Source: Dasania marina DSM 21967 (GTDB lineage: Bacteria > Pseudomonadota > Gammaproteobacteria > Pseudomonadales > Dasaniaceae). Taken from it: a DNA stretch of 64,000 nt. Location: positions 807,631-871,630 of the forward strand of contig NZ_KB891575.1 in assembly GCF_000373485.1 (NCBI RefSeq), given 5' to 3'. The notes beneath the pieces were generated by a model. The model made no database searches. It was not told the DNA's origin and saw nothing but the letters and a program-made list of their open reading frames with translations. Made by a program: the position numbers and the translations under genes. Below are positions 1 to 64,000 of the stretch, piece by piece; positions within the stretch are counted from its first letter, which is position 1; every line of letters begins with the position of its first letter.

Positions 1-936
1 GTGCATGGCGCTAAACCGGGGCCTGTGGTGTGCTTAACCGCGGCCATACACGGCGATGAACTCAACGGTATAGAAATCGTCAGGCGGGTTCTGTATAACT
101 TAAAACCTGAAAAATTAACCGGCACCGTCATCGGTGTGCCCATCGTTAATTTACAGGGTTTTCACCGCAACTCCCGTTACTTGGCTGACCGCCGTGATTT
201 AAACCGTTACTTTCCCGGCAATCCTGCCGGTAGCTCAGCATCGCGTTTGGCCCATTCTTTTTTTAATGAAGTGATTGCCCACTGTGATGCGCTGGTAGAT
301 TTACATACTGGCTCTTTTTATCGTACCAATCTGCCACAGCTGCGCGCCAATACTAAAAACCCTGAGGTGTTAGCTTTGGCCAAACAGTTTGGCGCAACGG
401 TTATTGTGCATGGCAAGGGCGCGCCGGGCACTTTGCGTTGGGCGGCGGTAAAAGCCGGCATACCTGCGGTAACTTTGGAGGCTGGCGAGTCCATGCGTTT
501 ACAAGTGGCAGCGGTAGAGCATGGGGTGAAGGGCATAGAAACGCTGCTAGAGCAAAAAAATATGCTGCACAGCTTAAAGTTTTGGAAAACCACAGAAGCC
601 ATTTATAAACAAACTCTGTGGGTACGTGCCGATCAAGGGGGTATTTTATTTAGCCGCGTTAGCGAAGGTGCTCAGGTTAAGCCCGGTGATATATTAGGGG
701 TGGTTACCGATCCCATTACCAACGTCAGTAGTGAAATCATTGCGCCGTTTAAAGGCCGAGTTATAGGCATGGCTTTAAATCAGGTAGTAATGCCGGGCTT
801 CGCTACTTTTCATTTAGGTATAGAGGCGGCCAATATGATACAGCCCCAGGAAATCGATGAATATAATGGCGTAGACTCAGAGTTGAGCACTGAAACCGTC
901 GATGAAACGATTACCGAGCTGGAAGATTTTAATTAG
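1..936 (+). CDS. Succinylglutamate desuccinylase/aspartoacylase family protein (5' partial)
   Basis: Zinc-dependent hydrolase of the AstE/AspA branch of the M14 carboxypeptidase fold. The visible 311 residues begin directly in the conserved core: AAIHGDELNG (near residue 14) supplies the first zinc ligands His and Glu, and DLHTGS (near residue 100) supplies the third His. The C-terminal third is a beta-rich domain typical of the family. The first codon of the window is GTG, but related proteins have roughly 20-40 more residues before this motif, so the true start probably lies upstream. The substrate cannot be read from sequence; an N-acyl amino acid or a modified peptide is possible. The next gene is convergent. 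Confidence 0.85.
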   Translation: MHGAKPGPVVCLTAAIHGDELNGIEIVRRVLYNLKPEKLTGTVIGVPIVNLQGFHRNSRYLADRRDLNRYFPGNPAGSSASRLAHSFFNEVIAHCDALVDLHTGSFYRTNLPQLRANTKNPEVLALAKQFGATVIVHGKGAPGTLRWAAVKAGIPAVTLEAGESMRLQVAAVEHGVKGIETLLEQKNMLHSLKFWKTTEAIYKQTLWVRADQGGILFSRVSEGAQVKPGDILGVVTDPITNVSSEIIAPFKGRVIGMALNQVVMPGFATFHLGIEAANMIQPQEIDEYNGVDSELSTETVDETITELEDFN

Positions 937-948
937 CCGATAAACGCT

Positions 949-1671
949 TTACAAAAAGATAGAAGACAATTCACCTAATTGTAAAGACTCTAGGTAGTGA
1001 TTAACCGAGGGCTCAGCCTCAACAAAACTTAGCCCTATAGTCACTTCGTGGTTAGTGATTTTGTTGACGGAGGAAACGTTAGTGTTGAGATTTTCAATTT
1101 CAGTACCTGGGTGAAAACGCAGAGTCAGTTGCAGGGTTTGGTCTTTTAATGTGTCCACAGCGCCTGAGAACAAGCTGGGGTCAAATTGTATCTGGCAGCC
1201 TCCCTTGCTGATATCAGTTATCACCGCGGCAAATGTTTGCTCTTTATACTGGCAGCTAGTGGATAGTGCGCAGGGTAGGCGAGCATCACTTCTTAGGGGT
1301 TGGCTTTGTATGTTTTTAGGGAAGCTGCTCAGCAATAATTTACTGCCACTGTAATTAACGGCGATAACCTGTGATTGAAAGGCAAAAATATAGCCTTGTG
1401 CTATCAGTCGCATCACAAAAACTTTTTCAGGAAAAAATATATTATCGTAGACCGCGTCCACGCTTTCTTTTTTCATTTGCTTGGGCGTAGGTAGCGCAGT
1501 AATTAAAACCTTGTTGCTGTCTACGCCTATTAGGCGAGTGAGGTATGTTAACGATCCGTCTAAACTGGATACCTGTACGGTGGCGCCTAGGTTTAGTTTT
1601 GCTAGCATACTGGCCGGGCTGATCGGTTTATTGCTGGGCTCAGAGGCGGTAGGGTTACCCTTGTTGGCCAT
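949..1671 (-). CDS. YcgR-like PilZ domain protein (c-di-GMP effector)
   Basis: Predicted cytosolic c-di-GMP receptor of 240 residues. The N-terminal half (about 25-115) resembles the YcgR-type beta domain. The C-terminal PilZ domain carries the RxxxR motif (Arg127 and Arg131) and the DxSxxG motif (Asp153 to Gly158), so ligand binding should be intact. I chose the ATG at 1671 because AGAGA sits just upstream and the protein then starts MANKG; an in-frame ATG at 1758 would add 29 residues without a good ribosome site. It probably tunes motility or surface behaviour, but no flagellar gene is nearby. The only cyclase in the window is the GGDEF protein at 35.8 kb. Confidence 0.8.
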   Translation of the reverse strand: MANKGNPTASEPSNKPISPASMLAKLNLGATVQVSSLDGSLTYLTRLIGVDSNKVLITALPTPKQMKKESVDAVYDNIFFPEKVFVMRLIAQGYIFAFQSQVIAVNYSGSKLLLSSFPKNIQSQPLRSDARLPCALSTSCQYKEQTFAAVITDISKGGCQIQFDPSLFSGAVDTLKDQTLQLTLRFHPGTEIENLNTNVSSVNKITNHEVTIGLSFVEAEPSVNHYLESLQLGELSSIFL

Positions 1672-1828
1672 ATATAATTCTCTAAAGTGATAGGTAAAAC
1701 CACTATTAACCCTAGCGGAATTCACTGGAATCGCCAGTGTTGACGGCTGTGTTAACATGATGTTTTCTGTTGAGGCTATGATGATAGAGGCCTTGCCGCA
1801 GACATTTTATTTTGTATAGAGCCATGTA

Positions 1829-2677
1829 GTGAAGTTATTTATTTATACCGTAGTCTTGATGCAATACCTCAGCTGTTTTTTAGTGAGTTCGGCGCTATGG
1901 GCTAATAGCGAGGAACCCTCACCAAAAATAATTAAGGTGGCGTCCGAGCATTGGCCTGATTTCGTCAACCCCGACGGCACGGGCTTGTACTTTGAAATCA
2001 TAAAAGCGGTTTATGAGCCTGTGGGTATAGCTGTTCAGCTTACCATTGAACCCTTTAAGCGGGCGCGTCTTGGCACGGTGCAGCAGCATCACGACGTGGT
2101 AATAGGTACGTACTCGCAGGCCTACCGCGGCAATGATCTACTGTTAACACCGCAGTACCCTATCAACACCGAGCGAGTATTGGCTATTTACCACAAAGAT
2201 AGCACGCTGGATTGGGCGCGGGTTTATCAGCGTAATAAACTAGGGGCTGACAGCGCTATCGGCTATACAATAGCGTGGATTATTGGCTATAACTACGATC
2301 AGTATTTAGGGATAAAAAAAGGCTTGGAGTTACGCCGCAGCGAGCAGGGTTTAAAAATGCTTGTTCAGCGGCGCTTAGCCGTTTTTTTAGAGCCGGAAGA
2401 TGAAGCCTTAGTTTTATTGCGGAAGGAATTTGTAGACTTACAGTCGCAGCTGCGTTGGGAGACGGTGCTAACGCGCAATATTTATTTGGCGTTTAGCCAC
2501 AACGCTAGGGGCAAGCAGCTGTGCAAAATCTACGACCAGCGTTTACCGCAGCTTTATAAAGACGGTGTGCTGCAGGCATTGTTTAAAAAATGGCAGGTAG
2601 ATTTTACTAAGCTCAATGTTGATTGGCAGGCTGCGTCACAAGATAATACGTTTTGTGAGCCTTTAGGCCAGCCGTGA
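1829..2677 (+). CDS. Orphan periplasmic solute-binding protein (SBP_bac_3-like)
   Basis: Secreted protein of 282 residues with a signal peptide (about 1-25, ending ALWA). The rest resembles family 3 solute-binding proteins: after cleavage come KVASEHWPDF, the NPDGTGLYFEIIKAVYEP block and a PFKRA segment. It starts with GTG. No permease or ATPase lies nearby, so it may work with a distant transporter, act as a sensor partner, or be an uptake relic. A second protein at 55694-56431 shares the F-x-NPDG-x-G-x-Y...KAxYEPxGI block and the lysine/arginine-rich segment after it, so the two are paralogues. Ligand unknown; amino or organic acids are usual for the family. Confidence 0.7.
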   Translation: MKLFIYTVVLMQYLSCFLVSSALWANSEEPSPKIIKVASEHWPDFVNPDGTGLYFEIIKAVYEPVGIAVQLTIEPFKRARLGTVQQHHDVVIGTYSQAYRGNDLLLTPQYPINTERVLAIYHKDSTLDWARVYQRNKLGADSAIGYTIAWIIGYNYDQYLGIKKGLELRRSEQGLKMLVQRRLAVFLEPEDEALVLLRKEFVDLQSQLRWETVLTRNIYLAFSHNARGKQLCKIYDQRLPQLYKDGVLQALFKKWQVDFTKLNVDWQAASQDNTFCEPLGQP

Positions 2678-2706
2678 TAGGGCTATCACGGCTAAGCAAG
2701 AGGGGC

Positions 2707-3066
2707 TTATTCCTCGTAGATTACATAGATTTTTTGGGTAGGCTCTACCACTTCCCATTCCCCTTCAAAACCCGCGGGCACGCAGATTTTGTCGCCGGCA
2801 ACCATCACTAACTCGTTGCCATCTAGATCGCGCAAAATAGATTTGCCGCTGAGTATGTGAAAGTATTCATTTTCGCTGTATTTAATTTTCCAGCAGCCTA
2901 CATCGGCACCCCATTCGCCGGCAAAGAACTTATCCTTTACGGCAAAGTGGAGCTGGTTATTTTGCTCGGGATTACCTTTGACTAAACGATCTTCAGCAGT
3001 AGGGTAACGCTCTACTTTGGCGCTACTGCTTGCAAAGTTTACCAAATCAGTGATTTTTTTAGCCAT
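2707..3066 (-). CDS. Cupin domain protein (DUF861/cupin_3 type)
   Basis: Single-domain cupin of 119 residues. The motif around EYFHILSGKSILRDLDG and the following DKICVPAGFEGEW block match the cupin_3 group, which includes the C-terminal half of ureidoglycine aminohydrolase and EutQ-like proteins. AGAGG precedes the ATG at a good distance. Cupin_3 members often lack a complete metal site, and only one histidine is evident in the first motif here, so catalysis is uncertain. No purine or ethanolamine genes lie nearby. Function unassigned. Confidence 0.75.
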   Translation of the reverse strand: MAKKITDLVNFASSSAKVERYPTAEDRLVKGNPEQNNQLHFAVKDKFFAGEWGADVGCWKIKYSENEYFHILSGKSILRDLDGNELVMVAGDKICVPAGFEGEWEVVEPTQKIYVIYEE

Positions 3067-3228
3067 ATTGCCTCTATGTGTGTTGGCCTAAGCTAAGACA
3101 GTTGCTCTGCCTAGTTTAAACCCTGTGTTGCTATTAAGGGAGAGAGGATGAATTTTACAGCCCTTTGCAAATAAATCCAGCGGCCAGCCTAAAAAATAAA
3201 CAGCTGATTCGATGGGTACGCTATCAAG

Positions 3229-4356
3229 TTAAACGGTTTTAAACGGTAAGTGTTCTGAGCACTGCTGTTTATAACGTGTTAGCTCAGCGGTTTCCTGCTG
3301 CAAAAATTGTTTTATGGCGTCGGCAAAATCCGGCCTAGCTATCCAATGTTGGGAGTAGGTGTCTACCGGCTGAAAGCCGCGTTGTATTTTGTGCTCGCCC
3401 TGTGCGCCTGAATCAAAACGTTGTAAGCCCTGCTCTATACAAAACTCTATACCTTGGTAGTAACAGGCTTCAAAGTGCAAATGCTCCGCCTCTACATGGC
3501 AACCCCAGTAGCGGCCATAAAGGCTGTGGCTATCAAAAAAGTTTAGCGCCCCGGCGATGATAGTTTGATCTTTAATGGCGATCACTAACATGATTTGCTC
3601 GGCCATATTGCTGGCTATGCGATTAAAAAAGTCGCGGTTTAAGTAACCTCCGTGGCCACTGCGTTTGGCATAGGTGCTTTGGTAGAAGGCATAAAACTGC
3701 TGCCATATTTCATCGGTAATCTGTGCGCCGGTTAAACGCTGCAAACGTATACCCTGTTGCGCCACACGCAAGCGTTCTTTGTTCAGTGCTTTGCGCTTGC
3801 GAGATTTAAACTGGGCTAAAAAATCATCAAAGCAATTATAACCCTGATTAAACCAGTGAAATTGCACACTGCTACGCGGCATAAAGGGCGCGTTAAAACC
3901 GGCAGCCTGTTCGGTGTATAACACATGCACAGAGGAGGCGTGTAACTGCTGAGCATGATTGATTAATTGTTGGCTAACCGCTTCTTGAACCATGTCAGCA
4001 TCACAGCTAGGATGCAGGCATAGGCGCGGCCCGGTGGTGGGCGTAAAGGGTATGGCGGCTAATAATTTGGGATAATAATTATAGCCGTGGCGGTGGTAGG
4101 CCTCGGCCCAACTCCAGTCAAAGATGTACTCGCCATAGGAGTGCTGCTTAATATACAGCGGCATAACGGCGAGCAGTTGCTCGCCCTGATAGACGCAGAG
4201 GTGCTGGGGTTGCCAGCCGGTTTTTGCGCTAACCGAGCCGCTAAGCTCTAACGCCGCTAAAAACTCATGGCGGCTAAAGGGATAGTCCGTGCCGCTAATG
4301 GCATTCCATTGTTGGTGACTAATCTCGCTAATACTGCGCAGATAACGAAATTCCAT
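3229..4356 (-). CDS. FemAB/GNAT-like N-acyltransferase (COG3146 type)
   Basis: Predicted acyltransferase of 375 residues related to the peptidogalycan/FemAB-like branch of the GNAT superfamily. Visible features include YIFDWSWAEAYHRHGYNYYPKL (shortened: the W-rich block near residue 90), a basic FKSRKRKALNKER segment that family members use near the acyl-CoA site, and the C-terminal FDSGAQGEHKIQRGF block. The start at ATG 4356 is 9 bases past the ubiA stop on the same strand, so the gene is likely co-transcribed with ubiC-ubiA. An upstream in-frame start (4440) lies inside ubiA and is less likely. Substrate unknown; cell-envelope or lipid acylation is possible. Confidence 0.75.
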   Translation of the reverse strand: MEFRYLRSISEISHQQWNAISGTDYPFSRHEFLAALELSGSVSAKTGWQPQHLCVYQGEQLLAVMPLYIKQHSYGEYIFDWSWAEAYHRHGYNYYPKLLAAIPFTPTTGPRLCLHPSCDADMVQEAVSQQLINHAQQLHASSVHVLYTEQAAGFNAPFMPRSSVQFHWFNQGYNCFDDFLAQFKSRKRKALNKERLRVAQQGIRLQRLTGAQITDEIWQQFYAFYQSTYAKRSGHGGYLNRDFFNRIASNMAEQIMLVIAIKDQTIIAGALNFFDSHSLYGRYWGCHVEAEHLHFEACYYQGIEFCIEQGLQRFDSGAQGEHKIQRGFQPVDTYSQHWIARPDFADAIKQFLQQETAELTRYKQQCSEHLPFKTV

Positions 4357-4364
4357 AGCCAGTC

Positions 4365-5258
4365 TTATTGAGCTGTTGCGATTAAAGGGGGCAGGGCATA
4401 ATCCAAAACTACGCCTATAAAAATTACCATGCCTACCCAATTATTATTTAAAAAGGCAGCGAAGTAAGCTTCTCGAGTCTGTTGCTTAATGAGCCGTTGC
4501 TGGTAGATAAAAAAGCCAGCCGCAGCGGTTAAGCCTAAATAATAATAAGCACCCAAATGAAACTGCTGGCCAGCTAAAAATAGCGTAAAAATCATACATA
4601 GTTGTAAGAGCGCAGTGATGATTTTAGTGTCGTCACCAAACAAAATAGCGGAGGATTTCACCCCAATTTTCAAGTCATCGTCTCTATCCACCATGGCATA
4701 AAAGGTGTCGTAAATCATCGCCCATAATGTCGAGCTTATAAAAAGCAGCCATAAGATGGGGGGCAGGTTCTGCGTTTGCGCCGCAAAAGCCATGGGGATG
4801 CCCATGGAAAAGGCCATGCCCAAAACTAGTTGCGGCATATGGGTGTAGCGTTTCATAAAGGGGTAGCAACTGGCCAGCGCCAGCGCGGCGAAGGATAGCT
4901 GTATGGTCAGCAGGTTGGTAAACAATACTAAGATAAACGCCAGCACACATAGCAGCACAAAAAAGCACAGCGCTTGTTTGCTGCTAATGCGGCCGGTGGC
5001 CAAGGGGCGCTGAGCGGTACGCTCAACATGACCATCGATATGCCTGTCGGCATAGTCGTTAATGACGCAGCCGGCTGAGCGCATTAAGAACGTGCCTAGG
5101 CTAAAAATAAGCAATAGTTTTATATCGGGCAGACCTTGGGCGGCTATCCATAAGGCACATAGGGTTGGCCACAGTAATAAATAAGTACCCACCGGTTTAT
5201 AAAAGCGTATTAGGGCGAGGTAGTCAGGTAGCTGTGTGCGTAACTGGGCAAGCGTCAT
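4365..5258 (-). CDS. ubiA: 4-hydroxybenzoate polyprenyltransferase UbiA
   Basis: Membrane prenyltransferase that joins 4-hydroxybenzoate to a polyprenyl diphosphate, the committed step of ubiquinone synthesis. The 297-residue length is normal. The first aspartate motif NDxxDxxxD is Asn67-Asp75, and the second is Asp184 with Asp191-Asp195; both bind magnesium diphosphate. Eight or so hydrophobic segments fill the rest. It lies 48 bases downstream of ubiC on the same strand, the usual ubiC-ubiA order, and is followed closely by the acyltransferase gene. Confidence 0.97.
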   Translation of the reverse strand: MTLAQLRTQLPDYLALIRFYKPVGTYLLLWPTLCALWIAAQGLPDIKLLLIFSLGTFLMRSAGCVINDYADRHIDGHVERTAQRPLATGRISSKQALCFFVLLCVLAFILVLFTNLLTIQLSFAALALASCYPFMKRYTHMPQLVLGMAFSMGIPMAFAAQTQNLPPILWLLFISSTLWAMIYDTFYAMVDRDDDLKIGVKSSAILFGDDTKIITALLQLCMIFTLFLAGQQFHLGAYYYLGLTAAAGFFIYQQRLIKQQTREAYFAAFLNNNWVGMVIFIGVVLDYALPPLIATAQ

Positions 5259-5306
5259 AGTATGGCTTCGTTATGGCTGCAGATAAGGATTGGGGACAGT
5301 CGCAGT

Positions 5307-5876
5307 TTACGGGGTAAAAGCTTGTAAAAACAACTCGCTGACCATTAACGGCTTGGCTCCCAGCTCAAAGCGCGAGCGCCGGCCCCACAGCGGCTGGCTT
5401 TGCTGTAGTTGCGCGGGCAGTTGCCAGCTGTCGCCAGACACACGGGCCAACTGAAAAGCGTGGCGTTGCATGCTGGGGTCGCTAAATAGCATGGCCCCTA
5501 GTGAGCTGTTATCAAATTTGCGTAGCCGTCGTAGCTGGCCGCGCAGCGAGGAGGCCGGTATCACGCTGCGGGCAAACACCCAAGGCTGGCCGTGGCAGAG
5601 CAATATTACTTCACGCACTATCGCTTGTTCGCGGGGCTGCATGGCCAACAACTGCACTTCCGATGCCCGCGGCCGTTGCCAGCATTGCTTGAGTACCTGC
5701 ACGCTGAAGTGCCCCTGGCTGGCTTTGATCAAGCGCTGGGTTAAGGAGCCGCTATCCAATAGCCAAAGCCTGATAGCGGTAGGCAACTGATGGGCGGTAT
5801 AGCGGTGATAGTCTTGCCAGTGTGTTTCTGTTTCTGTGCGGCCGGGTAGGGTCAAGCGTGGACATCCCTTAGTCAT
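5307..5876 (-). CDS. ubiC: Chorismate--pyruvate lyase UbiC
   Basis: Soluble lyase that splits chorismate into pyruvate and 4-hydroxybenzoate, feeding UbiA. At 189 residues it has the family length. The conserved VREVILLCHGQPWVFARSVIP block with its central Arg, the LGAMLFSD segment and the C-terminal LWGRRSRFELGAKPLMVSELFL block are all present (key residues Arg, Gly and Glu near the C-terminus). First gene of the ubiC-ubiA pair. It is transcribed away from the rubredoxin gene, so the 285-base gap upstream should hold both promoters. Confidence 0.95.
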   Translation of the reverse strand: MTKGCPRLTLPGRTETETHWQDYHRYTAHQLPTAIRLWLLDSGSLTQRLIKASQGHFSVQVLKQCWQRPRASEVQLLAMQPREQAIVREVILLCHGQPWVFARSVIPASSLRGQLRRLRKFDNSSLGAMLFSDPSMQRHAFQLARVSGDSWQLPAQLQQSQPLWGRRSRFELGAKPLMVSELFLQAFTP

Positions 5877-6038
5877 ATTGAGTCGGTAGATTGAGGCTAT
5901 AGCGCTCTTTAGTCCTCTTTAGCCTTAAAGATAGGCTTATTTTAGCACCGAAAGCAAAAGGCAATGAAGCGGTGATTGCTGAGTTAAAAAACATTGCGTT
6001 TCTATTTCTTCGGCCCTACACCCGATACGGGGCCGGTG

Positions 6039-6046
6039 CTATACTC
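6039..6046 (+). promoter_or_regulatory. Possible -10 element upstream of the rubredoxin fusion gene
   Basis: TATACT at 6040-6045 sits about 117 bases before the ATG at 6162 in the divergent ubiC/rubredoxin gap. No good -35 match is visible at 17 bases, and a GC-rich hairpin (CGGCCC at 6011-6016 with GGGCCG just before the box) overlaps the expected -35 region. The rest of this 285-base gap shows nothing else I can name. Confidence 0.3.
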
Positions 6047-6161
6047 GTCGACTCCGCAGTTAAGGCATGGTGGCCTCTGTTCATCATTGCGAATCGAATC
6101 TATCAAGGTTGCTCGCGGCGGCGGGCAAAACCGAAGTATAAAAAATTAAGAAGGTAGTGTT

Positions 6162-7541
6162 ATGCAACAGTGGGTCTGTATTGTTTGTGGCTGGATTTAT
6201 GACGAAAAAGTGGGCGACCCTGATTCAGGCATAGCGCCGGGTACCAAGTTTGAAGATATACCCGATGATTGGTTGTGCCCAGACTGCGGCGTGGGCAAAG
6301 ACGATTTTGAGTTGATAGCGGTTAGCGAACCCGAGCCAGAAGTGCCGCATCACGAAGAAAACCCGGCTACCGACCACGTGCTTGCGCCAGTGATAATTTT
6401 AGGTACAGGCATGGCTGGCTATGGCGTAGCCAAAGAATTCCGCAAGCATGATAGTGAAACGCCTCTAATTTTGATCAGCTCTGACGATGGCCGTGCCTAC
6501 TCCAAGCCCATGCTGTCTACCGGCTATACCCGCAATACCGAGGCGGCCGACTTAGTCGCCGCTGATGCCGGCACTATGGCTAGGCAACTGCGCGCCAGTG
6601 TCTGGACTATGACGAAAGTGCATAGTATAGACACCGCGCAACAACTTATACACATAGGCGATGGCCATAGCCAGGTGCACTACGGCAAGCTGGTGTTGGC
6701 CTTGGGTGCCGATACCATTATGCCGCCGGTACAGGGCGATGCTTTGGATCACGTGTATTCTATTAATGACTTATTAGACTTTGATGACTTCCGCAAAGCG
6801 GTTAAGAAAACCCAGGCCAAAAAGATCGTCTTAATCGGCGGTGGCTTAATAGGTTGTGAATTTGCCAATGACTTAATCAATGGCGGCTTTACCGTAGAAG
6901 TAGTAGATCCTTTGGCTTACTGCCTACCCACCTTACTGCCCGAGGCAGCGGGTAAAGCGGTGCAGCGTGCACTGGAAGCCAAGGGTGCCGTGTTCCACTT
7001 CGGCGACCTAGTCAGCGCGGTGAATAATAACACCGCTGGCGGCGTAACCGTTACTTGCCAAAGTGGCCAAGAGTTACAGGCCGACCTCGTGATTAGCGCT
7101 GTAGGCGTGCGCCCCCGCACCGGGCTGGCCGCGGCTGCCGGTTTAACGGTAAACCGTGGCATAGTGACCGATCGCAAACTGCAAACCTCGGCGGCTCATG
7201 TTTATGCCCTAGGGGATTGCGCGGAAGTGGATGGCCGCAGCTTGGTGTATGTGGCACCGCTGAACGCCGCGGCGAAAGCCTTGGGGCAAACCTTAGCGGG
7301 TAGCCCCAGCGATGTCATTTACCCCGCCATGCCAGTGATGGTGAAAACCCCGGCCTGCCCAGTGGCCCTTAGCCCTGCGCCATTAGGCGCTGAAGGCAGC
7401 TGGCAGATACAGCAAAACGGTAATGATACCGTGGCAGAGTTTCGCAATGCCGCCGGTCAATTACTGGGTTTTGCTTTGACAGGCGAGGGTACAAAAGAGA
7501 AGATGCGTTTACAAAAGGAGCTGCCCCCCATTTTGGCTTAA
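6162..7541 (+). CDS. Rubredoxin fused to NAD(P)H rubredoxin reductase
   Basis: A 459-residue fusion. Residues 1-50 are a complete rubredoxin with the iron site Cys6, Cys9, Cys39 and Cys42. After a short acidic linker, residues from about 77 form a pyridine nucleotide-disulfide type flavoprotein: FAD motif [17 protein letters not shown] motif [14 protein letters not shown] and the second FAD motif [12 protein letters not shown]. In Pseudomonas these are separate rubA and rubB (AlkG/AlkT) products that pass electrons from NADH to alkane hydroxylase or to oxygen-detoxifying enzymes. No alkane hydroxylase gene is in the window. AAGG precedes the ATG. The ubiC/ubiA and HU neighbours match the Pseudomonas rub locus. 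Confidence 0.93.
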
Positions 7542-7550
7542 AGGGTCATG

Positions 7551-7580
7551 ACAGCAAGTTGTAGGCTTGCTGTTAATTTG
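7551..7580 (+). terminator. Stem-loop after the rubredoxin fusion gene
   Basis: ACAGCAAG (7551-7558) and CTTGCTGT (7566-7573) form a perfect 8-base stem with a 7-base loop, 10 bases past the stop codon. The following bases are TAATTTGT rather than a clean T run, so termination may be partial. Confidence 0.5.
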
Positions 7581-7675
7581 TAACGGTGGTTAGAGGAGCC
7601 ATACACCCCTAGCCTACGCCATATCAAGCCAACAATAATTTCAATAATTATTCCCTTAACAGGAAGGAGCATCAC

Positions 7676-7954
7676 ATGCGCAAACCCGATTTGGCGGCCT
7701 ATATTGCCGATAAAGCCGATTTACCCACCAGCCAAGCTAACGACGTGTTATCGGCTATACTCGATCAAATCACCATGAGCCTAAGCCGCAAAGAGTCGGT
7801 TACCTTAATTGGTTTTGGTACCTTTGAAGTACGTCACCGCAACGCGCGCACCGGCAAAAACCCACAAACGGGTGCCGAGCTACAAATAGCTGCCAGCAAT
7901 ACCGTAGGCTTTAAAGCGGGCAAAGCCTTAAAAGAGAGTGTCAATAAAGCCTAG
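7676..7954 (+). CDS. HU family DNA-binding protein
   Basis: Small nucleoid protein of 92 residues with the full HU/IHF fold: helical N-terminus with KADLPTSQANDVLSAIL, then GFGTFEVRHRNARTGKNPQTG, where the RNARTGKNPQTG arm inserts its proline into the DNA minor groove. A strong AGGAAGGAG site precedes the ATG. A HU-like gene lies at the same place next to the rub genes in Pseudomonas, so this is probably that paralogue rather than the main HupA/HupB. A terminator follows directly. Confidence 0.93.
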   Translation: MRKPDLAAYIADKADLPTSQANDVLSAILDQITMSLSRKESVTLIGFGTFEVRHRNARTGKNPQTGAELQIAASNTVGFKAGKALKESVNKA

Positions 7955-7980
7955 TGCAGCATAGCGCTAGTGAAATATAA

Positions 7981-8009
7981 AAAGCCCTTACTCATTAAGG
8001 GTTTTTTTT
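7981..8009 (+). terminator. Rho-independent terminator of the HU gene
   Basis: CCCTTA (7985-7990) pairs with TAAGGG (7996-8001) across a 5-base loop and is followed by eight T residues. It starts about 27 bases after the HU stop codon. Confidence 0.85.
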
Positions 8010-8353
8010 CGCCTATAGAAAAGCGATGGCAGCTGCATAGCGAAGCCTAGGCAATCATAAAACCTAGGCTTATCAAGTAGTAATAGCCAGCAGCAAGGTT
8101 TGGCTAGGTGTTAATTAGGTGATTTAAAGGGTAATATCACGGATTGTTAAGTGCTGTGTATTTTGTTGCAATAAAAACAAAATACCATGCAGTAAGGATG
8201 TTAATTGCGGCGGCTAACATTAACAGCGTTGTCTTAGGGAAAGGTCAAGCTTCACAATAGTCTAAACGGCTTTTTGCCTAATGCTTCGTCTGTGCGTAAA
8301 CGCCAGCGATACATTAGCTGTGGTATAAGTCGATAATAATAAATGAGGTTGTA
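8010..8353. other. Intergenic region between HU and the receptor locus
   Basis: 344 bases without a convincing open frame. The only clear structure is a perfect 9-base inverted repeat, AAGCCTAGG (8043-8051) and CCTAGGCTT (8063-8071), with an 11-base spacer and no T run after it. GAGG at 8345-8348 is the ribosome site of the receptor gene. A promoter for the receptor is expected here, but I cannot point to a good -35/-10 pair. Confidence 0.6.
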
Positions 8354-10417
8354 GTGACGAAGCATATTATCATTGCCTTAGCCCTGTTAAACGCAGCGAG
8401 TACCGCAGCAATAGCCGCTAACCCGGCAGCGTCTTATTATGACGAGAGCGATTTATTAGTGGATATACCCGTGGTCAGCGCGGGTGCACGTATGGCGCAG
8501 GCGCGGCATTATTCACCGTCTTCCGTTACGGTAATCGACAGCGAAACCATCGCCGCATTAGCCCCTAACGGTTTAGCTGAGGTGTTTCGTTTAGTGCCCG
8601 GCTTTATGAGTTTTTATATCAATGCCTCTATGCCGGGCTTGTCTGGCCACGATTTAACCGATGATGACCCCCGCCGTTTAGAGGTGCGTATTAATGGCCG
8701 CAGCGTCTATGTACCAACCTTCCCCACGGTGTCTTGGAATTCCTTAGGTATAGTACCTGACGATATAGAACGGATAGAGGTGGTGCGCGGCTCCAATGTG
8801 CCGGCCTATGGTTCAAATGCGGTGGTGGGTGCAGTCAGTATCACCACCAAAAGTCCTGTAGAAGAAAGCGGTACCCATATACGCACTACCGTGGGTGAAA
8901 GAAATACCCGCAATATCAATATACGCAGCAACTTCGAAATGACTAACGGTTATGGTCAATGGCGCTTTGCCCATAGCGAAAACTCTGGTTTTGATGTGCT
9001 AGATGACAGCACGGCGGTAGACCATGTCGTGTTTGACTCTACTTTTACCCCCAGCTTATTAGATACCTATACGTTGGAGCTGGGAGTGAGCGAAGGGCGC
9101 TTTGGTATAGGCGATGGCGATTATGTAGACGAATTTGCTGACGATAAAAATACCAGTTATTGGCTGGCCTTGGGTTGGTTACGAGATGAGGGCCAGCAAA
9201 AATGGCGAGGTCATTTTTCATACTACGATAGTCACTCTGAACATCATGTACCGCAGTGGTTATCGGTAGAAGAGGAGTGGAGCCCCGAACAACTCAATCG
9301 GTATCTGGCGGGTAAGCCCGATGTGCTTCTCGATTATGGTTGGGGTTTAAGAGACTCGCAGTTGTGGGAAGCTGAACTGGAATATCAATACGATGTTAGC
9401 AAACAGCTGCGGGTACTCACAGGTGTGGGCTATAAATTTCAAAATATAGAAGCGCCCAGCAATCTCGATCACGGCGGCACTATTGATTACGGTATTTTAT
9501 ACGGCTTCTCCAATATAGAGTGGCAGATCAGCCGCAAGTGGCTAGCCAATATAGGCTTTATGGCAGAAAACCAAGAGACCGATGAGTCTCATTTGTCACC
9601 GCGGGCATCGCTACACTATCAATTGCTGCCTCAGCATAACTTTCGGGTAAGTGCCTCTAAAGCGTATAGATCACCCTCGGTATTTGAATCTAACCGAGAA
9701 GTCGTTCAGCGAGCCTATGACGTTTTTGTCGATTACGATCTTCTGTCCGAAGACAAGCTAGACGCTGAAGAAATAGAGACGCTTGAGTTGGCCTACTACG
9801 GTAGTTTTTTTGATGGCAAGCTGGATATAGACTGGCGCGCTTTCCATGAAGAGATGGAAGGCGGTATAGATCACGTTAAGTGGTGGGTAGATCACCAGGG
9901 CTGGGATGCCAGTGCTGATTATGATGAAGGCGACCCTAGCGACCCTGATAACAGAGCGCACTTTTTTAGCAATAGCAAAAACTGGCGCGTGACCGGCTAC
10001 GATATGCAGGTAAAGTGGCGGCCCACTAACAGCACTTTGGTGTCACTACAGTATGCTAATGTGCGAGTATCGTTTACCCGGGTAAAAGATTGGACACAGC
10101 TACCCCATGGCGAGAAAAGAGATAAACAGCGAGTACCCGAGCATACCGCCAGCCTGCTCATCACCCAAGATTTTGGTGGCGGCTGGAGTGCATCGATAAT
10201 GAGTTATCATCAATCAGATGTGGAGTGGCGCGGTGGTGAATTTGCCGAGTCATTTTATCGACACGATGTGGCCTTAAGCAAAGTGATAGCCTTTAATCAA
10301 ACCCAGCTTAGGCTGGATTTAAAAGTTGAGAATATAACGGATGAAACCAACTTTGAGTTTGAGACCTTAAATTATTTTGAACGCGCGGCATATCTCAATG
10401 CTTCACTACAATGGTAG
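8354..10417 (+). CDS. TonB-dependent outer-membrane receptor (signalling locus)
   Basis: Outer-membrane receptor of 687 residues. It has a signal peptide (about 1-21, ending AIA), a plug domain (about 50-165, with the IERIEVVRGSNVPAYGSNAVVGAVSITTK-type block, whose VVRG and YGSNA elements are diagnostic), and a beta barrel ending LNASLQW with the usual terminal aromatic residue. It starts at GTG with GAGG six bases upstream. An 85-base gap separates it from a response regulator, a periplasmic binding protein and a hybrid kinase on the same strand. The ligand is unknown; the neighbours suggest that its import or presence is sensed in the periplasm. It lacks an obvious N-terminal FecA-type signalling domain. 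Confidence 0.9.
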   Translation: MTKHIIIALALLNAASTAAIAANPAASYYDESDLLVDIPVVSAGARMAQARHYSPSSVTVIDSETIAALAPNGLAEVFRLVPGFMSFYINASMPGLSGHDLTDDDPRRLEVRINGRSVYVPTFPTVSWNSLGIVPDDIERIEVVRGSNVPAYGSNAVVGAVSITTKSPVEESGTHIRTTVGERNTRNINIRSNFEMTNGYGQWRFAHSENSGFDVLDDSTAVDHVVFDSTFTPSLLDTYTLELGVSEGRFGIGDGDYVDEFADDKNTSYWLALGWLRDEGQQKWRGHFSYYDSHSEHHVPQWLSVEEEWSPEQLNRYLAGKPDVLLDYGWGLRDSQLWEAELEYQYDVSKQLRVLTGVGYKFQNIEAPSNLDHGGTIDYGILYGFSNIEWQISRKWLANIGFMAENQETDESHLSPRASLHYQLLPQHNFRVSASKAYRSPSVFESNREVVQRAYDVFVDYDLLSEDKLDAEEIETLELAYYGSFFDGKLDIDWRAFHEEMEGGIDHVKWWVDHQGWDASADYDEGDPSDPDNRAHFFSNSKNWRVTGYDMQVKWRPTNSTLVSLQYANVRVSFTRVKDWTQLPHGEKRDKQRVPEHTASLLITQDFGGGWSASIMSYHQSDVEWRGGEFAESFYRHDVALSKVIAFNQTQLRLDLKVENITDETNFEFETLNYFERAAYLNASLQW

Positions 10418-10502
10418 CGCTTAGCTAATGAAGGATCTTATCTAGCGGCGCTTAGCCATAGCGGCAGTCTCAGCGAAAATAGATGTTGAAGAAGGATTTT
10501 AA

Positions 10503-11129
10503 ATGAAAATAGTGATAGCTGATGATCATGCGATAACCCGTACCGGTGTTATCGCCGCCCTATCGGAGATGTTCCCCAACGCCCATATCATAGAGTGCTG
10601 TAATGCCGGCTCGGTATTAACCGCGGCTAAAGAGCAGCCCCTAGATCTCGCTATACTGGATTTATTTATGCCTGGCAGCGATGGTTTTGGTTTCTTAAAA
10701 AAACTGTGTAAGACCTATCCAGAATTACCGGTAGTGGTGTTATCGGCATCCGATAACCCTAAGCATGTACACAAGGCATTAGACTTAGGGGTAAGTGGTT
10801 TTATACACAAAAGCAGCAGCTTTGCTTCTATGCACGATGCCCTTAAACAGGTATTGGCGGGAGGCACGGTGACGCCCGAGTTAGCCTTAGCCGCCGATGA
10901 CGAGAGCCCGCAACACCGGGATGCGTTGTTAGCTAGCTTAACCACTAGGCAGCTGGAAATACTCGCTTGTTTGGCTCAGGGCATGAGTAATAAAGCGATA
11001 GCGGCCAGTTTATTTATTTCTGAAAATACCGTTAAAACCCATTTAAAATCGATTATGGCTGAGTTGGATTGCGGCAACCGTACGGAAGCGGTAGTGCTAG
11101 CGGAAAAGCTGAGCTTATTACCTTCCTGA
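10503..11129 (+). CDS. NarL/LuxR-type response regulator
   Basis: Transcription factor of 208 residues. The receiver domain (1-120) has the acidic pocket Asp8/Asp9, the phospho-acceptor Asp53 in LDLFMPG and a Lys in the IHKSSS segment. The LuxR-type helix-turn-helix (about 142-205) has the LTTRQLEILACLAQGMSNKAIA and SENTVKTHLKSI elements. AGGA sits well before the ATG. Its stop overlaps the next start as TGATG, so it is translationally linked to the binding-protein gene. It is the likely end point of the phosphorelay from the hybrid kinase two genes on. Confidence 0.93.
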   Translation: MKIVIADDHAITRTGVIAALSEMFPNAHIIECCNAGSVLTAAKEQPLDLAILDLFMPGSDGFGFLKKLCKTYPELPVVVLSASDNPKHVHKALDLGVSGFIHKSSSFASMHDALKQVLAGGTVTPELALAADDESPQHRDALLASLTTRQLEILACLAQGMSNKAIAASLFISENTVKTHLKSIMAELDCGNRTEAVVLAEKLSLLPS

Positions 11130-12145
11130 TGCGCTTGTTTGCCATAGGGTATAGTTTGCATCGCGTTACTGGGGTTGTGCGTTGGCTGTTAACCATAGGC
11201 TGCGTAGTAGGCCTGTGTTACAGCCCGGTGGGCCTAGCTAGTGCACAAATTATTGTTATCAACTCCTCTGATGCCCCGCCTTATCAGCGCACTGCCGCCG
11301 CCTTAGCAAAGCATTTGGCCGCCAGCGGGGTGTTGGCTAAGCACGAGCTGCAGATATTGTCTTTGGCACAAGCGGACACTCTCGCAGCGCTAGAACCCGG
11401 CACTGTTATTGTGACATTAGGGTCCGCTGCTGCTGATTATGCAATACAGCAGCTACCGGGTGTGCCGGTCATTAATAGTTTTATTACTCACAGTGCTTAC
11501 CAAGCCCTACATGCCCCCGCGCTGCCGGATCAAGCGATTACCGCTGTCTTTATGGATCAACCGCTGGCGCGTTTGATACAACTGGCCAGCTTATTAAAAC
11601 AAGATCAACAGCCCTATAAAATTGGCCTGCTCAGCCAAGCCGACGTGGTCGATCAACAATTAGTGACCGCGGCCTCGGTGAGTGATATAGAAATTCATAG
11701 CGCGACATTATTACTCAAGCAAAATCCAATAAAGCAAATAGAACCGCTAATGAAACATAGCGATGTGGTTATTGTTAGGCCCAGTACCAGTTTGTTTAAC
11801 CGCCTAGTGGCAAAATTAGTATTGCAGCTCAGCATGCGCTACCAAACACCGGTGATCGGTTTTTCAGAAAAATATACCAGAGCCGGCGCATTATTATCGC
11901 TGTATGCCAGCCCCGACAATATAGGCCAAGATACGGCCCAGCTAATTAGTGAGTGGCTAGAGGCGTCACCGTTAGATGCCCCACCGTTAAATAGACCGCC
12001 AAAAAGGCTACCGCCTGCGCGTTATGGCGGGCATTTTAGCCTAGCGATTAATGCGCGCATTGCTAAAAAAATGTCTATGGCCGTAGATGCGCAACAACTG
12101 AGCACAGCATTGCAGCGCCAGGAGGCAAAGAATGTTGGCGATTAA
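11129..12145 (+). CDS. ABC-type substrate-binding-like protein (PF04392 type), probable periplasmic sensor partner
   Basis: Predicted 338-residue exported protein with a hydrophobic N-terminus (about 15-38, ending GLASA). The body resembles PF04392 ABC substrate-binding proteins: two alpha/beta lobes with GTVIVTLGSAAADYAIQ and the PVIGFSEKYTRAGALLSLYASP block near the C-terminus. No ABC permease or ATPase accompanies it. The ATG at 11129 overlaps the regulator stop, and its own end overlaps the kinase start by 14 bases. This tight coupling suggests it presents a ligand to the sensor kinase rather than to a transporter. An upstream in-frame start at 11069 lies inside the regulator and is unlikely. 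Confidence 0.75.
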   Translation: MRLFAIGYSLHRVTGVVRWLLTIGCVVGLCYSPVGLASAQIIVINSSDAPPYQRTAAALAKHLAASGVLAKHELQILSLAQADTLAALEPGTVIVTLGSAAADYAIQQLPGVPVINSFITHSAYQALHAPALPDQAITAVFMDQPLARLIQLASLLKQDQQPYKIGLLSQADVVDQQLVTAASVSDIEIHSATLLLKQNPIKQIEPLMKHSDVVIVRPSTSLFNRLVAKLVLQLSMRYQTPVIGFSEKYTRAGALLSLYASPDNIGQDTAQLISEWLEASPLDAPPLNRPPKRLPPARYGGHFSLAINARIAKKMSMAVDAQQLSTALQRQEAKNVGD

Positions 12146-14831
12146 AAAATTATTCGCCTTTAGCCAGTGGAGCCTTAGCGCTAGAGTGTCGGCGCTGGTT
12201 GCCATACCGCTGGTTTGTATTAGTTTACTAACGGCTTACAATATTAATACCACGTTGAATAGAGAAACCGATAACCTCCAAGATAGAGCTGAAAAATTAT
12301 TATTCCTAGCTGCCGATGCCGCGCAACTAGCGTTGTTTGCCGGCGATAGAGACGCGTTAAATACCTTGGCTGATGCCATTATGCGTGACTCACAAATTGC
12401 CGAGGTTTTATTTTTTGATGACACCCTGCAACAACTCAGTGGTCAGGGCGCTAGCGTTAGCGGTGTTATCAACAGTAGTGCGTTTGTCGACGGTCAACAC
12501 ACGATAGCGGGTGATTATTGGGTATTTATACAATCGGTAAAACCCAGCGGAGCCTTTATTGATGACGATCCAGAGCAATATAGCGCAGCTATTAGCAATC
12601 AGTTGTTGGGCTGGGTCGCGTTAACGGTAGACCTCAGTGAAAGTCGCGATTATCGGCAGGCGGTATTAAAAAATAATGTATTGATTGCTCTATTAATGCT
12701 CAGTGTCGCGTTGTGGTTAGCGTTTCGCTTTAGTCGCTCAGTGGTGCGGCCTATCAACGAAATTACCGCGGCGGTGGCCCGCTACGGGCAAGAAGATTTC
12801 AGCCACCGCGTTGCTGAGTTGAGCGTAGGCGAGCTGGGTGAATTGGAGAAAGGGGTGAACAAACTGGCGCAACGGGTGGGCCAGTCGCAGTTGATATTAA
12901 GAGCAGAAGTGGCCAAGGCCACCAAAGACTTGGAGAGTCAAAATTTAGATTTAGCGGAGGCTAAAATCGTAGCTGATGAGGCCAACCATGCCAAAGATGA
13001 TTTCCTCGCAAGAATGAGCCATGAGTTACGCACGCCATTAACCGGTATTATGGGTTTTGTGCGTCTGTTGGCTAACACCGAACAGCCTACGCTGCGGCAA
13101 GAGTATAGCCAAATTATTTTAACCTCTTCCTCGGTATTGCTATCAACCATCAATGACATACTGGATTTTTCTAAACTACGGGCTCGCTCTTTTGTGTTAA
13201 GCCCTACGGCCTTTAACCTAGAAGAGTGTTTGCGCTCTGCGCTGGACTTACATCGAGTTTCGGCTTTTGAAAAAGCCATAGAGCTAAACCTGTTAATGGA
13301 TGCTGATGTGCCCTTAGCGATAGTGGCTGATGTCGATAAGCTACAGAAAGTGCTAAACAATATACTGTCGAATGCCGTGAAGTTTACCGACAGTGGCGAC
13401 ATTATTATGTTTGTTTCTCTATCACAGCAGCAGGGCGATGATGCGTTGATTAGTGTGGCTATTAAAGACAGCGGCATAGGCATTGCGGCCAGTGATTTAC
13501 AGCGGCTCTTTAATCCTTTTTTTCAATGCGATGAAAGCAGTACCCGCAGCCACGATGGTACCGGTTTAGGGCTGTCTATAGCCGAAGACTTTGTCAGCTT
13601 AATGGGCGGCGACATTAGTATCGACAGTGAAGAAGGTGAGGGCACAGAGGTTGAATTTAGTTTTCGCTGCCGCGTACAAGCGCAAGCTCTAGAGCCTTAT
13701 GCGGCGAATGAACAATGGCGGGCTGTGTTATTTGACCACAACCCCTGGACCCGGCGCTCATGGCGCAACCAATTACTGAGTTATAGCAGCGATGTGCGGG
13801 TAGCGACCAGCCCCGCGCAGTTAATCGATAATTTACAGGCCAAGCCTGCAACGGATGTGCTATTGCTAGGGCTGAATCAGCAATGTGATAGCAAGGAACA
13901 GCTGTGCGCTTTGTTGCAGCGCATAAGGGCCGGCTTTAATGGCGCGATTATTGTAGCGGCGGCCGACGATGGCAATCACGAATTACGGGCACTTAATGAG
14001 CATTATGGTCCCTTGCAGGTGGTCAGCAAGCCACTAACGGCTAGCCGTTTATGGGCCGTCTTGGATAAAGCCAATAGCCTGTCGGCGCCAGCGTTTATGC
14101 GCAGCGGTGGGCCTATAACAACAGTGCGGGATAAAGTATTAAGCAGCCCCCGGCTGTTGCCGGGGGTGAAGTTACTCTTAGCCGAAGACAATAAGTTTAA
14201 TCAGCAACTACTGGCAACGCTGTTGCGTGCAGTGGGGGCAGAGGTGAGCGTGGTCAGCGATGGCCAAGAGGCGCTGCTATGTTGTGAAATGCAGCGCTTT
14301 GATGTGTTATTGCTGGATTTACACATGCCTAAACGCAATGGCCTGCAAGTGAGCGAGGCGGTGCGTAAGGGGCAAATGAACAGCGATAGCCCGATTATTA
14401 TTTTGACGGCCGACCTACAAGCTGAGCAACAGCCGGCGATGGCGGCTGCGGGTGTCAATACGGTGAGTTATAAACCCATAGACGAACAGGATTTAATCGC
14501 AAAAATTCATCGCTTGGCCGCTAAAGGCAATAGCCAGGCAGACCCCACGGAACGTGCGCTGGTAAGGCTATCGGCCAATGAGCTAGAGCAGGAGCTCGAC
14601 CGTTTGCTACAGGGGATAGCCAAGGCTATTAGCGCCCAAGATATAAACGTTATACAACAACAGGTGCATCAGCTGCTGGGGGTCATAGGGCTGTCGGGTA
14701 TCACGGCGCTGCAAGCCGCCGCCGGGGCATTGAGTGAGGCTGCGTTAGCGAGTAATTTGACGGCCGTTATAGGGCACTTCGAAAAACTGTCAGCGGATTA
14801 CGCCGCCGCCTTAATGCAAACAGAAAAATAA
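12132..14831 (+). CDS. Tripartite hybrid sensor histidine kinase (BarA-like)
   Basis: Inner-membrane kinase of 899 residues. It has transmembrane segments near 18-36 and 182-198, which flank a periplasmic domain of CHASE8-like appearance. HAMP (about 199-252) follows, then HisKA with phospho-acceptor His297 in MSHELRTPL and an ATPase domain with DSGIGI and GTGLGL motifs. A degenerate receiver (about 528-647) has Gly580 where the Asp is expected. A full receiver (about 679-795) has Asp729 and Lys781. An Hpt-like domain (about 810-895) has His846. The expected relay is His297 to Asp729 to His846 to Asp53 of the upstream regulator. The gene start overlaps the binding-protein gene. Confidence 0.93.
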   Translation: MLAIKKLFAFSQWSLSARVSALVAIPLVCISLLTAYNINTTLNRETDNLQDRAEKLLFLAADAAQLALFAGDRDALNTLADAIMRDSQIAEVLFFDDTLQQLSGQGASVSGVINSSAFVDGQHTIAGDYWVFIQSVKPSGAFIDDDPEQYSAAISNQLLGWVALTVDLSESRDYRQAVLKNNVLIALLMLSVALWLAFRFSRSVVRPINEITAAVARYGQEDFSHRVAELSVGELGELEKGVNKLAQRVGQSQLILRAEVAKATKDLESQNLDLAEAKIVADEANHAKDDFLARMSHELRTPLTGIMGFVRLLANTEQPTLRQEYSQIILTSSSVLLSTINDILDFSKLRARSFVLSPTAFNLEECLRSALDLHRVSAFEKAIELNLLMDADVPLAIVADVDKLQKVLNNILSNAVKFTDSGDIIMFVSLSQQQGDDALISVAIKDSGIGIAASDLQRLFNPFFQCDESSTRSHDGTGLGLSIAEDFVSLMGGDISIDSEEGEGTEVEFSFRCRVQAQALEPYAANEQWRAVLFDHNPWTRRSWRNQLLSYSSDVRVATSPAQLIDNLQAKPATDVLLLGLNQQCDSKEQLCALLQRIRAGFNGAIIVAAADDGNHELRALNEHYGPLQVVSKPLTASRLWAVLDKANSLSAPAFMRSGGPITTVRDKVLSSPRLLPGVKLLLAEDNKFNQQLLATLLRAVGAEVSVVSDGQEALLCCEMQRFDVLLLDLHMPKRNGLQVSEAVRKGQMNSDSPIIILTADLQAEQQPAMAAAGVNTVSYKPIDEQDLIAKIHRLAAKGNSQADPTERALVRLSANELEQELDRLLQGIAKAISAQDINVIQQQVHQLLGVIGLSGITALQAAAGALSEAALASNLTAVIGHFEKLSADYAAALMQTEK

Positions 14832-15049
14832 AAATCACCCATATAGGTGACGCGAGCACGCCGCTATCGCCGTATATTACCCCTTAGCTAAGCTGTTGTA
14901 AGGACTTAAACATGGACGCACATGGCGTGCGCTTAGCTACTTCTTAATGATCACTCTAGCGCTGTTAACAACAATAAGTCACAGCTGAGCTATTTTACTA
15001 GCATCCGTAGTGATAAGCGTCAGGGCTTTGATAAATAAGTTAGCTTAAT
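14832..15049. other. Intergenic region after the hybrid kinase
   Basis: A short imperfect hairpin (TCACC at 14837 with GGTGA a few bases on) follows the kinase stop without a T run. An 11-codon ATG frame at 14911 with a GGA upstream is too short to call. Nothing else stands out. Confidence 0.4.
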
Positions 15050-15442
15050 ATGTTGGTATCTAAAAATATTTTGCCTATACAAGAGTACTCGCTACCCTTT
15101 GGTAACTTCCAGTTTTTTACAGATTATGTAAGCTGCGATATTTTCGAAGGGGAAGACCTGGATACGGAAAAACTACTGCAGTTTTACGCGTTGTGCAGTG
15201 ATTTTTTTCAAGACCAGCGCTATGCGGTTATAGAGCTTAGGCACTCTTCTTACTCGACAGACCCCAGTTTTTATATCAAATATAGTGATTTGTTATCGCA
15301 GGTGAAAGCGCAGGCGATGGTAGTTGCTAACACCGTGCTGGCGCAAATCAATGAATATGAGGCCATGTGTATACGGCATTGCCCCTGTCGCGCCTTTCAT
15401 ACAGTCGGGGATGCTATAGATTGGGCCAAGCAGCAAGCCTAA
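15050..15442 (+). CDS. SpoIIAA/STAS-like hypothetical protein
   Basis: Uncharacterised 130-residue cytosolic protein. The pattern of an RYAVIELRH strand, a VVANTVLAQINEYEA helix and a C-terminal VGDAIDWAKQQ segment resembles SpoIIAA-like/STAS proteins found widely in proteobacteria, but the match is by eye. No signal peptide or membrane segment. The ribosome site is weak. It may be independent of the kinase operon, which ends 218 bases upstream. Function unknown. Confidence 0.6.
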   Translation: MLVSKNILPIQEYSLPFGNFQFFTDYVSCDIFEGEDLDTEKLLQFYALCSDFFQDQRYAVIELRHSSYSTDPSFYIKYSDLLSQVKAQAMVVANTVLAQINEYEAMCIRHCPCRAFHTVGDAIDWAKQQA

Positions 15443-15472
15443 ACTTCAGCAGCGTCATCGCTTTGCTTAGTC

Positions 15473-15727
15473 TTAATGCAGAGTGGCTGAAGGCGCTTGT
15501 ACCAGCACATCATCGTAACGACAGGCTTCCATCCACAGCGGCCATTCCATGGGTAACATACTTTCTATCGCTTGATAGGCTTGTTGTTGTTGCTGGCTAG
15601 ATAGGCAGCAGACGTAGCATTCTAATTTTTCTAGCTGTGCCCCAGCCATGCGGAAAATATCTAGGCTTTGGTCGCGTTGAGCCCATTCTATGCTGGTGCG
15701 CAGGTTGGCTAATTGCTGGTTAAACAT
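15473..15727 (-). CDS. Small hypothetical protein, glutamine-rich
   Basis: 84-residue protein not recognised. It looks mostly helical, with a Cys-containing ECYVCC segment and a QQQQQ run, and no signal peptide or membrane segment. AAGGTG lies seven bases before the ATG, which supports a real gene. It is convergent with the STAS-like gene, whose stop is 30 bases away. Confidence 0.55.
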   Translation of the reverse strand: MFNQQLANLRTSIEWAQRDQSLDIFRMAGAQLEKLECYVCCLSSQQQQQAYQAIESMLPMEWPLWMEACRYDDVLVQAPSATLH

Positions 15728-15848
15728 ATGTCACCTTTTTTGCTAAAACATTATTTGCAGGTGATTAATGCAACAACAGGGCCAATAAGTCAGCAGTAAA
15801 AATAAAACTTAAGTTATTGATTTTTAGTGGATTTTTACTATGAGAGTA

Positions 15849-15882
15849 GGCCGCCAAGACAATGCTAGGCGGCCATTTTTTT
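15849..15882 (+). terminator. Terminator-shaped hairpin on the plus strand
   Basis: GGCCGCC (15849-15855) pairs perfectly with GGCGGCC (15868-15874) over a 12-base loop, and a run of seven T follows on the plus strand. Both flanking genes (15473-15727 and the symporter) are on the minus strand. On that strand the T run precedes the hairpin as A residues and no T run follows, so it is not a normal symporter terminator. Confidence 0.6.
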
Positions 15883-15908
15883 GGCGGGGTTAGCGGGCTA
15901 TAGGCCGT

Positions 15909-17189
15909 CTACACTCGATCTATAGACGTCGTTTCACCCTCACTTTTGGCAATCACTACCGCGCCGCAGGCGTCGCTAAACACATTCACTGCCGTACGCA
16001 TCATATCCAGTATGCGGTCGGTGACTAACAACAAGCCCAAACCTTCCAAGGGCAAGCCGATCACACCGAGGATAACGGTAATCGCCACTAAGCTGGCGGC
16101 GGGTATGCCTGCCACCCCTATCGATGTGAGCAATGCCACCATGACGATAATAAATTGCTGACCAAAGCTCAGGTCTAGGCCATAGGCTTGGGCAATAAAC
16201 ATGGCGGCTACGCATTCATAGAGGGCGGTACCGTCCATATTAATAGTGGCACCCAAAGGCAGTACAAAACTGGTGGTGCGGTTAGAGACGCCCACGTCCT
16301 TTTCTACCGTTTCTAAGGTCAGTGGCAGGGTGGCTGAGCTAGAGGCGGTGGAAAATGCAGTTAGCATAACCGGCGACATTTTTTTCATAAACACGCCCGG
16401 CCGTACCCCAGCAAAAAAACGCAGTATTAGCGGCAGCACCACAAAGGCGTGTATGAGCAGCGCGGCAAAGACCGTTAAAAAGAAAATCATCAGCGGTTTA
16501 AATGCGTCAAAGCCGGTAGCAGCCACGGTTTTGGCGACTAGGCCAAACACCCCTAAGGGTGCAAACTTCATCACCCACATGGTGATATGCATCATCACAT
16601 CAAACACGCCCTGCCAGGCATTTTGCAGCAACTGGCCACGGCTGCTGTCTATGCGGGTCATAAAAAAGCCAAACAACAGGCTAAAAAAGATTAATCCCAG
16701 CATTTGCCCGTCAGCGGCGGCTTCTACTACGTTAGTGGGCACCATGCGCAAAAATACTTCGCTGAGGTCGCTAATATTGCTGCCCTCAACTTTGCCGATG
16801 ACGTCGTCCAGTTGTTGTTGATCCGTGTTGAGGTTGAGCCTTGAACCTGCGGGCTCGCCATCAATAATGCCGGGGGTGGTTAGATTGACTAAGGCCAAGC
16901 CTAACACTATGGCCAAGGTGCTACTGGTTAAGTAAAAAGCTATGGTCTTGCCGCCTAGGCGGCCCAAATGCTTACTGCTGCCTATGCCGCTAATACCGCA
17001 AATAATAGAGGCCATAATCAGCGGCACAATAATCATTTTTAAGGCATTTAAAAATAAGCTACCCATGAAGCTGTAGGCTGACAGTAGCGGGATACCGAGT
17101 AGCGTACTATCGGTAGAGGTGGCTAGGCCGGCTAGCACCGCCAAGACCATTGCCATAATAATTTGCCAGTGCAGTGCTAATTTTTTCAT
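15909..17189 (-). CDS. Dicarboxylate/amino acid:cation symporter (GltP/DctA family)
   Basis: Inner-membrane secondary transporter of 426 residues in the glutamate transporter fold. The serine-rich re-entrant loop STASSSATLPLTLE and the substrate/cation motif INMDGTALYE are intact, as is the second loop near IPAASLVAI. It takes up a C4-dicarboxylate, glutamate/aspartate or a related acid with sodium or protons. The subfamily cannot be fixed from motifs alone. It is a stand-alone gene; the DUF1415 gene lies 48 bases upstream on the same strand. Confidence 0.92.
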   Translation of the reverse strand: MKKLALHWQIIMAMVLAVLAGLATSTDSTLLGIPLLSAYSFMGSLFLNALKMIIVPLIMASIICGISGIGSSKHLGRLGGKTIAFYLTSSTLAIVLGLALVNLTTPGIIDGEPAGSRLNLNTDQQQLDDVIGKVEGSNISDLSEVFLRMVPTNVVEAAADGQMLGLIFFSLLFGFFMTRIDSSRGQLLQNAWQGVFDVMMHITMWVMKFAPLGVFGLVAKTVAATGFDAFKPLMIFFLTVFAALLIHAFVVLPLILRFFAGVRPGVFMKKMSPVMLTAFSTASSSATLPLTLETVEKDVGVSNRTTSFVLPLGATINMDGTALYECVAAMFIAQAYGLDLSFGQQFIIVMVALLTSIGVAGIPAASLVAITVILGVIGLPLEGLGLLLVTDRILDMMRTAVNVFSDACGAVVIAKSEGETTSIDRV

Positions 17190-17237
17190 GGAGTGCCTTT
17201 GAGTTATCGTTTGCTGCTTCTGTGCACAGCCTAGCTG

Positions 17238-17780
17238 CTATTGGGTAGTTTTGTGCAATAAGCTTAGCACTTTTGCTAGGCCTAGGCTTTGCAGGTGTTT
17301 GATGTTGGCATCGGGTATGCCTTCAGGGTCGGGGTGGAAGGCTATCGCCTCAGCCAATTGCTGTTCGCGTATAAAGTGCAGCATGGGGTAGGGGGAGCGG
17401 TTGCTGTAATGGCTAACATCATCCTCGGCTACGCCGCCAAAGAGGTATTGGGGGTGGAACGTGGCTATTTGTACCACTCCTTCCAGGCCCGCTTCTAGCA
17501 GTAAGTCATGGGCCCAATCGGCAAAATCCAGATAATCATAAAAATCAGCTAGCGCCTGATCAAATACCAACAAGCTGGTGCTTAGTTTTTTTTCATCGCT
17601 TTGCACCAATAGGTCTAGCTCGGCGAGTACTTGCTGTACCATCTCTTGCTGATTAGTGCTGCTGCATACGGCGATACGCACCGACCCCTCATCCAGCACC
17701 TTGCTGGCAAAGGGGCACAGATTAAGCTTAATCACAAAGTCAGTTAGCCACGCGCGGGTTTGTTGCTGAGGGCTAGACAT
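17238..17780 (-). CDS. DUF1415 family protein
   Basis: Conserved proteobacterial protein of 180 residues with unknown biochemical role. Family features are the LNLCPFASKV block with its conserved Cys near the N-terminus, an ATFHPQYLFGG segment, and SNRSPYPMLHFIRE followed by HPDPEGIPDANI. I chose the ATG at 17780, which overlaps the stop of the upstream methyltransferase as TAATG and implies coupled translation; an in-frame start six codons earlier is possible. Confidence 0.85.
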   Translation of the reverse strand: MSSPQQQTRAWLTDFVIKLNLCPFASKVLDEGSVRIAVCSSTNQQEMVQQVLAELDLLVQSDEKKLSTSLLVFDQALADFYDYLDFADWAHDLLLEAGLEGVVQIATFHPQYLFGGVAEDDVSHYSNRSPYPMLHFIREQQLAEAIAFHPDPEGIPDANIKHLQSLGLAKVLSLLHKTTQ

Positions 17781-18373
17781 TAGGCAGTTTTTTTCCAAAC
17801 GAGGCAGCGGTTATTGGCCGGCATTTCATGGTCTGCTTGCAGTAATAGGCCAGCCTGTTGCGCCAGAGCATTAATTTTTTCAAAGTCGCGTATAGCGCTT
17901 AGTGGGTCGCGGCTTTGTAGCCACTGGTCAAACTGAGCATTACTGGCACTGGTGTAATTCCCGTGGTAATTAAAAGGGCCGTATACGCAAGCTAGGCCTT
18001 GTGACTCTAGCAGTTGGCCTGCCCCTAGAAAAAAAGATTCCACCTCCCCCCAGCTCATAATATGTAAGGAGTTGGCGGTAAACACTGCATCTACCGGTTC
18101 TAGCAACCAGGGTTGGGCTACATCAAAGTGTATGGGGGGCAGTAGATTAGCTAGCTGGCTTTGGCTGCAGCGCAGGGCTAAGTCCTCGGCATAATCACTG
18201 CGGTCGCTGGGCTGCCATAATAACTGCGGCATGGCGGCGGCAAAATGCACCGCATGTTGGCCGGTGCCACTGCCTATTTCCAGCACCCGCGTGCTGTGCG
18301 CAAATAGAGGCTTTAGAAGTGATAAAAGCGGTTCTTTATTATTTTCGCAAGATTGTGAAAACGCTAAAGTCAT
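17780..18373 (-). CDS. DUF938 family class I SAM-dependent methyltransferase
   Basis: Predicted methyltransferase of 197 residues. The SAM-binding motif VLEIGSGTGQHAVHFA lies near residue 30, an acidic WQPSDRSD block follows, and VDAVFTANSLHIMSW is motif IV. The YGPFNYHGNYTSASNAQFD segment is typical of DUF938. Substrate unknown. It is coupled to the DUF1415 gene by a one-base stop/start overlap. Confidence 0.85.
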   Translation of the reverse strand: MTLAFSQSCENNKEPLLSLLKPLFAHSTRVLEIGSGTGQHAVHFAAAMPQLLWQPSDRSDYAEDLALRCSQSQLANLLPPIHFDVAQPWLLEPVDAVFTANSLHIMSWGEVESFFLGAGQLLESQGLACVYGPFNYHGNYTSASNAQFDQWLQSRDPLSAIRDFEKINALAQQAGLLLQADHEMPANNRCLVWKKTA

Positions 18374-18454
18374 GATTGCTATTCCTTGTGCTGGAGTTCA
18401 CTCCGTGAAGGCTAAGCGCGTGTTAAGTCTTTGGCATTAACAAACGTGAATAGA

Positions 18455-19330
18455 CTAAAAAGTAGCGATATAACGCGACAGTTGTTCTAGTTTTACCGGG
18501 TCGTCGTCAACAAAACGTATACCTAGCTTCAATACATTAGCATCTATACGATTTTCTGCGGCCTGCACACTGTGCACATAGCCGTTTAAGCGGGCCACAT
18601 CTTCGCCATTGTTTTGAATAATGCTAATCACTACCGGTTCTAAAATAGTCGGCACTTGCTCTTCGCGTTTAATCGCGCCGGCTAAGGCCTGTAAGGTAAT
18701 AGAATTAATCACACACTGGCTGCTAAACCCGGCAAAATGAATTTGCGCTTGGCCGCGCACCACAGCAGCTTTTTTGGCTGGTTTCTTTCGCGCCGGTGCT
18801 GCTGGCGCTGTGCCACCCATTAACGCACTCATGGAGTCACTGGCCGCCGCTTTCGGCTTGGCGCTGGCAAGGGGTTTGCTACCACCGGTGAGTAAGTCTA
18901 GGCTTTCCCCGCCCAAGCCCGGTGCGCCTTTGGCTTCGGGCACCTTAAAGCCAGCCTTTTTGAGTGTCTTGCTCACTTTTTTAGACAGCGTGTCTGGTGA
19001 GAAAGGTTTGCCTATATATTCGCTAACGCCAGCCTGTACCGCCTTAATAATAAAATCTTTTTCACCACGGCTGGTCACCATAATAAAAGGTAGGTTGGCA
19101 GTGCTTTCATTACCGCGCACCCAGCGTAGTAATTCTTCGCCGCTCATCTCTGGCATTTCCCAGTCGCATAAAATTAAATCAAAGCGATTAATTTTAATCA
19201 TGGACTGGGCTTTGCGGCCATTGCTGGCATCGCTTACTTCACAGCCGGGAAAGCATTGGCGCAGGTTTTTTTTAAGCATTTCACGGATAAACGAGGCGTC
19301 GTCTACTACCAGTATTTTTAAGCCTTTCAT
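18455..19330 (-). CDS. Response regulator with low-complexity linker and unassigned C-terminal domain
   Basis: A 291-residue protein. Residues 1-125 are a CheY-like receiver with the Asp10/Asp11 pocket, phospho-acceptor Asp56 in LCDWEMPEMSG and a Lys in YIGKPFSP. Residues about 130-195 are an Ala/Lys/Pro-rich linker. Residues about 195-291 form a beta-rich domain ending KLGIRFVDDDPVKLEQLSRYI, which recalls the end of PilZ domains, but there is no RxxxR motif, so c-di-GMP binding is doubtful. No kinase is adjacent. A chemotaxis-like or surface-response role is a guess. Confidence 0.8.
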   Translation of the reverse strand: MKGLKILVVDDASFIREMLKKNLRQCFPGCEVSDASNGRKAQSMIKINRFDLILCDWEMPEMSGEELLRWVRGNESTANLPFIMVTSRGEKDFIIKAVQAGVSEYIGKPFSPDTLSKKVSKTLKKAGFKVPEAKGAPGLGGESLDLLTGGSKPLASAKPKAAASDSMSALMGGTAPAAPARKKPAKKAAVVRGQAQIHFAGFSSQCVINSITLQALAGAIKREEQVPTILEPVVISIIQNNGEDVARLNGYVHSVQAAENRIDANVLKLGIRFVDDDPVKLEQLSRYIATF

Positions 19331-19343
19331 ACGCTAGCCTTAA

Positions 19344-20120
19344 TCACTGCTGTTCTTCGCGGGTGTATACCCATTCTCTGGCGGTAGACATGCTGGCATT
19401 GTAACGGTAGCCGCCAGTATTAAACTTTTTAAGGGCGGCGACATCACTAAGTTGGTTTTCGATAATATACGCACTCATTAAGCCGCGGGCTTTTTTGGCA
19501 TAAAAGCTGATGATTTTATATTTGCCATTTTTACAGTCTTTAAACACGGGGGTGATAATTTCCGCGTTAAGCGCTTTCGGCTTGACCGCTTTAAAATATT
19601 CATTAGAGGCGAGGTTGATAATCACATCGCTATTGATTTTTTTAAGCTGCGCATTAATGGCTAGGGTGATTTCATCGCCCCAAAACTCATAAAGGTTTTT
19701 GCCGCGCGGGCTGGCAAACTTAGTGCCCATTTCTAAACGGTAGGCTTGAATCAAATCTAAGGGCCGCAGCAAACCGTATAAACCCGATAAAATGCGCAGA
19801 TGTTTTTGCGCATAGTTAAAGGCTTTACTATCAAAATTTTCGGGCGCTAGGCCGGTGTACACATCGCCTTTAAAGGCCAGCACCGCTTGTTTGGCGTTGG
19901 CGCTGTCAAAGGGGGTGTGCCAGTTGTGAAAACGTTGATGGTTGAGCTCGCCCAATTTGTCACTAATGCTCATGAGCTCAGAGACGTCGCTGGGGCTTAA
20001 GTCGCGCAACGCGGTAATCAACTGCTGGGACTGTGCTAAAAAATCAGGCTGGCTAGTCACCTTGGTTTTGGCTGGGCTGTCAAAATCCAAGGTTTTGGCT
20101 GGGGAAATAAGCATTAACAT
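19344..20120 (-). CDS. yaaA: Peroxide stress protein YaaA
   Basis: Cytosolic protein of 258 residues (UPF0246). The start [13 protein letters not shown], the central [22 protein letters not shown] block and the C-terminal [16 protein letters not shown] and FNTGGYRYN blocks are those of YaaA, which limits free intracellular iron and protects against hydrogen peroxide in E. coli. It starts 17 bases after the DUF4265 gene ends on the same strand. Confidence 0.95.
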
Positions 20121-20137
20121 GGTGGGTAACTCACGTT

Positions 20138-20653
20138 TTAATCAGGGGACAATATAGCCTGCCACCAATTAAGGGGCTCGCCGCTTGCGGGGTCGTAAAC
20201 ATTGCCGTATAGCCAGTTGGCTTGCGGGTATTGCTGCAACTGTTCGCTAACTATTTTTTCTATGGTGTTAAAACCGCAGGATACATGAATGCTGTACACC
20301 AGCACGCGCTTTTCATGTATATCCAAATCACCGCCCAGTTTTTCTATGGCGGAAGTTAGAGACTGTTCTAAGCTGTCGTTATCCTCTTTAGTGAACACCC
20401 GCACGCAGAGATTGCCGCCGTGTTGTAGCACTTTAAAGCTGCCTTTGGGCTGGCTGTTATCGCTGCTATCCGCGCGTATCACATCGCCGCGGGCGATACC
20501 GCGCACAAATACAGGGGATTTTAATAATAAATAACTATGGGCTTCGGGCTGGGGACTAATCAGTACCCGTTCTACTACCATGTCGCCATTGGGGTGTTGG
20601 CCTGCCAATAATTCTAGGGTGGGCTGGCCGCCTATTACTGTATCTACTGCCAT
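20138..20653 (-). CDS. DUF4265-like protein
   Basis: 171-residue soluble protein of unknown function. [27 protein letters not shown] opening, a central [12 protein letters not shown] segment and the C-terminal [18 protein letters not shown] block match the DUF4265 pattern as I know it (recognised by eye). No signal peptide. The gene lies just upstream of yaaA with 17 bases between, so the two may form one transcript. Confidence 0.65.
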
Positions 20654-20711
20654 GGATCATTCTCTTGAGCTGCTGTTGTTACACTTTAGCTATACTGTTT
20701 CTATGTTGTCG

Positions 20712-20924
20712 TTAGCAGGCGTAAATGCCGTTTTCGCGGCGTCGTTCGCATTCGCGAGCAACATTTTTACAAACCTGAATCATGGCCGAGCTGGGGTCGC
20801 CAATGGCGGCACAATCACTGGACTTGGCTGCTAATTGATCATCGGCCAGCTTTTGCCATTTGCTGTCACAGGCGCTGAGTAAAATAACGGCGGTTAATAG
20901 CGCTGATGTTAAAATAATTTTCAT
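20712..20924 (-). CDS. Small predicted lipoprotein
   Basis: 70-residue protein with a lipoprotein signal: a hydrophobic LLTAVILLSAC with the lipobox Cys at residue 19, then a short polar domain with four more Cys that could form disulfides. Asp follows the lipid Cys, which in E. coli would favour inner-membrane retention. No family recognised. Confidence 0.65.
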   Translation of the reverse strand: MKIILTSALLTAVILLSACDSKWQKLADDQLAAKSSDCAAIGDPSSAMIQVCKNVARECERRRENGIYAC

Positions 20925-21127
20925 GATGCTCTCTCTTCGGGGAGTTAAACGCGTTGCTATGCGCAGATTACGTGCCTAAATGCTTGGCCTCACTTTAACA
21001 GATAGCTCTGTTGTATGGCCAGTTGGCCGTGCTAGTTGCTGGTAGCTTGGTTATAATCAGCGCACAATAACAAGCCATAATAGCGATGCGCCATAACAGC
21101 GCACTATAATAAATAGCCTTCGATGAT

Positions 21128-21670
21128 GTGTTCATGACCTTTCTTTATGCCCTGCAACAAACAATAGACCGTTTTAGCCAGCTTAGTGGTCGTTTGCTCA
21201 GTGTGCTAAGCGTGGTAATGATGCTGAGCCTCAGCGCGGTGGTGGTGCTGCGTTATGGGTTTAATCTAGGTTCTATTGCTATGCAGGAGCTGGTGACCTA
21301 TTTGCACGCCACCGTCTTTATGCTGGGCACGGCCTATACCTTGCAGCAAGATGGCCATGTACGGGTGGATATTTTTTATAGGCACTTCAGCCCCAGAGCT
21401 AAAGCCTGGGTTAACAGCTTGGGCGGCTTGATTTTTTTATTGCCACTGTGTGGCTACTTTGTGCTCAGTAGCTGGGAGTTTGTGGGCCAGTCTTGGTCTA
21501 TTAAAGAAGGCTCGGCCGACCCGGGCGGGCTACCGGCAGTATTCCTATTAAAAACATTGATTCCCCTGATGGCTATTAGCCTAGCCTTGCAGGCCGTGGC
21601 AGAAGTGTTGCGCAATGCTTTGCTGCTAATCACTGCTGGTCCAGCCGATAAGCGGGCAGTTGGCGCATGA
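21128..21670 (+). CDS. TRAP transporter small permease (DctQ type)
   Basis: Inner-membrane protein of 180 residues with four hydrophobic segments, the DctQ arrangement. The GSIAMQELVTYLHATVFMLGTAYTLQQDGHVRVDIFY region, with the conserved Glu and the HVRVD segment, is typical. Its stop overlaps the next start as ATGA. Together with the large subunit it forms the membrane part of a sodium-driven carboxylate importer. No periplasmic DctP gene is next to the pair. Two TATAAT-like boxes (21052-21057 and 21105-21110) lie in the 203-base upstream gap, without a clear -35. Confidence 0.9.
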   Translation: MFMTFLYALQQTIDRFSQLSGRLLSVLSVVMMLSLSAVVVLRYGFNLGSIAMQELVTYLHATVFMLGTAYTLQQDGHVRVDIFYRHFSPRAKAWVNSLGGLIFLLPLCGYFVLSSWEFVGQSWSIKEGSADPGGLPAVFLLKTLIPLMAISLALQAVAEVLRNALLLITAGPADKRAVGA

Positions 21671-23031
21671 TAGAGCTACTTCCCTTATTGATGTTTGTAG
21701 TAGTGTGTCTGGCGTTGATGCTGGGCTACCCGGTGGCGTTTACTCTGGCGGGTACTGCCTTGTTGTTTGCGGGTGCCGGCATTATGGGCGGGGTGTTTGA
21801 CCCTACCGCATTAACGGCCTTGCCCAATCGGCTGTTTGGCACCATGAACAATATCACCTTAATGGCGGTGCCGCTGTTTGTGATGATGGGGGTGATGCTA
21901 GAGAAGTCGCGCATAGCGGAAGAGCTGCTGGAGAATATGGCCGCGTTGTTTGGCAGCCTGCGTGGCGGTTTAAGTATTTCGGTAGTGCTCGTGGGCATGT
22001 TGCTGGCGGCTAGCACCGGCATAGTCGGCGCCACGGTGGTGACCATGGGGCTCATGTCGCTGCCCACTATGCTGAAGCGCGGTTACGACCCTAAGCTGGC
22101 CACCGGGGTGATCTGCGCCACCGGTACCTTGGGGCAGATTATCCCTCCCTCCATCGCCTTAGTATTACTGGGGGATATACTCTCCAGTGCCTATCAGCGC
22201 TCACAGCTTAGCCGAGGGGTGTATGCCCCCGAAACGATGTCAGTGGGGGATTTATTTATCGGGGCTTTAGTGCCAGGCGTCATATTAGTGATGCTGTATG
22301 TGGGTTATGTTTTTGTATATGCCCAGCTCAAACCCCAGGCTGCCCCCGCCATGCCTAAGCAAGCTATCAATTTGGCCAAGCTGGGCAAGGGCTTACTGCC
22401 GCCGGTGTTGCTGATTATGGTGGTGCTGGGTTCTATACTCGCCGGAGTGGCGACGCCTACTGAGGCGGCGGCGATAGGTGCCTTGGGCGCCACGTTACTA
22501 GCGGCTGTTAGAGGTCAACTCAGCCGCCAGCGTCTTAGCGAGGTGGCTGACGGCACGGTGAAAGTCACCTGTATGGTATTTATGATTTTAATGGGCGCGG
22601 CGGTGTTCTCCATTGTGTTTCGTGGCTTTGGTGGCGAAGAGTTAATTCATCATTGGTTTGCCACCATGCCCGGCGGCGTCATGGCTGCCACGCTGGTGGT
22701 GATGGCGGTGATATTTCTGTTGGGCTTTATACTCGACTTTATAGAGATCACCTTTGTGGTGGTGCCAATTGTGGCACCCATCTTACTGAATATGGGCGTT
22801 GACCCAATTTGGCTAGGTATTATGATAGCGGTAAACTTGCAAACCTCCTTTTTAACACCGCCCTTTGGTTTTGCTCTATTTTACTTGCGTGGCGTGGCGC
22901 CGGAGTCGGTTCACACTTCTGACATCTACCGCGGCGTTATTCCTTTTGTTGTTATCCAACTTTTACTATTATTGGCGCTGGCCTGTTACCCTGAGCTGGT
23001 CACTTGGTTACCTACAATAATGAAAAATTAA
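21667..23031 (+). CDS. TRAP transporter large permease (DctM type)
   Basis: Inner-membrane protein of 454 residues with about 12 hydrophobic segments. The GTLGQIIPPSIALVLLGD re-entrant loop and the later FLTPPFGFALFYLRGVAP segment are hallmarks of DctM. It is coupled to the small subunit by a four-base overlap. The substrate is normally set by DctP, which is missing here. The YciA gene follows after 24 bases on the same strand and may be co-transcribed. Confidence 0.95.
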   Translation: MIELLPLLMFVVVCLALMLGYPVAFTLAGTALLFAGAGIMGGVFDPTALTALPNRLFGTMNNITLMAVPLFVMMGVMLEKSRIAEELLENMAALFGSLRGGLSISVVLVGMLLAASTGIVGATVVTMGLMSLPTMLKRGYDPKLATGVICATGTLGQIIPPSIALVLLGDILSSAYQRSQLSRGVYAPETMSVGDLFIGALVPGVILVMLYVGYVFVYAQLKPQAAPAMPKQAINLAKLGKGLLPPVLLIMVVLGSILAGVATPTEAAAIGALGATLLAAVRGQLSRQRLSEVADGTVKVTCMVFMILMGAAVFSIVFRGFGGEELIHHWFATMPGGVMAATLVVMAVIFLLGFILDFIEITFVVVPIVAPILLNMGVDPIWLGIMIAVNLQTSFLTPPFGFALFYLRGVAPESVHTSDIYRGVIPFVVIQLLLLLALACYPELVTWLPTIMKN

Positions 23032-23055
23032 CACCCTCTATTATTCGGACTATTT

Positions 23056-23460
23056 ATGAACGTAACGATTGATCTTGATGATCAAGCCCCTACGCCTAAT
23101 GGCGACTTAATGCTACAAACGGTAGCGATGCCCGCCGATACCAACCCTGCGGGCGATATTTTTGCCGGCTGGTTAGTGTCGCAAATGGATATAGCCGGCG
23201 CCATTAAAGCGGTTAATGTCACGCACACCCGTGTGGTAACCGTGGCCATAGACAGCATGCATTTTTTAACCTCGGTACGCATAGGCTCGGTAGTGACTTG
23301 CTATGCCGAAGTGGTAGAAGTCGGCCGCACCTCGGTGCGCGTAAAAATGGAAGTGTGGATTGATTACCACAACAGCCCCACACCTATAAAAGTGACCGAG
23401 TGTGAGATAGTCTATGTGTCGGTTAACCCCCAAGGCCAAACCGTGCCTATAGAACAATAA
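23056..23460 (+). CDS. yciA: Acyl-CoA thioesterase YciA
   Basis: Hotdog-fold thioesterase of 134 residues. PADTNPAGDIFAGWLVSQMDIAG contains the catalytic Asp-containing GDIFAGW element of the YciA/acyl-CoA hydrolase group, followed by VVTVAIDSMHFLTSVRIGSVV. It hydrolyses acyl-CoA esters to free acid and CoA. It follows the TRAP permease genes, so it may act on products of the imported acid, but this is only context. Confidence 0.88.
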   Translation: MNVTIDLDDQAPTPNGDLMLQTVAMPADTNPAGDIFAGWLVSQMDIAGAIKAVNVTHTRVVTVAIDSMHFLTSVRIGSVVTCYAEVVEVGRTSVRVKMEVWIDYHNSPTPIKVTECEIVYVSVNPQGQTVPIEQ

Positions 23461-23466
23461 ATACAG

Positions 23467-23685
23467 CTGCAAGCTATAAGCTGCAAGAGGTAAGATAAAG
23501 AAGCGCTTCTTTCTTGCCGCTTACAGCTTGTAGCTTACCTTTTGTAGCTTAAAACTGTTGTGGCCGCTAGCCACAACTTTACCCCCCTTGCCACTTACCG
23601 CTTGTAACTTGAAGCTGTTGTGGCCTCAAGCCACAACTTATTAACCGCTTGCAGCTTGCCTCTGTGGCGGCGGAGCCGCCACTTT
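23467..23685. repeat. Stem-loop repeat cluster before mutM
   Basis: Contains a 16-base perfect palindrome (23497-23512) flanked by inverted copies of an AGCTGCAAG/CTTGTAGCT motif. Three 8-base-stem hairpins follow: GTTGTGGC/GCCACAAC at 23557-23577 and at 23617-23637, and GTGGCGGC/GCCGCCAC at 23664-23682. Each hairpin is preceded by a degenerate GCTTGTAGCTT-like stretch, so the units look like imperfect direct repeats. The last hairpin ends seven bases before the mutM ATG. Confidence 0.8.
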
Positions 23686-23688
23686 AAA

Positions 23689-24504
23689 ATGCCCGAACTG
23701 CCCGAAGTCGAAACTACCTGCCGTGGCATTAGCCCCCATATCAGTGGCGTTAAAATTAAGCAGCTGCTGGTGCGCAACCCGCGTTTGCGTTGGCCGGTGC
23801 CCGCCGACTTGCCTGCGTTAATGCAGGGGCAAAAGCTGCTCTCGGTGACCCGTAGGGCGAAATACCTACTACTCAACCTAGCCAATGGTAGCGCCATTAT
23901 GCACCTAGGCATGTCGGGCTCTATGCGCATAGTGGATAGCAAAACCGCCGTCGCCAAACATGATCATATCGATATTATCTTCGCCAATGGCAAGGTATTA
24001 CGTTATACCGACCCCCGCCGCTTTGGCTGTATGCTCTGGTGTGACGGCGACGTAAACGCCCACAAACTATTCGCTAAACTAGGCCCGGAGCCACTCACCG
24101 ATGACTTTGATGGTGAGCGCCTATACCTGCGTTCGCGGGGCCGTAAAAGCCCCGTTAAAACCTTTATTATGGACAATACTCATGTGGTGGGCGTGGGTAA
24201 TATCTACGCCAACGAGGCCTTGTTTAATGCCGGTATTAGGCCCACTGCCGAGGCGGGTAAAATATCTAAGCCGCGCTATCTGCGCCTAGCGGCAGAAATT
24301 AAATTAGTGCTGGCCAAGGCCATAGCCCAGGGTGGCACCACCTTAAAAGACTTTGTCGGCGGTGATGGCAAGCCCGGCTATTTTAAGCAGCAGTTACAGG
24401 TTTACGGCCGCGGCGGAGAGCCCTGTGTGGCCTGCGGTAAAACTTTAAAAGAAGTCAAAATAGGTCAGCGCGCTACCGTGTTTTGCCTGCAGTGCCAGCG
24501 TTAG
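23689..24504 (+). CDS. mutM: Formamidopyrimidine-DNA glycosylase MutM
   Basis: Bifunctional DNA glycosylase/AP lyase that removes 8-oxoguanine. The start at ATG 23689 gives the obligatory N-terminus PELPEVE, with Pro1 as nucleophile and Glu2 after Met removal. [13 protein letters not shown] (DNA-binding H2TH region) and the C-terminal zinc finger with Cys pairs CVAC and CLQC are complete. At 271 residues it has the usual length. The only Shine-Dalgarno-like bases, GGAG at 23672-23675, lie inside the last hairpin of the upstream repeat. Confidence 0.96.
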
Positions 24505-24543
24505 CGCCAAAAAAGCCTGTAAAAGCACCGACAAATTCACATT

Positions 24544-24568
24544 AAGGCTAGTTTTTTGCCTTTTTTTT
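24544..24568 (+). terminator. Weak terminator after mutM
   Basis: AAGGC (24544-24548) pairs with GCCTT (24558-24562) over a T-rich loop and is followed by a T run to 24568. The stem is only five bases. Confidence 0.4.
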
Positions 24569-24740
24569 ATCCTATAGTCGAGACCTATAGCCGATTAACG
24601 ACTATCATTAGCCCCACATAGAATAATTACGAAGTTTGGCTTCTAACTACTTATCAACTATAGTTTTTTACAGATTTGACGTTTGCAGCTAATAACAGGC
24701 GCCCATTTAGTGGGCGCTACCAAGCGATGGAGATATAACA

Positions 24741-25085
24741 ATGCGAGCCCTATTAGAGTCTTTTTCACGTTTTGCGGCGGTTTTGAGTTTTGCCGTGGTA
24801 TTGGTTTTACCGCAAGTTGCTTACAGCGAAGCGATTAAAGAAGAGCCAACGGCCTTAGCAATGACCGGTGATTTATTAATTGCCCGGCCTTTCTTGTTGG
24901 TAGCGACGATAGTGGGTACTGCAGTATTTATTATTAGCTCACCTTTTGCTGCTGCTGGCGGTAACTTAGGCGACGCCGCCGACACCTTGGTATTAGGCCC
25001 CGCCAAAGCGACCTTTGTACGCTGCTTGGGTTGTACCAAATCAGGTTATCAAAAAGAGGTAGTGGATTCTGACGCCGATAAATAG
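24741..25085 (+). CDS. Small exported/membrane protein of unknown function
   Basis: 114-residue protein with a cleavable-looking signal peptide (about 1-29, ending AYS) and one further hydrophobic stretch ([24 protein letters not shown], key Gly and Pro residues) that may insert in a membrane. Two Cys lie near the C-terminus (CLGC). It recalls a small pseudomonad family loosely labelled multidrug transporter, though nothing here shows transport. GGAG sits well before the ATG, and a strong terminator follows. Confidence 0.7.
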
Positions 25086-25107
25086 TCAGCAACCCATCAT
25101 TAAAAAA

Positions 25108-25128
25108 GGCGCTGAGGCGCCTTTTTTT
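25108..25128 (+). terminator. Rho-independent terminator
   Basis: GGCGC (25108-25112) and GCGCC (25117-25121) pair over TGAG, flanked by six A on the left and seven T on the right. It serves the small exported-protein gene; the A and T flanks could also stop transcripts from the minus strand. Confidence 0.85.
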
Positions 25129-25154
25129 GTGCCTGCTATTTGGGCTTAGGTCTA

Positions 25155-25178
25155 TAGCTATACCTAGAGGTATAGCTA
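25155..25178. repeat. 10-base perfect inverted repeat beyond the yfhL stop
   Basis: TAGCTATACC (25155-25164) pairs with GGTATAGCTA (25169-25178) over a TAGA loop. It ends four bases before the yfhL stop codon on the minus strand. There is no T run on either side, so it is an mRNA 3'-end hairpin rather than a typical terminator. Confidence 0.6.
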
Positions 25179-25182
25179 AGAG

Positions 25183-25434
25183 CTAGCCTTGCTGCACCAG
25201 CGTAATGTATTTATCCATCAACTGCTCTTGGCTCTCGGGGTGGTTAAGGTCTAGGGGGATACAGTCTACCGGGCACACAATCTGGCATTGCGGCACATCA
25301 AAATGGCCCACGCATTCGGTGCAGCGGTTGGGGTCTATCTCGTAGATAAGCTCGCCCTGATAAATAGCCTCGTTGGGGCATTCGGGCTCGCAGACATCGC
25401 AGTTAATACATTCGTCGGTAATGATCAATGACAT
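25183..25434 (-). CDS. yfhL: YfhL family 2[4Fe-4S] ferredoxin
   Basis: Small electron carrier of 83 residues. The first cluster motif CINCDVCEPECP and the second CTECVGHFDVPQCQIVCP have the YfhL/Alvin-type insertion between the Cys residues of the second cluster. These clusters have unusually low potential. The next gene upstream is coaD with a six-base gap, the same order as fdx-coaD in Pseudomonas. Partner unknown. Confidence 0.93.
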   Translation of the reverse strand: MSLIITDECINCDVCEPECPNEAIYQGELIYEIDPNRCTECVGHFDVPQCQIVCPVDCIPLDLNHPESQEQLMDKYITLVQQG

Positions 25435-25440
25435 GGGGGC

Positions 25441-25914
25441 TTAAAACTTTTCTTGCAGGGCGGCAAACACCGGCACGGGTACAAAGCTTTGCACATCGCC
25501 ACCCATGGCGGCAATTTCCCGCACTAGGCTAGAGGATATATGGGATAACTCGGGCAGGGCATGTAAAAAGACCGTTTCAAAGCCGGGCTGCAGGGCGCGG
25601 TTCATATTGGCCAGCTGTAGTTCGTATTCAAAGTCGGCAATGCTGCGAGTGCCGCGCAACACTATGTGGCTGTTATGGGCCTGGGCAAAATCCACTAACA
25701 AACCGCTAAAACCTTGCGCCTCTACATTGGGCAAGTGGCTAAAGCTTTGTTGGCACAGCGCTATGCGCTGCTCTAGGTTAAACAGCGGCTGCTTTTTTTC
25801 ACTGTGGGCAATGGCTAACACTACCTTATCGAACAGGGCGGCGGCGCGCTGGATTAAGTCCACATGCCCTAGGGTAATGGGGTCGAAGGTGCCGGGAAAG
25901 ATAACGGTTTTCAT
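25441..25914 (-). CDS. coaD: Phosphopantetheine adenylyltransferase CoaD
   Basis: Fourth step of coenzyme A synthesis: transfers AMP from ATP to 4'-phosphopantetheine. The 157-residue protein starts with FPGTFDPITLGH, where the TLGH motif binds ATP, and has the LRGTRSIADFEYE segment and the C-terminal ISSSLVREIA motif of nucleotidyltransferases. Flanked by yfhL downstream and rsmD upstream on the same strand. Confidence 0.96.
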   Translation of the reverse strand: MKTVIFPGTFDPITLGHVDLIQRAAALFDKVVLAIAHSEKKQPLFNLEQRIALCQQSFSHLPNVEAQGFSGLLVDFAQAHNSHIVLRGTRSIADFEYELQLANMNRALQPGFETVFLHALPELSHISSSLVREIAAMGGDVQSFVPVPVFAALQEKF

Positions 25915-25988
25915 GGGGTCGCTGCCGAGTGATTGTGAGCGTGTAATAGTAAGGGCATGGTAGCTAAGGGATAGCCGGCAGTCTACCG

Positions 25989-26576
25989 CTAACCGACTGC
26001 GGTCTCTATGCGAAACAACTGGTAGCGTACTTGGCCGGCGGTTTTCTCACGGTGTAAATGCCAGTGGCTGGGCAGGGAGGGCAGCGCTTCATCTCTGCCC
26101 ATCTCTAAATACAACCAAGCTGGGTCTTTAAATAAGGGCTGCTGAGCTAAAGCCGTGATGCATTCTTGGGCTAGGCCGCTGCGAAAAGGCGGGTCTAAAA
26201 AAATAATATCGTAAGGCAGCTGGCGTTGGCTTAACCAGTTGAGGGCATTGTCCTGCTTGGCCTGAGAGGTGTCGGCCTGTAGCAGTGCCATATTGCTGCG
26301 CAATTGCTGTACCGCTTCGCGGGCGTTATCCACCATATCCACTCTGGCGGCGCCGCGGGATAGGGCCTCTAAACCCAGCGCGCCGCTGCCACAAAATAAG
26401 TCTAAACAGCGTGCGCCCGGTAACTCGGGGGCCAGCCAATTAAACAGGGTTTCGCGGACTCGGTCGGGCGTGGGGCGCAGGCCCTCCAGCGAGGGAAAGC
26501 TCAGCTTACGGCCACGCCAGAGGCCGCCAATAATGCGTAGCTGATTGCTGCTGTGGTGTTTTTGTTGTTTGGCCAT
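25989..26576 (-). CDS. rsmD: 16S rRNA (guanine(966)-N(2))-methyltransferase RsmD
   Basis: SAM-dependent methyltransferase of 195 residues that modifies G966 in 16S rRNA. LRIIGGLWRGRKL at the N-terminus, DLFCGSGALGLEALSRGA (SAM motif) and IIFLDPPF (catalytic motif IV) are all present. It is divergent from ftsY, the usual arrangement in gammaproteobacteria, with coaD after it. Confidence 0.96.
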   Translation of the reverse strand: MAKQQKHHSSNQLRIIGGLWRGRKLSFPSLEGLRPTPDRVRETLFNWLAPELPGARCLDLFCGSGALGLEALSRGAARVDMVDNAREAVQQLRSNMALLQADTSQAKQDNALNWLSQRQLPYDIIFLDPPFRSGLAQECITALAQQPLFKDPAWLYLEMGRDEALPSLPSHWHLHREKTAGQVRYQLFRIETAVG

Positions 26577-26737
26577 AAAAGTGGTGGTGTGTCAGCGGGG
26601 TTGGTATTTAAAGGCTCTATTTCAGGCGCTAAGAATGGTAGGATAGCCGGCCTATGTAAAGCATTTTGTTGGCTGTGCTTGCGCCCGGTGTGCAATCCAC
26701 AGCCTTGGCAATGATATTTTGGTGTTTAGACCCGCCC

Positions 26738-27895
26738 ATGAAGTTTTTTAAACGTTTTAAAACAGACAAATCCCAGTCCGCCGAACAGCCCGCTGCCGAG
26801 CCAGCAATTGCTGAAGAGCTAGCGCAGCAATCTGAAACGCCGTTAGAGTCCTCTACCACTGAGATGGCCGCTGAGCCAGCCACTGAAATAAGCTCTAGCG
26901 CTGAAGTGCTTACGGCAGAGCCCAGCTTGTCTCCAGTTGCTGCGTCAGTAGATGAGCAGCCCGAGAAAAAAGCCGGTTTATTTTCGCGCTTAAAAGCAGG
27001 CCTTAAACGCACCAGTGGTAGCTTGGGCTCAGGCCTAGGCAATTTATTTTTGGGTAAAAAACAAATCGATAATGATTTGTTAGAAGAGTTAGAGACTCAC
27101 CTATTGATGGCCGACGTAGGCATAGAGGCCACTCAAGAAATCATCAACAGTCTCACCCAGCAAGTGTCACGAAAAGAGCTGGCCGATGGCGATGCTCTCT
27201 ACGCCGCCCTGCAGCAAGAATTAAAAGCGCTATTACAGCCCAGCGAAAGCCCCTTAGTGATAGCCGACAGCAAAACCCCCTACGTCATTTTAATGGTGGG
27301 GGTGAACGGTGTCGGTAAAACCACCACCATAGGAAAACTGGCCAAACGATTTCAGGCCGAGGGCAAGTCGGTGATGTTAGCGGCGGGCGATACCTTTAGA
27401 GCGGCGGCGGTTGAGCAATTACAAGTGTGGGGCGATCGCAATAATGTGCCGGTCATCGCGCAGCATACCGGTGCCGATAGTGCCTCGGTTATTTTTGATG
27501 CTGTGCAAGCGGCACAGGCGCGTAACATCGATGTATTAATTGCCGATACCGCGGGCCGTTTGCACAACAAAGATAATTTAATGGAAGAGCTGCGCAAAGT
27601 GGTGCGGGTGATGGGCAAGCTGGATGACAGCGCCCCTCACGAAGTGATGCTAGTGTTAGATGCGGGCACCGGTCAAAATGCACTATCGCAAGCCAAAGCC
27701 TTTCAGGAGGTAGTAGGCGTTAGCGGTATTACCTTGACTAAGTTAGACGGCACGGCCAAGGGCGGTATTATTTTTGCGATCAGCAAGCAGTTAAATATCC
27801 CCATACGTTTTATCGGTGTGGGTGAACAGGTGGATGACTTGCGCCCCTTTGTGGCGGAAGACTTTATCAAGGCCTTATTTGCTACGGAGCAGTAA
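26738..27895 (+). CDS. ftsY: Signal recognition particle receptor FtsY
   Basis: GTPase that receives SRP-ribosome complexes at the inner membrane. The 385-residue protein starts with the basic MKFFKRFK segment, followed by an acidic Glu/Ala-rich A domain (about 10-80) and the NG domain. GVNGVGKTTT (G1), DTAGR (G3) and TKLDGTAKGG (G4 and beyond) are intact. The ATG at 26738 is preferred because it gives the expected amphipathic start; an in-frame ATG at 26666 lacks such features. First gene of ftsY-ftsE-ftsX. Confidence 0.95.
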   Translation: MKFFKRFKTDKSQSAEQPAAEPAIAEELAQQSETPLESSTTEMAAEPATEISSSAEVLTAEPSLSPVAASVDEQPEKKAGLFSRLKAGLKRTSGSLGSGLGNLFLGKKQIDNDLLEELETHLLMADVGIEATQEIINSLTQQVSRKELADGDALYAALQQELKALLQPSESPLVIADSKTPYVILMVGVNGVGKTTTIGKLAKRFQAEGKSVMLAAGDTFRAAAVEQLQVWGDRNNVPVIAQHTGADSASVIFDAVQAAQARNIDVLIADTAGRLHNKDNLMEELRKVVRVMGKLDDSAPHEVMLVLDAGTGQNALSQAKAFQEVVGVSGITLTKLDGTAKGGIIFAISKQLNIPIRFIGVGEQVDDLRPFVAEDFIKALFATEQ

Positions 27896-27951
27896 GTTGT
27901 AGTGATAGTCTATAGTCGCTAGTTCCCAGAGCAAAAGGCCATACACTGCGG

Positions 27952-28007
27952 TACAACAAAAATGATTAGCACTACAACAATAATTACTCGGGCTACAACA
28001 ATAATTA
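27952..28007 (+). repeat. Phased direct repeats between ftsY and ftsE
   Basis: CTACAACAATAATTA occurs at 27972-27986 and 27993-28007, exactly 21 bases apart. A degenerate copy, TACAACAAAAATGATTA, starts at 27952, also about 21 bases earlier. The period is close to two helix turns, which is compatible with protein binding on one face of the DNA. Confidence 0.7.
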
Positions 28008-28025
28008 AAAGACACGACACAACGT

Positions 28026-28709
28026 ATGATTCAATTTGATAATGTCAGCAAGCGTTACGAAGGTGGCCACGAGGCACTACGTAATGTCAGTTTTCACATA
28101 AAGAAAAGCGAAATGCTGTTTTTAACCGGCCACAGCGGTGCCGGGAAAAGTACTTTGTTAAAATTGATGATGATGATGGAGCGCCCCACCTCAGGGCAGG
28201 TGTTAGTGGACGAGCAAAACCTTAGAGGTTTACACAGCCGCCATATACCAGCACTGCGTCGCAACATAGGCGTAGTATTTCAAAACCATCAATTATTATT
28301 TGATCGTAGCGTGTTTGATAATGTCGCACTGCCCTTAATTATTGCTGGCTATCAGCCCCGCGATATAGCCCGCCGTGTACGCGCGGCTTTAGACAAAGTT
28401 GGCTTACTCAGCAAAGAGAAAAAAATGCCCGTCACTCTCTCGGGTGGTGAGCAGCAGCGGGTGGGCATAGCCCGTGCCGTGGTGAACAAACCCAAAATAC
28501 TATTAGCCGATGAGCCCACCGGTAACTTAGACCCAGAACTCTCCGCCGAAATTATGAACCTGTTTGCCCAGTTTAATCAGGTAGGCGTAACCGTATTAAT
28601 TGCCAGCCATGATTTAAGCTTAATCGCCCGGCTGCCTTATAGAATGATGACCATACGCCAAGGGCAAATAGTCTCTGGCATAGGGGGGGCTGCCCATGGC
28701 CAATCCTAG
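28026..28709 (+). CDS. ftsE: Cell division ATP-binding protein FtsE
   Basis: Cytosolic ATPase of the FtsEX complex, which activates peptidoglycan amidases at the septum. The 227-residue protein has Walker [10 protein letters not shown], signature [14 protein letters not shown] and Walker [13 protein letters not shown]. Its end overlaps ftsX by 14 bases. A 130-base gap with phased repeats separates it from ftsY, so an internal promoter is possible. Confidence 0.97.
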
Positions 28710-29688
28710 CAACAACCCTAATACGGCTCGCCGTAAAGATAAGGGCGCCAGTCAAAGCCGGGTTAGCCTGGGCGATAAATGGGGTAGCTATATTAGCCAC
28801 CACCGTTTAATCGCCCGCGATAGTTTTATGCGTTTAGTCAAAGCGCCTATGGCCAGTATTATGACGTGGCTAGTGATAGGCATAGCCTTGGCCTTGCCCG
28901 GTGGTTTATTTGTGGCGCTGAGTAATGTGGAGGCGGTGAGTAAAGGCTGGGACGGCGCTGCACAAGTATCGTTGTATTTGCACAAGGCGGTTGGCGACCA
29001 AGACGGCCGCAAACTGGCCGACAAAATTCGCCTGCGCGATGATGTCGCCGAGGTGAACTATATTTCTGCGGTGCAGGCCTTGGAAGAATTTAAAAAACTA
29101 TCGGGCTACGGTGATGTACTCAACCAGCTCGATAACAATCCCCTACCGGCGGTCATCGTGGTGCGGCCGGTGGAAGATAACAGCGCCAACACCCAGGCCT
29201 TGTTTGAATCCTTGCAAGCTATACCGCAGGTGGAGCAGGCGGTTATCGATTTAGAATGGGTGCAGCGTTTATACAGCATGATGGCACTGGGCAAACGTAT
29301 GACGCTAGCCCTAGCCGCATTATTATCCTTAGGGGTGTTGCTGGTGATAGGCAATACCATACGCTTGGCCATAGAAAGCCGCCGCGATGAAATTGTGATT
29401 GTTAAATTAGTGGGCGCCACCAACGCCTTTGTGCGCAGGCCTTTTCTATACACTGGCCTGTGGTATGGCCTGGGTGGTGGCTTAATGGCGTGGTTAATTA
29501 TTTCTATAAGTGTGATGTGGCTAAGTACGCCGGTTGCGATATTGGCGGGCTTATACCAAAGCGAATTTAGCTTGCAGGGCTTAGCCATAGGCGAAGTGTT
29601 GTTGTTGTGGTTATCGGCGTCTATGCTGGGTTTACTAGGCGCGTGGTTAGCGGTAGGTAGGCACTTGGGGGCAATAGAGCCGCGTTAG
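28696..29688 (+). CDS. ftsX: Cell division protein FtsX
   Basis: Membrane subunit of FtsEX, 330 residues. It has a basic cytosolic N-terminus, a first transmembrane segment (about 53-75), a large periplasmic domain (about 76-215) that contacts EnvC-type activators, and three more membrane segments near the C-terminus. The DIEW-like VIDLEWVQRL motif at the end of the periplasmic domain is conserved. In most gammaproteobacteria rpoH follows ftsX; here an unrelated small gene follows. Confidence 0.95.
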   Translation: MANPSNNPNTARRKDKGASQSRVSLGDKWGSYISHHRLIARDSFMRLVKAPMASIMTWLVIGIALALPGGLFVALSNVEAVSKGWDGAAQVSLYLHKAVGDQDGRKLADKIRLRDDVAEVNYISAVQALEEFKKLSGYGDVLNQLDNNPLPAVIVVRPVEDNSANTQALFESLQAIPQVEQAVIDLEWVQRLYSMMALGKRMTLALAALLSLGVLLVIGNTIRLAIESRRDEIVIVKLVGATNAFVRRPFLYTGLWYGLGGGLMAWLIISISVMWLSTPVAILAGLYQSEFSLQGLAIGEVLLLWLSASMLGLLGAWLAVGRHLGAIEPR

Positions 29689-29732
29689 TGAAAAACTAGG
29701 CGTTAATATAATAAGAAGAAGGAAGCTATACG

Positions 29733-30452
29733 ATGAAGGATGTCACTGCGCGCTTAATCATGGCGGTCTGTTTACTGGCGATATCTACTGCCGCCTATAC
29801 TGAAACCTTGGTTGGCCACTCTACTACCGCAGCCACTTACATGCCTGCCCGATTTACCGATGGCGGCAACAGCTTATTAGATGCTTTAACTATCACCGAA
29901 CAAGACCCTAACTTTTCAGCTACTGCGTTTTGCGAAGCCAAGGCGACAACGGAAGGCTTGTTAAAAACCGCTCAATGTATGGTTACTGACTGGAAGCATA
30001 TGCCTTATAAGCGAAAGGTAGAGGAAGCGTTAAATGATTTTTCTATTGAACCAGCCACAATTAACGGTAAGCCTGTTGATGTAAAAATGAAACTCACGGT
30101 GAGTTATTTTTGCCAGCAAGCGACCTGCCATGGCGTAGTTTCACTCAATGATGGCCAGCTACGCGATAAATACGGTTTGAACTATGTGTCGCCACAGCTC
30201 ATTATCTATCAGGATAATGCCGTTCAGTTCAACCGTGTTAGAAATTATGAGCCAGGGCTTAAGTTTTCCATAGAAATTATGGTTGATGAAAAAGGTAGTC
30301 CCGGTGACATAGATGTTTTAATGGTAAGCCCTGATTATAAAAGCTGGGTAATGGCTATAAAAAGACATCTCCCCAGAGAGAAATATATTCCCGGTATTTA
30401 TAACGCAGCATATACGGCAATGCCTTTTCTGTATGTGTTTTGGGTCGATTAA
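29733..30452 (+). CDS. Exported protein of unknown function with weak TonB-C-like segment
   Basis: 239-residue protein with a signal peptide (about 1-23, ending AYT). The stretch IEPATINGKPVDVKMKLTVSYF is reminiscent of the C-terminal domain of TonB-like proteins (the NGKPV turn followed by a strand), but there is no transmembrane anchor or proline-rich spacer. Four Cys in the mature part could form disulfides. AAGGA precedes the ATG. It occupies the spot where rpoH is usually found. Function not assigned. Confidence 0.65.
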   Translation: MKDVTARLIMAVCLLAISTAAYTETLVGHSTTAATYMPARFTDGGNSLLDALTITEQDPNFSATAFCEAKATTEGLLKTAQCMVTDWKHMPYKRKVEEALNDFSIEPATINGKPVDVKMKLTVSYFCQQATCHGVVSLNDGQLRDKYGLNYVSPQLIIYQDNAVQFNRVRNYEPGLKFSIEIMVDEKGSPGDIDVLMVSPDYKSWVMAIKRHLPREKYIPGIYNAAYTAMPFLYVFWVD

Positions 30453-30552
30453 ATTATTATCCTTAAAACTATGTCTAGGGCGCGATAAAACGTATAAAGC
30501 GACTATTATGTCATTAAGATTAGTAACCGCGTAAAAGAAAGAGGAACCTATC

Positions 30553-31419
30553 ATGACTTCTAGCAGCGTCACCATTACCGGAATATTTTGCTATCCTGTT
30601 AAATCCTGCAAGCCCGTTGCCTTAAAAAATACCGTGCTTACGCCGCAGGGCATCCCCTATGATAGATACTGGATGATAGTAAACGAAAAAAACGTTTTTG
30701 TTACCCAGCGTCAAAATTCAAAACTCACGTTGATCGCAACGGATTTAACCGAGCAGGGCCTGCAACTATCGTTGCCAGGAGCGCCACCCATTACTATTTC
30801 CTATGCCATGCCGCAGGGTGAAAGAATTAGCACGGAAGTATTCGGCGCTGCCTGCGAGACTATAGATGAAGGTGAGTTGGTGTCGCAGTGGTTAACGCAA
30901 CATTTACAGAGCGAGCAGCCGCTGCGCTTAGTGCGTATGGCAGGCGATTTTAGCCGCCTGCAAGACGAGCCGGCTTTGCAGGATGATAACAATCAACACC
31001 ACGTGCACTTTGCCGATGCCGCACCTTACCTAGTAGTGAATGAAGCCTCCTTAAGTGAGCTTAATAAACAGCTTATTATGGCCGGTGAGCAACCGGTGCC
31101 GATGAATCGTTTTAGGCCCAGCCTAGTGGTTAGTGGGTTGCCCGCCTTTGGCGAGCATATGATCAGTACGCTCAGTAATACGCACTGTGAGCTGGCTTCA
31201 AAGCTAGCGTGTGAACGTTGTATTATTCCCACCATAGATCAGCAAACCGGCCAGCGTGATGCTGCGATGCAGCCTTTTAAAATGCTGCAAGATATCAACG
31301 GCACCGCTGATGAAAAGCGCAGCCCTAAGTTTGGCGAGTATATGGCTTTGATATTAGGCGAAGGCAGTGAGCTGGCTGTGGGGGATGAGTTGAGTGTTGG
31401 CTCTGCTAACAAGGGCTAG
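30553..31419 (+). CDS. MOSC domain protein (YcbX/mARC-like)
   Basis: Predicted molybdenum-cofactor enzyme of 288 residues. A MOSC N-terminal beta-barrel domain (FCYPVKSCKPVALKN onward) is followed by the MOSC domain, with MNRFRPSLVVSG and the cofactor-ligand Cys in CERCIIPTIDQQTGQRD. Family members reduce N-hydroxylated compounds using electrons from a ferredoxin or reductase. The E. coli YcbX C-terminal 2Fe-2S domain is absent, so a separate electron donor is needed. GAGGAAC sits before the ATG. Confidence 0.9.
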   Translation: MTSSSVTITGIFCYPVKSCKPVALKNTVLTPQGIPYDRYWMIVNEKNVFVTQRQNSKLTLIATDLTEQGLQLSLPGAPPITISYAMPQGERISTEVFGAACETIDEGELVSQWLTQHLQSEQPLRLVRMAGDFSRLQDEPALQDDNNQHHVHFADAAPYLVVNEASLSELNKQLIMAGEQPVPMNRFRPSLVVSGLPAFGEHMISTLSNTHCELASKLACERCIIPTIDQQTGQRDAAMQPFKMLQDINGTADEKRSPKFGEYMALILGEGSELAVGDELSVGSANKG

Positions 31420-31521
31420 TGAAAACGAATATTTGTTTAAGTCATTAATGCGATGATTAAAAACGCGCTAACTATTCCAAGGCTACTATTTAAGTTAAGG
31501 CACAAAATCTAAGGCTCTGAC

Positions 31522-31914
31522 ATGAAAAAACTCTACATCTTTTTCACCGCCGGCTGCATAGGCGCTTTGGTAAATAGCCTAGTGGTTTGGCAGTGCGGCC
31601 AGCTAGGTATTAATGATATGTTGGGTGTGGCTATAGCGCCCAATTTAACGTCGGCATGGCTATATCAACGCTTAGTCTGGGGCGGTTTATGGGGGCTGTT
31701 ATTTGTACTGCCTTTCTTGCGCTCACGTTTATTGTATAAGGGCCTAGTGCTGAGTTTATTACCTACGGCGGTGCAGTTATTTATGGTGTTCCCATACAGC
31801 GCAGGCAAGGGCATGGCCGGTTTAGAGTTGGGCTTGCTGACACCTGCTCTAGTGTTATTTTTTAATGCAGTATGGGGCCTAGTTACGGCTCTAAGCATAA
31901 GAATAGCAAGATAG
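31522..31914 (+). CDS. Small four-helix membrane protein, unknown
   Basis: 130 residues with four hydrophobic segments (about 4-22, 50-64, 70-92 and 104-124) and a short cytosolic tail. It has a conserved-looking NLTSAWLYQRLVWGGLWG stretch between helices 1 and 2. I recognise the type as a widespread uncharacterised integral membrane protein, with no known activity. It stands alone between MOSC and the EamA exporter. Confidence 0.65.
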   Translation: MKKLYIFFTAGCIGALVNSLVVWQCGQLGINDMLGVAIAPNLTSAWLYQRLVWGGLWGLLFVLPFLRSRLLYKGLVLSLLPTAVQLFMVFPYSAGKGMAGLELGLLTPALVLFFNAVWGLVTALSIRIAR

Positions 31915-32048
31915 GCATGTAAATATTTAGCGAGCTAGCGCATGCCATGGCTGAGTTAGTACAGCAAGAATATAATAATTAGCTTAGATTATAGGGTTAT
32001 ATTGGGTATCATCACGCGTTTGCCAGTATGGCTACGCCATCCAGCTAG

Positions 32049-32927
32049 TTGAGGCCCTCTTTGAACGTTTTTACCTGGATGCTAGGCGCATTGCTGTCTT
32101 TTTGCTTTATGGCAATAGGGGCACGTGAGCTTAGCGGTGATCTTGCTACTGCCCAAATACTCTTTTTTCGCAGCACCATAGGTTTATTGGTGATTGCTAG
32201 TCTTATTGTACGCTTAGGCAGGCCGCAGTATTTTAAAACGCAGTTGCTTAAGCGCCACTGCCTGCGCAATGGTTTTCAGTTTTTAGGGCAATACGGTTGG
32301 TTTTTGAGCATAGGCTTATTACCTTTGGCAGAGGTGTTTGCCCTAGAGTTTACTGTGCCTTTTTGGGTGTTGATAATAGCCGCCGTTTTTTTAAAAGAGC
32401 AACTCACCTTTAGAAAAATGTTGGCGGTGGCCTTAGGCTTGCTGGGGGTAGTGGTGATAGTGCAGCCCGGTGTGGCCTTGGTTAATAGCGCCTCATTTAT
32501 AGTGTTAGGGGCGGCTGTGGGTTATGCGGTGGCGCATGTGGCAACCAAGTCGCTAACTCAAACCGAGCACCCACTCACCATTATGTTTTATATGTGCCTG
32601 TTGCAATTGCCTATAGGCTTGGCCTTATCATTGCCGCAATGGCTGTGGCCTCACGGCCAGCAAATAGTCTGGATACTGGTTATTGGTTTTACCGCCTTAA
32701 CGGCGAATTACTGTTTGGCTAGGGCCATGCTCTGTGCAGAGGTGACTACTGTCGTCACTATAGACTTTTTGCGGCTGCCGGTAATCGCGATAGTCGGTGT
32801 GATTGCTTACGGTGAAGGTTTTGAATTATCGCTATTGATAGGCGGCGGCATCATGTTGTTGGGCAACCTGCTCAATGCCAAGGGTTTACGATTAAGGCGC
32901 TGGAAGAAACGTAGCGTAAAAGATTAG
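32049..32927 (+). CDS. EamA/DMT family transporter
   Basis: Inner-membrane protein of up to 292 residues with ten hydrophobic helices in two EamA repeats. The FFRSTIGLLVIASL segment of repeat one and the TTVVTIDFLRLPVIAIVGVIAYGE segment of repeat two are typical. These proteins export small metabolites or take up precursors; the substrate is not predictable. The start is uncertain: TTG at 32049 is the first possible codon after an in-frame stop, TTG at 32061 and ATG at 32079 are alternatives, and none has a clear ribosome site. Confidence 0.85.
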   Translation: MRPSLNVFTWMLGALLSFCFMAIGARELSGDLATAQILFFRSTIGLLVIASLIVRLGRPQYFKTQLLKRHCLRNGFQFLGQYGWFLSIGLLPLAEVFALEFTVPFWVLIIAAVFLKEQLTFRKMLAVALGLLGVVVIVQPGVALVNSASFIVLGAAVGYAVAHVATKSLTQTEHPLTIMFYMCLLQLPIGLALSLPQWLWPHGQQIVWILVIGFTALTANYCLARAMLCAEVTTVVTIDFLRLPVIAIVGVIAYGEGFELSLLIGGGIMLLGNLLNAKGLRLRRWKKRSVKD

Positions 32928-32962
32928 CCTGCAGTGAAAATGGAAATGAAAGCGGAGTAACA

Positions 32963-33427
32963 GTGGCGAAAGAAATAGAGCGTAAATTTTTAATAGACCT
33001 AAGCAAGCTTACTTTGCCCAGCAAGGGCATAGTGATAAAGCAGGGTTATATCCCCACCGCCACTAAAACTGCGGTGCGGGTAAGAGTTAAAGGCGAACAG
33101 GCTTTTTTAACCCTTAAAGGTGAAACTCGTGGCGCGGTGCGCTCAGAATTTGAATACCCCATACCCATGGACGACGCGCAAGCCATGCTCAGCGAGTTAT
33201 GCCAAAGCCCTTTTGTTGATAAAACCCGTTACGAGTTTCCCTTAGGGCCGCATGTTTGGGAGGTGGATATTTTTCACGGCGATAACCAGGGCTTGTGTGT
33301 TGCCGAGATAGAGCTAAGCGCTGAAGACGAAGCCTTTGCAAAACCGGATTGGCTGGGGCCAGAGGTGACTGGCGATGCACGCTATTATAATGTGAGTTTA
33401 GTGTCGTTGCCGTATAAGCTATGGTAG
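32963..33427 (+). CDS. CYTH domain protein
   Basis: Triphosphate tunnel enzyme of 154 residues. The EIERKFL signature starts at residue 3, followed by RVRVKGEQAFLTLKGE and ending KPDWLGPEVTGDARYYNVSL. Such proteins hydrolyse tripolyphosphate or related triphosphates in a beta tunnel lined by Glu, Lys and Arg. It starts with GTG after a GGAG site. It is followed by an osmC-like gene 39 bases on. Confidence 0.9.
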   Translation: MAKEIERKFLIDLSKLTLPSKGIVIKQGYIPTATKTAVRVRVKGEQAFLTLKGETRGAVRSEFEYPIPMDDAQAMLSELCQSPFVDKTRYEFPLGPHVWEVDIFHGDNQGLCVAEIELSAEDEAFAKPDWLGPEVTGDARYYNVSLVSLPYKLW

Positions 33428-33466
33428 CGGCGCAGTGTATACGTTAGAAAATAAACAGGAGTCGTA

Positions 33467-33865
33467 ATGAGTATTGACGTGTCTTGGCAAAAAGACTGCC
33501 AATTTAGCGTAACAACCGAAAAGGGTTTTACTCTAGCAGTAGATGCCGATAATGAAACAGCGCCTTGCCCCACGGAGTTATTATTATCGGCCTTAGGTAG
33601 TTGTAGCGCCACCGATGTGGTGATGGGTTTGCAAGAACAAGGTGTAGAGGTGCAGGCTTTAACTAATACCGTCACTTACACTCTAACCGAGCAAGAACCG
33701 CGCTTATACAAAACGGCGAATCTACATTTTACTGTAACGGCCAGTAATGTTAGCGAAGCGCAAATTAAAACCGCAGCAGACAATGCGATAGCAAAATACT
33801 GCCATGTTTGTTTGATGCTAAAACCGACGATAGATATTTCCTACAGTGTTGAAATTAACCGCTAA
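33467..33865 (+). CDS. OsmC family protein (YhfA-like)
   Basis: 132-residue peroxiredoxin-like protein. It has the two Cys typical of the family: one in ALGSCSATDVVMGLQ and one in KYCHVCLMLKPT near the C-terminus. OsmC/Ohr members reduce organic hydroperoxides; the YhfA branch is less well defined, so the exact role is uncertain. It is convergent with the acyl-CoA ligase gene, 27 bases away. Confidence 0.9.
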   Translation: MSIDVSWQKDCQFSVTTEKGFTLAVDADNETAPCPTELLLSALGSCSATDVVMGLQEQGVEVQALTNTVTYTLTEQEPRLYKTANLHFTVTASNVSEAQIKTAADNAIAKYCHVCLMLKPTIDISYSVEINR

Positions 33866-33892
33866 ATAGTATCGTGCCGGCCGCGGTTGTTA

Positions 33893-35521
33893 TTACGCTG
33901 TGGGCAGGGCGTGATCTTTAAACTGCTCACGCAACACTTTCTTATCTAGCTTGCCCGTAGCCGCATGGGGCAACTCATCGACATACATCACATCATCGGG
34001 CAGCCACCATTTGGCGACATGCTTTTCTAAATAAGCATTAAGTTCTTCTATTGATAATGTATCATCACCTGCAGCAACCGCTATGACTAAAGGCCGTTCA
34101 TCCCACTTGGGATGATAAACCCCAATCACGGCAGCTTCGGCAATTTTTGGGTGACTGGTGCAAGCGTTTTCTAAGTCTATAGAGCTAATCCATTCGCCGC
34201 CGGATTTAATAACGTCTTTTGAGCGGTCGGTAATTTGCATATAGCCGTATTCATCAATAGTGGCGATGTCGCCGGTATCCATAAAGCCCTTATCGTCGAC
34301 GATGTTGTTATCGTTGCGATAATATTGTGAGGCTACCCAGGGGCCTTTAATGCCTAGGTTACCAAAGCTTTTGCCATCGCGAGGTTGCTCTATGCCTTCG
34401 GGGGTTCTGATACTTAGTTCTACGCCGTAAGGGGGTAGGCCGGCTTTTAGCCGGTAGGGCATTAGCTCCTCGGCGGCTAGGTTTTCAATTTCCGGCCGCA
34501 CCGAATTAAAGGTCCCCAGTGGGCTGGTTTCTGTCATGCCCCATGCTGGGTTGACCGTTACCTTATGGGTTTGTTCAAACTCTTCTAGCATGCTGCGCGG
34601 TGTGGCCGCACCGCCGATAGTGACGGCTTGTAAACTATCGACGGTGAGATTATTTTCTCGCAAGTAATTTAATAACGCTAACCAAATGGTGGGTACGCCT
34701 GCAGCCAGCGTTACTTTTTCGTGGTTAATTAATTGCGTGAGCACTGCGCCATCGGCCATTTTGGGGCCCGGGAAAACAATTTTGCTGCCCGCCATAATAC
34801 AGGCGTAGGGCATAGACCAAGCGTTAACATGAAACATGGGCACTACCGGCATCATGGTGTGGCGAGAATTTAAACCAAACGATGCGGAAGACGTACAAGC
34901 CATAGAATGTAAAACGGTAGAGCGGTGGCTGTATAACACACCCTTAGGGTCGCCGGTGGTGCCGGAGGTGTAACACAATGAGCTGGCCGTATTTTCATCA
35001 AACTCAGGGAAGCTAAAGTCGGTGGGTCGGCCTGCTAACAAGGTTTCGTAGCATTCAACCTCTAACTCTGTTTGCGGCATATGCGCTTCATCGGTCATTA
35101 CTATAATGCGCTCAACCGTGGGCATCTTATCGCGTAGTTTTTCTATTAGGGGGAAGAGTAATAGGTCAACCATTAGCACCTTATCTTCGGCGTGGTTAAC
35201 AATGTAAAGCAATTGCTCGGGAAACAGGCGTGGGTTGATGGTGTGGCACACTAGACCTGAACAAGAGACACCGTAATAAATCTCTAAGTGACGATAATCA
35301 TTCCAAGCGAGGGTTGCTACCCTGTCACCTAGGGTCAGTCCCATCGTTTGTAAGGCATGGCCTAGCTGGCTAACACGGGCAAAGGCATCTTCGTAGGTGT
35401 AGCGGTGCAAAGGGTTGTCGGCAGTCACAGACACAATTTCTTGTTGGCCGTATAAGGTACGCCCGTGACGCATAACGCTGTTGATGGTGAGTTGAAAATC
35501 CATCATGTTACCGATGAGCAT
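33893..35521 (-). CDS. Acyl-CoA ligase (AMP-binding, medium/long-chain type)
   Basis: Adenylate-forming enzyme of 542 residues that activates a carboxylic acid to its CoA ester. The P-loop motif [22 protein letters not shown] is split by the usual Thr/Gly residues. [11 protein letters not shown] is the A5 motif, [21 protein letters not shown] covers A7-A8, and the C-terminal Lys lies in [13 protein letters not shown] (A10). It resembles the short/medium/long-chain ligases of aerobic marine bacteria; chain length is not predictable. GAGG precedes the ATG at 35521. Confidence 0.92.
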
Positions 35522-35776
35522 GGGGCTATCCTCTTTTATTATTGCTGTGGTTGCCCTAGGGCGCGTATCAATGTAGGTATTAGCTCACTAGTGTAGCGTT
35601 TGCCAGTGCTTATAAAAGGGTGAATCTTGCCAAATGAGCTGGCATTTCACCCCAGCAGGGGTATTAGTTGTGATCTAAGTACCGTGTTTTTGCGGTGAGA
35701 ATATGGGTTCGAAGTTTACCTATAGTCAGCTACACTGTGGTGCTTAACCGCAAGTTTTTACTATCAGGATGTAATA

Positions 35777-36739
35777 ATGATAAGCCCAGAAATTCCCGAA
35801 GATGAGCAGAGGCGCCTAGAGACCTTACGGGCACTTAAGATATTAGATTCAGCACCCGAAGAGCGCTTTGATCGCTTAACCCGCATGGCAAAGCGTATGT
35901 TTGGTGTGCCTATCTCTTTAGTGAGTTTGGTAGATAGCGATAGGCAATGGTTTAAGTCTAAGCAGGGCTTGGATGCAGAAGAAACGCCGCGTGACATCTC
36001 TTTCTGTGGCCACGCCATTTTGGGTGAAGGTGCTTTTATTATTCCCAACGCCCTAGATGATGAACGTTTTAAAGATAACCCCTTGGTATTAGAGGCCCCT
36101 AATATTCGTTTTTATGCAGGCTGCCCGTTAAAAGTAAGCAACGGCAGTAAACTAGGAACGCTTTGTTTAATAGACAAAGAACCCCGTGAATTAGATGAAG
36201 AAGATATCCAGCTGCTGACTGACTTAGCTGCCATGGCTGAACAGGAAATAGCGGCGATACAATTGGCCACCCTAGACGAATTAACGATGATATCTAATCG
36301 GCGTGGGTTTATGACGCTGGCGGAGCATACGGTTAATTTATGCAAACGCAAAAAATTACCTGTCACTGTAATGCTGTTCGATTTGGATAAATTTAAACCT
36401 ATTAACGATACTTATGGTCATGCTGAAGGTGACAGAGCATTAATTACCTTTACCAATGTGATGCGCGAAGTGTTTCGCGAGTCTGACGTATTCGCCAGAA
36501 TCGGTGGCGATGAATTTGTGGCTTTGCTTAGCGATACTGATGATGCAGCTGTACAGCAGGTGCTAGAGCGTTTAGCAGCTAATTTGGACGAGGTTAATCA
36601 AGCAGCGCAACGCGGCTACGATATAGAATACAGCGTTGGCCATATCAGTTTTTCCGCCGATCATTTGATTAGTGTAGAGGAGATGATGGCAGAGGCCGAT
36701 AAGCTAATGTATGAACAAAAGAAAAACGCCAGCCGTTAG
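35777..36739 (+). CDS. GAF-GGDEF diguanylate cyclase
   Basis: Predicted c-di-GMP synthase of 320 residues. Residues about 20-160 form a GAF domain (ISLVSLVDSDRQWFKS and DISFCGHAI blocks). The GGDEF domain (about 165-318) has the intact active-site motif Gly243-Phe247 and an inhibitory RxxD site (Arg234 to Asp237) five residues before it. It is therefore expected to be active and product-inhibited. Soluble; no membrane segments. AGGA precedes the ATG. It may feed the PilZ receptor near 1 kb. Confidence 0.95.
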   Translation: MISPEIPEDEQRRLETLRALKILDSAPEERFDRLTRMAKRMFGVPISLVSLVDSDRQWFKSKQGLDAEETPRDISFCGHAILGEGAFIIPNALDDERFKDNPLVLEAPNIRFYAGCPLKVSNGSKLGTLCLIDKEPRELDEEDIQLLTDLAAMAEQEIAAIQLATLDELTMISNRRGFMTLAEHTVNLCKRKKLPVTVMLFDLDKFKPINDTYGHAEGDRALITFTNVMREVFRESDVFARIGGDEFVALLSDTDDAAVQQVLERLAANLDEVNQAAQRGYDIEYSVGHISFSADHLISVEEMMAEADKLMYEQKKNASR

Positions 36740-36884
36740 TGAAAAGAGCGGTCGTCACAGGCCGCAATATTTCAAGGGTAATCCTAACAAAGACGCGTCA
36801 AATACAAGCTTAGCCGTTATAATGGCTGCCATAGCCAATATGTCTAGGCCTGTGTAACCTTTCGCGGATAAATAGGATTTTGCT

Positions 36885-37730
36885 TTGTTAAGCTACCGTC
36901 ATTCCTTTCATGCTGGCAATTTTGCCGATATTTTAAAGCACAGTGTTTTAATCGCCGTGCTTGAGCACTTGATTAAAAAAGATAAGCCCTTTGATTATAT
37001 CGATAGCCATTCCGGCGCGGGCCTGTTTGACCTAGACAACGAGCATGCCCAAAAGCTGGGTGAATATAAAGAAGGCATAGCCAAACTACAGCCCGAGCAG
37101 TGGCCAGAGCTAAGTGCGTATTTAAACGCTGTTGCGGCCTGCAATGACGATGGCGAGTTGCGCTACTACCCAGGCTCGCCGTTATTGGCCATGCAGTATT
37201 TACGCGCTAAAGATAATGCCTGGCTCTATGAATTACACCCCAGCGACGTTGACATGTTGCGTAATAATATTAATAGCACCCGCTACAGTAAACGGGCGAA
37301 AGTGATGTGCGCTGATGGCCTGAAAGGCTTGCTCTCACACCTGCCGCCGGCGTCGCGGCGGGGGCTGATATTAATAGACCCCTCCTATGAAATAAAATCG
37401 GATTACGAGCAAGTGGTGGAGGCAATAGCCCAAGCCTATAAAAAATTTGCTAACGGTATTTATGCGCTGTGGTATCCGGTGGTGGATAGGCCAGCCATTA
37501 ACCGTTTAGAGCGATCCTTGTTGGCAACCGGCATTAAAGATATACAGCGTTTTGAGCTGGGCTTAGCCCCTGACGCTGCAGGCCACGGTATGACCTCATC
37601 GGGCATGATAGTGATTAATCCGCCCTGGGGCTTGTTTGAGCATATGCAACAAGTACTGCCGCGTTTAGCTGCTACATTAAAGACTAGCGCCGAGGCCGTG
37701 TACCGCTGTGACGTATTGGCGGGGGAATAA
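36885..37730 (+). CDS. rlmJ: 23S rRNA (adenine(2030)-N(6))-methyltransferase RlmJ
   Basis: SAM-dependent methyltransferase of 281 residues. The canonical N-terminus MLSYRHSFHAGNFADILKH appears only if TTG 36885 is the start, and AGGA lies at a suitable distance before it. The IDSHSGAGLFDL block is the SAM region, and LILIDPSYE is the catalytic DPPY-type motif with Ser in place of the second Pro. It methylates A2030 of 23S rRNA in E. coli. A CDGSH gene follows. Confidence 0.95.
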   Translation: MLSYRHSFHAGNFADILKHSVLIAVLEHLIKKDKPFDYIDSHSGAGLFDLDNEHAQKLGEYKEGIAKLQPEQWPELSAYLNAVAACNDDGELRYYPGSPLLAMQYLRAKDNAWLYELHPSDVDMLRNNINSTRYSKRAKVMCADGLKGLLSHLPPASRRGLILIDPSYEIKSDYEQVVEAIAQAYKKFANGIYALWYPVVDRPAINRLERSLLATGIKDIQRFELGLAPDAAGHGMTSSGMIVINPPWGLFEHMQQVLPRLAATLKTSAEAVYRCDVLAGE

Positions 37731-37761
37731 ACCATGATGGCCAAGCTAAAGGAGATAGAGT

Positions 37762-38004
37762 ATGAGCAAAGCAGTGAGAGTTTCAGATACACCTTATGGG
37801 GTAGACGTTACCGCAACTAAGGCTTATTTTTGGTGCGCCTGTGGGCAGAGCAGCAACCAGCCTTTTTGTGATGGCTCCCATAAAGGCACAGAATTTACGC
37901 CAATAAAATATGTGGCGGACGAGAGTAAACGGGTATTTTTTTGCGGCTGCAAGGAAACGGCGAATCAACCGCTGTGTGATGGCAGCCATAACAATAACAA
38001 GTAG
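37762..38004 (+). CDS. Double CDGSH iron-sulfur protein
   Basis: 80-residue protein with two [2Fe-2S] CDGSH motifs. Each has the CxCx...CDGSH pattern: WCACGQSSNQPFCDGSH and FCGCKETANQPLCDGSH, giving three Cys and one His per cluster. Bacterial members are small redox or sensing proteins of unclear role. It lies 31 bases after rlmJ and 37 before mntP, on the same strand. Confidence 0.92.
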   Translation: MSKAVRVSDTPYGVDVTATKAYFWCACGQSSNQPFCDGSHKGTEFTPIKYVADESKRVFFCGCKETANQPLCDGSHNNNK

Positions 38005-38041
38005 CGTGTTCGCGCTACTTTAGTCAATAGGTTTTTACGAC

Positions 38042-38581
38042 GTGGTAGATGTTATTATTTTAGCCTTGGCATTAAGTATGGATGCCTTTGCAGTGGCTAT
38101 AGGTTTAGGTTCAAAACATCAGAAAAAAACAACCACCTTGGCGTTGATGTCGGCACTGTACTTTGGTTTTTTTCAGGGCTTAATGCCGCTGTTAGGTTAT
38201 ATGGGCGGTAAGAGTGTTTTGGGTTGGGTGCAAACCTATGCGTCGTGGATAGCTTTTTTATTACTGTTATTAATCGGCGCCAAGATGATTTACGAATCTT
38301 TTGCCGAAGGTATAGAAGACGACATTGCCATCATCACTCACCGGGTGATGTTAATGCTGGCCATAGCGACTAGCATCGATGCACTGGCGGCAGGTTTTAG
38401 TTTAACTGTGTTGGCGGTTAATCCTTTTATGGCTTGTTTTATAATAGGCTTGGTGACTTTTATTTTTAGTTGGTTTGGTGTTTTTGTAGGCGCTAAAACC
38501 GGTACGTATTTAGAGAGTAAAGCCGAGTTGTTGGGCGGCATAGTGTTAATAGCTATAGGTTTTAAAATGTTATGGCTGTAG
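38042..38581 (+). CDS. mntP: Manganese efflux pump MntP
   Basis: Inner-membrane protein of 179 residues with six helices. [17 protein letters not shown] and [15 protein letters not shown] are the paired Asp-containing repeats that form the metal site. It starts at GTG. E. coli mntP is preceded by a yybP-ykoY manganese riboswitch; here only 37 bases separate it from the upstream gene, leaving no room for one. Confidence 0.93.
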
Positions 38582-38680
38582 ATTTTTAGTTCCTAGTTCC
38601 TAGTAGAACAAAGCCTAACGCTTAGGTGGCATAGCGTTGATACTGATTGCTATAAAAATTATTTTTTGTAATGCTTTCTA

Positions 38681-38736
38681 GAGACTAGAGACTAGAGACT
38701 AGAGACTAGAGACTAGAGACTAGAGACTAGAGACTG
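38681..38736. repeat. GAGACTA tandem repeat (8 units)
   Basis: Seven perfect copies of GAGACTA (38681-38729) followed by a GAGACTG unit (38730-38736). It lies between convergent mntP and the GNAT gene. It is preceded at about 38588 by TAGTTCCTAGTTCCTAG, a motif that recurs elsewhere in the window. Non-coding. Confidence 0.95.
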
Positions 38737-38744
38737 GGGAAGAC

Positions 38745-39350
38745 TTAGCGTTTCTCCCGCCACATGCCGGTAAACACCGGGCCGTTGTTAGGTGCTTGGT
38801 AACGGCCTGTAGGTTCAAACCCTACGGATTGATAACGTTTGTCGTTGGCGGGGTTGCTGGACTCTAAATAGGCGGGCATATGTATCGCATCCAGCCTATC
38901 CAAATTTTCTTGTAATAATGCCATGCCTAGGCCGCGGCCTCGATAATCATCATGGGTTGCTAGTAAGCTTAAATAATAATGCGGTGGGCTGCGCGGATGA
39001 ACGCTATCAAAGTGGTTGAAAAGTTCTTCTACGGCATCGGCTCTATCGCCGACTAATTTTTTGAAAATATCCGGTAGCTGTTGCTCATGTTCGGGTAGTA
39101 ACTCGGTGCCCTCGGGCGGTATCCACACGGCGGCGGCTTCAAATTTACCGGTAGTATAAACGCAGGGATAACGCAGCGCGCTGTTAACAATGAGGTTTAA
39201 AAAATATCGGCGGGCTTCATCTTTGGGAAAGCTCCAGCGCCAGAGTGGGTCATGACTAAAGGCATTGGCAATGATATCGGTGACGCGTTCGCCGTCTTCG
39301 GCCACGGCAGTGCTAATACCAAGGTTTGTTGTGGGTTGGTGCTTAGTCAT
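38745..39350 (-). CDS. GNAT family N-acetyltransferase
   Basis: 201-residue acetyltransferase. The C-terminal half has the acetyl-CoA-binding motif A, HDDYRGRGLGMALLQENLDRL (GRGLG loop), followed by YLESSNPANDKRYQSVGFEPTGRY. The substrate is unknown. I chose the ATG at 39350, which has AGGAG nine bases upstream; TTG at 39356 would add two residues. Confidence 0.9.
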   Translation of the reverse strand: MTKHQPTTNLGISTAVAEDGERVTDIIANAFSHDPLWRWSFPKDEARRYFLNLIVNSALRYPCVYTTGKFEAAAVWIPPEGTELLPEHEQQLPDIFKKLVGDRADAVEELFNHFDSVHPRSPPHYYLSLLATHDDYRGRGLGMALLQENLDRLDAIHMPAYLESSNPANDKRYQSVGFEPTGRYQAPNNGPVFTGMWREKR

Positions 39351-39478
39351 CGGCAATACTCCTGTTTGAAAGATTGTACCGCGTTTGTGTTGTGTACTGT
39401 GTGTGATAGAGGCTAACTAAGCGTAGGCCTCGTGAACATGCCCCAATTAGGGTAGCGCTGTCATAAATGGCTGCGCAT

Positions 39479-39506
39479 AAAAAAAGGGCCGCAAGCGACC
39501 CTTTAA
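39479..39506 (-). terminator. Terminator of the TonB-dependent receptor gene
   Basis: AAAGGG and CCCTTT arms with an inner GC/GC pair form a hairpin. Read on the minus strand it is followed by seven T. It lies just past the stop codon of the receptor gene at 39521. Confidence 0.8.
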
Positions 39507-39520
39507 ATAACCGTTAGTGC

Positions 39521-41785
39521 TTAGAAACTCATGCTGAGATCTACGCCTACAGTGCGTGGCTTGGATATCCACGTCTGCAAATCATTAAAGCCGTAACCAA
39601 AGTTTGCCCAGCCGCGCTCAAAGTGCTCGTCGTTGTTGAGGTTTTCTACCCATAAGGTAGCCGTCCACGCATCGTTAGACTCGTAACCTAGGCGTAAGTT
39701 AACTTGCGTCCAGCTGTCTTGGGCAATGTGCTTTTGGTTATCTAAGTCACTGTATTGATCGGAAGAATACAATGTTTCTACGGATCCATAATACTCGCCA
39801 CTAGTAACAGGCAAGGTGTAAGTAGCAATCAACGACGCGCCTGACTCTGGCGCCAAGGGCAATTGATTACCTTTACAATCGACACAAGCCCCGATGGCTT
39901 CCAGAGACTTATCTTCAACTATCTCAGAGTCTTGGTAAGACGCCGTGGCCGTTATTTCCCAGTTTTCGCTAATTAAATAACGGGCATCTAATTCAATACC
40001 GGTAACTTCTGCTGCGCCCACGTTAGCCACTAAGGTTGAGCCGCCCTCAAAGTAAGACAGTTGCATATCTTCATATTCGAAGTAGTACAAGGCGGCATTA
40101 AAGTGCAAACGGTTATCTAGCCATTGGGTTTTGGCACCTACTTCATAGCTGTCGACTAACTCGGGGTCAAATGAGTCAGGCTCGCCTGTGTCGGCATTAA
40201 ATCCAAAGCTACTGAAGCCGCCGCTTTTATAACCTTCGCTAAAGCTTGTGTAGAAAGAGATGTCGTCGTTAAGCTGGTAGTTAACCGCTAGGCGAAAGGT
40301 GGTTTCATCCCAGGTATCTTGGTCAGAGGATTCTGCAACAGGGCCTAGGGTATTGATGTTGTTGCCTAACCAGCCATCAACGGCTGGAGCGCTGGCCGTC
40401 ATTTTTTTAGTGTCTTGGGTGTAACGTGCGCCTACCGTTACATCTAGCGCTTCGTTAACATGAAAGGTTAAATCGCCGTAAAGTGCAGCGCCGTTGGCTT
40501 CAACTTCATTGAGCATGTGCTCAGCAACAAAATCTAAGGTTTCGCCGGGTGCTGGTGCGGTCATTACCCCCCAGTAATCTTGATAAAAAGCAGGATCGCT
40601 ACAGTTTTCTACCGGGCCACCGGGAAAGTAATCAACATCGGTGCGTGAGATAGCCGCACACAATTCATCTTCGTTGTAGTCGTAACCTAGCTCGGCATCG
40701 ATATCTTCTTTATAAGCGCTAACACCAGCAAACCAAGTAATGTTTTCAGTAACACCATTTAGGCGAAACTCTTGGCTGTAGTAGGTATCTTCCGTGTTGC
40801 TGGCATAGTGCACAATAAAGCGTGGGCCGCCGTCAGTATCTTCTAAGTAGTTGTGGTTAAATGTTTTCCAACCGGTAATAGAGGTTAAGGTCACGCTATC
40901 GTTTAATTCGATTTCCACATTAGCGACAATGCTGGCAATTTCAGCGTCGTCTAACGCGTCTTCGCCTTTCAACTCTGAGCGCACTTTATCTTTAGGGGTG
41001 TTTAGGCCTAAGTTGTCGGTGGCGTCCCAATAAAGAGAAGAGTTTTGTTCGCGGTCTTCATAGCTAGCGGTAAGGGTGGCATCAACGGTTTCGCCGGCAT
41101 AGCGTAGTGCTAAGCGGGTGCCACTGTTTTCGTGGTAGCCGTAATCGTCACCGCCTTCTAAGTTTTCTAGCCAGCCATTATCTCTGGCGCCATAGACACT
41201 GCCACGAAAGTAAACGTTATCAGTGAGAGGGATATTGACGGTGGTGGTTAAATCAATGTGATCGTTTTCGGCTAAACCTAATTTGACTTTACCTTCAAAT
41301 TCTTCAATCGGTTTTTTGGTAGTGACACTGATAGCACCGGCAATGGCGTTACGACCAAATAGGGTTGCCTGTGGGCCTTTAACAATTTCTACACGCTCAA
41401 CATCAAAGTAAGCCGATTGCACGCCACCGTTGCGACCCATCCAGAAACCGTCTTGGAACATGGCGATAGAAGGATCACCGCCCACGCCAAAGTCGTTGGT
41501 GCTAATACCACGCATAGACATGCCATCTATATAGCTATCTTCGGTGGCACCAGCAAACCCTGGGGTTAAGGCCACTAAACCGCGGACATCTTTTACGCCT
41601 GTTTTTACCATAAAGTTGTCGCTAAAGGCCGATACGGCTATAGGGACTTCTTGCAGCGTTTGGGCACGCTTTTGTGCGGTCACGACCATTTCTTCCAGCA
41701 TTAAGGTGTTGGCGCTGGCATTGTGAGCCGCAACCAATCCTATGATGCTAGCTAATAGTTTTTGCTTGAAAGCCTGTTGTTTCAT
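39521..41785 (-). CDS. TonB-dependent outer-membrane receptor
   Basis: Outer-membrane receptor of 754 residues. It has a signal peptide (about 1-25, ending ASA), a TonB-box-like segment LEEMVVTA soon after, a plug domain (KRAQTLQEVPIAVSAFS through RVEIVKGPQATLFGRNAIAGAISVTTKKP), and a beta barrel ending in Phe (VDLSMSF). The LQEVPIAVS/GRNAIAGAI style is common in marine and sphingomonad receptors for hydrophobic or complex organics. I chose ATG 41785 over 41809 because it gives a normal signal peptide and has GAGGAT upstream. Not linked to an obvious transport operon. Confidence 0.92.
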   Translation of the reverse strand: MKQQAFKQKLLASIIGLVAAHNASANTLMLEEMVVTAQKRAQTLQEVPIAVSAFSDNFMVKTGVKDVRGLVALTPGFAGATEDSYIDGMSMRGISTNDFGVGGDPSIAMFQDGFWMGRNGGVQSAYFDVERVEIVKGPQATLFGRNAIAGAISVTTKKPIEEFEGKVKLGLAENDHIDLTTTVNIPLTDNVYFRGSVYGARDNGWLENLEGGDDYGYHENSGTRLALRYAGETVDATLTASYEDREQNSSLYWDATDNLGLNTPKDKVRSELKGEDALDDAEIASIVANVEIELNDSVTLTSITGWKTFNHNYLEDTDGGPRFIVHYASNTEDTYYSQEFRLNGVTENITWFAGVSAYKEDIDAELGYDYNEDELCAAISRTDVDYFPGGPVENCSDPAFYQDYWGVMTAPAPGETLDFVAEHMLNEVEANGAALYGDLTFHVNEALDVTVGARYTQDTKKMTASAPAVDGWLGNNINTLGPVAESSDQDTWDETTFRLAVNYQLNDDISFYTSFSEGYKSGGFSSFGFNADTGEPDSFDPELVDSYEVGAKTQWLDNRLHFNAALYYFEYEDMQLSYFEGGSTLVANVGAAEVTGIELDARYLISENWEITATASYQDSEIVEDKSLEAIGACVDCKGNQLPLAPESGASLIATYTLPVTSGEYYGSVETLYSSDQYSDLDNQKHIAQDSWTQVNLRLGYESNDAWTATLWVENLNNDEHFERGWANFGYGFNDLQTWISKPRTVGVDLSMSF

Positions 41786-42143
41786 AGCGTGGAGTATCCT
41801 CATTGTCATTATTAGCAGTAAAACACCGAGGGCGAAGGCATCTGTTTAATGCTAGGCCGGTATTTATGGTGGGTATTTTAATGCCCCACTATTCCACATA
41901 TTATACGTTTGTTCAATAAGAGATATTAAATAACTGTAACTGATGTTACTTACAGAATGACGTGGAACGTAACATACTGTTTCTTAAATAAAAAATAGAG
42001 GCCATAAAAGATGGGTTTGTAAATAACTTGTATCAACACCTGCCAGCAATGCCTATTAATTGTACGAACGTTTAGTATTGTGGCGTAAAAATAGGCTTGG
42101 CGGCATTGCTGCCGCGGCTCTGGGGATGTGGCTGTAGTGGTTT
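41786..42143. other. Intergenic region upstream of the TonB-dependent receptor
   Basis: 358 bases, AT-rich in the middle. It should hold the receptor promoter (minus strand). An inverted repeat, ATGTTAC (41943-41949) and GTAACAT (41969-41975), is the one clear structure. No convincing small frame or RNA is visible. Confidence 0.6.
41943..41975. promoter_or_regulatory. Candidate operator: ATGTTAC inverted repeat
   Basis: Two perfect 7-base arms 26 bases apart (start to start), about 160-190 bases upstream of the receptor start. This fits a dimeric regulator site, but no regulator gene adjoins it. Confidence 0.35.
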
Positions 42144-43967
42144 TTATGCGGTAGCAGCAGGCGCTTTTATAGGCTGCTGTGCTTCGCTGGGTAGTAGGCT
42201 GATGAGTTCAACCTGGGCGGGTATGTTATCGCCGTTATCGGCGGTAATGATGCGCACTTTTTCATTTTCTATATAAAGCAGGGGCAGGGCGCTGTCGCCG
42301 TAGCTGGCGCGAAAATCAGCATAGCTGTAATTTTCATTGATTTGCGTGCTTTTAATGATCGCGCCTTTTGCCATTAGGGTGGCTAGCTTAGAGTAAGAAA
42401 CTGCATCGCCAAATAAGCGCAGCCTCTGTAAATAAGATTCAGAAAACTGATGTCTCGCTTGCTTGTTATTAGGGTCTACATTATTAAGGCCAAAGACCTT
42501 ATCGGCCCCTAAAATATCTTGATAGTGAAAGTTAACTAAGGGGTTGAGCTGGCGATAGGGTGACATGATAAGAACGCGGCCAATCTGCGATAAATCAATT
42601 TGCAGCTCAGCATGCTCAGAGGTGGGGTTGCCAAAGTAAATGGGGATGTCATCCATGCGGGCCCGTTTAATATTGTCATAGTTATTGTCCGCTAATATGA
42701 CGGTAATGTTTTTGCTTATTAACACTTTTGCCAGCGCGCGCGAAAAGGCCGAGGCGCCAAAGATGAGCAATCCCTGAGGGGAGCCGGTTTTTATGCCCAA
42801 GGTTTTGGCCCATAGGCCGGCGGTTAAGCTTTGTATGACCACGGTGCCAATAATAATTAAAAATACCAAGGGCACGATTAGATTGGCGTTTGCTATGCCC
42901 TGCGCCTCTAGTTTAATGGCGAACAGTGATGAAACCGCCGCGGCCACTATGCCCCTAGGGGCTACCCAGCTTAAAAACCATTTGTCGGGCGCGCTAAGGC
43001 CGGTGTTATAACCGCAACACCAAATACTTATGGGGCGCGCAATTAACATTACCACGGCCAGCAGCGCCAGCCCTTCCCAGCCCAAGCTTAATAATGCGGC
43101 AGAGTCTAAGCGTGCGGCCAGTAAAATAAACAGCGCGGAAATTAATAACACCGTTAAGGTTTCTTTAAACTCGATAATGTCATCGATATCAACGCCGCGC
43201 ATATTGGCCAGCCAGATGCCCATCACGGTTACCGATAATAAGCCTGATTCTTCTTGTATGGTGTTAGAGCCTACAAAAACCGCCAGCATAATAGTGAGCA
43301 CGGCAGTATTTCTTAAATAATGGGGCAGCAGGCGGCTGTTTAGCAGGCGGCCTACCGCGTAGCCGGCAAAGGCTCCCAAGCCAAAGCCCAGCACTAACAT
43401 ATACGCCAAGGCTTGCAATACATGGGTGGCGGGGGTAGAGGCGACGGCCATAAATTCAAAAACCAGAACGGCTAATAAGGCGCCGATAGGATCTATCACT
43501 ATGCCTTCCCAGCGCAAAATGCTGGCCAGTTCTTTTTTGGGACGCACGCTTCTGAGTAGGGGCACTATCACCGTGGGGCCGGTGACCACGACTAAGGCGC
43601 CAAATAAAATGGCCAGCGGCCAGCTGAAATCAAATAAATAGCGGGTGGCCACGCTAATACACAGCCAGGTAATAAGGGTGCCCAAGGTGACTAGCCGAGT
43701 GACCATGGCACCGTGATTTTTAATTTCTTTAAAATTGAGGGTAAGTGCACCCTCAAACAGAATTATTGCCACCCCTAAGGAGATAATGGGGAATAGTAGG
43801 TCGCCCAATAAGGCATCAGGATTTAAAAAGCCTATGCCTGGCCCCAGCAACAGGCCACACAACAATAAGGGCAGTATGGCTGGCAATCGCAGCGCCCAGC
43901 CCAGCCATTGGCATAGCAGTGACAATACGCCTAGCAATGCCAGCATGAGGGTGATGTGTTCTAGCAT
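42144..43967 (-). CDS. CPA-type sodium/proton antiporter with C-terminal Rossmann (TrkA-N-like) domain
   Basis: Membrane antiporter of 607 residues. About twelve hydrophobic segments span residues 1-385, including LFEGALTLNFKEI and VTGPTVIVPLLR with the family GPT element and DPIGALLAVLVFE with the ion-binding Asp. Residues from about 395 form a nucleotide-binding RCK-like domain (GLLIFGASAFSRALAKVLISKNITVILADNNYDN; key GxSxxS and Asp). It exchanges Na+ or K+ for H+ and is probably gated by a nucleotide. Stand-alone gene. Confidence 0.9.
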   Translation of the reverse strand: MLEHITLMLALLGVLSLLCQWLGWALRLPAILPLLLCGLLLGPGIGFLNPDALLGDLLFPIISLGVAIILFEGALTLNFKEIKNHGAMVTRLVTLGTLITWLCISVATRYLFDFSWPLAILFGALVVVTGPTVIVPLLRSVRPKKELASILRWEGIVIDPIGALLAVLVFEFMAVASTPATHVLQALAYMLVLGFGLGAFAGYAVGRLLNSRLLPHYLRNTAVLTIMLAVFVGSNTIQEESGLLSVTVMGIWLANMRGVDIDDIIEFKETLTVLLISALFILLAARLDSAALLSLGWEGLALLAVVMLIARPISIWCCGYNTGLSAPDKWFLSWVAPRGIVAAAVSSLFAIKLEAQGIANANLIVPLVFLIIIGTVVIQSLTAGLWAKTLGIKTGSPQGLLIFGASAFSRALAKVLISKNITVILADNNYDNIKRARMDDIPIYFGNPTSEHAELQIDLSQIGRVLIMSPYRQLNPLVNFHYQDILGADKVFGLNNVDPNNKQARHQFSESYLQRLRLFGDAVSYSKLATLMAKGAIIKSTQINENYSYADFRASYGDSALPLLYIENEKVRIITADNGDNIPAQVELISLLPSEAQQPIKAPAATA

Positions 43968-44028
43968 GAAGTAATCCCTTTAATAAATATGGGCTTGAGC
44001 CTGTTTTATATAGTCTGGCAAACAGCGT

Positions 44029-44907
44029 TTACGTCTGTTTGGCATCTTGGTGTAAAAAATCAAATAGTGCCCGCCCGGCTTTGGGTAGGTAGCGGTTTTT
44101 ATGGTAGGCCAGCCCCAAGTTTAAAAAGAAAGGCTCTTCAAAGGGTATGCCAACCAAGCCAGGCTCATCGTACAACACTTGTTTTAAGCACACACTAATG
44201 CCGCAGTTTTCACGCACGAAATTGAATAGCGGCCGCAGTAAATTAGTCTCTATGCCTACATGCAGTGCGCTGTGCTGTTGCTTGGCCAGTTTTTCTAATT
44301 GCTCACGCAGATAATAGCCTTGGCTGTAAATAACTAAGTCGCGTTGAGCAAAGTCAACAAAAGGAATATGTGCTTGTTGGGCAAATTCATCATCCTCTTT
44401 GACGCAGATAACGATTTCTTCCCGCATTAAAGGGACGGCCTGCAGGCTGTTAGGCACGGTATCCATATTGACTATGCCTAGGTCTATCTCGCCTTGCGCC
44501 AGTAACTCCACCGCACGGCTGGTGCCTTCGCCTAGTAGTTGCAATTTAATACCGGGGTAGCGGTTGCGAAACTTGCTGAGCTTGTCGGGTAAAAAATAAG
44601 AGCCCAGCATGGCCGAGGTGCATAGCTTCACCTCACCTACAGTTAACCCCGATAGCTCTGCCATGGCTAAGCGTGCCTGCTGGAATTGGTCCAGTATGCG
44701 ATTGGCGTGTTCTAGCAATACCTGCCCTTCGGGGGTGAGGCTGATTTTCTTTTCGGCGCGGTCAAACAATTGGCTGTTGAGTTCGCTTTCCAATTTTTTT
44801 ATCGCAATGCTAACAGCAGGCTGCGCCATATGCAGGGCCTTGGCCGCCTGGGTAAAGCTGAGCTGGCTGGCGACACACTGAAAGATTTGTAATTGACGAT
44901 TATCCAT
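44029..44907 (-). CDS. gcdR: LysR-type regulator, probable GcdR
   Basis: 292-residue transcription factor with an N-terminal winged helix (DNRQLQIFQCVASQLSFTQAAKALHMAQPAVSIAIKKLE) and a LysR substrate-binding domain. ATG 44907 is preferred to 44949 because GAGA lies before it and LysR proteins begin close to the helix-turn-helix. It is divergent from gcdH, the same layout as GcdR-gcdH in Pseudomonas, where it activates glutaryl-CoA dehydrogenase in response to glutarate. Gene identity rests on context plus fold. Confidence 0.85.
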   Translation of the reverse strand: MDNRQLQIFQCVASQLSFTQAAKALHMAQPAVSIAIKKLESELNSQLFDRAEKKISLTPEGQVLLEHANRILDQFQQARLAMAELSGLTVGEVKLCTSAMLGSYFLPDKLSKFRNRYPGIKLQLLGEGTSRAVELLAQGEIDLGIVNMDTVPNSLQAVPLMREEIVICVKEDDEFAQQAHIPFVDFAQRDLVIYSQGYYLREQLEKLAKQQHSALHVGIETNLLRPLFNFVRENCGISVCLKQVLYDEPGLVGIPFEEPFFLNLGLAYHKNRYLPKAGRALFDFLHQDAKQT

Positions 44908-44929
44908 GGCGTTCTCGTGATATTGGCAT

Positions 44930-44963
44930 ATATAAAATATATAGATCAAATATAAAGTATATA
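44930..44963. promoter_or_regulatory. Candidate GcdR binding sites: 20-bp-spaced direct repeat
   Basis: ATATAAAATATATA (44930-44943) and ATATAAAGTATATA (44950-44963) differ at one base and start 20 bases apart, in the divergent gcdR-gcdH gap. Each is itself AT-palindromic. The spacing places both on one DNA face, as expected for a LysR tetramer next to its own promoter. Confidence 0.5.
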
Positions 44964-45122
44964 TTATCGCTTATAGGTTGTTTGGGCTACAGTTTGTACA
45001 ATTTACAGCGGTATAACATCCGCCGAGCAGGCTCTGCACAATCAGCTAAGGTGAAGAGAGGCGCGGTATTTAGCCAAAACACTAGCCCATAAAACGGCAG
45101 AGATTTTCGATAGGAGTCAGGC

Positions 45123-46307
45123 ATGTCTAAGAGTCAATACGGTAAATTTAATTGGGAAGATCCATTCTTGTTGGACGACCTGCTCACTGAAGAAGAGCGC
45201 ATGGTGCGTGACGTGGCCAGACAATACAGCCAAGAAAAGTTGCTGCCTCGGGTTAGAGAATCCTTTGCTAACGAGCACACCGACTTAGAGATTTTTAAAG
45301 AGATGGGTGAATTGGGTTTATTGGGCCCCACCATCGAGGGTTACGGCTGCCCCGGCGTGAGCTACGTGGCTTACGGCTTGATTGCCCGCGAAGTCGAGCG
45401 TGTGGATTCTGGCTACCGCTCTATGATGAGCGTGCAGTCTAGCTTGGTGATGCACCCTATCAACGAGTTTGGTACCGAAGCGCAAAAAGAGAAGTACTTA
45501 CCTAAATTAGCGACAGGCGAGTGGATAGGCTGCTTCGGTTTAACCGAACCTGATCACGGCTCTGACCCCGGCAGCATGATTACCCGCGCTCGCACGGTAG
45601 AGGGCGGTTACAGCCTATCCGGCGCAAAAATGTGGATTACCAATTCGCCGGTAGCCGATGTTTTTATTGTGTGGGGCAAAACTGACGACGGAAAAATCCG
45701 CGGCTTTATTTTAGACAAAGGCATGAAAGGCCTGTCGGCACCTAAAATTGAAGGTAAGCTAGCGCTGCGCACCTCTATCACCGGTGAAATCGTGATGGAC
45801 GAAGTGTTCGTCCCCGAAGCAAACTTACTGCCTGGTGTTGAAGGCTTGAAAGGCCCGTTCAGTTGCTTAAACAGCGCTCGTTTAGGCATAGCTTGGGGTG
45901 CCTTAGGCGCCGCCGAAGATTGCTGGCATGCCGCCCGTACGTACACCATGGACCGCAAACAGTTTGATCGTCCATTAGCGGCCAACCAGTTAATTCAAAA
46001 GAAACTAGCCATCATGCAAACTGATATTTCCTTGGGTTTGATGGGTTGCTGGCGCGCCACGTCTATGAAAGACCAAGGCAAAATGGGTATTGAGCTTATC
46101 TCAATGTTGAAGCGCAATAGCTGTCAAAAAGCCTTGGAAGTCGCCCGTGAAGCCCGTGATATGCACGGCGGTAACGGTATTTCTGATGAGTTCCCAGTGA
46201 TGCGTCATATGGTGAACTTGGAAGTGGTGAATACTTATGAAGGTACATCTGATATTCACGCCTTGATTCTGGGCCGTGCGCAAACAGGCATACAGTCGTT
46301 CTTTTAG
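45123..46307 (+). CDS. gcdH: Glutaryl-CoA dehydrogenase GcdH
   Basis: FAD-dependent acyl-CoA dehydrogenase of 394 residues that oxidises and decarboxylates glutaryl-CoA to crotonyl-CoA. Catalytic Glu373 lies in [19 protein letters not shown]. The [17 protein letters not shown] flavin block and Arg99 in [15 protein letters not shown], which binds the glutaryl carboxylate, are conserved. Electrons go to ETF. AGGAG precedes the ATG. The CoA transferase gene follows, and the regulator is divergent. Confidence 0.96.
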
Positions 46308-46310
46308 AAT

Positions 46311-46402
46311 CAGTTCCTAGTTCAAAGTCGCTAGTTCCTAGTGGAAGCACAAGCTACTAGATACTGTTTACTAGCGACTAGCGACTGTCTAACTAGAGAC
46401 TC
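46311..46402. repeat. CTAG-rich inverted repeat between gcdH and the CoA transferase
   Basis: Left arm CAAAGTCGCTAGTTCCTAG (46322-46340 region) is complementary, with one mismatch, to CTAGCGACTAGCGACT (46371-46386 region). The unit TAGTTCCTAGT occurs here, near 38588 and, partly, near 27917. The whole gap would fold as a long hairpin in the mRNA between the two cistrons. Confidence 0.7.
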
Positions 46403-46409
46403 ACCTACT

Positions 46410-47621
46410 ATGTCCTCACCCCTAAGCGGTTACAAAGTTCTAGACATGAGTCGCGTTTTGGCGGGCCCTTGGGCTGGCCAAACCTTGGCTGATTTGGGTG
46501 CCGATGTCATTAAGGTTGAGCGGCCTGGCGAGGGTGACGACACCCGTAAGTGGGGCCCACCCTTTCTTGCCGATAATGAAGGTAACCCCACTTCTGAGTC
46601 CGCGTATTACCTCTGCACCAACCGCGGTAAGCGATCGCTCACTCTCGATATTACCTCGCCAGAGGGACAGGCAGTGATTAAAAAGCTGGTTGCCGAGTCG
46701 GATGTGTTGCTGGAAAATTATAAGGTCGGTGGCCTGAAAAAATACGGCTTAGATTACGCTAGCCTCAGCGCTATTAACCCGCGCCTGGTGTATTGCTCTA
46801 TCACCGGCTTTGGCCACACCGGCCCCTATCAAAAACGTGCTGGCTATGACTTTATGATACAAGGCATGGGTGGCTTGATGAGTATTACCGGCGAGCCTGA
46901 GGGCGGCCCTTTAAAAGTGGGGGTGGCAGTTACCGATATTTTTACTGGCCTCTATGCCACCATCGCGATACAGGGCGCCCTGCTAGAGCGCCAGCGCTCG
47001 GGGCTGGGCCAGCATATAGATATGGCCTTACTGGACTCACAGGTGGCCATGTTGGCCAACCAAGCCAGTAATTACTTGGTGGGTGATATCGTGCCTGGCC
47101 GTTTAGGCAATGCCCACCCCAATATTGTGCCCTATCAAGCCTTTGCCACCAGTGATGGCTTTATCATCTTGGCGGTGGGTAACAACAAGCAGTTTGCCAG
47201 TTTTTGCGAGCTAGCGGGCAGGCCCGAATTGGCCGAGCAAGCGGAGTATGCAACTAACCAGGCCCGCGTACACAATCGTGAGGCGTTGTGTGCACAGGTA
47301 ACGGCGTTAGTTGCCCAGCACAGTGAAAGCTACTGGCTGGAGGAGCTAACCGCTAGGGGCGTGCCTTGTGGCCCAGTCAACAGCATCGATAAGGTGATGG
47401 CTGACCCACAAGTGCTGGCGCGCGATATGCGCACACGGGTTAAGCATCCGTACAATGACAGCTTGGAACTGGTGGGTAGCCCGATGAAATTAAGCCGCAC
47501 ACCGGTGACTACTGAGCAGCCGCCGCCGTTGCTGGGTGAACACAGCGAAGAAATACTGGCTGAGCTGGGTTATAGTGAGGCAGAGATAGGCGAACTTAGG
47601 GCTAAAGGTTTGGTGGATTAG
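46410..47621 (+). CDS. CaiB/BaiF CoA-transferase, probable glutarate CoA-transferase
   Basis: Class III CoA-transferase of 403 residues. SRVLAGPWAGQTLADLGADVIKVERPG at the N-terminus and the FGHTGPYQKRAGYDFMIQGMGGLMSITG block are typical. In the gcdH context it most likely moves CoA from succinyl-CoA to glutarate (GcdG), priming the glutaryl-CoA route. ATG 46410 is used because the conserved MSSPLSGYKVLDMSRV start follows it; an in-frame start at 46341 lies inside the repeat. Confidence 0.9.
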   Translation: MSSPLSGYKVLDMSRVLAGPWAGQTLADLGADVIKVERPGEGDDTRKWGPPFLADNEGNPTSESAYYLCTNRGKRSLTLDITSPEGQAVIKKLVAESDVLLENYKVGGLKKYGLDYASLSAINPRLVYCSITGFGHTGPYQKRAGYDFMIQGMGGLMSITGEPEGGPLKVGVAVTDIFTGLYATIAIQGALLERQRSGLGQHIDMALLDSQVAMLANQASNYLVGDIVPGRLGNAHPNIVPYQAFATSDGFIILAVGNNKQFASFCELAGRPELAEQAEYATNQARVHNREALCAQVTALVAQHSESYWLEELTARGVPCGPVNSIDKVMADPQVLARDMRTRVKHPYNDSLELVGSPMKLSRTPVTTEQPPPLLGEHSEEILAELGYSEAEIGELRAKGLVD

Positions 47622-47685
47622 GCGCGGATTACTACGGCTAATCCTTCCCGTCCGCTACGGCGGTTGTTTTTTGTTCAATGAAATC

Positions 47686-47709
47686 AAAGGCTTGCGCAGG
47701 CAAGCCTTT
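47686..47709 (+). terminator. Terminator-like hairpin after the CoA transferase
   Basis: AAAGGCTTGC (47686-47695) and GCAAGCCTTT (47700-47709) form a perfect 10-base stem over GCAG. The following bases CCTGTTTTG are only partly T-rich. Confidence 0.65.
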
Positions 47710-47813
47710 CCTGTTTTGAAAACAAGCACTTAGCGACTCTTTTAGGCTGCCATCGCAGGTAGTGACGGGGTCGTTATGTTGATAATTTTTTCAACAATGC
47801 TTGGAAAATCCTG

Positions 47814-47819
47814 TATACT
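47814..47819 (+). promoter_or_regulatory. -10 box of the EF-G2 gene
   Basis: TATACT (preceded by TG two bases upstream as CTGTATACT) lies 38 bases before the ATG at 47857. A weak -35 candidate, TTCAAC at 47790-47795, is 18 bases upstream. A transcript from here would have a leader of about 30 bases. Confidence 0.5.
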
Positions 47820-47856
47820 TCGCCGCAATTTTTCCCCTGACATATTGAGTGACGCA

Positions 47857-49941
47857 ATGGCAGAATTATCACACTACAGAAACATAGGTATCTTCGCACA
47901 CGTTGATGCGGGTAAGACCACAACGACTGAGCGTATTTTGAAATTGACCGGTAAAATCCACAAAACCGGTGAGGTTCACGACGGTGAATCAACTACTGAC
48001 TTTATGGAGCAGGAAGCTGAGCGTGGTATAACCATACAGTCAGCAGCGACTACCTGTTTCTGGAAAGACCATCGCTTCAACATCATCGATACCCCAGGGC
48101 ACGTTGACTTCACTGTAGAAGTTTACCGTTCTTTAAAAGTACTCGATGGCGGTGTAGGTGTGTTCTGTGGTTCTGGTGGTGTAGAGCCACAGTCAGAAAC
48201 TAACTGGCGCTATGCCAACGACTCAGAAGTTGCCCGTGTTATTTTCGTAAACAAATTAGACCGCTTAGGCGCTGACTTTTTACGTGTTGTTAAACAGGTA
48301 GAAAAAGTATTGGGTGCTAACCCGCTGGTTATGACACTGCCTATAGGCACAGAAGACCAATTCGTCGGTGTGGTTGATGTTCTTACTCAAAAAGCATTTA
48401 TTTGGGATGATTCAGGCCTGCCTGAAAACTATGAAGTTAAAGACGTTCCCGCTGACATGGTTGAACTAGTAGCTGAATACCGTGAGAAGTTAATTGAGAC
48501 TGCGGTTGAGCAAGACGACGATCTGATGATGTCCTACATGGACGGCGAAGAGATTGCGATAGACGATATCAAGCGTTGCATACGCAAAGGTACCATCGCG
48601 CTAGACTTCTTCCCCACTTACTGTGGCTCTGCGTTTAAAAACAAAGGTATACAATTAGTATTGGATGCGGTTGTAGACTACTTGCCTTCGCCTACTGAGG
48701 TTGAACCTCAGCCTTTGACTGACGAATTTGGCGAGCCTAACGGTGAATTAGCCTTGGTATCGCTTGATGAGCCTTTACGTGCATTGGCCTTTAAAATAAT
48801 GGATGACCGCTATGGCGCGTTAACCTTTATCCGTATTTATTCCGGCACCTTGAACAAGGGTGATAGCATCCTTAACTCATTCACCGGTAAAACTGAGCGT
48901 GTTGGCCGTATGGTTGAGATGCACGCCGACGAGCGTACCGAGATAAGCTCTGCTCACGCCGGCGACATCATCGCTATTGTGGGTATGAAGAATGTACAAA
49001 CAGGCCACACTCTGTGTGATCCTAAGCACCCTTGTACTCTAGAGCCTATGATTTTCCCGCAGCCAGTAATTTCTATCGCTGTTGCGCCTAAAGATAAGGC
49101 CAGTGTTGAGAAAATGAGTTTGGCGATCGGTAAGATGGTTGCTGAAGATCCCACCTTTATTGTTGAAACTGATGAAGATTCAGGCGAAACCATTCTGAAA
49201 GGTATGGGTGAATTACACTTGGATATCAAAGTTGATATCTTAAAGCGTACCTATGGCGTTGAGCTAGATGTAGGTAAGCCACAGGTTGCTTACCGCGAAA
49301 CTATTACTCAAGAAACTCAAGACAGCTACACCCACAAGAAACAATCGGGTGGTTCTGGTCAGTTCGGTAAAATCGATTATCGCATCAGACCTGGCGAAGT
49401 GGGTTCTGGTTTTACTTTTGCGTCTAAGGTTGTGGGTGGTAACGTTCCTAAGGAATTCTTCCCAGCTATCGAGAAAGGCTTTAAGAGCATGATGGGCCAA
49501 GGTCCATTAGCGGGCTTCCCGGTATTAGACGTTGAAATTGAATTGTACGACGGTGGCTTCCACGCGGTTGACTCGTCTGCGGTTGCGTTTGAGATTGCTG
49601 CTAGAGGTGCTTTCCGTCAAACCATGCCTAAGGCTGGACCACAGTTGATCGAGCCTATCATGGCGGTAGACGTGTTCACGCCTGATGATCACGTAGGTGA
49701 TGTAATCGGTGACTTAAACCGTCGTCGCGGCATGATTAAAGACCAAGAAGCAGGTGTAACCGGCGTGCGTATTAAAGCTGACGTGCCACTATCAGAAATG
49801 TTTGGTTACATCGGTCACTTGCGTACTATTACCTCAGGTCGTGGTCAGTTCTCTATGGAGTTCTCACACTACAACCCTTGTCCAGCAAACGTATCTGAAG
49901 AAGTTATCGCTGCTGAAAAAGAAAGACAAGCTAACAAGTAA
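47857..49941 (+). CDS. fusA: Elongation factor G 2 (EF-G2, FusA2 type)
   Basis: Translational GTPase of 694 residues. G motifs [20 protein letters not shown] and NKLDRLGAD are intact. Sequence style ([77 protein letters not shown] pattern, key Cys and Gly residues) matches the FusA2 paralogue of Pseudomonas rather than canonical EF-G, and it is outside the ribosomal str operon. EF-G2 proteins support ribosome translocation or stress translation; the exact role varies. A strong terminator follows. Confidence 0.88.
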
Positions 49942-49960
49942 TTCGTTACGGCCTTAGCTA

Positions 49961-49994
49961 AAACCCCGCTGGTGCAAACCAGCGGGGTTTTTTT
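49961..49994 (+). terminator. Rho-independent terminator of EF-G2
   Basis: CCCCGCTGG (49964-49972) and CCAGCGGGG (49979-49987) form a nine-base GC-rich stem over TGCAAA, with seven T after it. Confidence 0.95.
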
Positions 49995-50129
49995 ATGCTA
50001 AAAAATTACGAAGGTGAACTAAAGCAGCGTAACGAATTTAGCGCTATCGCTATAGTTAAAAGTGTATGTTTAAGATATGGGTGATTGAGGTCTAACTGGT
50101 AAGGGGAAAAACATTCAAACTGTTGGGTG

Positions 50130-50459
50130 TTAAGTCTTTAATTTTTTTGCCAATCGGTAGCAATCTATCATGCCCCATAGCCATACCGCAGCTAGCAGCC
50201 AGCTTAGTGCGCCCAAGGTTTGCGGCGATATTTGCCCCGGTGTATTGAGTACGGCTTGCTGTATAGCGGTTATATCGATAGCAATTTCGCCATTAACTAT
50301 ACCTTGGCTGATAATATTGGATTTGTAGACGGCTTCTTTAATAAAGACGATGAGTACCGCAATAGTTACTAGCGCAGAGATAACACCCTGTATCGGCTTT
50401 TTTAGCAGAAAATAACCAGCGCCAGGGAAAACAAACGCGGAGAGTAGTAGTGGCTTCAT
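50130..50459 (-). CDS. Small membrane protein, unknown
   Basis: 109 residues with three hydrophobic segments (about 4-19, 28-45 and 82-98). FPGAGYFLLKKPIQG near the N-terminus recalls a GxGxxxL...G motif found in several small membrane protein families without known role. It lies downstream of lhgO on the same strand, 74 bases after it, and may be co-transcribed. Confidence 0.6.
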   Translation of the reverse strand: MKPLLLSAFVFPGAGYFLLKKPIQGVISALVTIAVLIVFIKEAVYKSNIISQGIVNGEIAIDITAIQQAVLNTPGQISPQTLGALSWLLAAVWLWGMIDCYRLAKKLKT

Positions 50460-50533
50460 TGTGAAAACCTTAATTGTTATAGCATGAGTGATCTAAAAGT
50501 ATGTTAACAATTAAGGGTTGTCACGGCTATAAA

Positions 50534-51742
50534 CTATGCAGGCAGCTTAGCGACAATGAATTCACCTATAGGAATAGCCGAGGTGGCTGCCGGTGATGGG
50601 GCGTTACACACATGCAGGCTACGTGGGCTTTCGGCGAATAAAAAGTCATGTACTAAGCTGCCATCACTTAATACCGCTTGTGCCCGTATGCCGGCGGGGT
50701 AGGGCTTTAAATCGGCTAGGGTTAATTGCGGGCAGTATTTTTGTACTAACTTTAAATAGCCGGGTTTCCACCAAGAGTTCCAGGTTTCCACTAAGCCGGT
50801 TTTATAATTAGCCTGTAATACTTTCCAAAAGCCTTTAAAGCAAATCATATCCATGACATCGCGTAGGCTGATATTAATTTTGCCATAGCCTTCGCGCTTC
50901 CAGCCCTGTACTGCATTGGGGCCTACGGTGACAGAGCCATCGATCATGCGGGTGAGATGCACACCTAAAAACGGTAGCTCAGGGTCGGGGATGGGGTATA
51001 TTAAATGCTTAACAATATCGTTGTGCTTGGCGGGTAGTTGATAGTATTCGCCGCGAAAGGGAATAATTTGGAAGTCGGTTTCTATACCTAACATGCGCGT
51101 GGTGCGGTCGGCCATTAAGCCGGAACAAGTGATTAAAAACCCTGCAGTGATAGTTTTAATCTCGCCGCCGCAGTTCGCCGTTACCCTAATATTGTCAGCG
51201 GTTTCCTGTAGGCCGGTCACTTCGGTATTTAATCGCGCTTCACCACCCAGTGCTTGAAACTGCTTAGCCATGGCGATGCTGACGTGTTGGTAGTTGACGA
51301 TGCCGGTTGTTTTTACAAAGATGGCACCTAGGCCGACTATATTTGGTTCGCGCTCTTTTAACTCTGCTTGTGATAACAGCTCTACGTCTAAGCCATTTTC
51401 TTGGCAGCGGGTAAACAGGGCCTGCATGCGCTCAACTTCGGTGTCGTTGGTGGCAACTAGTAGCTTGCCGCATTGTTCTACCTTGATATTATTTGCTGCG
51501 CAAAACGTAAGTGTGGCATCCACGCCGCGCTTACAAAAATCGGCTTTTAAGCTGCCGGGGGCATAGTAAACGCCGGCGTGGATAACGCCGCTGTTGTGGC
51601 CGGTTTGATGTTTGGCGTACTGATCTTCTTTTTCTAGCAATAGCACTTTTTTGCTGGGGTCGCGCTGCTGCAACTGCATAGCGGTAGCAAGCCCCACGAT
51701 GCCGCCGCCGATAATAAGGTAATCGTAATCTACGTCGCTCAC
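50534..51742 (-). CDS. lhgO: L-2-hydroxyglutarate dehydrogenase/oxidase LhgO
   Basis: FAD enzyme of 402 residues that oxidises L-2-hydroxyglutarate to 2-oxoglutarate and passes electrons to the quinone pool. The dinucleotide motif YLIIGGGIVGLATAMQLQ lies near residue 8, HNSGVIHAGVYYAPGSLKA is the family signature, and the C-terminus has PYPAGIRAQAV and HVCNAPSPAATSA. It starts with GTG after GGAG. csiD lies 51 bases upstream on the same strand, the csiD-lhgO order known from E. coli and Pseudomonas putida. Confidence 0.95.
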   Translation of the reverse strand: MSDVDYDYLIIGGGIVGLATAMQLQQRDPSKKVLLLEKEDQYAKHQTGHNSGVIHAGVYYAPGSLKADFCKRGVDATLTFCAANNIKVEQCGKLLVATNDTEVERMQALFTRCQENGLDVELLSQAELKEREPNIVGLGAIFVKTTGIVNYQHVSIAMAKQFQALGGEARLNTEVTGLQETADNIRVTANCGGEIKTITAGFLITCSGLMADRTTRMLGIETDFQIIPFRGEYYQLPAKHNDIVKHLIYPIPDPELPFLGVHLTRMIDGSVTVGPNAVQGWKREGYGKINISLRDVMDMICFKGFWKVLQANYKTGLVETWNSWWKPGYLKLVQKYCPQLTLADLKPYPAGIRAQAVLSDGSLVHDFLFAESPRSLHVCNAPSPAATSAIPIGEFIVAKLPA

Positions 51743-51793
51743 AGGGCTAGCTCCAAAAAAGTAAAAAAATGGCTATAAGTTTTAAAAAATAGC

Positions 51794-52750
51794 TTATCGA
51801 GTGAAGTGGCCACGCTGTCTTAATAGCTCGCGGCGTAAACCATCATGGGCAACAAACTTGTCGCGGCCGTGTAGCCACATATAGTTTTGTATCACCAGCA
51901 TAGAGCCTACTTTAACCCGCACGTTAATGCAGTTTTCTTCGCTCTCTAGCGACTCACCCATGGCGTGTAAGTATAAGCCCTGGGCGCGGTTTTGTGGCTC
52001 GGCAAATTGGTCTATGTAGGAAAGCTGCGGGTTGCCGTTAACATCTTCATCAATAAATACCGGATGATGAATCTTAGTGGTAACGTTCTTGCTAGGTGGC
52101 GCACCCCATTGTATTGCTTGCTTGGCTAGTGGGTGGTGGTAAAACTTATTAAGGTCTTGCCAGTCGTCTAGGTGCAATAGTAGCGAGTCGCCACCTTCCA
52201 TGTTTTCTTCGGCCATCTTCATCATTAACACAAAGTCGGTTTGTTCGTTAACAAAGGTGCCGTCGTTGTGCAGCTCCATACGACGGTGCGCTTGGCGCAA
52301 GTAGCTGTCGCTGTTGTCTTTATTTTCTACAGTGAAGCGGGCGTAGAATTTACCGTACATGGCGTCATGGTTGGGGATACCGCACATATGGGAGATGGCG
52401 GTAGACAGCTGTACGTGAAAGTCGCCCTCTTGGTTGGCTTGCTCAGCGTCAGTAGGCTGGCCTTCATATTCTAATAGGAAGCCGCCGGTGTTGCGGTTGC
52501 GTAGGGTGGCGTGTAAAAAGGCACCCAAGCTGTAATCGGTGATTTTATCCAGCGCTTCAGCCAAGGCAAAGCGTAGGAAGGGCTTGTACTCCACTGCTTG
52601 CACAGACAGGGTTTCACAGCTGCTTTTAAAGGTTTTAACGGTTGCGGCGCTTAGTGTTACCACTTGCAGGCGTTCGCTGGCGGGGTAGGGAGCTATGGTA
52701 AAGCCGATGGGGCTAACGGAAGCAGGTTGTTGTATGGCTAATGCGTTCAT
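51794..52750 (-). CDS. csiD: Glutarate 2-hydroxylase CsiD (GlaH)
   Basis: Fe(II)/2-oxoglutarate dioxygenase of 318 residues that hydroxylates glutarate to L-2-hydroxyglutarate. The iron ligands are His161 and Asp163 (HND) and His294 in MWLHGRD, the same positions as in E. coli CsiD. RRELLRQRG near the C-terminus should bind 2-oxoglutarate. ATG 52750 has AGGAG at the right distance; an upstream in-frame start at 52789 adds 13 unlikely residues. It feeds LhgO and is divergent from csiR. Confidence 0.96.
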   Translation of the reverse strand: MNALAIQQPASVSPIGFTIAPYPASERLQVVTLSAATVKTFKSSCETLSVQAVEYKPFLRFALAEALDKITDYSLGAFLHATLRNRNTGGFLLEYEGQPTDAEQANQEGDFHVQLSTAISHMCGIPNHDAMYGKFYARFTVENKDNSDSYLRQAHRRMELHNDGTFVNEQTDFVLMMKMAEENMEGGDSLLLHLDDWQDLNKFYHHPLAKQAIQWGAPPSKNVTTKIHHPVFIDEDVNGNPQLSYIDQFAEPQNRAQGLYLHAMGESLESEENCINVRVKVGSMLVIQNYMWLHGRDKFVAHDGLRRELLRQRGHFTR

Positions 52751-52815
52751 GGCTTTCTCCTGGTGTTCATGTGGCCTACCGCTAGGCATATAAATTGTGC
52801 TGGCGGGTAGTTGCG

Positions 52816-52839
52816 ATCAATAATGTCGACATTATTGAT
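52816..52839. promoter_or_regulatory. 24-bp perfect palindrome, candidate CsiR operator
   Basis: Bases 52816-52839 read the same on both strands, centred on GTCGAC. A further partial copy, ATTAATGTCAAC, follows at about 52838. The site lies 66 bases upstream of csiD and 92 bases before csiR, in their divergent gap. Confidence 0.7.
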
Positions 52840-52930
52840 TAATGTCAACAAAAATGTAAGCCGGAGTAATTTAACTTTTGTGTCGAATAAGCCTAAAATG
52901 GCCGCTAGCCTAATAATGATGAGAATTTGC

Positions 52931-53641
52931 ATGCCTACCGTTGCCCAATACGCTACTACAGCGCCCGAAAATTCAGACAATTACGCCTCTCAGGTATTAG
53001 GTCAATTAAAAAAAGATATTCTCAATGGCTATTTTGGCCCCGGTGAAAAGCTGAAAATGGCTACCTTAAAAGAACGCTATCAAGTGGGTGTCAGTCCCCT
53101 GCGTGAGGCACTCTCACAGCTATTGGTAGAACAACTAGTGGTGGTAGAGAATCAACGTGGTTTTAGGGTGCACCCTATCTCGTTGGCAGAGATGAAGGAT
53201 ATTTATGATACCCGTGCCCAGATTGAGGCGCTGTGTGTAAGGCAGGCCATAGCGCGCGGGGATGATAATTGGGAGGCAGCAATTGTGGCGGCTTCCCACC
53301 GGTTGAATAAATCGGGGGAATTATTAGCAAAGGCGGCGGATGACGTGCAGGAGTGGGAGTTGCGCCATCAGGCTTTTCACACGGCTATAGCCAGCGGCTG
53401 TGGCTCGGGCACTTTGATGCAGGTGCGCAGATCGTTATACGAAAAAGCCTCGCGCTACCGCAACCTGTGGCTTAACCAGAATATGTCTGAGCGCAGCGTC
53501 TACCACGCCAACCGCCAAGAGCACGATGAGCTGGTGGCGGCGTTATTACAGCGTGATAGCGAGGCGGCCATTGACTTGATTAGCCAGCACTTGCTGCGTC
53601 CCAGCCAATTATTACAGCAAGCTGAGCCTAGCTTGTTTTAA
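52931..53641 (+). CDS. csiR: GntR/FCD regulator, probable CsiR
   Basis: 236-residue repressor-type regulator. It has an N-terminal winged helix (KKDILNGYFGPGEKLKMATLKERYQVGVSPLREALSQL) and a C-terminal FCD ligand domain with Asp/His metal-binding residues around IYDTRAQIEALCVR and HQAFHTAI. CsiR in E. coli and Pseudomonas represses csiD-lhgO and is relieved by glutarate. ATG 52931 is chosen because GAGA precedes it and the protein then starts near the DNA-binding domain; starts at 52811 and 52916 are possible. Its stop overlaps the DUF885 stop by four bases. Confidence 0.88.
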   Translation: MPTVAQYATTAPENSDNYASQVLGQLKKDILNGYFGPGEKLKMATLKERYQVGVSPLREALSQLLVEQLVVVENQRGFRVHPISLAEMKDIYDTRAQIEALCVRQAIARGDDNWEAAIVAASHRLNKSGELLAKAADDVQEWELRHQAFHTAIASGCGSGTLMQVRRSLYEKASRYRNLWLNQNMSERSVYHANRQEHDELVAALLQRDSEAAIDLISQHLLRPSQLLQQAEPSLF

Positions 53642-55437
53642 TGTGCTGGGCCTAGCTGTTTGGCGATATAGCTATCTACTAGCGTTTCCAGCACCGTTAA
53701 TGGCACGGCGCCGTTAAGCAGCAGTACATCGTGATACTCGCGGATATCAAAACGTTCCCCTAAGGCCAGCCGGGCTTTTTCCCGCAGCTCAATAATTTTT
53801 AACATGCCTATTTTGTAGGCGGTGGCCTGTGAGGGCATGACGATATGGCGCTCCACCATTTTAACCGCGTCGGCTAAGGCGTTGGGGGTGTTGTTGGCGT
53901 AGTAATCTATGCCTTGTTGCCTGGTCCAGCGCTTAGCGTGTATGCCGGTGTCTACCACTAGGCGGCAGGCGCGCCACAACTCCATCGCTAGGCGGCCGAA
54001 GTCGGCGTAAGGGTCTTGGTATAGGCCTAGCTCTTTGGGCAGCATTTCGGCATATAAACCCCAGCCTTCGGTATAGGCGGTATAGCCTTCAAATTTACGA
54101 AACTTAGGTAGGCTGTCCATTTCTTGCTTAATGGCTATTTGCATATGGTGGCCGGGTATACCCTCGTGATAGGCCAGTGCCGCCATTTGATAGTTGGGCA
54201 TAGAGGCCATGTCATGCAGGTTGGCGTAATAGATGCCGGGTCGCGAACCGTCGGGTGCGGGCATTTGGTAAAAGGCCTTGCCGGCAGACTTTTCTCTAAA
54301 GATTTCCACTCGCTTAACTTTTAGCGGGGCCTTGGGTAGGGTTAAAAATAATTGCTCTAAACGGCCGGCCATATCATCAATAAGCGCAGTGGCTTCGGTT
54401 AAATATTGTTGCCGGCCCAGCATAGTACTAGGGTAATAAAATTGTGGGTCGTCACGCATAAACGTGAAAAAATCTTGTAGGCTGCCGTTAAATTTTAGCC
54501 GCTGCATAATCGCACGCATCTCGTCGTGTATGCGTGCTACTTCTTGTAATCCTAGGGTATGAATTTGATCTGCCGTTAACGTAGTCGTGGTAGTACGGGC
54601 TAAGGCATTATTATAAAACGCTTCACCCTCGGGTAGCTTCCATACCCCTGCGCGGCTATCAGATTTTTGCTGCAGTATTTGTAAGTGGGCTCTGAGTTGT
54701 TGGTAGCCGGGTTGTAACTGGGTGAGCAGTGCCTGCTTAAGTTGCTTAAGCAGTGCCGTGGCTTCAGTGCCGTCCAACTTTAGTGGCTTGAGCTTGCTGC
54801 TGAAGTCAGCTAGCAGGGCACTGTCTTCGCCCTCGCTAAAGGGCTGGCCGCTTATTAAGTTTTTGGCGTCGCGTATAACATGGGGGAAGACAAAGCTAGG
54901 GGGGATAATGCCCTTAGCCTCCCTGATTTTTAATTGCTCTATCAGTTGTGCCAGTAAATGCTGGCTGGCTGCAACCCTGGCGATATAATCTAAGGCCTCT
55001 TTCCGGTTAGCGATGCTGTGTTGGTTAATTAAAAACGCAGGTATTTCAGAATGGGTACCAAACATTTGATTAACCGGATAGCTGTGATGGCGCCATGGAT
55101 AATCGGTAATTTGGTTTTGCAGGTTTAGGCTCAGTAGTTGATGGCTAAGTAGGGCCTGTGGCGTTAGTTGCGTGGTATCAATGGTTGCCAAACGTTGTAG
55201 GTTTTTTTTGGCATGATTGACTTCGGCCAGTAAAAATTGCTCCGATATATCGTTCCACTTATTGTAATCTTTTTTGATGCCTAAATAGGTTTGCCATACC
55301 GGATCGCGGTCTACCGCCTCGTCATAAATAGCGTCGTAGAGCTGCATCGCGCGCTCGGATTCGCTTATCGCATAGGCTGGGCTGGTTAAGATACTGCCGA
55401 TGATTAACATGGCCGTTAGCAGGCGTGATACAAGCAT
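53638..55437 (-). CDS. DUF885 family exported metallopeptidase-like protein
   Basis: 599-residue protein with a signal peptide (about 1-23, ending AYA). The C-terminal half has HEGIPGHH (His424, Glu425, His430, His431) and the TEGWGLYAE segment with Glu457, a putative zinc-metallopeptidase pattern (HExxxHH-like) typical of DUF885. Substrate unknown. It is convergent with csiR. AGGA sits before the ATG. The family is large and usually annotated without function. Confidence 0.88.
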   Translation of the reverse strand: MLVSRLLTAMLIIGSILTSPAYAISESERAMQLYDAIYDEAVDRDPVWQTYLGIKKDYNKWNDISEQFLLAEVNHAKKNLQRLATIDTTQLTPQALLSHQLLSLNLQNQITDYPWRHHSYPVNQMFGTHSEIPAFLINQHSIANRKEALDYIARVAASQHLLAQLIEQLKIREAKGIIPPSFVFPHVIRDAKNLISGQPFSEGEDSALLADFSSKLKPLKLDGTEATALLKQLKQALLTQLQPGYQQLRAHLQILQQKSDSRAGVWKLPEGEAFYNNALARTTTTTLTADQIHTLGLQEVARIHDEMRAIMQRLKFNGSLQDFFTFMRDDPQFYYPSTMLGRQQYLTEATALIDDMAGRLEQLFLTLPKAPLKVKRVEIFREKSAGKAFYQMPAPDGSRPGIYYANLHDMASMPNYQMAALAYHEGIPGHHMQIAIKQEMDSLPKFRKFEGYTAYTEGWGLYAEMLPKELGLYQDPYADFGRLAMELWRACRLVVDTGIHAKRWTRQQGIDYYANNTPNALADAVKMVERHIVMPSQATAYKIGMLKIIELREKARLALGERFDIREYHDVLLLNGAVPLTVLETLVDSYIAKQLGPAH

Positions 55438-55693
55438 AAATCGTCCTAATAGAGTTTGCGCTTACGGGTGAATACAGCGAGTAGCGCTACCATGATAGTG
55501 CGTATCAGGCGCAGAAGGCTAGGCCGTAACCCATCAACGTTTACTATTAAATAACGCGATAATCCTAAATACGCCGGCTAGCCAGCCCTTTACCCCAATA
55601 GGGGCATATAAGGTAAAAAGGGGTATTAAACTACGGATAAAAAACGTACAGTTTAGCACTGAGTCCCTTAATCGATAATAAATAGGCCGTGTA
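55438..55693. other. Intergenic region between DUF885 and the second orphan binding protein
   Basis: 256 bases between divergent genes. A short CCCC/GGGG hairpin near 55592 is all I can see; no clear promoter elements or small frames. Confidence 0.4.
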
Positions 55694-56431
55694 ATGAAAT
55701 ATCGTCGCTATCTAACACTACTCTTTTTAAGCTGTCTGCAAAGCTTAAGTTTTGCTGCTGGGCAGATTGTGGTTGCTACCGATATATGGGAGGACTTTAG
55801 TAATCCCGATGGCAGTGGTTATTACACCGATATACTCAAAGCAATATATGAACCACGTGGTATTAAAGTAGTGGTTAAGTATGTGCCTTATAAGCGCTCG
55901 GTTGAAATGATGCAGAGTGATAAAGCAGATGTGGTGCTGGGGGTTTATAAGAGTGAAAATCTACCCGGTAGCTATGCCGATCAGCCCTTAGAAATGGATG
56001 TGGTGGATGCGGCGATAAGCCCAGCTTTAGCTGCCACTTGGAGTGGCTTAGAGTCTTTGGCCGATAAAAAAGTAGGCGCGGTGCTAGGCAATGATTTTAA
56101 TGAATTTGTGCCGGTGAGCATACAGTACAAGGAGCTTTCTAAGCTCAAATCCTTGGTGAAAATGCTTAACCACCAGCGCATAGACGCGATACTGGATTAT
56201 GAGGCCGATATACAGCGTGAATTACAACTCTCGGGTGAGGCCGCAAACTTTGAAATTAAATTAGGGGTAATCAAAACCCCTAGTTTTGCGGTATTTACTA
56301 AAAGCAGCCACGGCCAAGCAATGCTGGCCATCTTTAATGAAGAATTTATCAAGCTGCATCAAAGCGGCAAATTAAAAGAGTTGTTAATGAATAATACCGG
56401 TAGCCTTGAGGGCTATCCGGTATTGGAATAA
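55694..56431 (+). CDS. Orphan periplasmic solute-binding protein (paralogue of 1829-2677)
   Basis: 245-residue protein with a signal peptide (about 1-21, ending SFA). The mature part begins QIVVATDIWEDFSNPDGSGYYTDILKAIYEPRGIKV, which matches the 1.8 kb protein in the NPDG-x-G-x-Y and KAxYEPxGI elements. A KRSVEMMQSDKADVVLGVY segment follows, typical of family 3 binding proteins. No transport genes adjoin. It is about 37 residues shorter than its paralogue. Ligand unknown. Confidence 0.7.
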   Translation: MKYRRYLTLLFLSCLQSLSFAAGQIVVATDIWEDFSNPDGSGYYTDILKAIYEPRGIKVVVKYVPYKRSVEMMQSDKADVVLGVYKSENLPGSYADQPLEMDVVDAAISPALAATWSGLESLADKKVGAVLGNDFNEFVPVSIQYKELSKLKSLVKMLNHQRIDAILDYEADIQRELQLSGEAANFEIKLGVIKTPSFAVFTKSSHGQAMLAIFNEEFIKLHQSGKLKELLMNNTGSLEGYPVLE

Positions 56432-56460
56432 ACGCGCCTATCACCGACTACTTTTATCCA

Positions 56461-56937
56461 CTACAAGCCCAGCTCCGATAAGCCGGGGTGGCTCTCGGGC
56501 CTTGGCCCTAAAGGCCAGTGAAATTTGCGCTGCTGTTCGGTGATGGCCACATCATTAATGCTCGCATGGCGGGCAGCCATTAAGCCCTGCTTATCAAACT
56601 GCCAGTTTTCATTGCCGTGGCTGCGGTACCACTGGCCAGCCTCATCCTGCCACTCATAAACAAAACGCACCGCTATACGGTCGTCGGTGTGGCACCATAC
56701 TTCTTTAATCAAACGATACTCTAATTCCTTAGCCCATTTGCGTTGTAAAAAGGCAATGATTTGCTCGCGGCCCTGAATAAACTCCGAGCGATTGCGCCAC
56801 TGGGAATCCGCTGTATAGGCCATGGCAATAGCCTCAGGGTTTTGCGTATTCCAAGCATCTTCGGCTTTGCGGGCTTTGATTACCGCGTCTTCATGGTTAA
56901 AGGGGGGAAGTGGCGGCCGTGCTTCTGAGTTACTCAT
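56461..56937 (-). CDS. SnoaL/NTF2-like DUF1348 protein
   Basis: 158-residue NTF2-fold protein: [27 protein letters not shown], then [22 protein letters not shown] and [25 protein letters not shown]1348 proteins are common next to oxidoreductases, but their substrate is not known. It lies 30 bases from the convergent binding-protein gene and 54 bases after the reductase fusion gene on the same strand. Confidence 0.85.
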
Positions 56938-56991
56938 ATATTTATCCTATAGCGATTTACTAGTGTTAGCGTAGAGGTGAAAAATAAAAGT

Positions 56992-58545
56992 TCACATATT
57001 GATGGTTAAATACTTTGTTTTTGATCGTGATACGCAGGGACAAAATTGTGTTTTTTGTTCGACTGTGCTGAGTACCACATCGCGGTGGTCGACCTCGCCG
57101 TCAATAACATCGACGACGCATTGTTTACATTGCCCGGTTTTACAACTGTAGTTGGCATTGACGCCGGCATCAATTAAAGCATCCAGCACACTTTGGTCGG
57201 CGGCAACCTGAATAAGCTGTGAGGTGCTGGCAATAGTAACCGTGATGGCTTGATCGTCAGTGTGTTGCTGGTAATTAAATCGCTCTATGCGTACACGGCT
57301 TTTATCGATGTTTACCTTAGTGGTAATTTGGCTTAGCGCTTGTAATAACTTTTCTGGCCCGCAGGCATAAAAAATAGCGTTGGTAGGAGCCTGTTCTATC
57401 AGCTGTTGTAGGTTGAGCCGTGGTTGTTGGTCGGCAGGATATAGCGATATATTTTCTCCCAAGACGCGTTGCAGCCTATCGGCAAACGCCATCATATTAA
57501 GGCTGCGGCCAGCATAATGTAAATGCACAGGGTTGCCGTTTTCTATTAATAACTGTGCTATAGCTTTGATAGGGGTAATACCAATGCCGCCGGCAATTAA
57601 AATAACCGGTTGTTGCTTCTCTATATGCATATCAAAGTAATTGGCTGGCAAGGCACAATTAAGCTGTGTGCCTAATTGATATTGCTGGTGTATAGCCGCA
57701 GAGCCACCGCTGCTATGCGCTTTTATTTGCACCGCAATCTCATAAATATCCCGGCGAGCAGGGTTGGAACAAATAGAATAATGCCGGTGGGTTTTGCTAC
57801 CATCGTTTAAGGTGATAGGCATTTTTATATGTGAGCCTGCCGTTATGTTGGGTAACTGGTCACCATTGGCACTGCGCAATTCATAGGCGCGTACAGTAGG
57901 TGTTAGTTGTCGTATGCCGGTAATGATTAATGACAAATTCCCATTGCCAAAAACGGATGGCACTTGTTGACTGTAGTCGTTACTGGCTATGCGTTGTTGT
58001 ATAAGGTTTTCAACCTCGTCCTCAGTATAGCGTGGGGTAATATGCTGTGGGCAGTTCCAATCAAAAGCTTCAACGTGAATAATAAAGCCGCGTTCAATTT
58101 TGGCTCGGTAGTGTTGTGGTTTTAATAGCTCTAGGTGTTCGTGGTGTTCCTGTCCAAGCACTTCCACGCGGCCTAATAGTTTTAAACGCCGGCGGTTGGG
58201 GTAATCCATAAAAAAAAGTGACACACGATTATTGTGAGTAAAGTTACCCGTGCTAATGTATTGGCGGTTGCCACTAAAATCGGCAAAGCCTAGGGTTTTA
58301 GCATCTAGTACTTTCATAAAGCCTGCAGGGCCACCACGGTGTTGCACATAGGGCCAGTCGGCTTCACTAACGCTGGCCATGTAAAAACTATCGCGTTCGC
58401 TAATGAATTCAGCCTCCACCTCACTGAGTAAATAATTGTAATCCTCGCCCTGTTCCATACGAGTATAATTATCACGGCTACGTTTTTGCTGTTGGACGTT
58501 TTTTACGGCATCGGTAAACATTATTTCTGCGTATTTGTGGCCCAT
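56992..58545 (-). CDS. Flavin split-barrel/ferredoxin reductase/2Fe-2S fusion oxidoreductase
   Basis: 517-residue fusion. Residues about 40-165 are a pyridoxamine-phosphate-oxidase-like FMN split barrel (WPYVQHRGGPAGFMKVLDA pattern). Residues about 205-420 are a ferredoxin-NADP reductase module with HRHYSICSNP and the NAD-binding IAGGIGITPIKAI. The C-terminal 100 residues carry a plant-type [2Fe-2S] site, CKTGQCKQC plus FCPC. The order FMN barrel-reductase-ferredoxin suggests a self-sufficient electron carrier related to phthalate-dioxygenase reductases. The electron acceptor is unknown. Confidence 0.9.
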   Translation of the reverse strand: MGHKYAEIMFTDAVKNVQQQKRSRDNYTRMEQGEDYNYLLSEVEAEFISERDSFYMASVSEADWPYVQHRGGPAGFMKVLDAKTLGFADFSGNRQYISTGNFTHNNRVSLFFMDYPNRRRLKLLGRVEVLGQEHHEHLELLKPQHYRAKIERGFIIHVEAFDWNCPQHITPRYTEDEVENLIQQRIASNDYSQQVPSVFGNGNLSLIITGIRQLTPTVRAYELRSANGDQLPNITAGSHIKMPITLNDGSKTHRHYSICSNPARRDIYEIAVQIKAHSSGGSAAIHQQYQLGTQLNCALPANYFDMHIEKQQPVILIAGGIGITPIKAIAQLLIENGNPVHLHYAGRSLNMMAFADRLQRVLGENISLYPADQQPRLNLQQLIEQAPTNAIFYACGPEKLLQALSQITTKVNIDKSRVRIERFNYQQHTDDQAITVTIASTSQLIQVAADQSVLDALIDAGVNANYSCKTGQCKQCVVDVIDGEVDHRDVVLSTVEQKTQFCPCVSRSKTKYLTINM

Positions 58546-58843
58546 GCGGTGCTCCTTATGTTTCTGTTATCCAGCGGCTAATTAGAGTCAGTGGATGTTC
58601 CGTAGTTAATTTTTTGTCATACCCAAAGCATTCGCTACGCTCATGGGGAAGGCTCTACCGGCGCAAGCTGATACCCATATTTTTTACCTAACTTTTTATG
58701 CTTACTTCAAGGCTTTGACTTCTGTGTGGCATGCCTCCTCCATCCATGGCGTCGTTTGTCGTAGTGGCGTAGCACAAAAAAATATCAGATCAGCCATAGT
58801 GTTAAACCAGCTAGATACCGGCTTGCGCCGGTATTACCTGAAA
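58546..58843. other. Intergenic region with a CCGGC/GCCGG hairpin
   Basis: 298 bases with no credible gene. The distinct element is TACCGGC (58816-58822)/GCCGGTA (58827-58833), a 7-base stem over TTGC near the AhpD-like gene stop. A related hairpin lies at 60626-60643. Confidence 0.5.
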
Positions 58844-59389
58844 TTATGATGCAAGTGCCAGCTCAACCTTCGGGAAATCAATCTCAATTTGACTGGCTTT
58901 ACCCAAAATGTTGGTCAACACATTCATACCTACGTGAGTAATAATTTCAACAATATCGGATTCGCTATAACCCGCAGCACGAACTTCAGCTAATTCTTCG
59001 GTGGTGACATCACCGTTGTGTTCGCTAAGGGCTCGGGCGAATTTAACCGCTATGGCGGCTTTGGCATCTTGGCTGGTGCCGGCGCGGTTGGCCTCAATTT
59101 CTGCCCCGTTAAGGCCAGCTTTTTTACCGATTGCGGTATGGGCTGAAACGCAGTATTGGCATTGGTTTTGTTGGGCCACCGCTAGCGCAATGCGCTCACG
59201 GGTTGCTGCGTCTAAGCTGCCTTCACCGGCGATGCCGTGTAAGCCTAAAAAGGCGCGTAAGGCAGCAGGGGAATTGGCGAAGACCTTTAAAAAGTTAGGC
59301 ACCATGCCCAATTGGCTTTGGATGGCGTTGAGTAGTTCTTGTTGTTCAGTATTGGCGTTGTGTTGGTCGATAACGTGTATGCGGCTCAT
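58844..59389 (-). CDS. Carboxymuconolactone decarboxylase/AhpD-like protein
   Basis: 181-residue alkylhydroperoxidase-like protein with the CxxC motif in QCQYCVSAHTAIGKK and a downstream YSESDIVEIITHVGMNVLTN helix. AhpD-type proteins reduce peroxides by thiol chemistry; the specific function here is not known. ATG 59389 has AAGGAT six bases upstream, which is clearly better than an in-frame start 41 codons earlier. Divergent from a LysR regulator. Confidence 0.92.
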   Translation of the reverse strand: MSRIHVIDQHNANTEQQELLNAIQSQLGMVPNFLKVFANSPAALRAFLGLHGIAGEGSLDAATRERIALAVAQQNQCQYCVSAHTAIGKKAGLNGAEIEANRAGTSQDAKAAIAVKFARALSEHNGDVTTEELAEVRAAGYSESDIVEIITHVGMNVLTNILGKASQIEIDFPKVELALAS

Positions 59390-59515
59390 GATTAAATCCT
59401 TAAATGAAAAATAGTGGGGTTGTGCTGTGGCCAACGTGAAGTTTGTTTGCGCTGTGCCAGTGGTGATACTCTGCCAAATTTCACACGGGAGAAGAATAGG
59501 TGTAAATTGCAATAT

Positions 59516-59538
59516 ATTATTCCTTAAAATGGAATAAT
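59516..59538. promoter_or_regulatory. Candidate operator in the AhpD/LysR divergent gap
   Basis: ATTATTCC (59516-59523) and GGAATAAT (59531-59538) form a perfect 8-base inverted repeat, spacer seven bases, 127 bases before the AhpD-like start and 146 before the LysR start. This size and spacing fit a LysR-type site. Confidence 0.5.
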
Positions 59539-59684
59539 GGTCTGGCCAGCTTTCTTGGCGCTAATGGCGCTGACTTAAGATCAAGCATTGCGGCCCCCGA
59601 GCCAGAATCCGGAGTATTGGCAATGACTCAGTAGCAATACTCCCTAAATAAGTTGTTTTAAGGCACAAGCCCTAGGAATGTTTA

Positions 59685-60584
59685 ATGGATAGATTCCATC
59701 AGTTAAAAGTGTATGTGGCCGTGGCCGAAGAGCAGGGCTTTGCTGCAGCAGCTAGGCGCTTGGTCATGTCGCCGCCGGCGGTGACTAGGGCGGTAGCAGA
59801 GCTGGAAGACCAACTAGGGGTTAAGCTGCTTAATCGCACCACCCGCTATGTGCGGGCAACAGAGGCGGGCCTGCGCTACTTGGAAGATGCTCGGCGCATA
59901 TTGCAGGAGCTGGCCACGGCCGATGAGGCAGCGGCAGGTATTAATTCCGAGCCACAGGGCCATTTGGTGGTAACCGCACCGGTGTTATTTGGCTGTTATT
60001 TTGTAACCCCCGGTATCGTCGATTACCTAAATCGCTATCCTAAAATGGATGTCGATGCTGTATTTCTTGATCGCGTGGTTAACTTGTTAGAGGAAGGCTT
60101 GGATGTAGGCGTACGTATAGGCGAGCTGCCAGATTCAAGTATGCGAGCCTTGCGGGTTGGCTCGGTGCGATTGTTGTTATGCGCCTCGCCCAGCTACATT
60201 GCGCAGCACGGTTTGCCCAAGCACCCCAGTGATTTGTTAAACCACACTATTATTGCCTCTAAGGCAGGTAGCGGCGCAATGAACTGGCGCTTCCCCATAG
60301 CGGGTAAAGATAAACTCATTGCCGTTAAGCCGCGCTTAACTGTAACCACCAACGATGCTGCTATCGAGGCTACCACACAGGGTTTTGGCATTACTCGCGT
60401 ATTGTCATATCAAGTGGCGAAGCAGTTAGTATCGGGCGAATTAAAAATTATTATGGAAAATTATGAGCCAGCAGCAAAGCCCGTGCACATAGTGCATCGA
60501 GAAGGGCGTAATGCGGCAGTAAAGGTCAGGGCGTTTGTTGATTTGTTGGCGGAGAAGTTGCGTAGTGAAAAAGCTTTAAATTGA
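59685..60584 (+). CDS. LysR-type transcriptional regulator
   Basis: 299-residue regulator with the N-terminal helix-turn-helix (DRFHQLKVYVAVAEEQGFAAAARRLVMSPPAVTRAVAELEDQLG) and the LysR effector domain with LEEGLDVGVRIGELPDSSM. It most likely controls the divergent AhpD-like gene. AGGA lies eight bases before the ATG. Effector unknown. Confidence 0.92.
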   Translation: MDRFHQLKVYVAVAEEQGFAAAARRLVMSPPAVTRAVAELEDQLGVKLLNRTTRYVRATEAGLRYLEDARRILQELATADEAAAGINSEPQGHLVVTAPVLFGCYFVTPGIVDYLNRYPKMDVDAVFLDRVVNLLEEGLDVGVRIGELPDSSMRALRVGSVRLLLCASPSYIAQHGLPKHPSDLLNHTIIASKAGSGAMNWRFPIAGKDKLIAVKPRLTVTTNDAAIEATTQGFGITRVLSYQVAKQLVSGELKIIMENYEPAAKPVHIVHREGRNAAVKVRAFVDLLAEKLRSEKALN

Positions 60585-60620
60585 TTGTTGTCAGCCTGTC
60601 ATTGCGGTGTAGGCTGCAAT

Positions 60621-60650
60621 CTAGACTCCGGCCTGCGCCGGAGTGACGCA
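60621..60650. repeat. CCGGC/GCCGG hairpin repeat
   Basis: CTCCGGC (60626-60632) pairs with GCCGGAG (60637-60643) over CTGC. It shares the pattern CTAGA, two bases, CCGGC, one base, TGCGCCGG with the hairpin at 58811-58833, so both may belong to one dispersed repeat family. Confidence 0.6.
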
Positions 60651-60844
60651 TATATTGTGGCGGTTTCAGCTAACCATAAAGCGCATAATTCTGTCGTGCA
60701 TTAACGAGGTTGGATATCTCACCATAAAAACAATATATTGGGCACAATCAAGTGGTAATCAGGGAGTGTTATTGGGCACAAGGTGGTGGGCCTTGAATGA
60801 GACAAGAGTGACTACCCCAATCAAGTTCACCCGCTAAGCCTTAC

Positions 60845-61675
60845 TCATTCCCTTTCAGCGGTCTCTTTGGCCAGCATAGCTTGCTTACGAACTTCCCCCC
60901 ATCTATAACCGCCCAAACCACCACTTTGTTGTATCACCCTATGGCAGGGAATAATAAAGGCGGCTGGGTTGGCACCTATTGCCGTGCCAACGGCGCGGGC
61001 CGCTTTGGGTTTGCCAATTAATGTGGCAATGTCGCCATAACAGGCCAGCTCGCCAGGCTTGATGGTTAATAGTGCCCGCCACACATTAATTTGAAAGTTG
61101 GTGCCTCGCACCCATAGTGATATGGGTTTGTTGGCAGCAGGGGGGTGATTGAAAATATTAGTAATGACATGGCTAGTTGTTGCTTGATGGTTAATGAGTG
61201 TCGCTTTTGGCCACTCTTGTTTGAGTTGCTGTAGCACTTCTTTTTTTGAGCCGTCGTTAATAAAAAGCAATTTACAAATGCCTTTATCGGTAATGGCGAT
61301 AAAAACATGGCCATAAAGCGTCTCGTGGTAGCCATAGTGTAGAGTTAAGCCTGCGCCGGCTTGTTTATATTCGGAGGGGGTTACCGCTGCTAACTGTACA
61401 AAGTGATCGTATAGGCGAGAGCTGCTACTGAGGCCCAGGGAATTTGACGCATTAAGCGTAGATAGCTTATGTTTTTTTAGTAGTTGTTTGGCGTGCTCCA
61501 AGGTGAGCGCTTGCAGAAAGCGCTTGGGGCTGACCCCGGCCCAGCGAGAGAATAGCTTTTGAAAATGAAAGGCGCTTAAGTTTACTTGCGCGGCAATATC
61601 ATCCAACGAGGGTTGCTGGCTAACATTGTTGCGTATGTAACTGATGGCCTTGGCAATTTTATCGTAGTCGCTCAT
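60845..61675 (-). CDS. Ada-like protein: AraC helix-turn-helix plus O6-alkylguanine methyltransferase
   Basis: 276 residues. Residues 1-105 are an AraC-type DNA-binding domain (LDDIAAQVNLSAFHFQKLFSRWAGVSPKRFL). The rest is an MGMT/Ogt domain with the acceptor Cys244 in IIPCHRVIQ and GGLGGYRWG. It repairs O6-methylguanine by transferring the methyl group to Cys244. The N-terminal Ada zinc domain that senses methylphosphotriesters in E. coli Ada is missing, so self-activation by that route is not expected. The Ada-like domain order remains otherwise. Confidence 0.92.
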   Translation of the reverse strand: MSDYDKIAKAISYIRNNVSQQPSLDDIAAQVNLSAFHFQKLFSRWAGVSPKRFLQALTLEHAKQLLKKHKLSTLNASNSLGLSSSSRLYDHFVQLAAVTPSEYKQAGAGLTLHYGYHETLYGHVFIAITDKGICKLLFINDGSKKEVLQQLKQEWPKATLINHQATTSHVITNIFNHPPAANKPISLWVRGTNFQINVWRALLTIKPGELACYGDIATLIGKPKAARAVGTAIGANPAAFIIPCHRVIQQSGGLGGYRWGEVRKQAMLAKETAERE

Positions 61676-61784
61676 AAAAACGGGGCGTTAAAAGTAATAA
61701 GTGAATAGGCTATAGTGTGGCGGACAATGGTATTAAATACGAGCCGAATCTTGCGCAATAGTGGTGGCGTTATTTATTTATCGC

Positions 61785-62186
61785 CTATTCATCTGCGTCT
61801 TCTGCAAAGCAGGGTAGGCCGTCAGTAATGCTATACCAGTTGGCTTTATAGGCGGTAAAAATATGCGCCACCGGCCGCTGTGTGATGTCTACATCCAAGC
61901 TGCCCAGGGCCAGCTCTATGGTGGGCTGTGACTTGCTCGTAAAGGTAAGGCTGGAGCCACAGTGTTGGCAAAACTGCCTAATCGTACCATTGCTAGCGGT
62001 ATAACTTTTTAACGCCTGTTCGCCGCGTAGCCATTTAAAGTTAGCCGGGGCGATGCTGCCATAGCTAGCAAAAGCGGCACCGTGAAACTTGCGGCACATT
62101 TGGCAGTGGCAATGGCTGATCGTGTTATTAATGGCGCTGGCTTGATAGGCGATAGCGCCACAGAGGCAGGATCCGGTAAGACTCAT
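61785..62186 (-). CDS. GFA family (glutathione-dependent formaldehyde-activating-like) protein
   Basis: 133-residue zinc protein. CLCGAIAY, CHCQMCRKFHG and FCQHCGSSL provide the Cys sets that bind two zinc ions in this family. Despite the family name, most members have not been shown to act on formaldehyde. It is 11 bases after the membrane protein gene that follows on the minus strand. Confidence 0.9.
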   Translation of the reverse strand: MSLTGSCLCGAIAYQASAINNTISHCHCQMCRKFHGAAFASYGSIAPANFKWLRGEQALKSYTASNGTIRQFCQHCGSSLTFTSKSQPTIELALGSLDVDITQRPVAHIFTAYKANWYSITDGLPCFAEDADE

Positions 62187-62197
62187 GGCTTATTCGC

Positions 62198-62743
62198 TTA
62201 TGCAGTGCTGCGTTTAAAAAAGCGGCTGTTAATAAAAAAGTATACCCATACAAAAAGAAAAAACCCCAGCCCTATAGCGGCATCAGAATCCATATTGTGC
62301 TTAAAGGCTTGCAACGACCACTCATCATTATCATCAACAAACATCCCCATAATTGCCAGCAGCATAAAGGCGCTGATGGCATAAAACCAACCATTGCCTT
62401 TTTCGCTTTGCAATTGTGGCGGTGGCAGCTTTTCACCGCGGCAGTAGTGTTGGTAACTTTGCATCAGTTGATCTAAGCGTTTGAGGGCGATGCTTTGACG
62501 CTGCTTAACGTCTTCATCGGTGCTGACCTTATCAACAGCGGCCAACCAACCATTAATAAATTCTATTTCTTTCAGGGTATGGTCGATCTCTTTATTGACT
62601 TGCTTAGCTTTATCGCGGGTTTTTTTCCACGAGCTAATCATATCAAACAGCTTGATTAAGACCGTAAGTACAGCGCCTATGGTGCCAATAATGGCAGTAA
62701 GGCCGAGGGTTTCGCTTTCCATAGTCGTTACCTGCATAGCCAT
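62198..62743 (-). CDS. Membrane protein of unknown function with coiled helical domain
   Basis: 181 residues. A hydrophobic segment (about 13-34) is followed by a charged, probably coiled-coil region (about 38-110), then two more hydrophobic segments near 120-135 and 158-172. No family recognised. The gene ends 11 bases before the GFA start on the same strand. Confidence 0.65.
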   Translation of the reverse strand: MAMQVTTMESETLGLTAIIGTIGAVLTVLIKLFDMISSWKKTRDKAKQVNKEIDHTLKEIEFINGWLAAVDKVSTDEDVKQRQSIALKRLDQLMQSYQHYCRGEKLPPPQLQSEKGNGWFYAISAFMLLAIMGMFVDDNDEWSLQAFKHNMDSDAAIGLGFFLFVWVYFFINSRFFKRSTA

Positions 62744-62820
62744 AGTGAAGAGTAGGCTTACACCGATTTAACGGTGTACAACAAGCGTGTTAATTAGCAT
62801 AGAGCAAAAAAACGTAGTGG

Positions 62821-64000
62821 TTAAGCCTTTGTCTGTGCCTGCTCAATGTTTTTGGCGCCGGGGCTGTAGCTACGCCATATAAGAATATAGGTGAGTAACG
62901 CCAACGGTATATATAGCAGCGCCCAGCTAACCGATAAAAAAGCTTCACCGGTGGCCCAGTCAACTTGGCCGTTGGGCAGCAGCTGGCCGCTAGCGGTTTG
63001 GTAAGGGGTGACGTAAAACGTGACCATAAGATAGGCCATTACACAGCCGTACAGCGCCAGTATAGCGGGGGCAATCACACTGATTTTGGTTTGTTTTAAA
63101 TCACGCTCACCCGCCGGCGTGCGGTGCAAGCGCATACGATAGACTTTTTCTTGGCGGCTAACGTGGCCACAGCGCGACACCAGCACCGTCACCACTAAGC
63201 TGCACGCTGCGCCAATTAAGATAGGGTCCATATAGCTGGGTAAATCTATCAGCTCCAAGTATTGCAGGGCAGTGGGAATAACATTTAAAAAGAAACCGCT
63301 AATCATGCCCCAAAAGGCACCAGAAGCGGTGATGGTTTTGCTCCATATACACATAAAGGCTACCGGCCCCCAAGAGGAAGCAAACACGGTGCCGACAAAA
63401 TACGTTAGCCAAAAAATGCTGGGAGGCAAAAACAAACTGGCGCCTAGCACCAGTAAACCTATCGCCAACATAATCCAACGGGTGGCCCGTAAATTTAATG
63501 TTTTTTTAGGGCTAGAGGGCCTCACTATATCGTTGCTGGCGCTAAAACCTACCAGAGATAAAAAGGTAGAGGCTGAAGATAATGCCGCCGCCATAATGCC
63601 CGCTAATAATAAAGCACCTAAAAATTCGGGCACCATATTTTTGGCGGCCCAAATAATCGCACTTTCAGAAGGCGTGATATCGGGGTTGGCTAAATTAATA
63701 AAGCCACCTATGCCATAAATTAATACCTGCAATACGCCTGCTGCGATACAAGCATAAATGGACGCGCGCAAAACCACGTGTTCATTTTTAGCCATTAGGT
63801 GACGGCTAGACTGCCAAGGGCTAACCGCAAACACGATGCCCCAGGAAATATCTATAATGATGGCCCAGATTAAATAATCCATAGCCGTGGGGAATTCGGT
63901 GCCCGCACCAATAACGCCGTGCCAAGAGGCGATGTCGGCCTTGTGTTCCAGCTGGCTTAGCCCTTGAATCGCGGCACTAATGCCGCCTAAGTCAGACACT
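62821..64000 (-). CDS. Sodium:solute symporter (SSS family), partial
   Basis: Only the C-terminal 392 residues are in the window; the gene continues past base 64000 and the true start is not visible. About nine hydrophobic segments remain, with the SSS-like AGIMAAALSSASTFLSLVGFSASNDIVRP block and the SWGIVFAVSPWQSSRHLMAKN segment. It probably takes up an organic solute with sodium. The polar C-terminal tail ends IEQAQTKA. Confidence 0.85.
   Translation of the reverse strand, partial: VSDLGGISAAIQGLSQLEHKADIASWHGVIGAGTEFPTAMDYLIWAIIIDISWGIVFAVSPWQSSRHLMAKNEHVVLRASIYACIAAGVLQVLIYGIGGFINLANPDITPSESAIIWAAKNMVPEFLGALLLAGIMAAALSSASTFLSLVGFSASNDIVRPSSPKKTLNLRATRWIMLAIGLLVLGASLFLPPSIFWLTYFVGTVFASSWGPVAFMCIWSKTITASGAFWGMISGFFLNVIPTALQYLELIDLPSYMDPILIGAACSLVVTVLVSRCGHVSRQEKVYRMRLHRTPAGERDLKQTKISVIAPAILALYGCVMAYLMVTFYVTPYQTASGQLLPNGQVDWATGEAFLSVSWALLYIPLALLTYILIWRSYSPGAKNIEQAQTKA

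Follow-up and report, generated by a model that had tools for sequence, protein, structure and literature searches.

A TonB-dependent receptor, a PF04392-like binding protein and a BarA/GacS-superfamily kinase as a probable signalling module in Dasania marina

Four genes on one strand in a 64,000-nucleotide stretch of Dasania marina DNA (the window) raise the question of whether an outer-membrane receptor, a response regulator, a periplasmic binding protein and a hybrid kinase form one signalling system, and how such a system would relate to kinases already known. An earlier note, made from the letters alone, had described their order, shared strand and coordinates, all of which agree with the open reading frame list; the two gene overlaps that it reported are present in the sequence.

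8354-10417, + strand: TonB-dependent receptor (TBDR); GTG start, 687 aa, Pfam Plug and barrel
10503-11129, + strand: LuxR/NarL-type response regulator; 208 aa, Asp53, Pfam Response_reg and GerE
11127-11131, + strand: TGATG stop/start overlap of the regulator and binding-protein genes (TGA 11127-11129, ATG 11129-11131)
11129-12145, + strand: PF04392-like periplasmic binding protein (SBP); ATG at 11129, 338 aa
12132-12145, + strand: 14-base overlap of the SBP and kinase genes, from the open reading frame coordinates
12132-14831, + strand: unorthodox hybrid kinase of the BarA/GacS superfamily; 899 aa
12231-12677, + strand: periplasmic sensor segment of the kinase (residues ~34-182), a fold match and the putative docking site of the SBP

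The locus and its products

The kinase has the Pfam domains HAMP, HisKA, HATPase_c, Response_reg and Hpt, as in BarA and GacS, laid out as two membrane helices (residues ~15-33 and ~183-201), HAMP (200-249), HisKA with His297, a receiver with Asp729 and an Hpt domain with His846. These three phospho-acceptors and Asp53 of the regulator had been named correctly in the earlier note; the motifs around them are SHELRTP (His297), LLDLHMP (Asp729), VHQLLG (His846) and ILDLFMP (Asp53). A Cache/PAS-like periplasmic sensor of ~150 residues lies between the two membrane helices, and residues ~535-645 resemble, by eye, an extra receiver that lacks the phospho-acceptor Asp, a putative pseudo-receiver. The 14-base overlap of the SBP and kinase genes compares with a 4-base overlap common among relatives.

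The LuxR regulator scores 66 bits against the UvrY/GacA model (cut-off 280) and so is not a UvrY/GacA orthologue; the models nearest to it are of the ErdR/NarL type. No match to UvrY/GacA was found in the Dasania marina genome at E 1e-25, while CsrA is present in three copies. The local regulator is likely to be the output of the window kinase. Promoter and terminator scans of the locus gave no more than chance.

Plug and barrel domains identify the first gene product as a TBDR; a domain search found no N-terminal signalling (STN) domain in it, and a TonB-box-like stretch (DIPVVSAGAR) can be seen by eye close to the mature N-terminus. Sensing of alkanes by way of TOL_0244/OmpS was considered and rejected. 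In Thalassolituus TOL_0244 rises sevenfold with n-C28 alkane (PMC6304351), but the window TBDR is no more than distantly related to this alkane-induced family (NF053590, 104 bits, cut-off 645) and not a member, and a true member (868 bits) is found elsewhere in the genome, outside the window at G000:C2:69684-71474. The link is weakened further by the rubredoxin reductase upstream, which does not belong to the module in other genera; in the window it is fused to rubredoxin (6162-7541, + strand) and is followed directly by the HU gene, after which comes the module. On the other side, a gene for a 130-aa protein with no Pfam or NCBIfam match (15050-15442, + strand) is conserved directly after the module, both in Dasania and in metagenome-assembled genomes (MAGs; L036/L076), and genes of similar size are found in L077 and L078.

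Conservation of the receptor, binding protein and kinase

A first search for relatives with a degenerate pattern failed, there being too few conserved stretches. Loci were then fetched by similarity to the SBP alone, and because the SBP was the sole query, the genes beside it are independent evidence. The SBP was matched in 63 of 195 genomes sampled at the level of the order, and in nearly all of the mapped loci from this sample TBDR-, SBP- and kinase-type genes occur together, with no other recurrent neighbour. The same trio is present in 29 named genome contigs from Dasania, Porticoccus, Neptunomonas and other Gammaproteobacteria, a set that also includes two Hydrogenophilaceae and one beta-proteobacterium MAG; a same-genus relative, Dasania sp., has the same locus. 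Class-level genomes gave an SBP match in 66 of 276, again with the trio, which is also seen in a few genomes from another class.

A tree was built from 148 non-redundant SBP loci. The branch that includes the window has 109 rows: 93 have a TBDR and a kinase beside the SBP on the same strand, 11 a kinase only, four a TBDR only and one neither, several of the missing partners being due to contig ends. The gene order, which the earlier note expected to be conserved outside this genome, is thus conserved as a set of three genes whose arrangement varies (RR-SBP-HK-TBDR, TBDR-SBP-HK and TBDR-RR-SBP-HK were all seen, RR being the regulator and HK the kinase). The unit is not the four-gene set proposed there; the LuxR regulator adjoins the module in a minority of loci, about one in six, while the TBDR adjoins the SBP or kinase in nearly all relatives. 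Two variants deserve mention: in one module the kinase gene is preceded by two SBP genes in tandem (L067, 9227-11104, - strand), and three modules have two tandem TBDR genes (L051, L054 and L055).

Recurrence of the trio in dozens of distant genomes exceeds chance. That these genes are co-transcribed neighbours with no joint function is scarcely credible, since the same trio lies at several unrelated chromosomal sites in distant genomes (beside fabAB, mnmE/mnmG, cysM/rlmD and HU/rubredoxin reductase).

A further alternative is import with feedback, in which the SBP, an importer's or a scavenging protein, would pass its ligand on to a transporter of the inner membrane encoded elsewhere, and the kinase would sense free ligand and regulate only the receptor. 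A TBDR and a binding protein are typical parts of an import system, and of the distance correlations calculated with the kinase core removed, that of TBDR and SBP is the tightest (0.57, compared with 0.39 for SBP and sensor and 0.42 for TBDR and sensor). None of 1000 permutations gave correlations as high; with the sensor removed, SBP and kinase core are still correlated at 0.32, and such correlations speak of joint inheritance only, not of contact. Against import, however, the mapped module loci showed no ABC permease or ATPase, and the window SBP, which lacks one beside it as the earlier note had observed, does not qualify as an ABC-importer component. Module SBPs also branch apart from ABC-linked ones: PF04392 proteins without a TBDR or kinase cluster outside the window's branch, and the one examined among them (L148) has BPD_transp_2 and ABC_tran beside it, so that the binding protein groups with the kinase and not with ABC transporters, as had been supposed. 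SBP-kinase pairs without a TBDR exist as well, and overall import with feedback appears unlikely. Separately, the pairs in L141-L146, which lack a TBDR and lie outside the main SBP branch, may be a second coupled system.

Ligand, sensor and proposed mechanism

The window SBP scores 20.2 bits against PF04392 (ABC_sub_bind), below the gathering cut-off of 25.9, while all 22 of the 22 aligned module SBPs match this family at E 0.01 (best 4.5e-18). Its N-terminus resembles a signal peptide and its predicted model has a two-lobed binding-protein fold (pLDDT 89.5), for which the best solved matches are CD0873, VC_1101, SP1069 and VIA (Z 19-22). Structures of the first three hold Tyr, Phe and Trp (PMC6816091). 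The window SBP shares the fold of these PF04392 aromatic amino-acid binders; unlike it, CD0873 and SP1069 are part of uptake systems. In a profile alignment, their two specificity positions (Glu263/Ala246/Ala268 and Tyr279/Tyr262/Gln284; PMC6816091) are Ser246 and Pro262 in the window SBP, the former invariant and the latter nearly invariant among aligned module SBPs. A Glu common to the aromatic binders is variable in module SBPs and the DPV stretch is replaced. A free aromatic amino acid was therefore rejected as the ligand, the fold agreeing and the pocket positions not, and the SBP likely has a ligand different from those of the same-fold proteins.

Apparent SBP fusions (620- and 699-aa open frames in two GC-rich genomes) proved to be merely open upstream frames. 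PF04392-type domains joined via a membrane helix to GGDEF are encoded in the Dasania marina genome (L009, 799-2403, - strand, and L074, 9346-11058, + strand), and the PF04392 domain would appear to act as a built-in sensor there too.

Structure comparison of the predicted fold of the kinase sensor gave similarity to LapD-type, WalK and CitA sensors. The LapD and WalK sensor domains are known to be regulated by a protein partner. This likeness, together with the replaced pocket positions of the amino-acid binders (PMC6816091), would suit an SBP that reports the state of the receptor or outer membrane with no small ligand involved; however, the two-lobed fold is kept, with Ser246 invariant at a ligand-specificity position, and such an envelope sensor is considered quite improbable.

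The reading that we consider probable is that the locus is an SBP-coupled signalling module of the BarA/GacS kinase superfamily, in which the TBDR admits a ligand and the SBP reports it to the kinase sensor. The TBDR would take up, or at least admit, a compound across the outer membrane, and the PF04392-like protein would bind it in the periplasm. The SBP, loaded or empty, would then contact the Cache/PAS-like sensor of the kinase, comparable to LuxP-LuxQ and TorT-TorS, and a phosphorelay would run from His297 to Asp729, His846 and Asp53 of the regulator, which probably controls its own locus and others. The gene order and its conservation, the domains and phospho-sites, the predicted SBP fold, the separation from ABC-linked binding proteins and the kinship of the kinase are observed here; the order of the phosphorelay and the binding-protein fold follow from known families, and we infer the physical contact, ligand uptake by the TBDR, direction of signalling, ligand and target genes. 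Some modules have no TBDR or have it in another order, which counts against this mechanism, and the TBDR could have a separate import task. The SBP is not indispensable to the kinase family, because E. coli is not among the control genomes that match PF04392 and barA has no such neighbour.

Like the module, LuxP-LuxQ and TorT-TorS combine a periplasmic binding protein and a hybrid kinase whose relay runs via a receiver and Hpt, but their binding-protein families, sensors and regulator types are different and no TBDR is involved; the tor locus sequence was inspected for this comparison. In PfeA-PfeRS and the Bacteroides SusC/D systems with hybrid kinases, a TBDR is coupled to a two-component system, but there is no separate PF04392 binding protein and the kinases are different.

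Kinship with GacS, BarA and PA1611

When kinases of Pseudomonas are searched with a profile of the module sensor (A6), two are far ahead (143-158 bits; the next kinase scores 53), consistent with a homologous Cache-type sensor: a 929-964-aa kinase, which also has the top BarA score and is GacS, and the PA1611 type. A profile of the module kinase gave 548 bits for E. coli BarA over sensor and core and 613-625 bits for GacS. Pfam sCache_4 matches BarA, GacS, a kinase at the gacS site and a PA1611 orthologue; the window kinase was not matched at E 0.001. A profile search of the Dasania marina genome for a second kinase with the module sensor returned a weak match alone (66.7 bits).

In a careful kinase tree of 37 rows, GacS, BarA and the kinase of one TBDR-SBP locus (L241) group together at 95/97 within the SBP-linked kinases, and a grouping of SBP-linked kinases without GacS and BarA is rejected (AU test, p-AU 0.006). 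An 80-row tree gave the same nesting with p-AU 0.20, the free search there being below its optimum. The nesting of GacS and BarA among SBP-linked kinases is therefore best regarded as well supported, not proven. The window kinase falls elsewhere, on a well-supported branch with other long-form kinases of its order (SH-aLRT 98 in the 80-row tree, 100/99 in the 37-row tree).

Chromosomal position is independent evidence of this kinship. In E. coli relA-rlmD is divergent from barA, and in Pseudomonas cysM is divergent from gacS; in L243, L245, L251 and L254 the TBDR-SBP-kinase trio lies exactly at this site, divergent from cysM-rlmD. Partial matches to the site are found in L247, L249, L250 and L258; in all, the trio is beside cysM and/or rlmD in seven or eight gammaproteobacterial loci other than the window (gene names were confirmed for L245, L254 and L223, the remainder being assigned by sequence clustering). 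No SBP or TBDR was found beside barA in the E. coli neighbourhood or gacS in those of Pseudomonas.

GacS and BarA (PRK11107, NF008318) thus resemble the window kinase in their unorthodox architecture and homologous sensor and differ in having no SBP or TBDR neighbour, while the window kinase is not at the gacS site, its flanks lacking cysM/rlmD, and has no UvrY/GacA partner, so that it does not qualify as a BarA/GacS orthologue. With 431.8 bits against NF008318 (cut-off 890), it is also not a BarA equivalog.

How GacS would sense without a binding protein is suggested by P. aeruginosa, where alanine at His97, His124 or His133 impairs function (PMC5595915). Three GacS proteins, close relatives of each other, have His, His or Arg, and His at these positions; the window kinase has Gly, Val and Gly, and BarA and the SBP-linked kinases mostly carry other residues there. 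The pattern fits direct sensing by GacS and SBP-mediated sensing elsewhere. For import with feedback it cuts both ways: a putative pocket in stand-alone GacS (PMC5595915) shows how a kinase might sense free ligand, but the histidine set is mostly absent from the SBP-linked kinases.

The Pseudomonas form of the module is short. In several genomes of one family a TBDR, an SBP and a ~637-aa kinase ending in a receiver are followed by fabA and fabB, and this receiver matches PDB 7c1j at E 6e-63. We take PA1613 of P. aeruginosa to be a TBDR. The 7c1j structure is the PA1611 receiver (PMC7467158), PA1612 and PA1611 are known to form an operon that precedes fabAB (PMC3462791), and a study of proteins for iron acquisition makes mention of PA1613 (PMC9864456). 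Judged by its receiver and by synteny with fabAB, rather than by comparison with the PAO1 genes themselves, the short form appears to be the PA1613-PA1612-PA1611-fabAB locus. It shares with the module the TBDR-SBP-kinase order, an SBP in the same branch and the same sensor profile (150 bits, G130); unlike the window kinase, PA1611 is short, with no Hpt and no adjacent regulator, and fabA-fabB follow it. PA1611 is a hybrid kinase known in P. aeruginosa to act on RetS/GacS and HptB, and relieves the inhibition of GacS by RetS (PMC7695008). In the papers found, PA1612-PA1611 figures solely as an operon with fabAB (PMC3462791), and no report of the signal of PA1611 was found in the literature searched.

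A tentative extension, which we rate somewhat short of an even chance, is that the ancestral kinase of GacS, BarA and PA1611 was SBP-coupled and fed by its own TBDR. Stand-alone GacS and BarA would have lost the pair, GacS would sense through a histidine pocket, and PA1612 and PA1613 would be the missing input of PA1611, possibly acting on GacS in trans.

The module is genuine and widespread, and it connects a TBDR and a PF04392-like SBP with the kinase superfamily to which GacS, BarA and PA1611 belong. A literature search that took in few subscription papers returned no paper connecting receptors or binding proteins of this kind with these kinases, and the connection of receptor and binding protein to this kinase family seems to be new. 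The description of the locus as an undescribed system holds to that extent, while the kinase superfamily and the PA1611 locus were already known. GacS and BarA are master switches; for GacS, the literature calls the ligand unknown and finding it an open challenge (PMC7695008). Should the signal of such kinases pass, or once have passed, through a soluble SBP that has its own receptor, a small stable protein could serve as bait for the ligand in place of the membrane-bound kinase. PA1612 and PA1613, nearly unstudied, would then become candidates for a part in the change between motile and biofilm lifestyles, and the module makes the question of the GacS/PA1611 signal testable.
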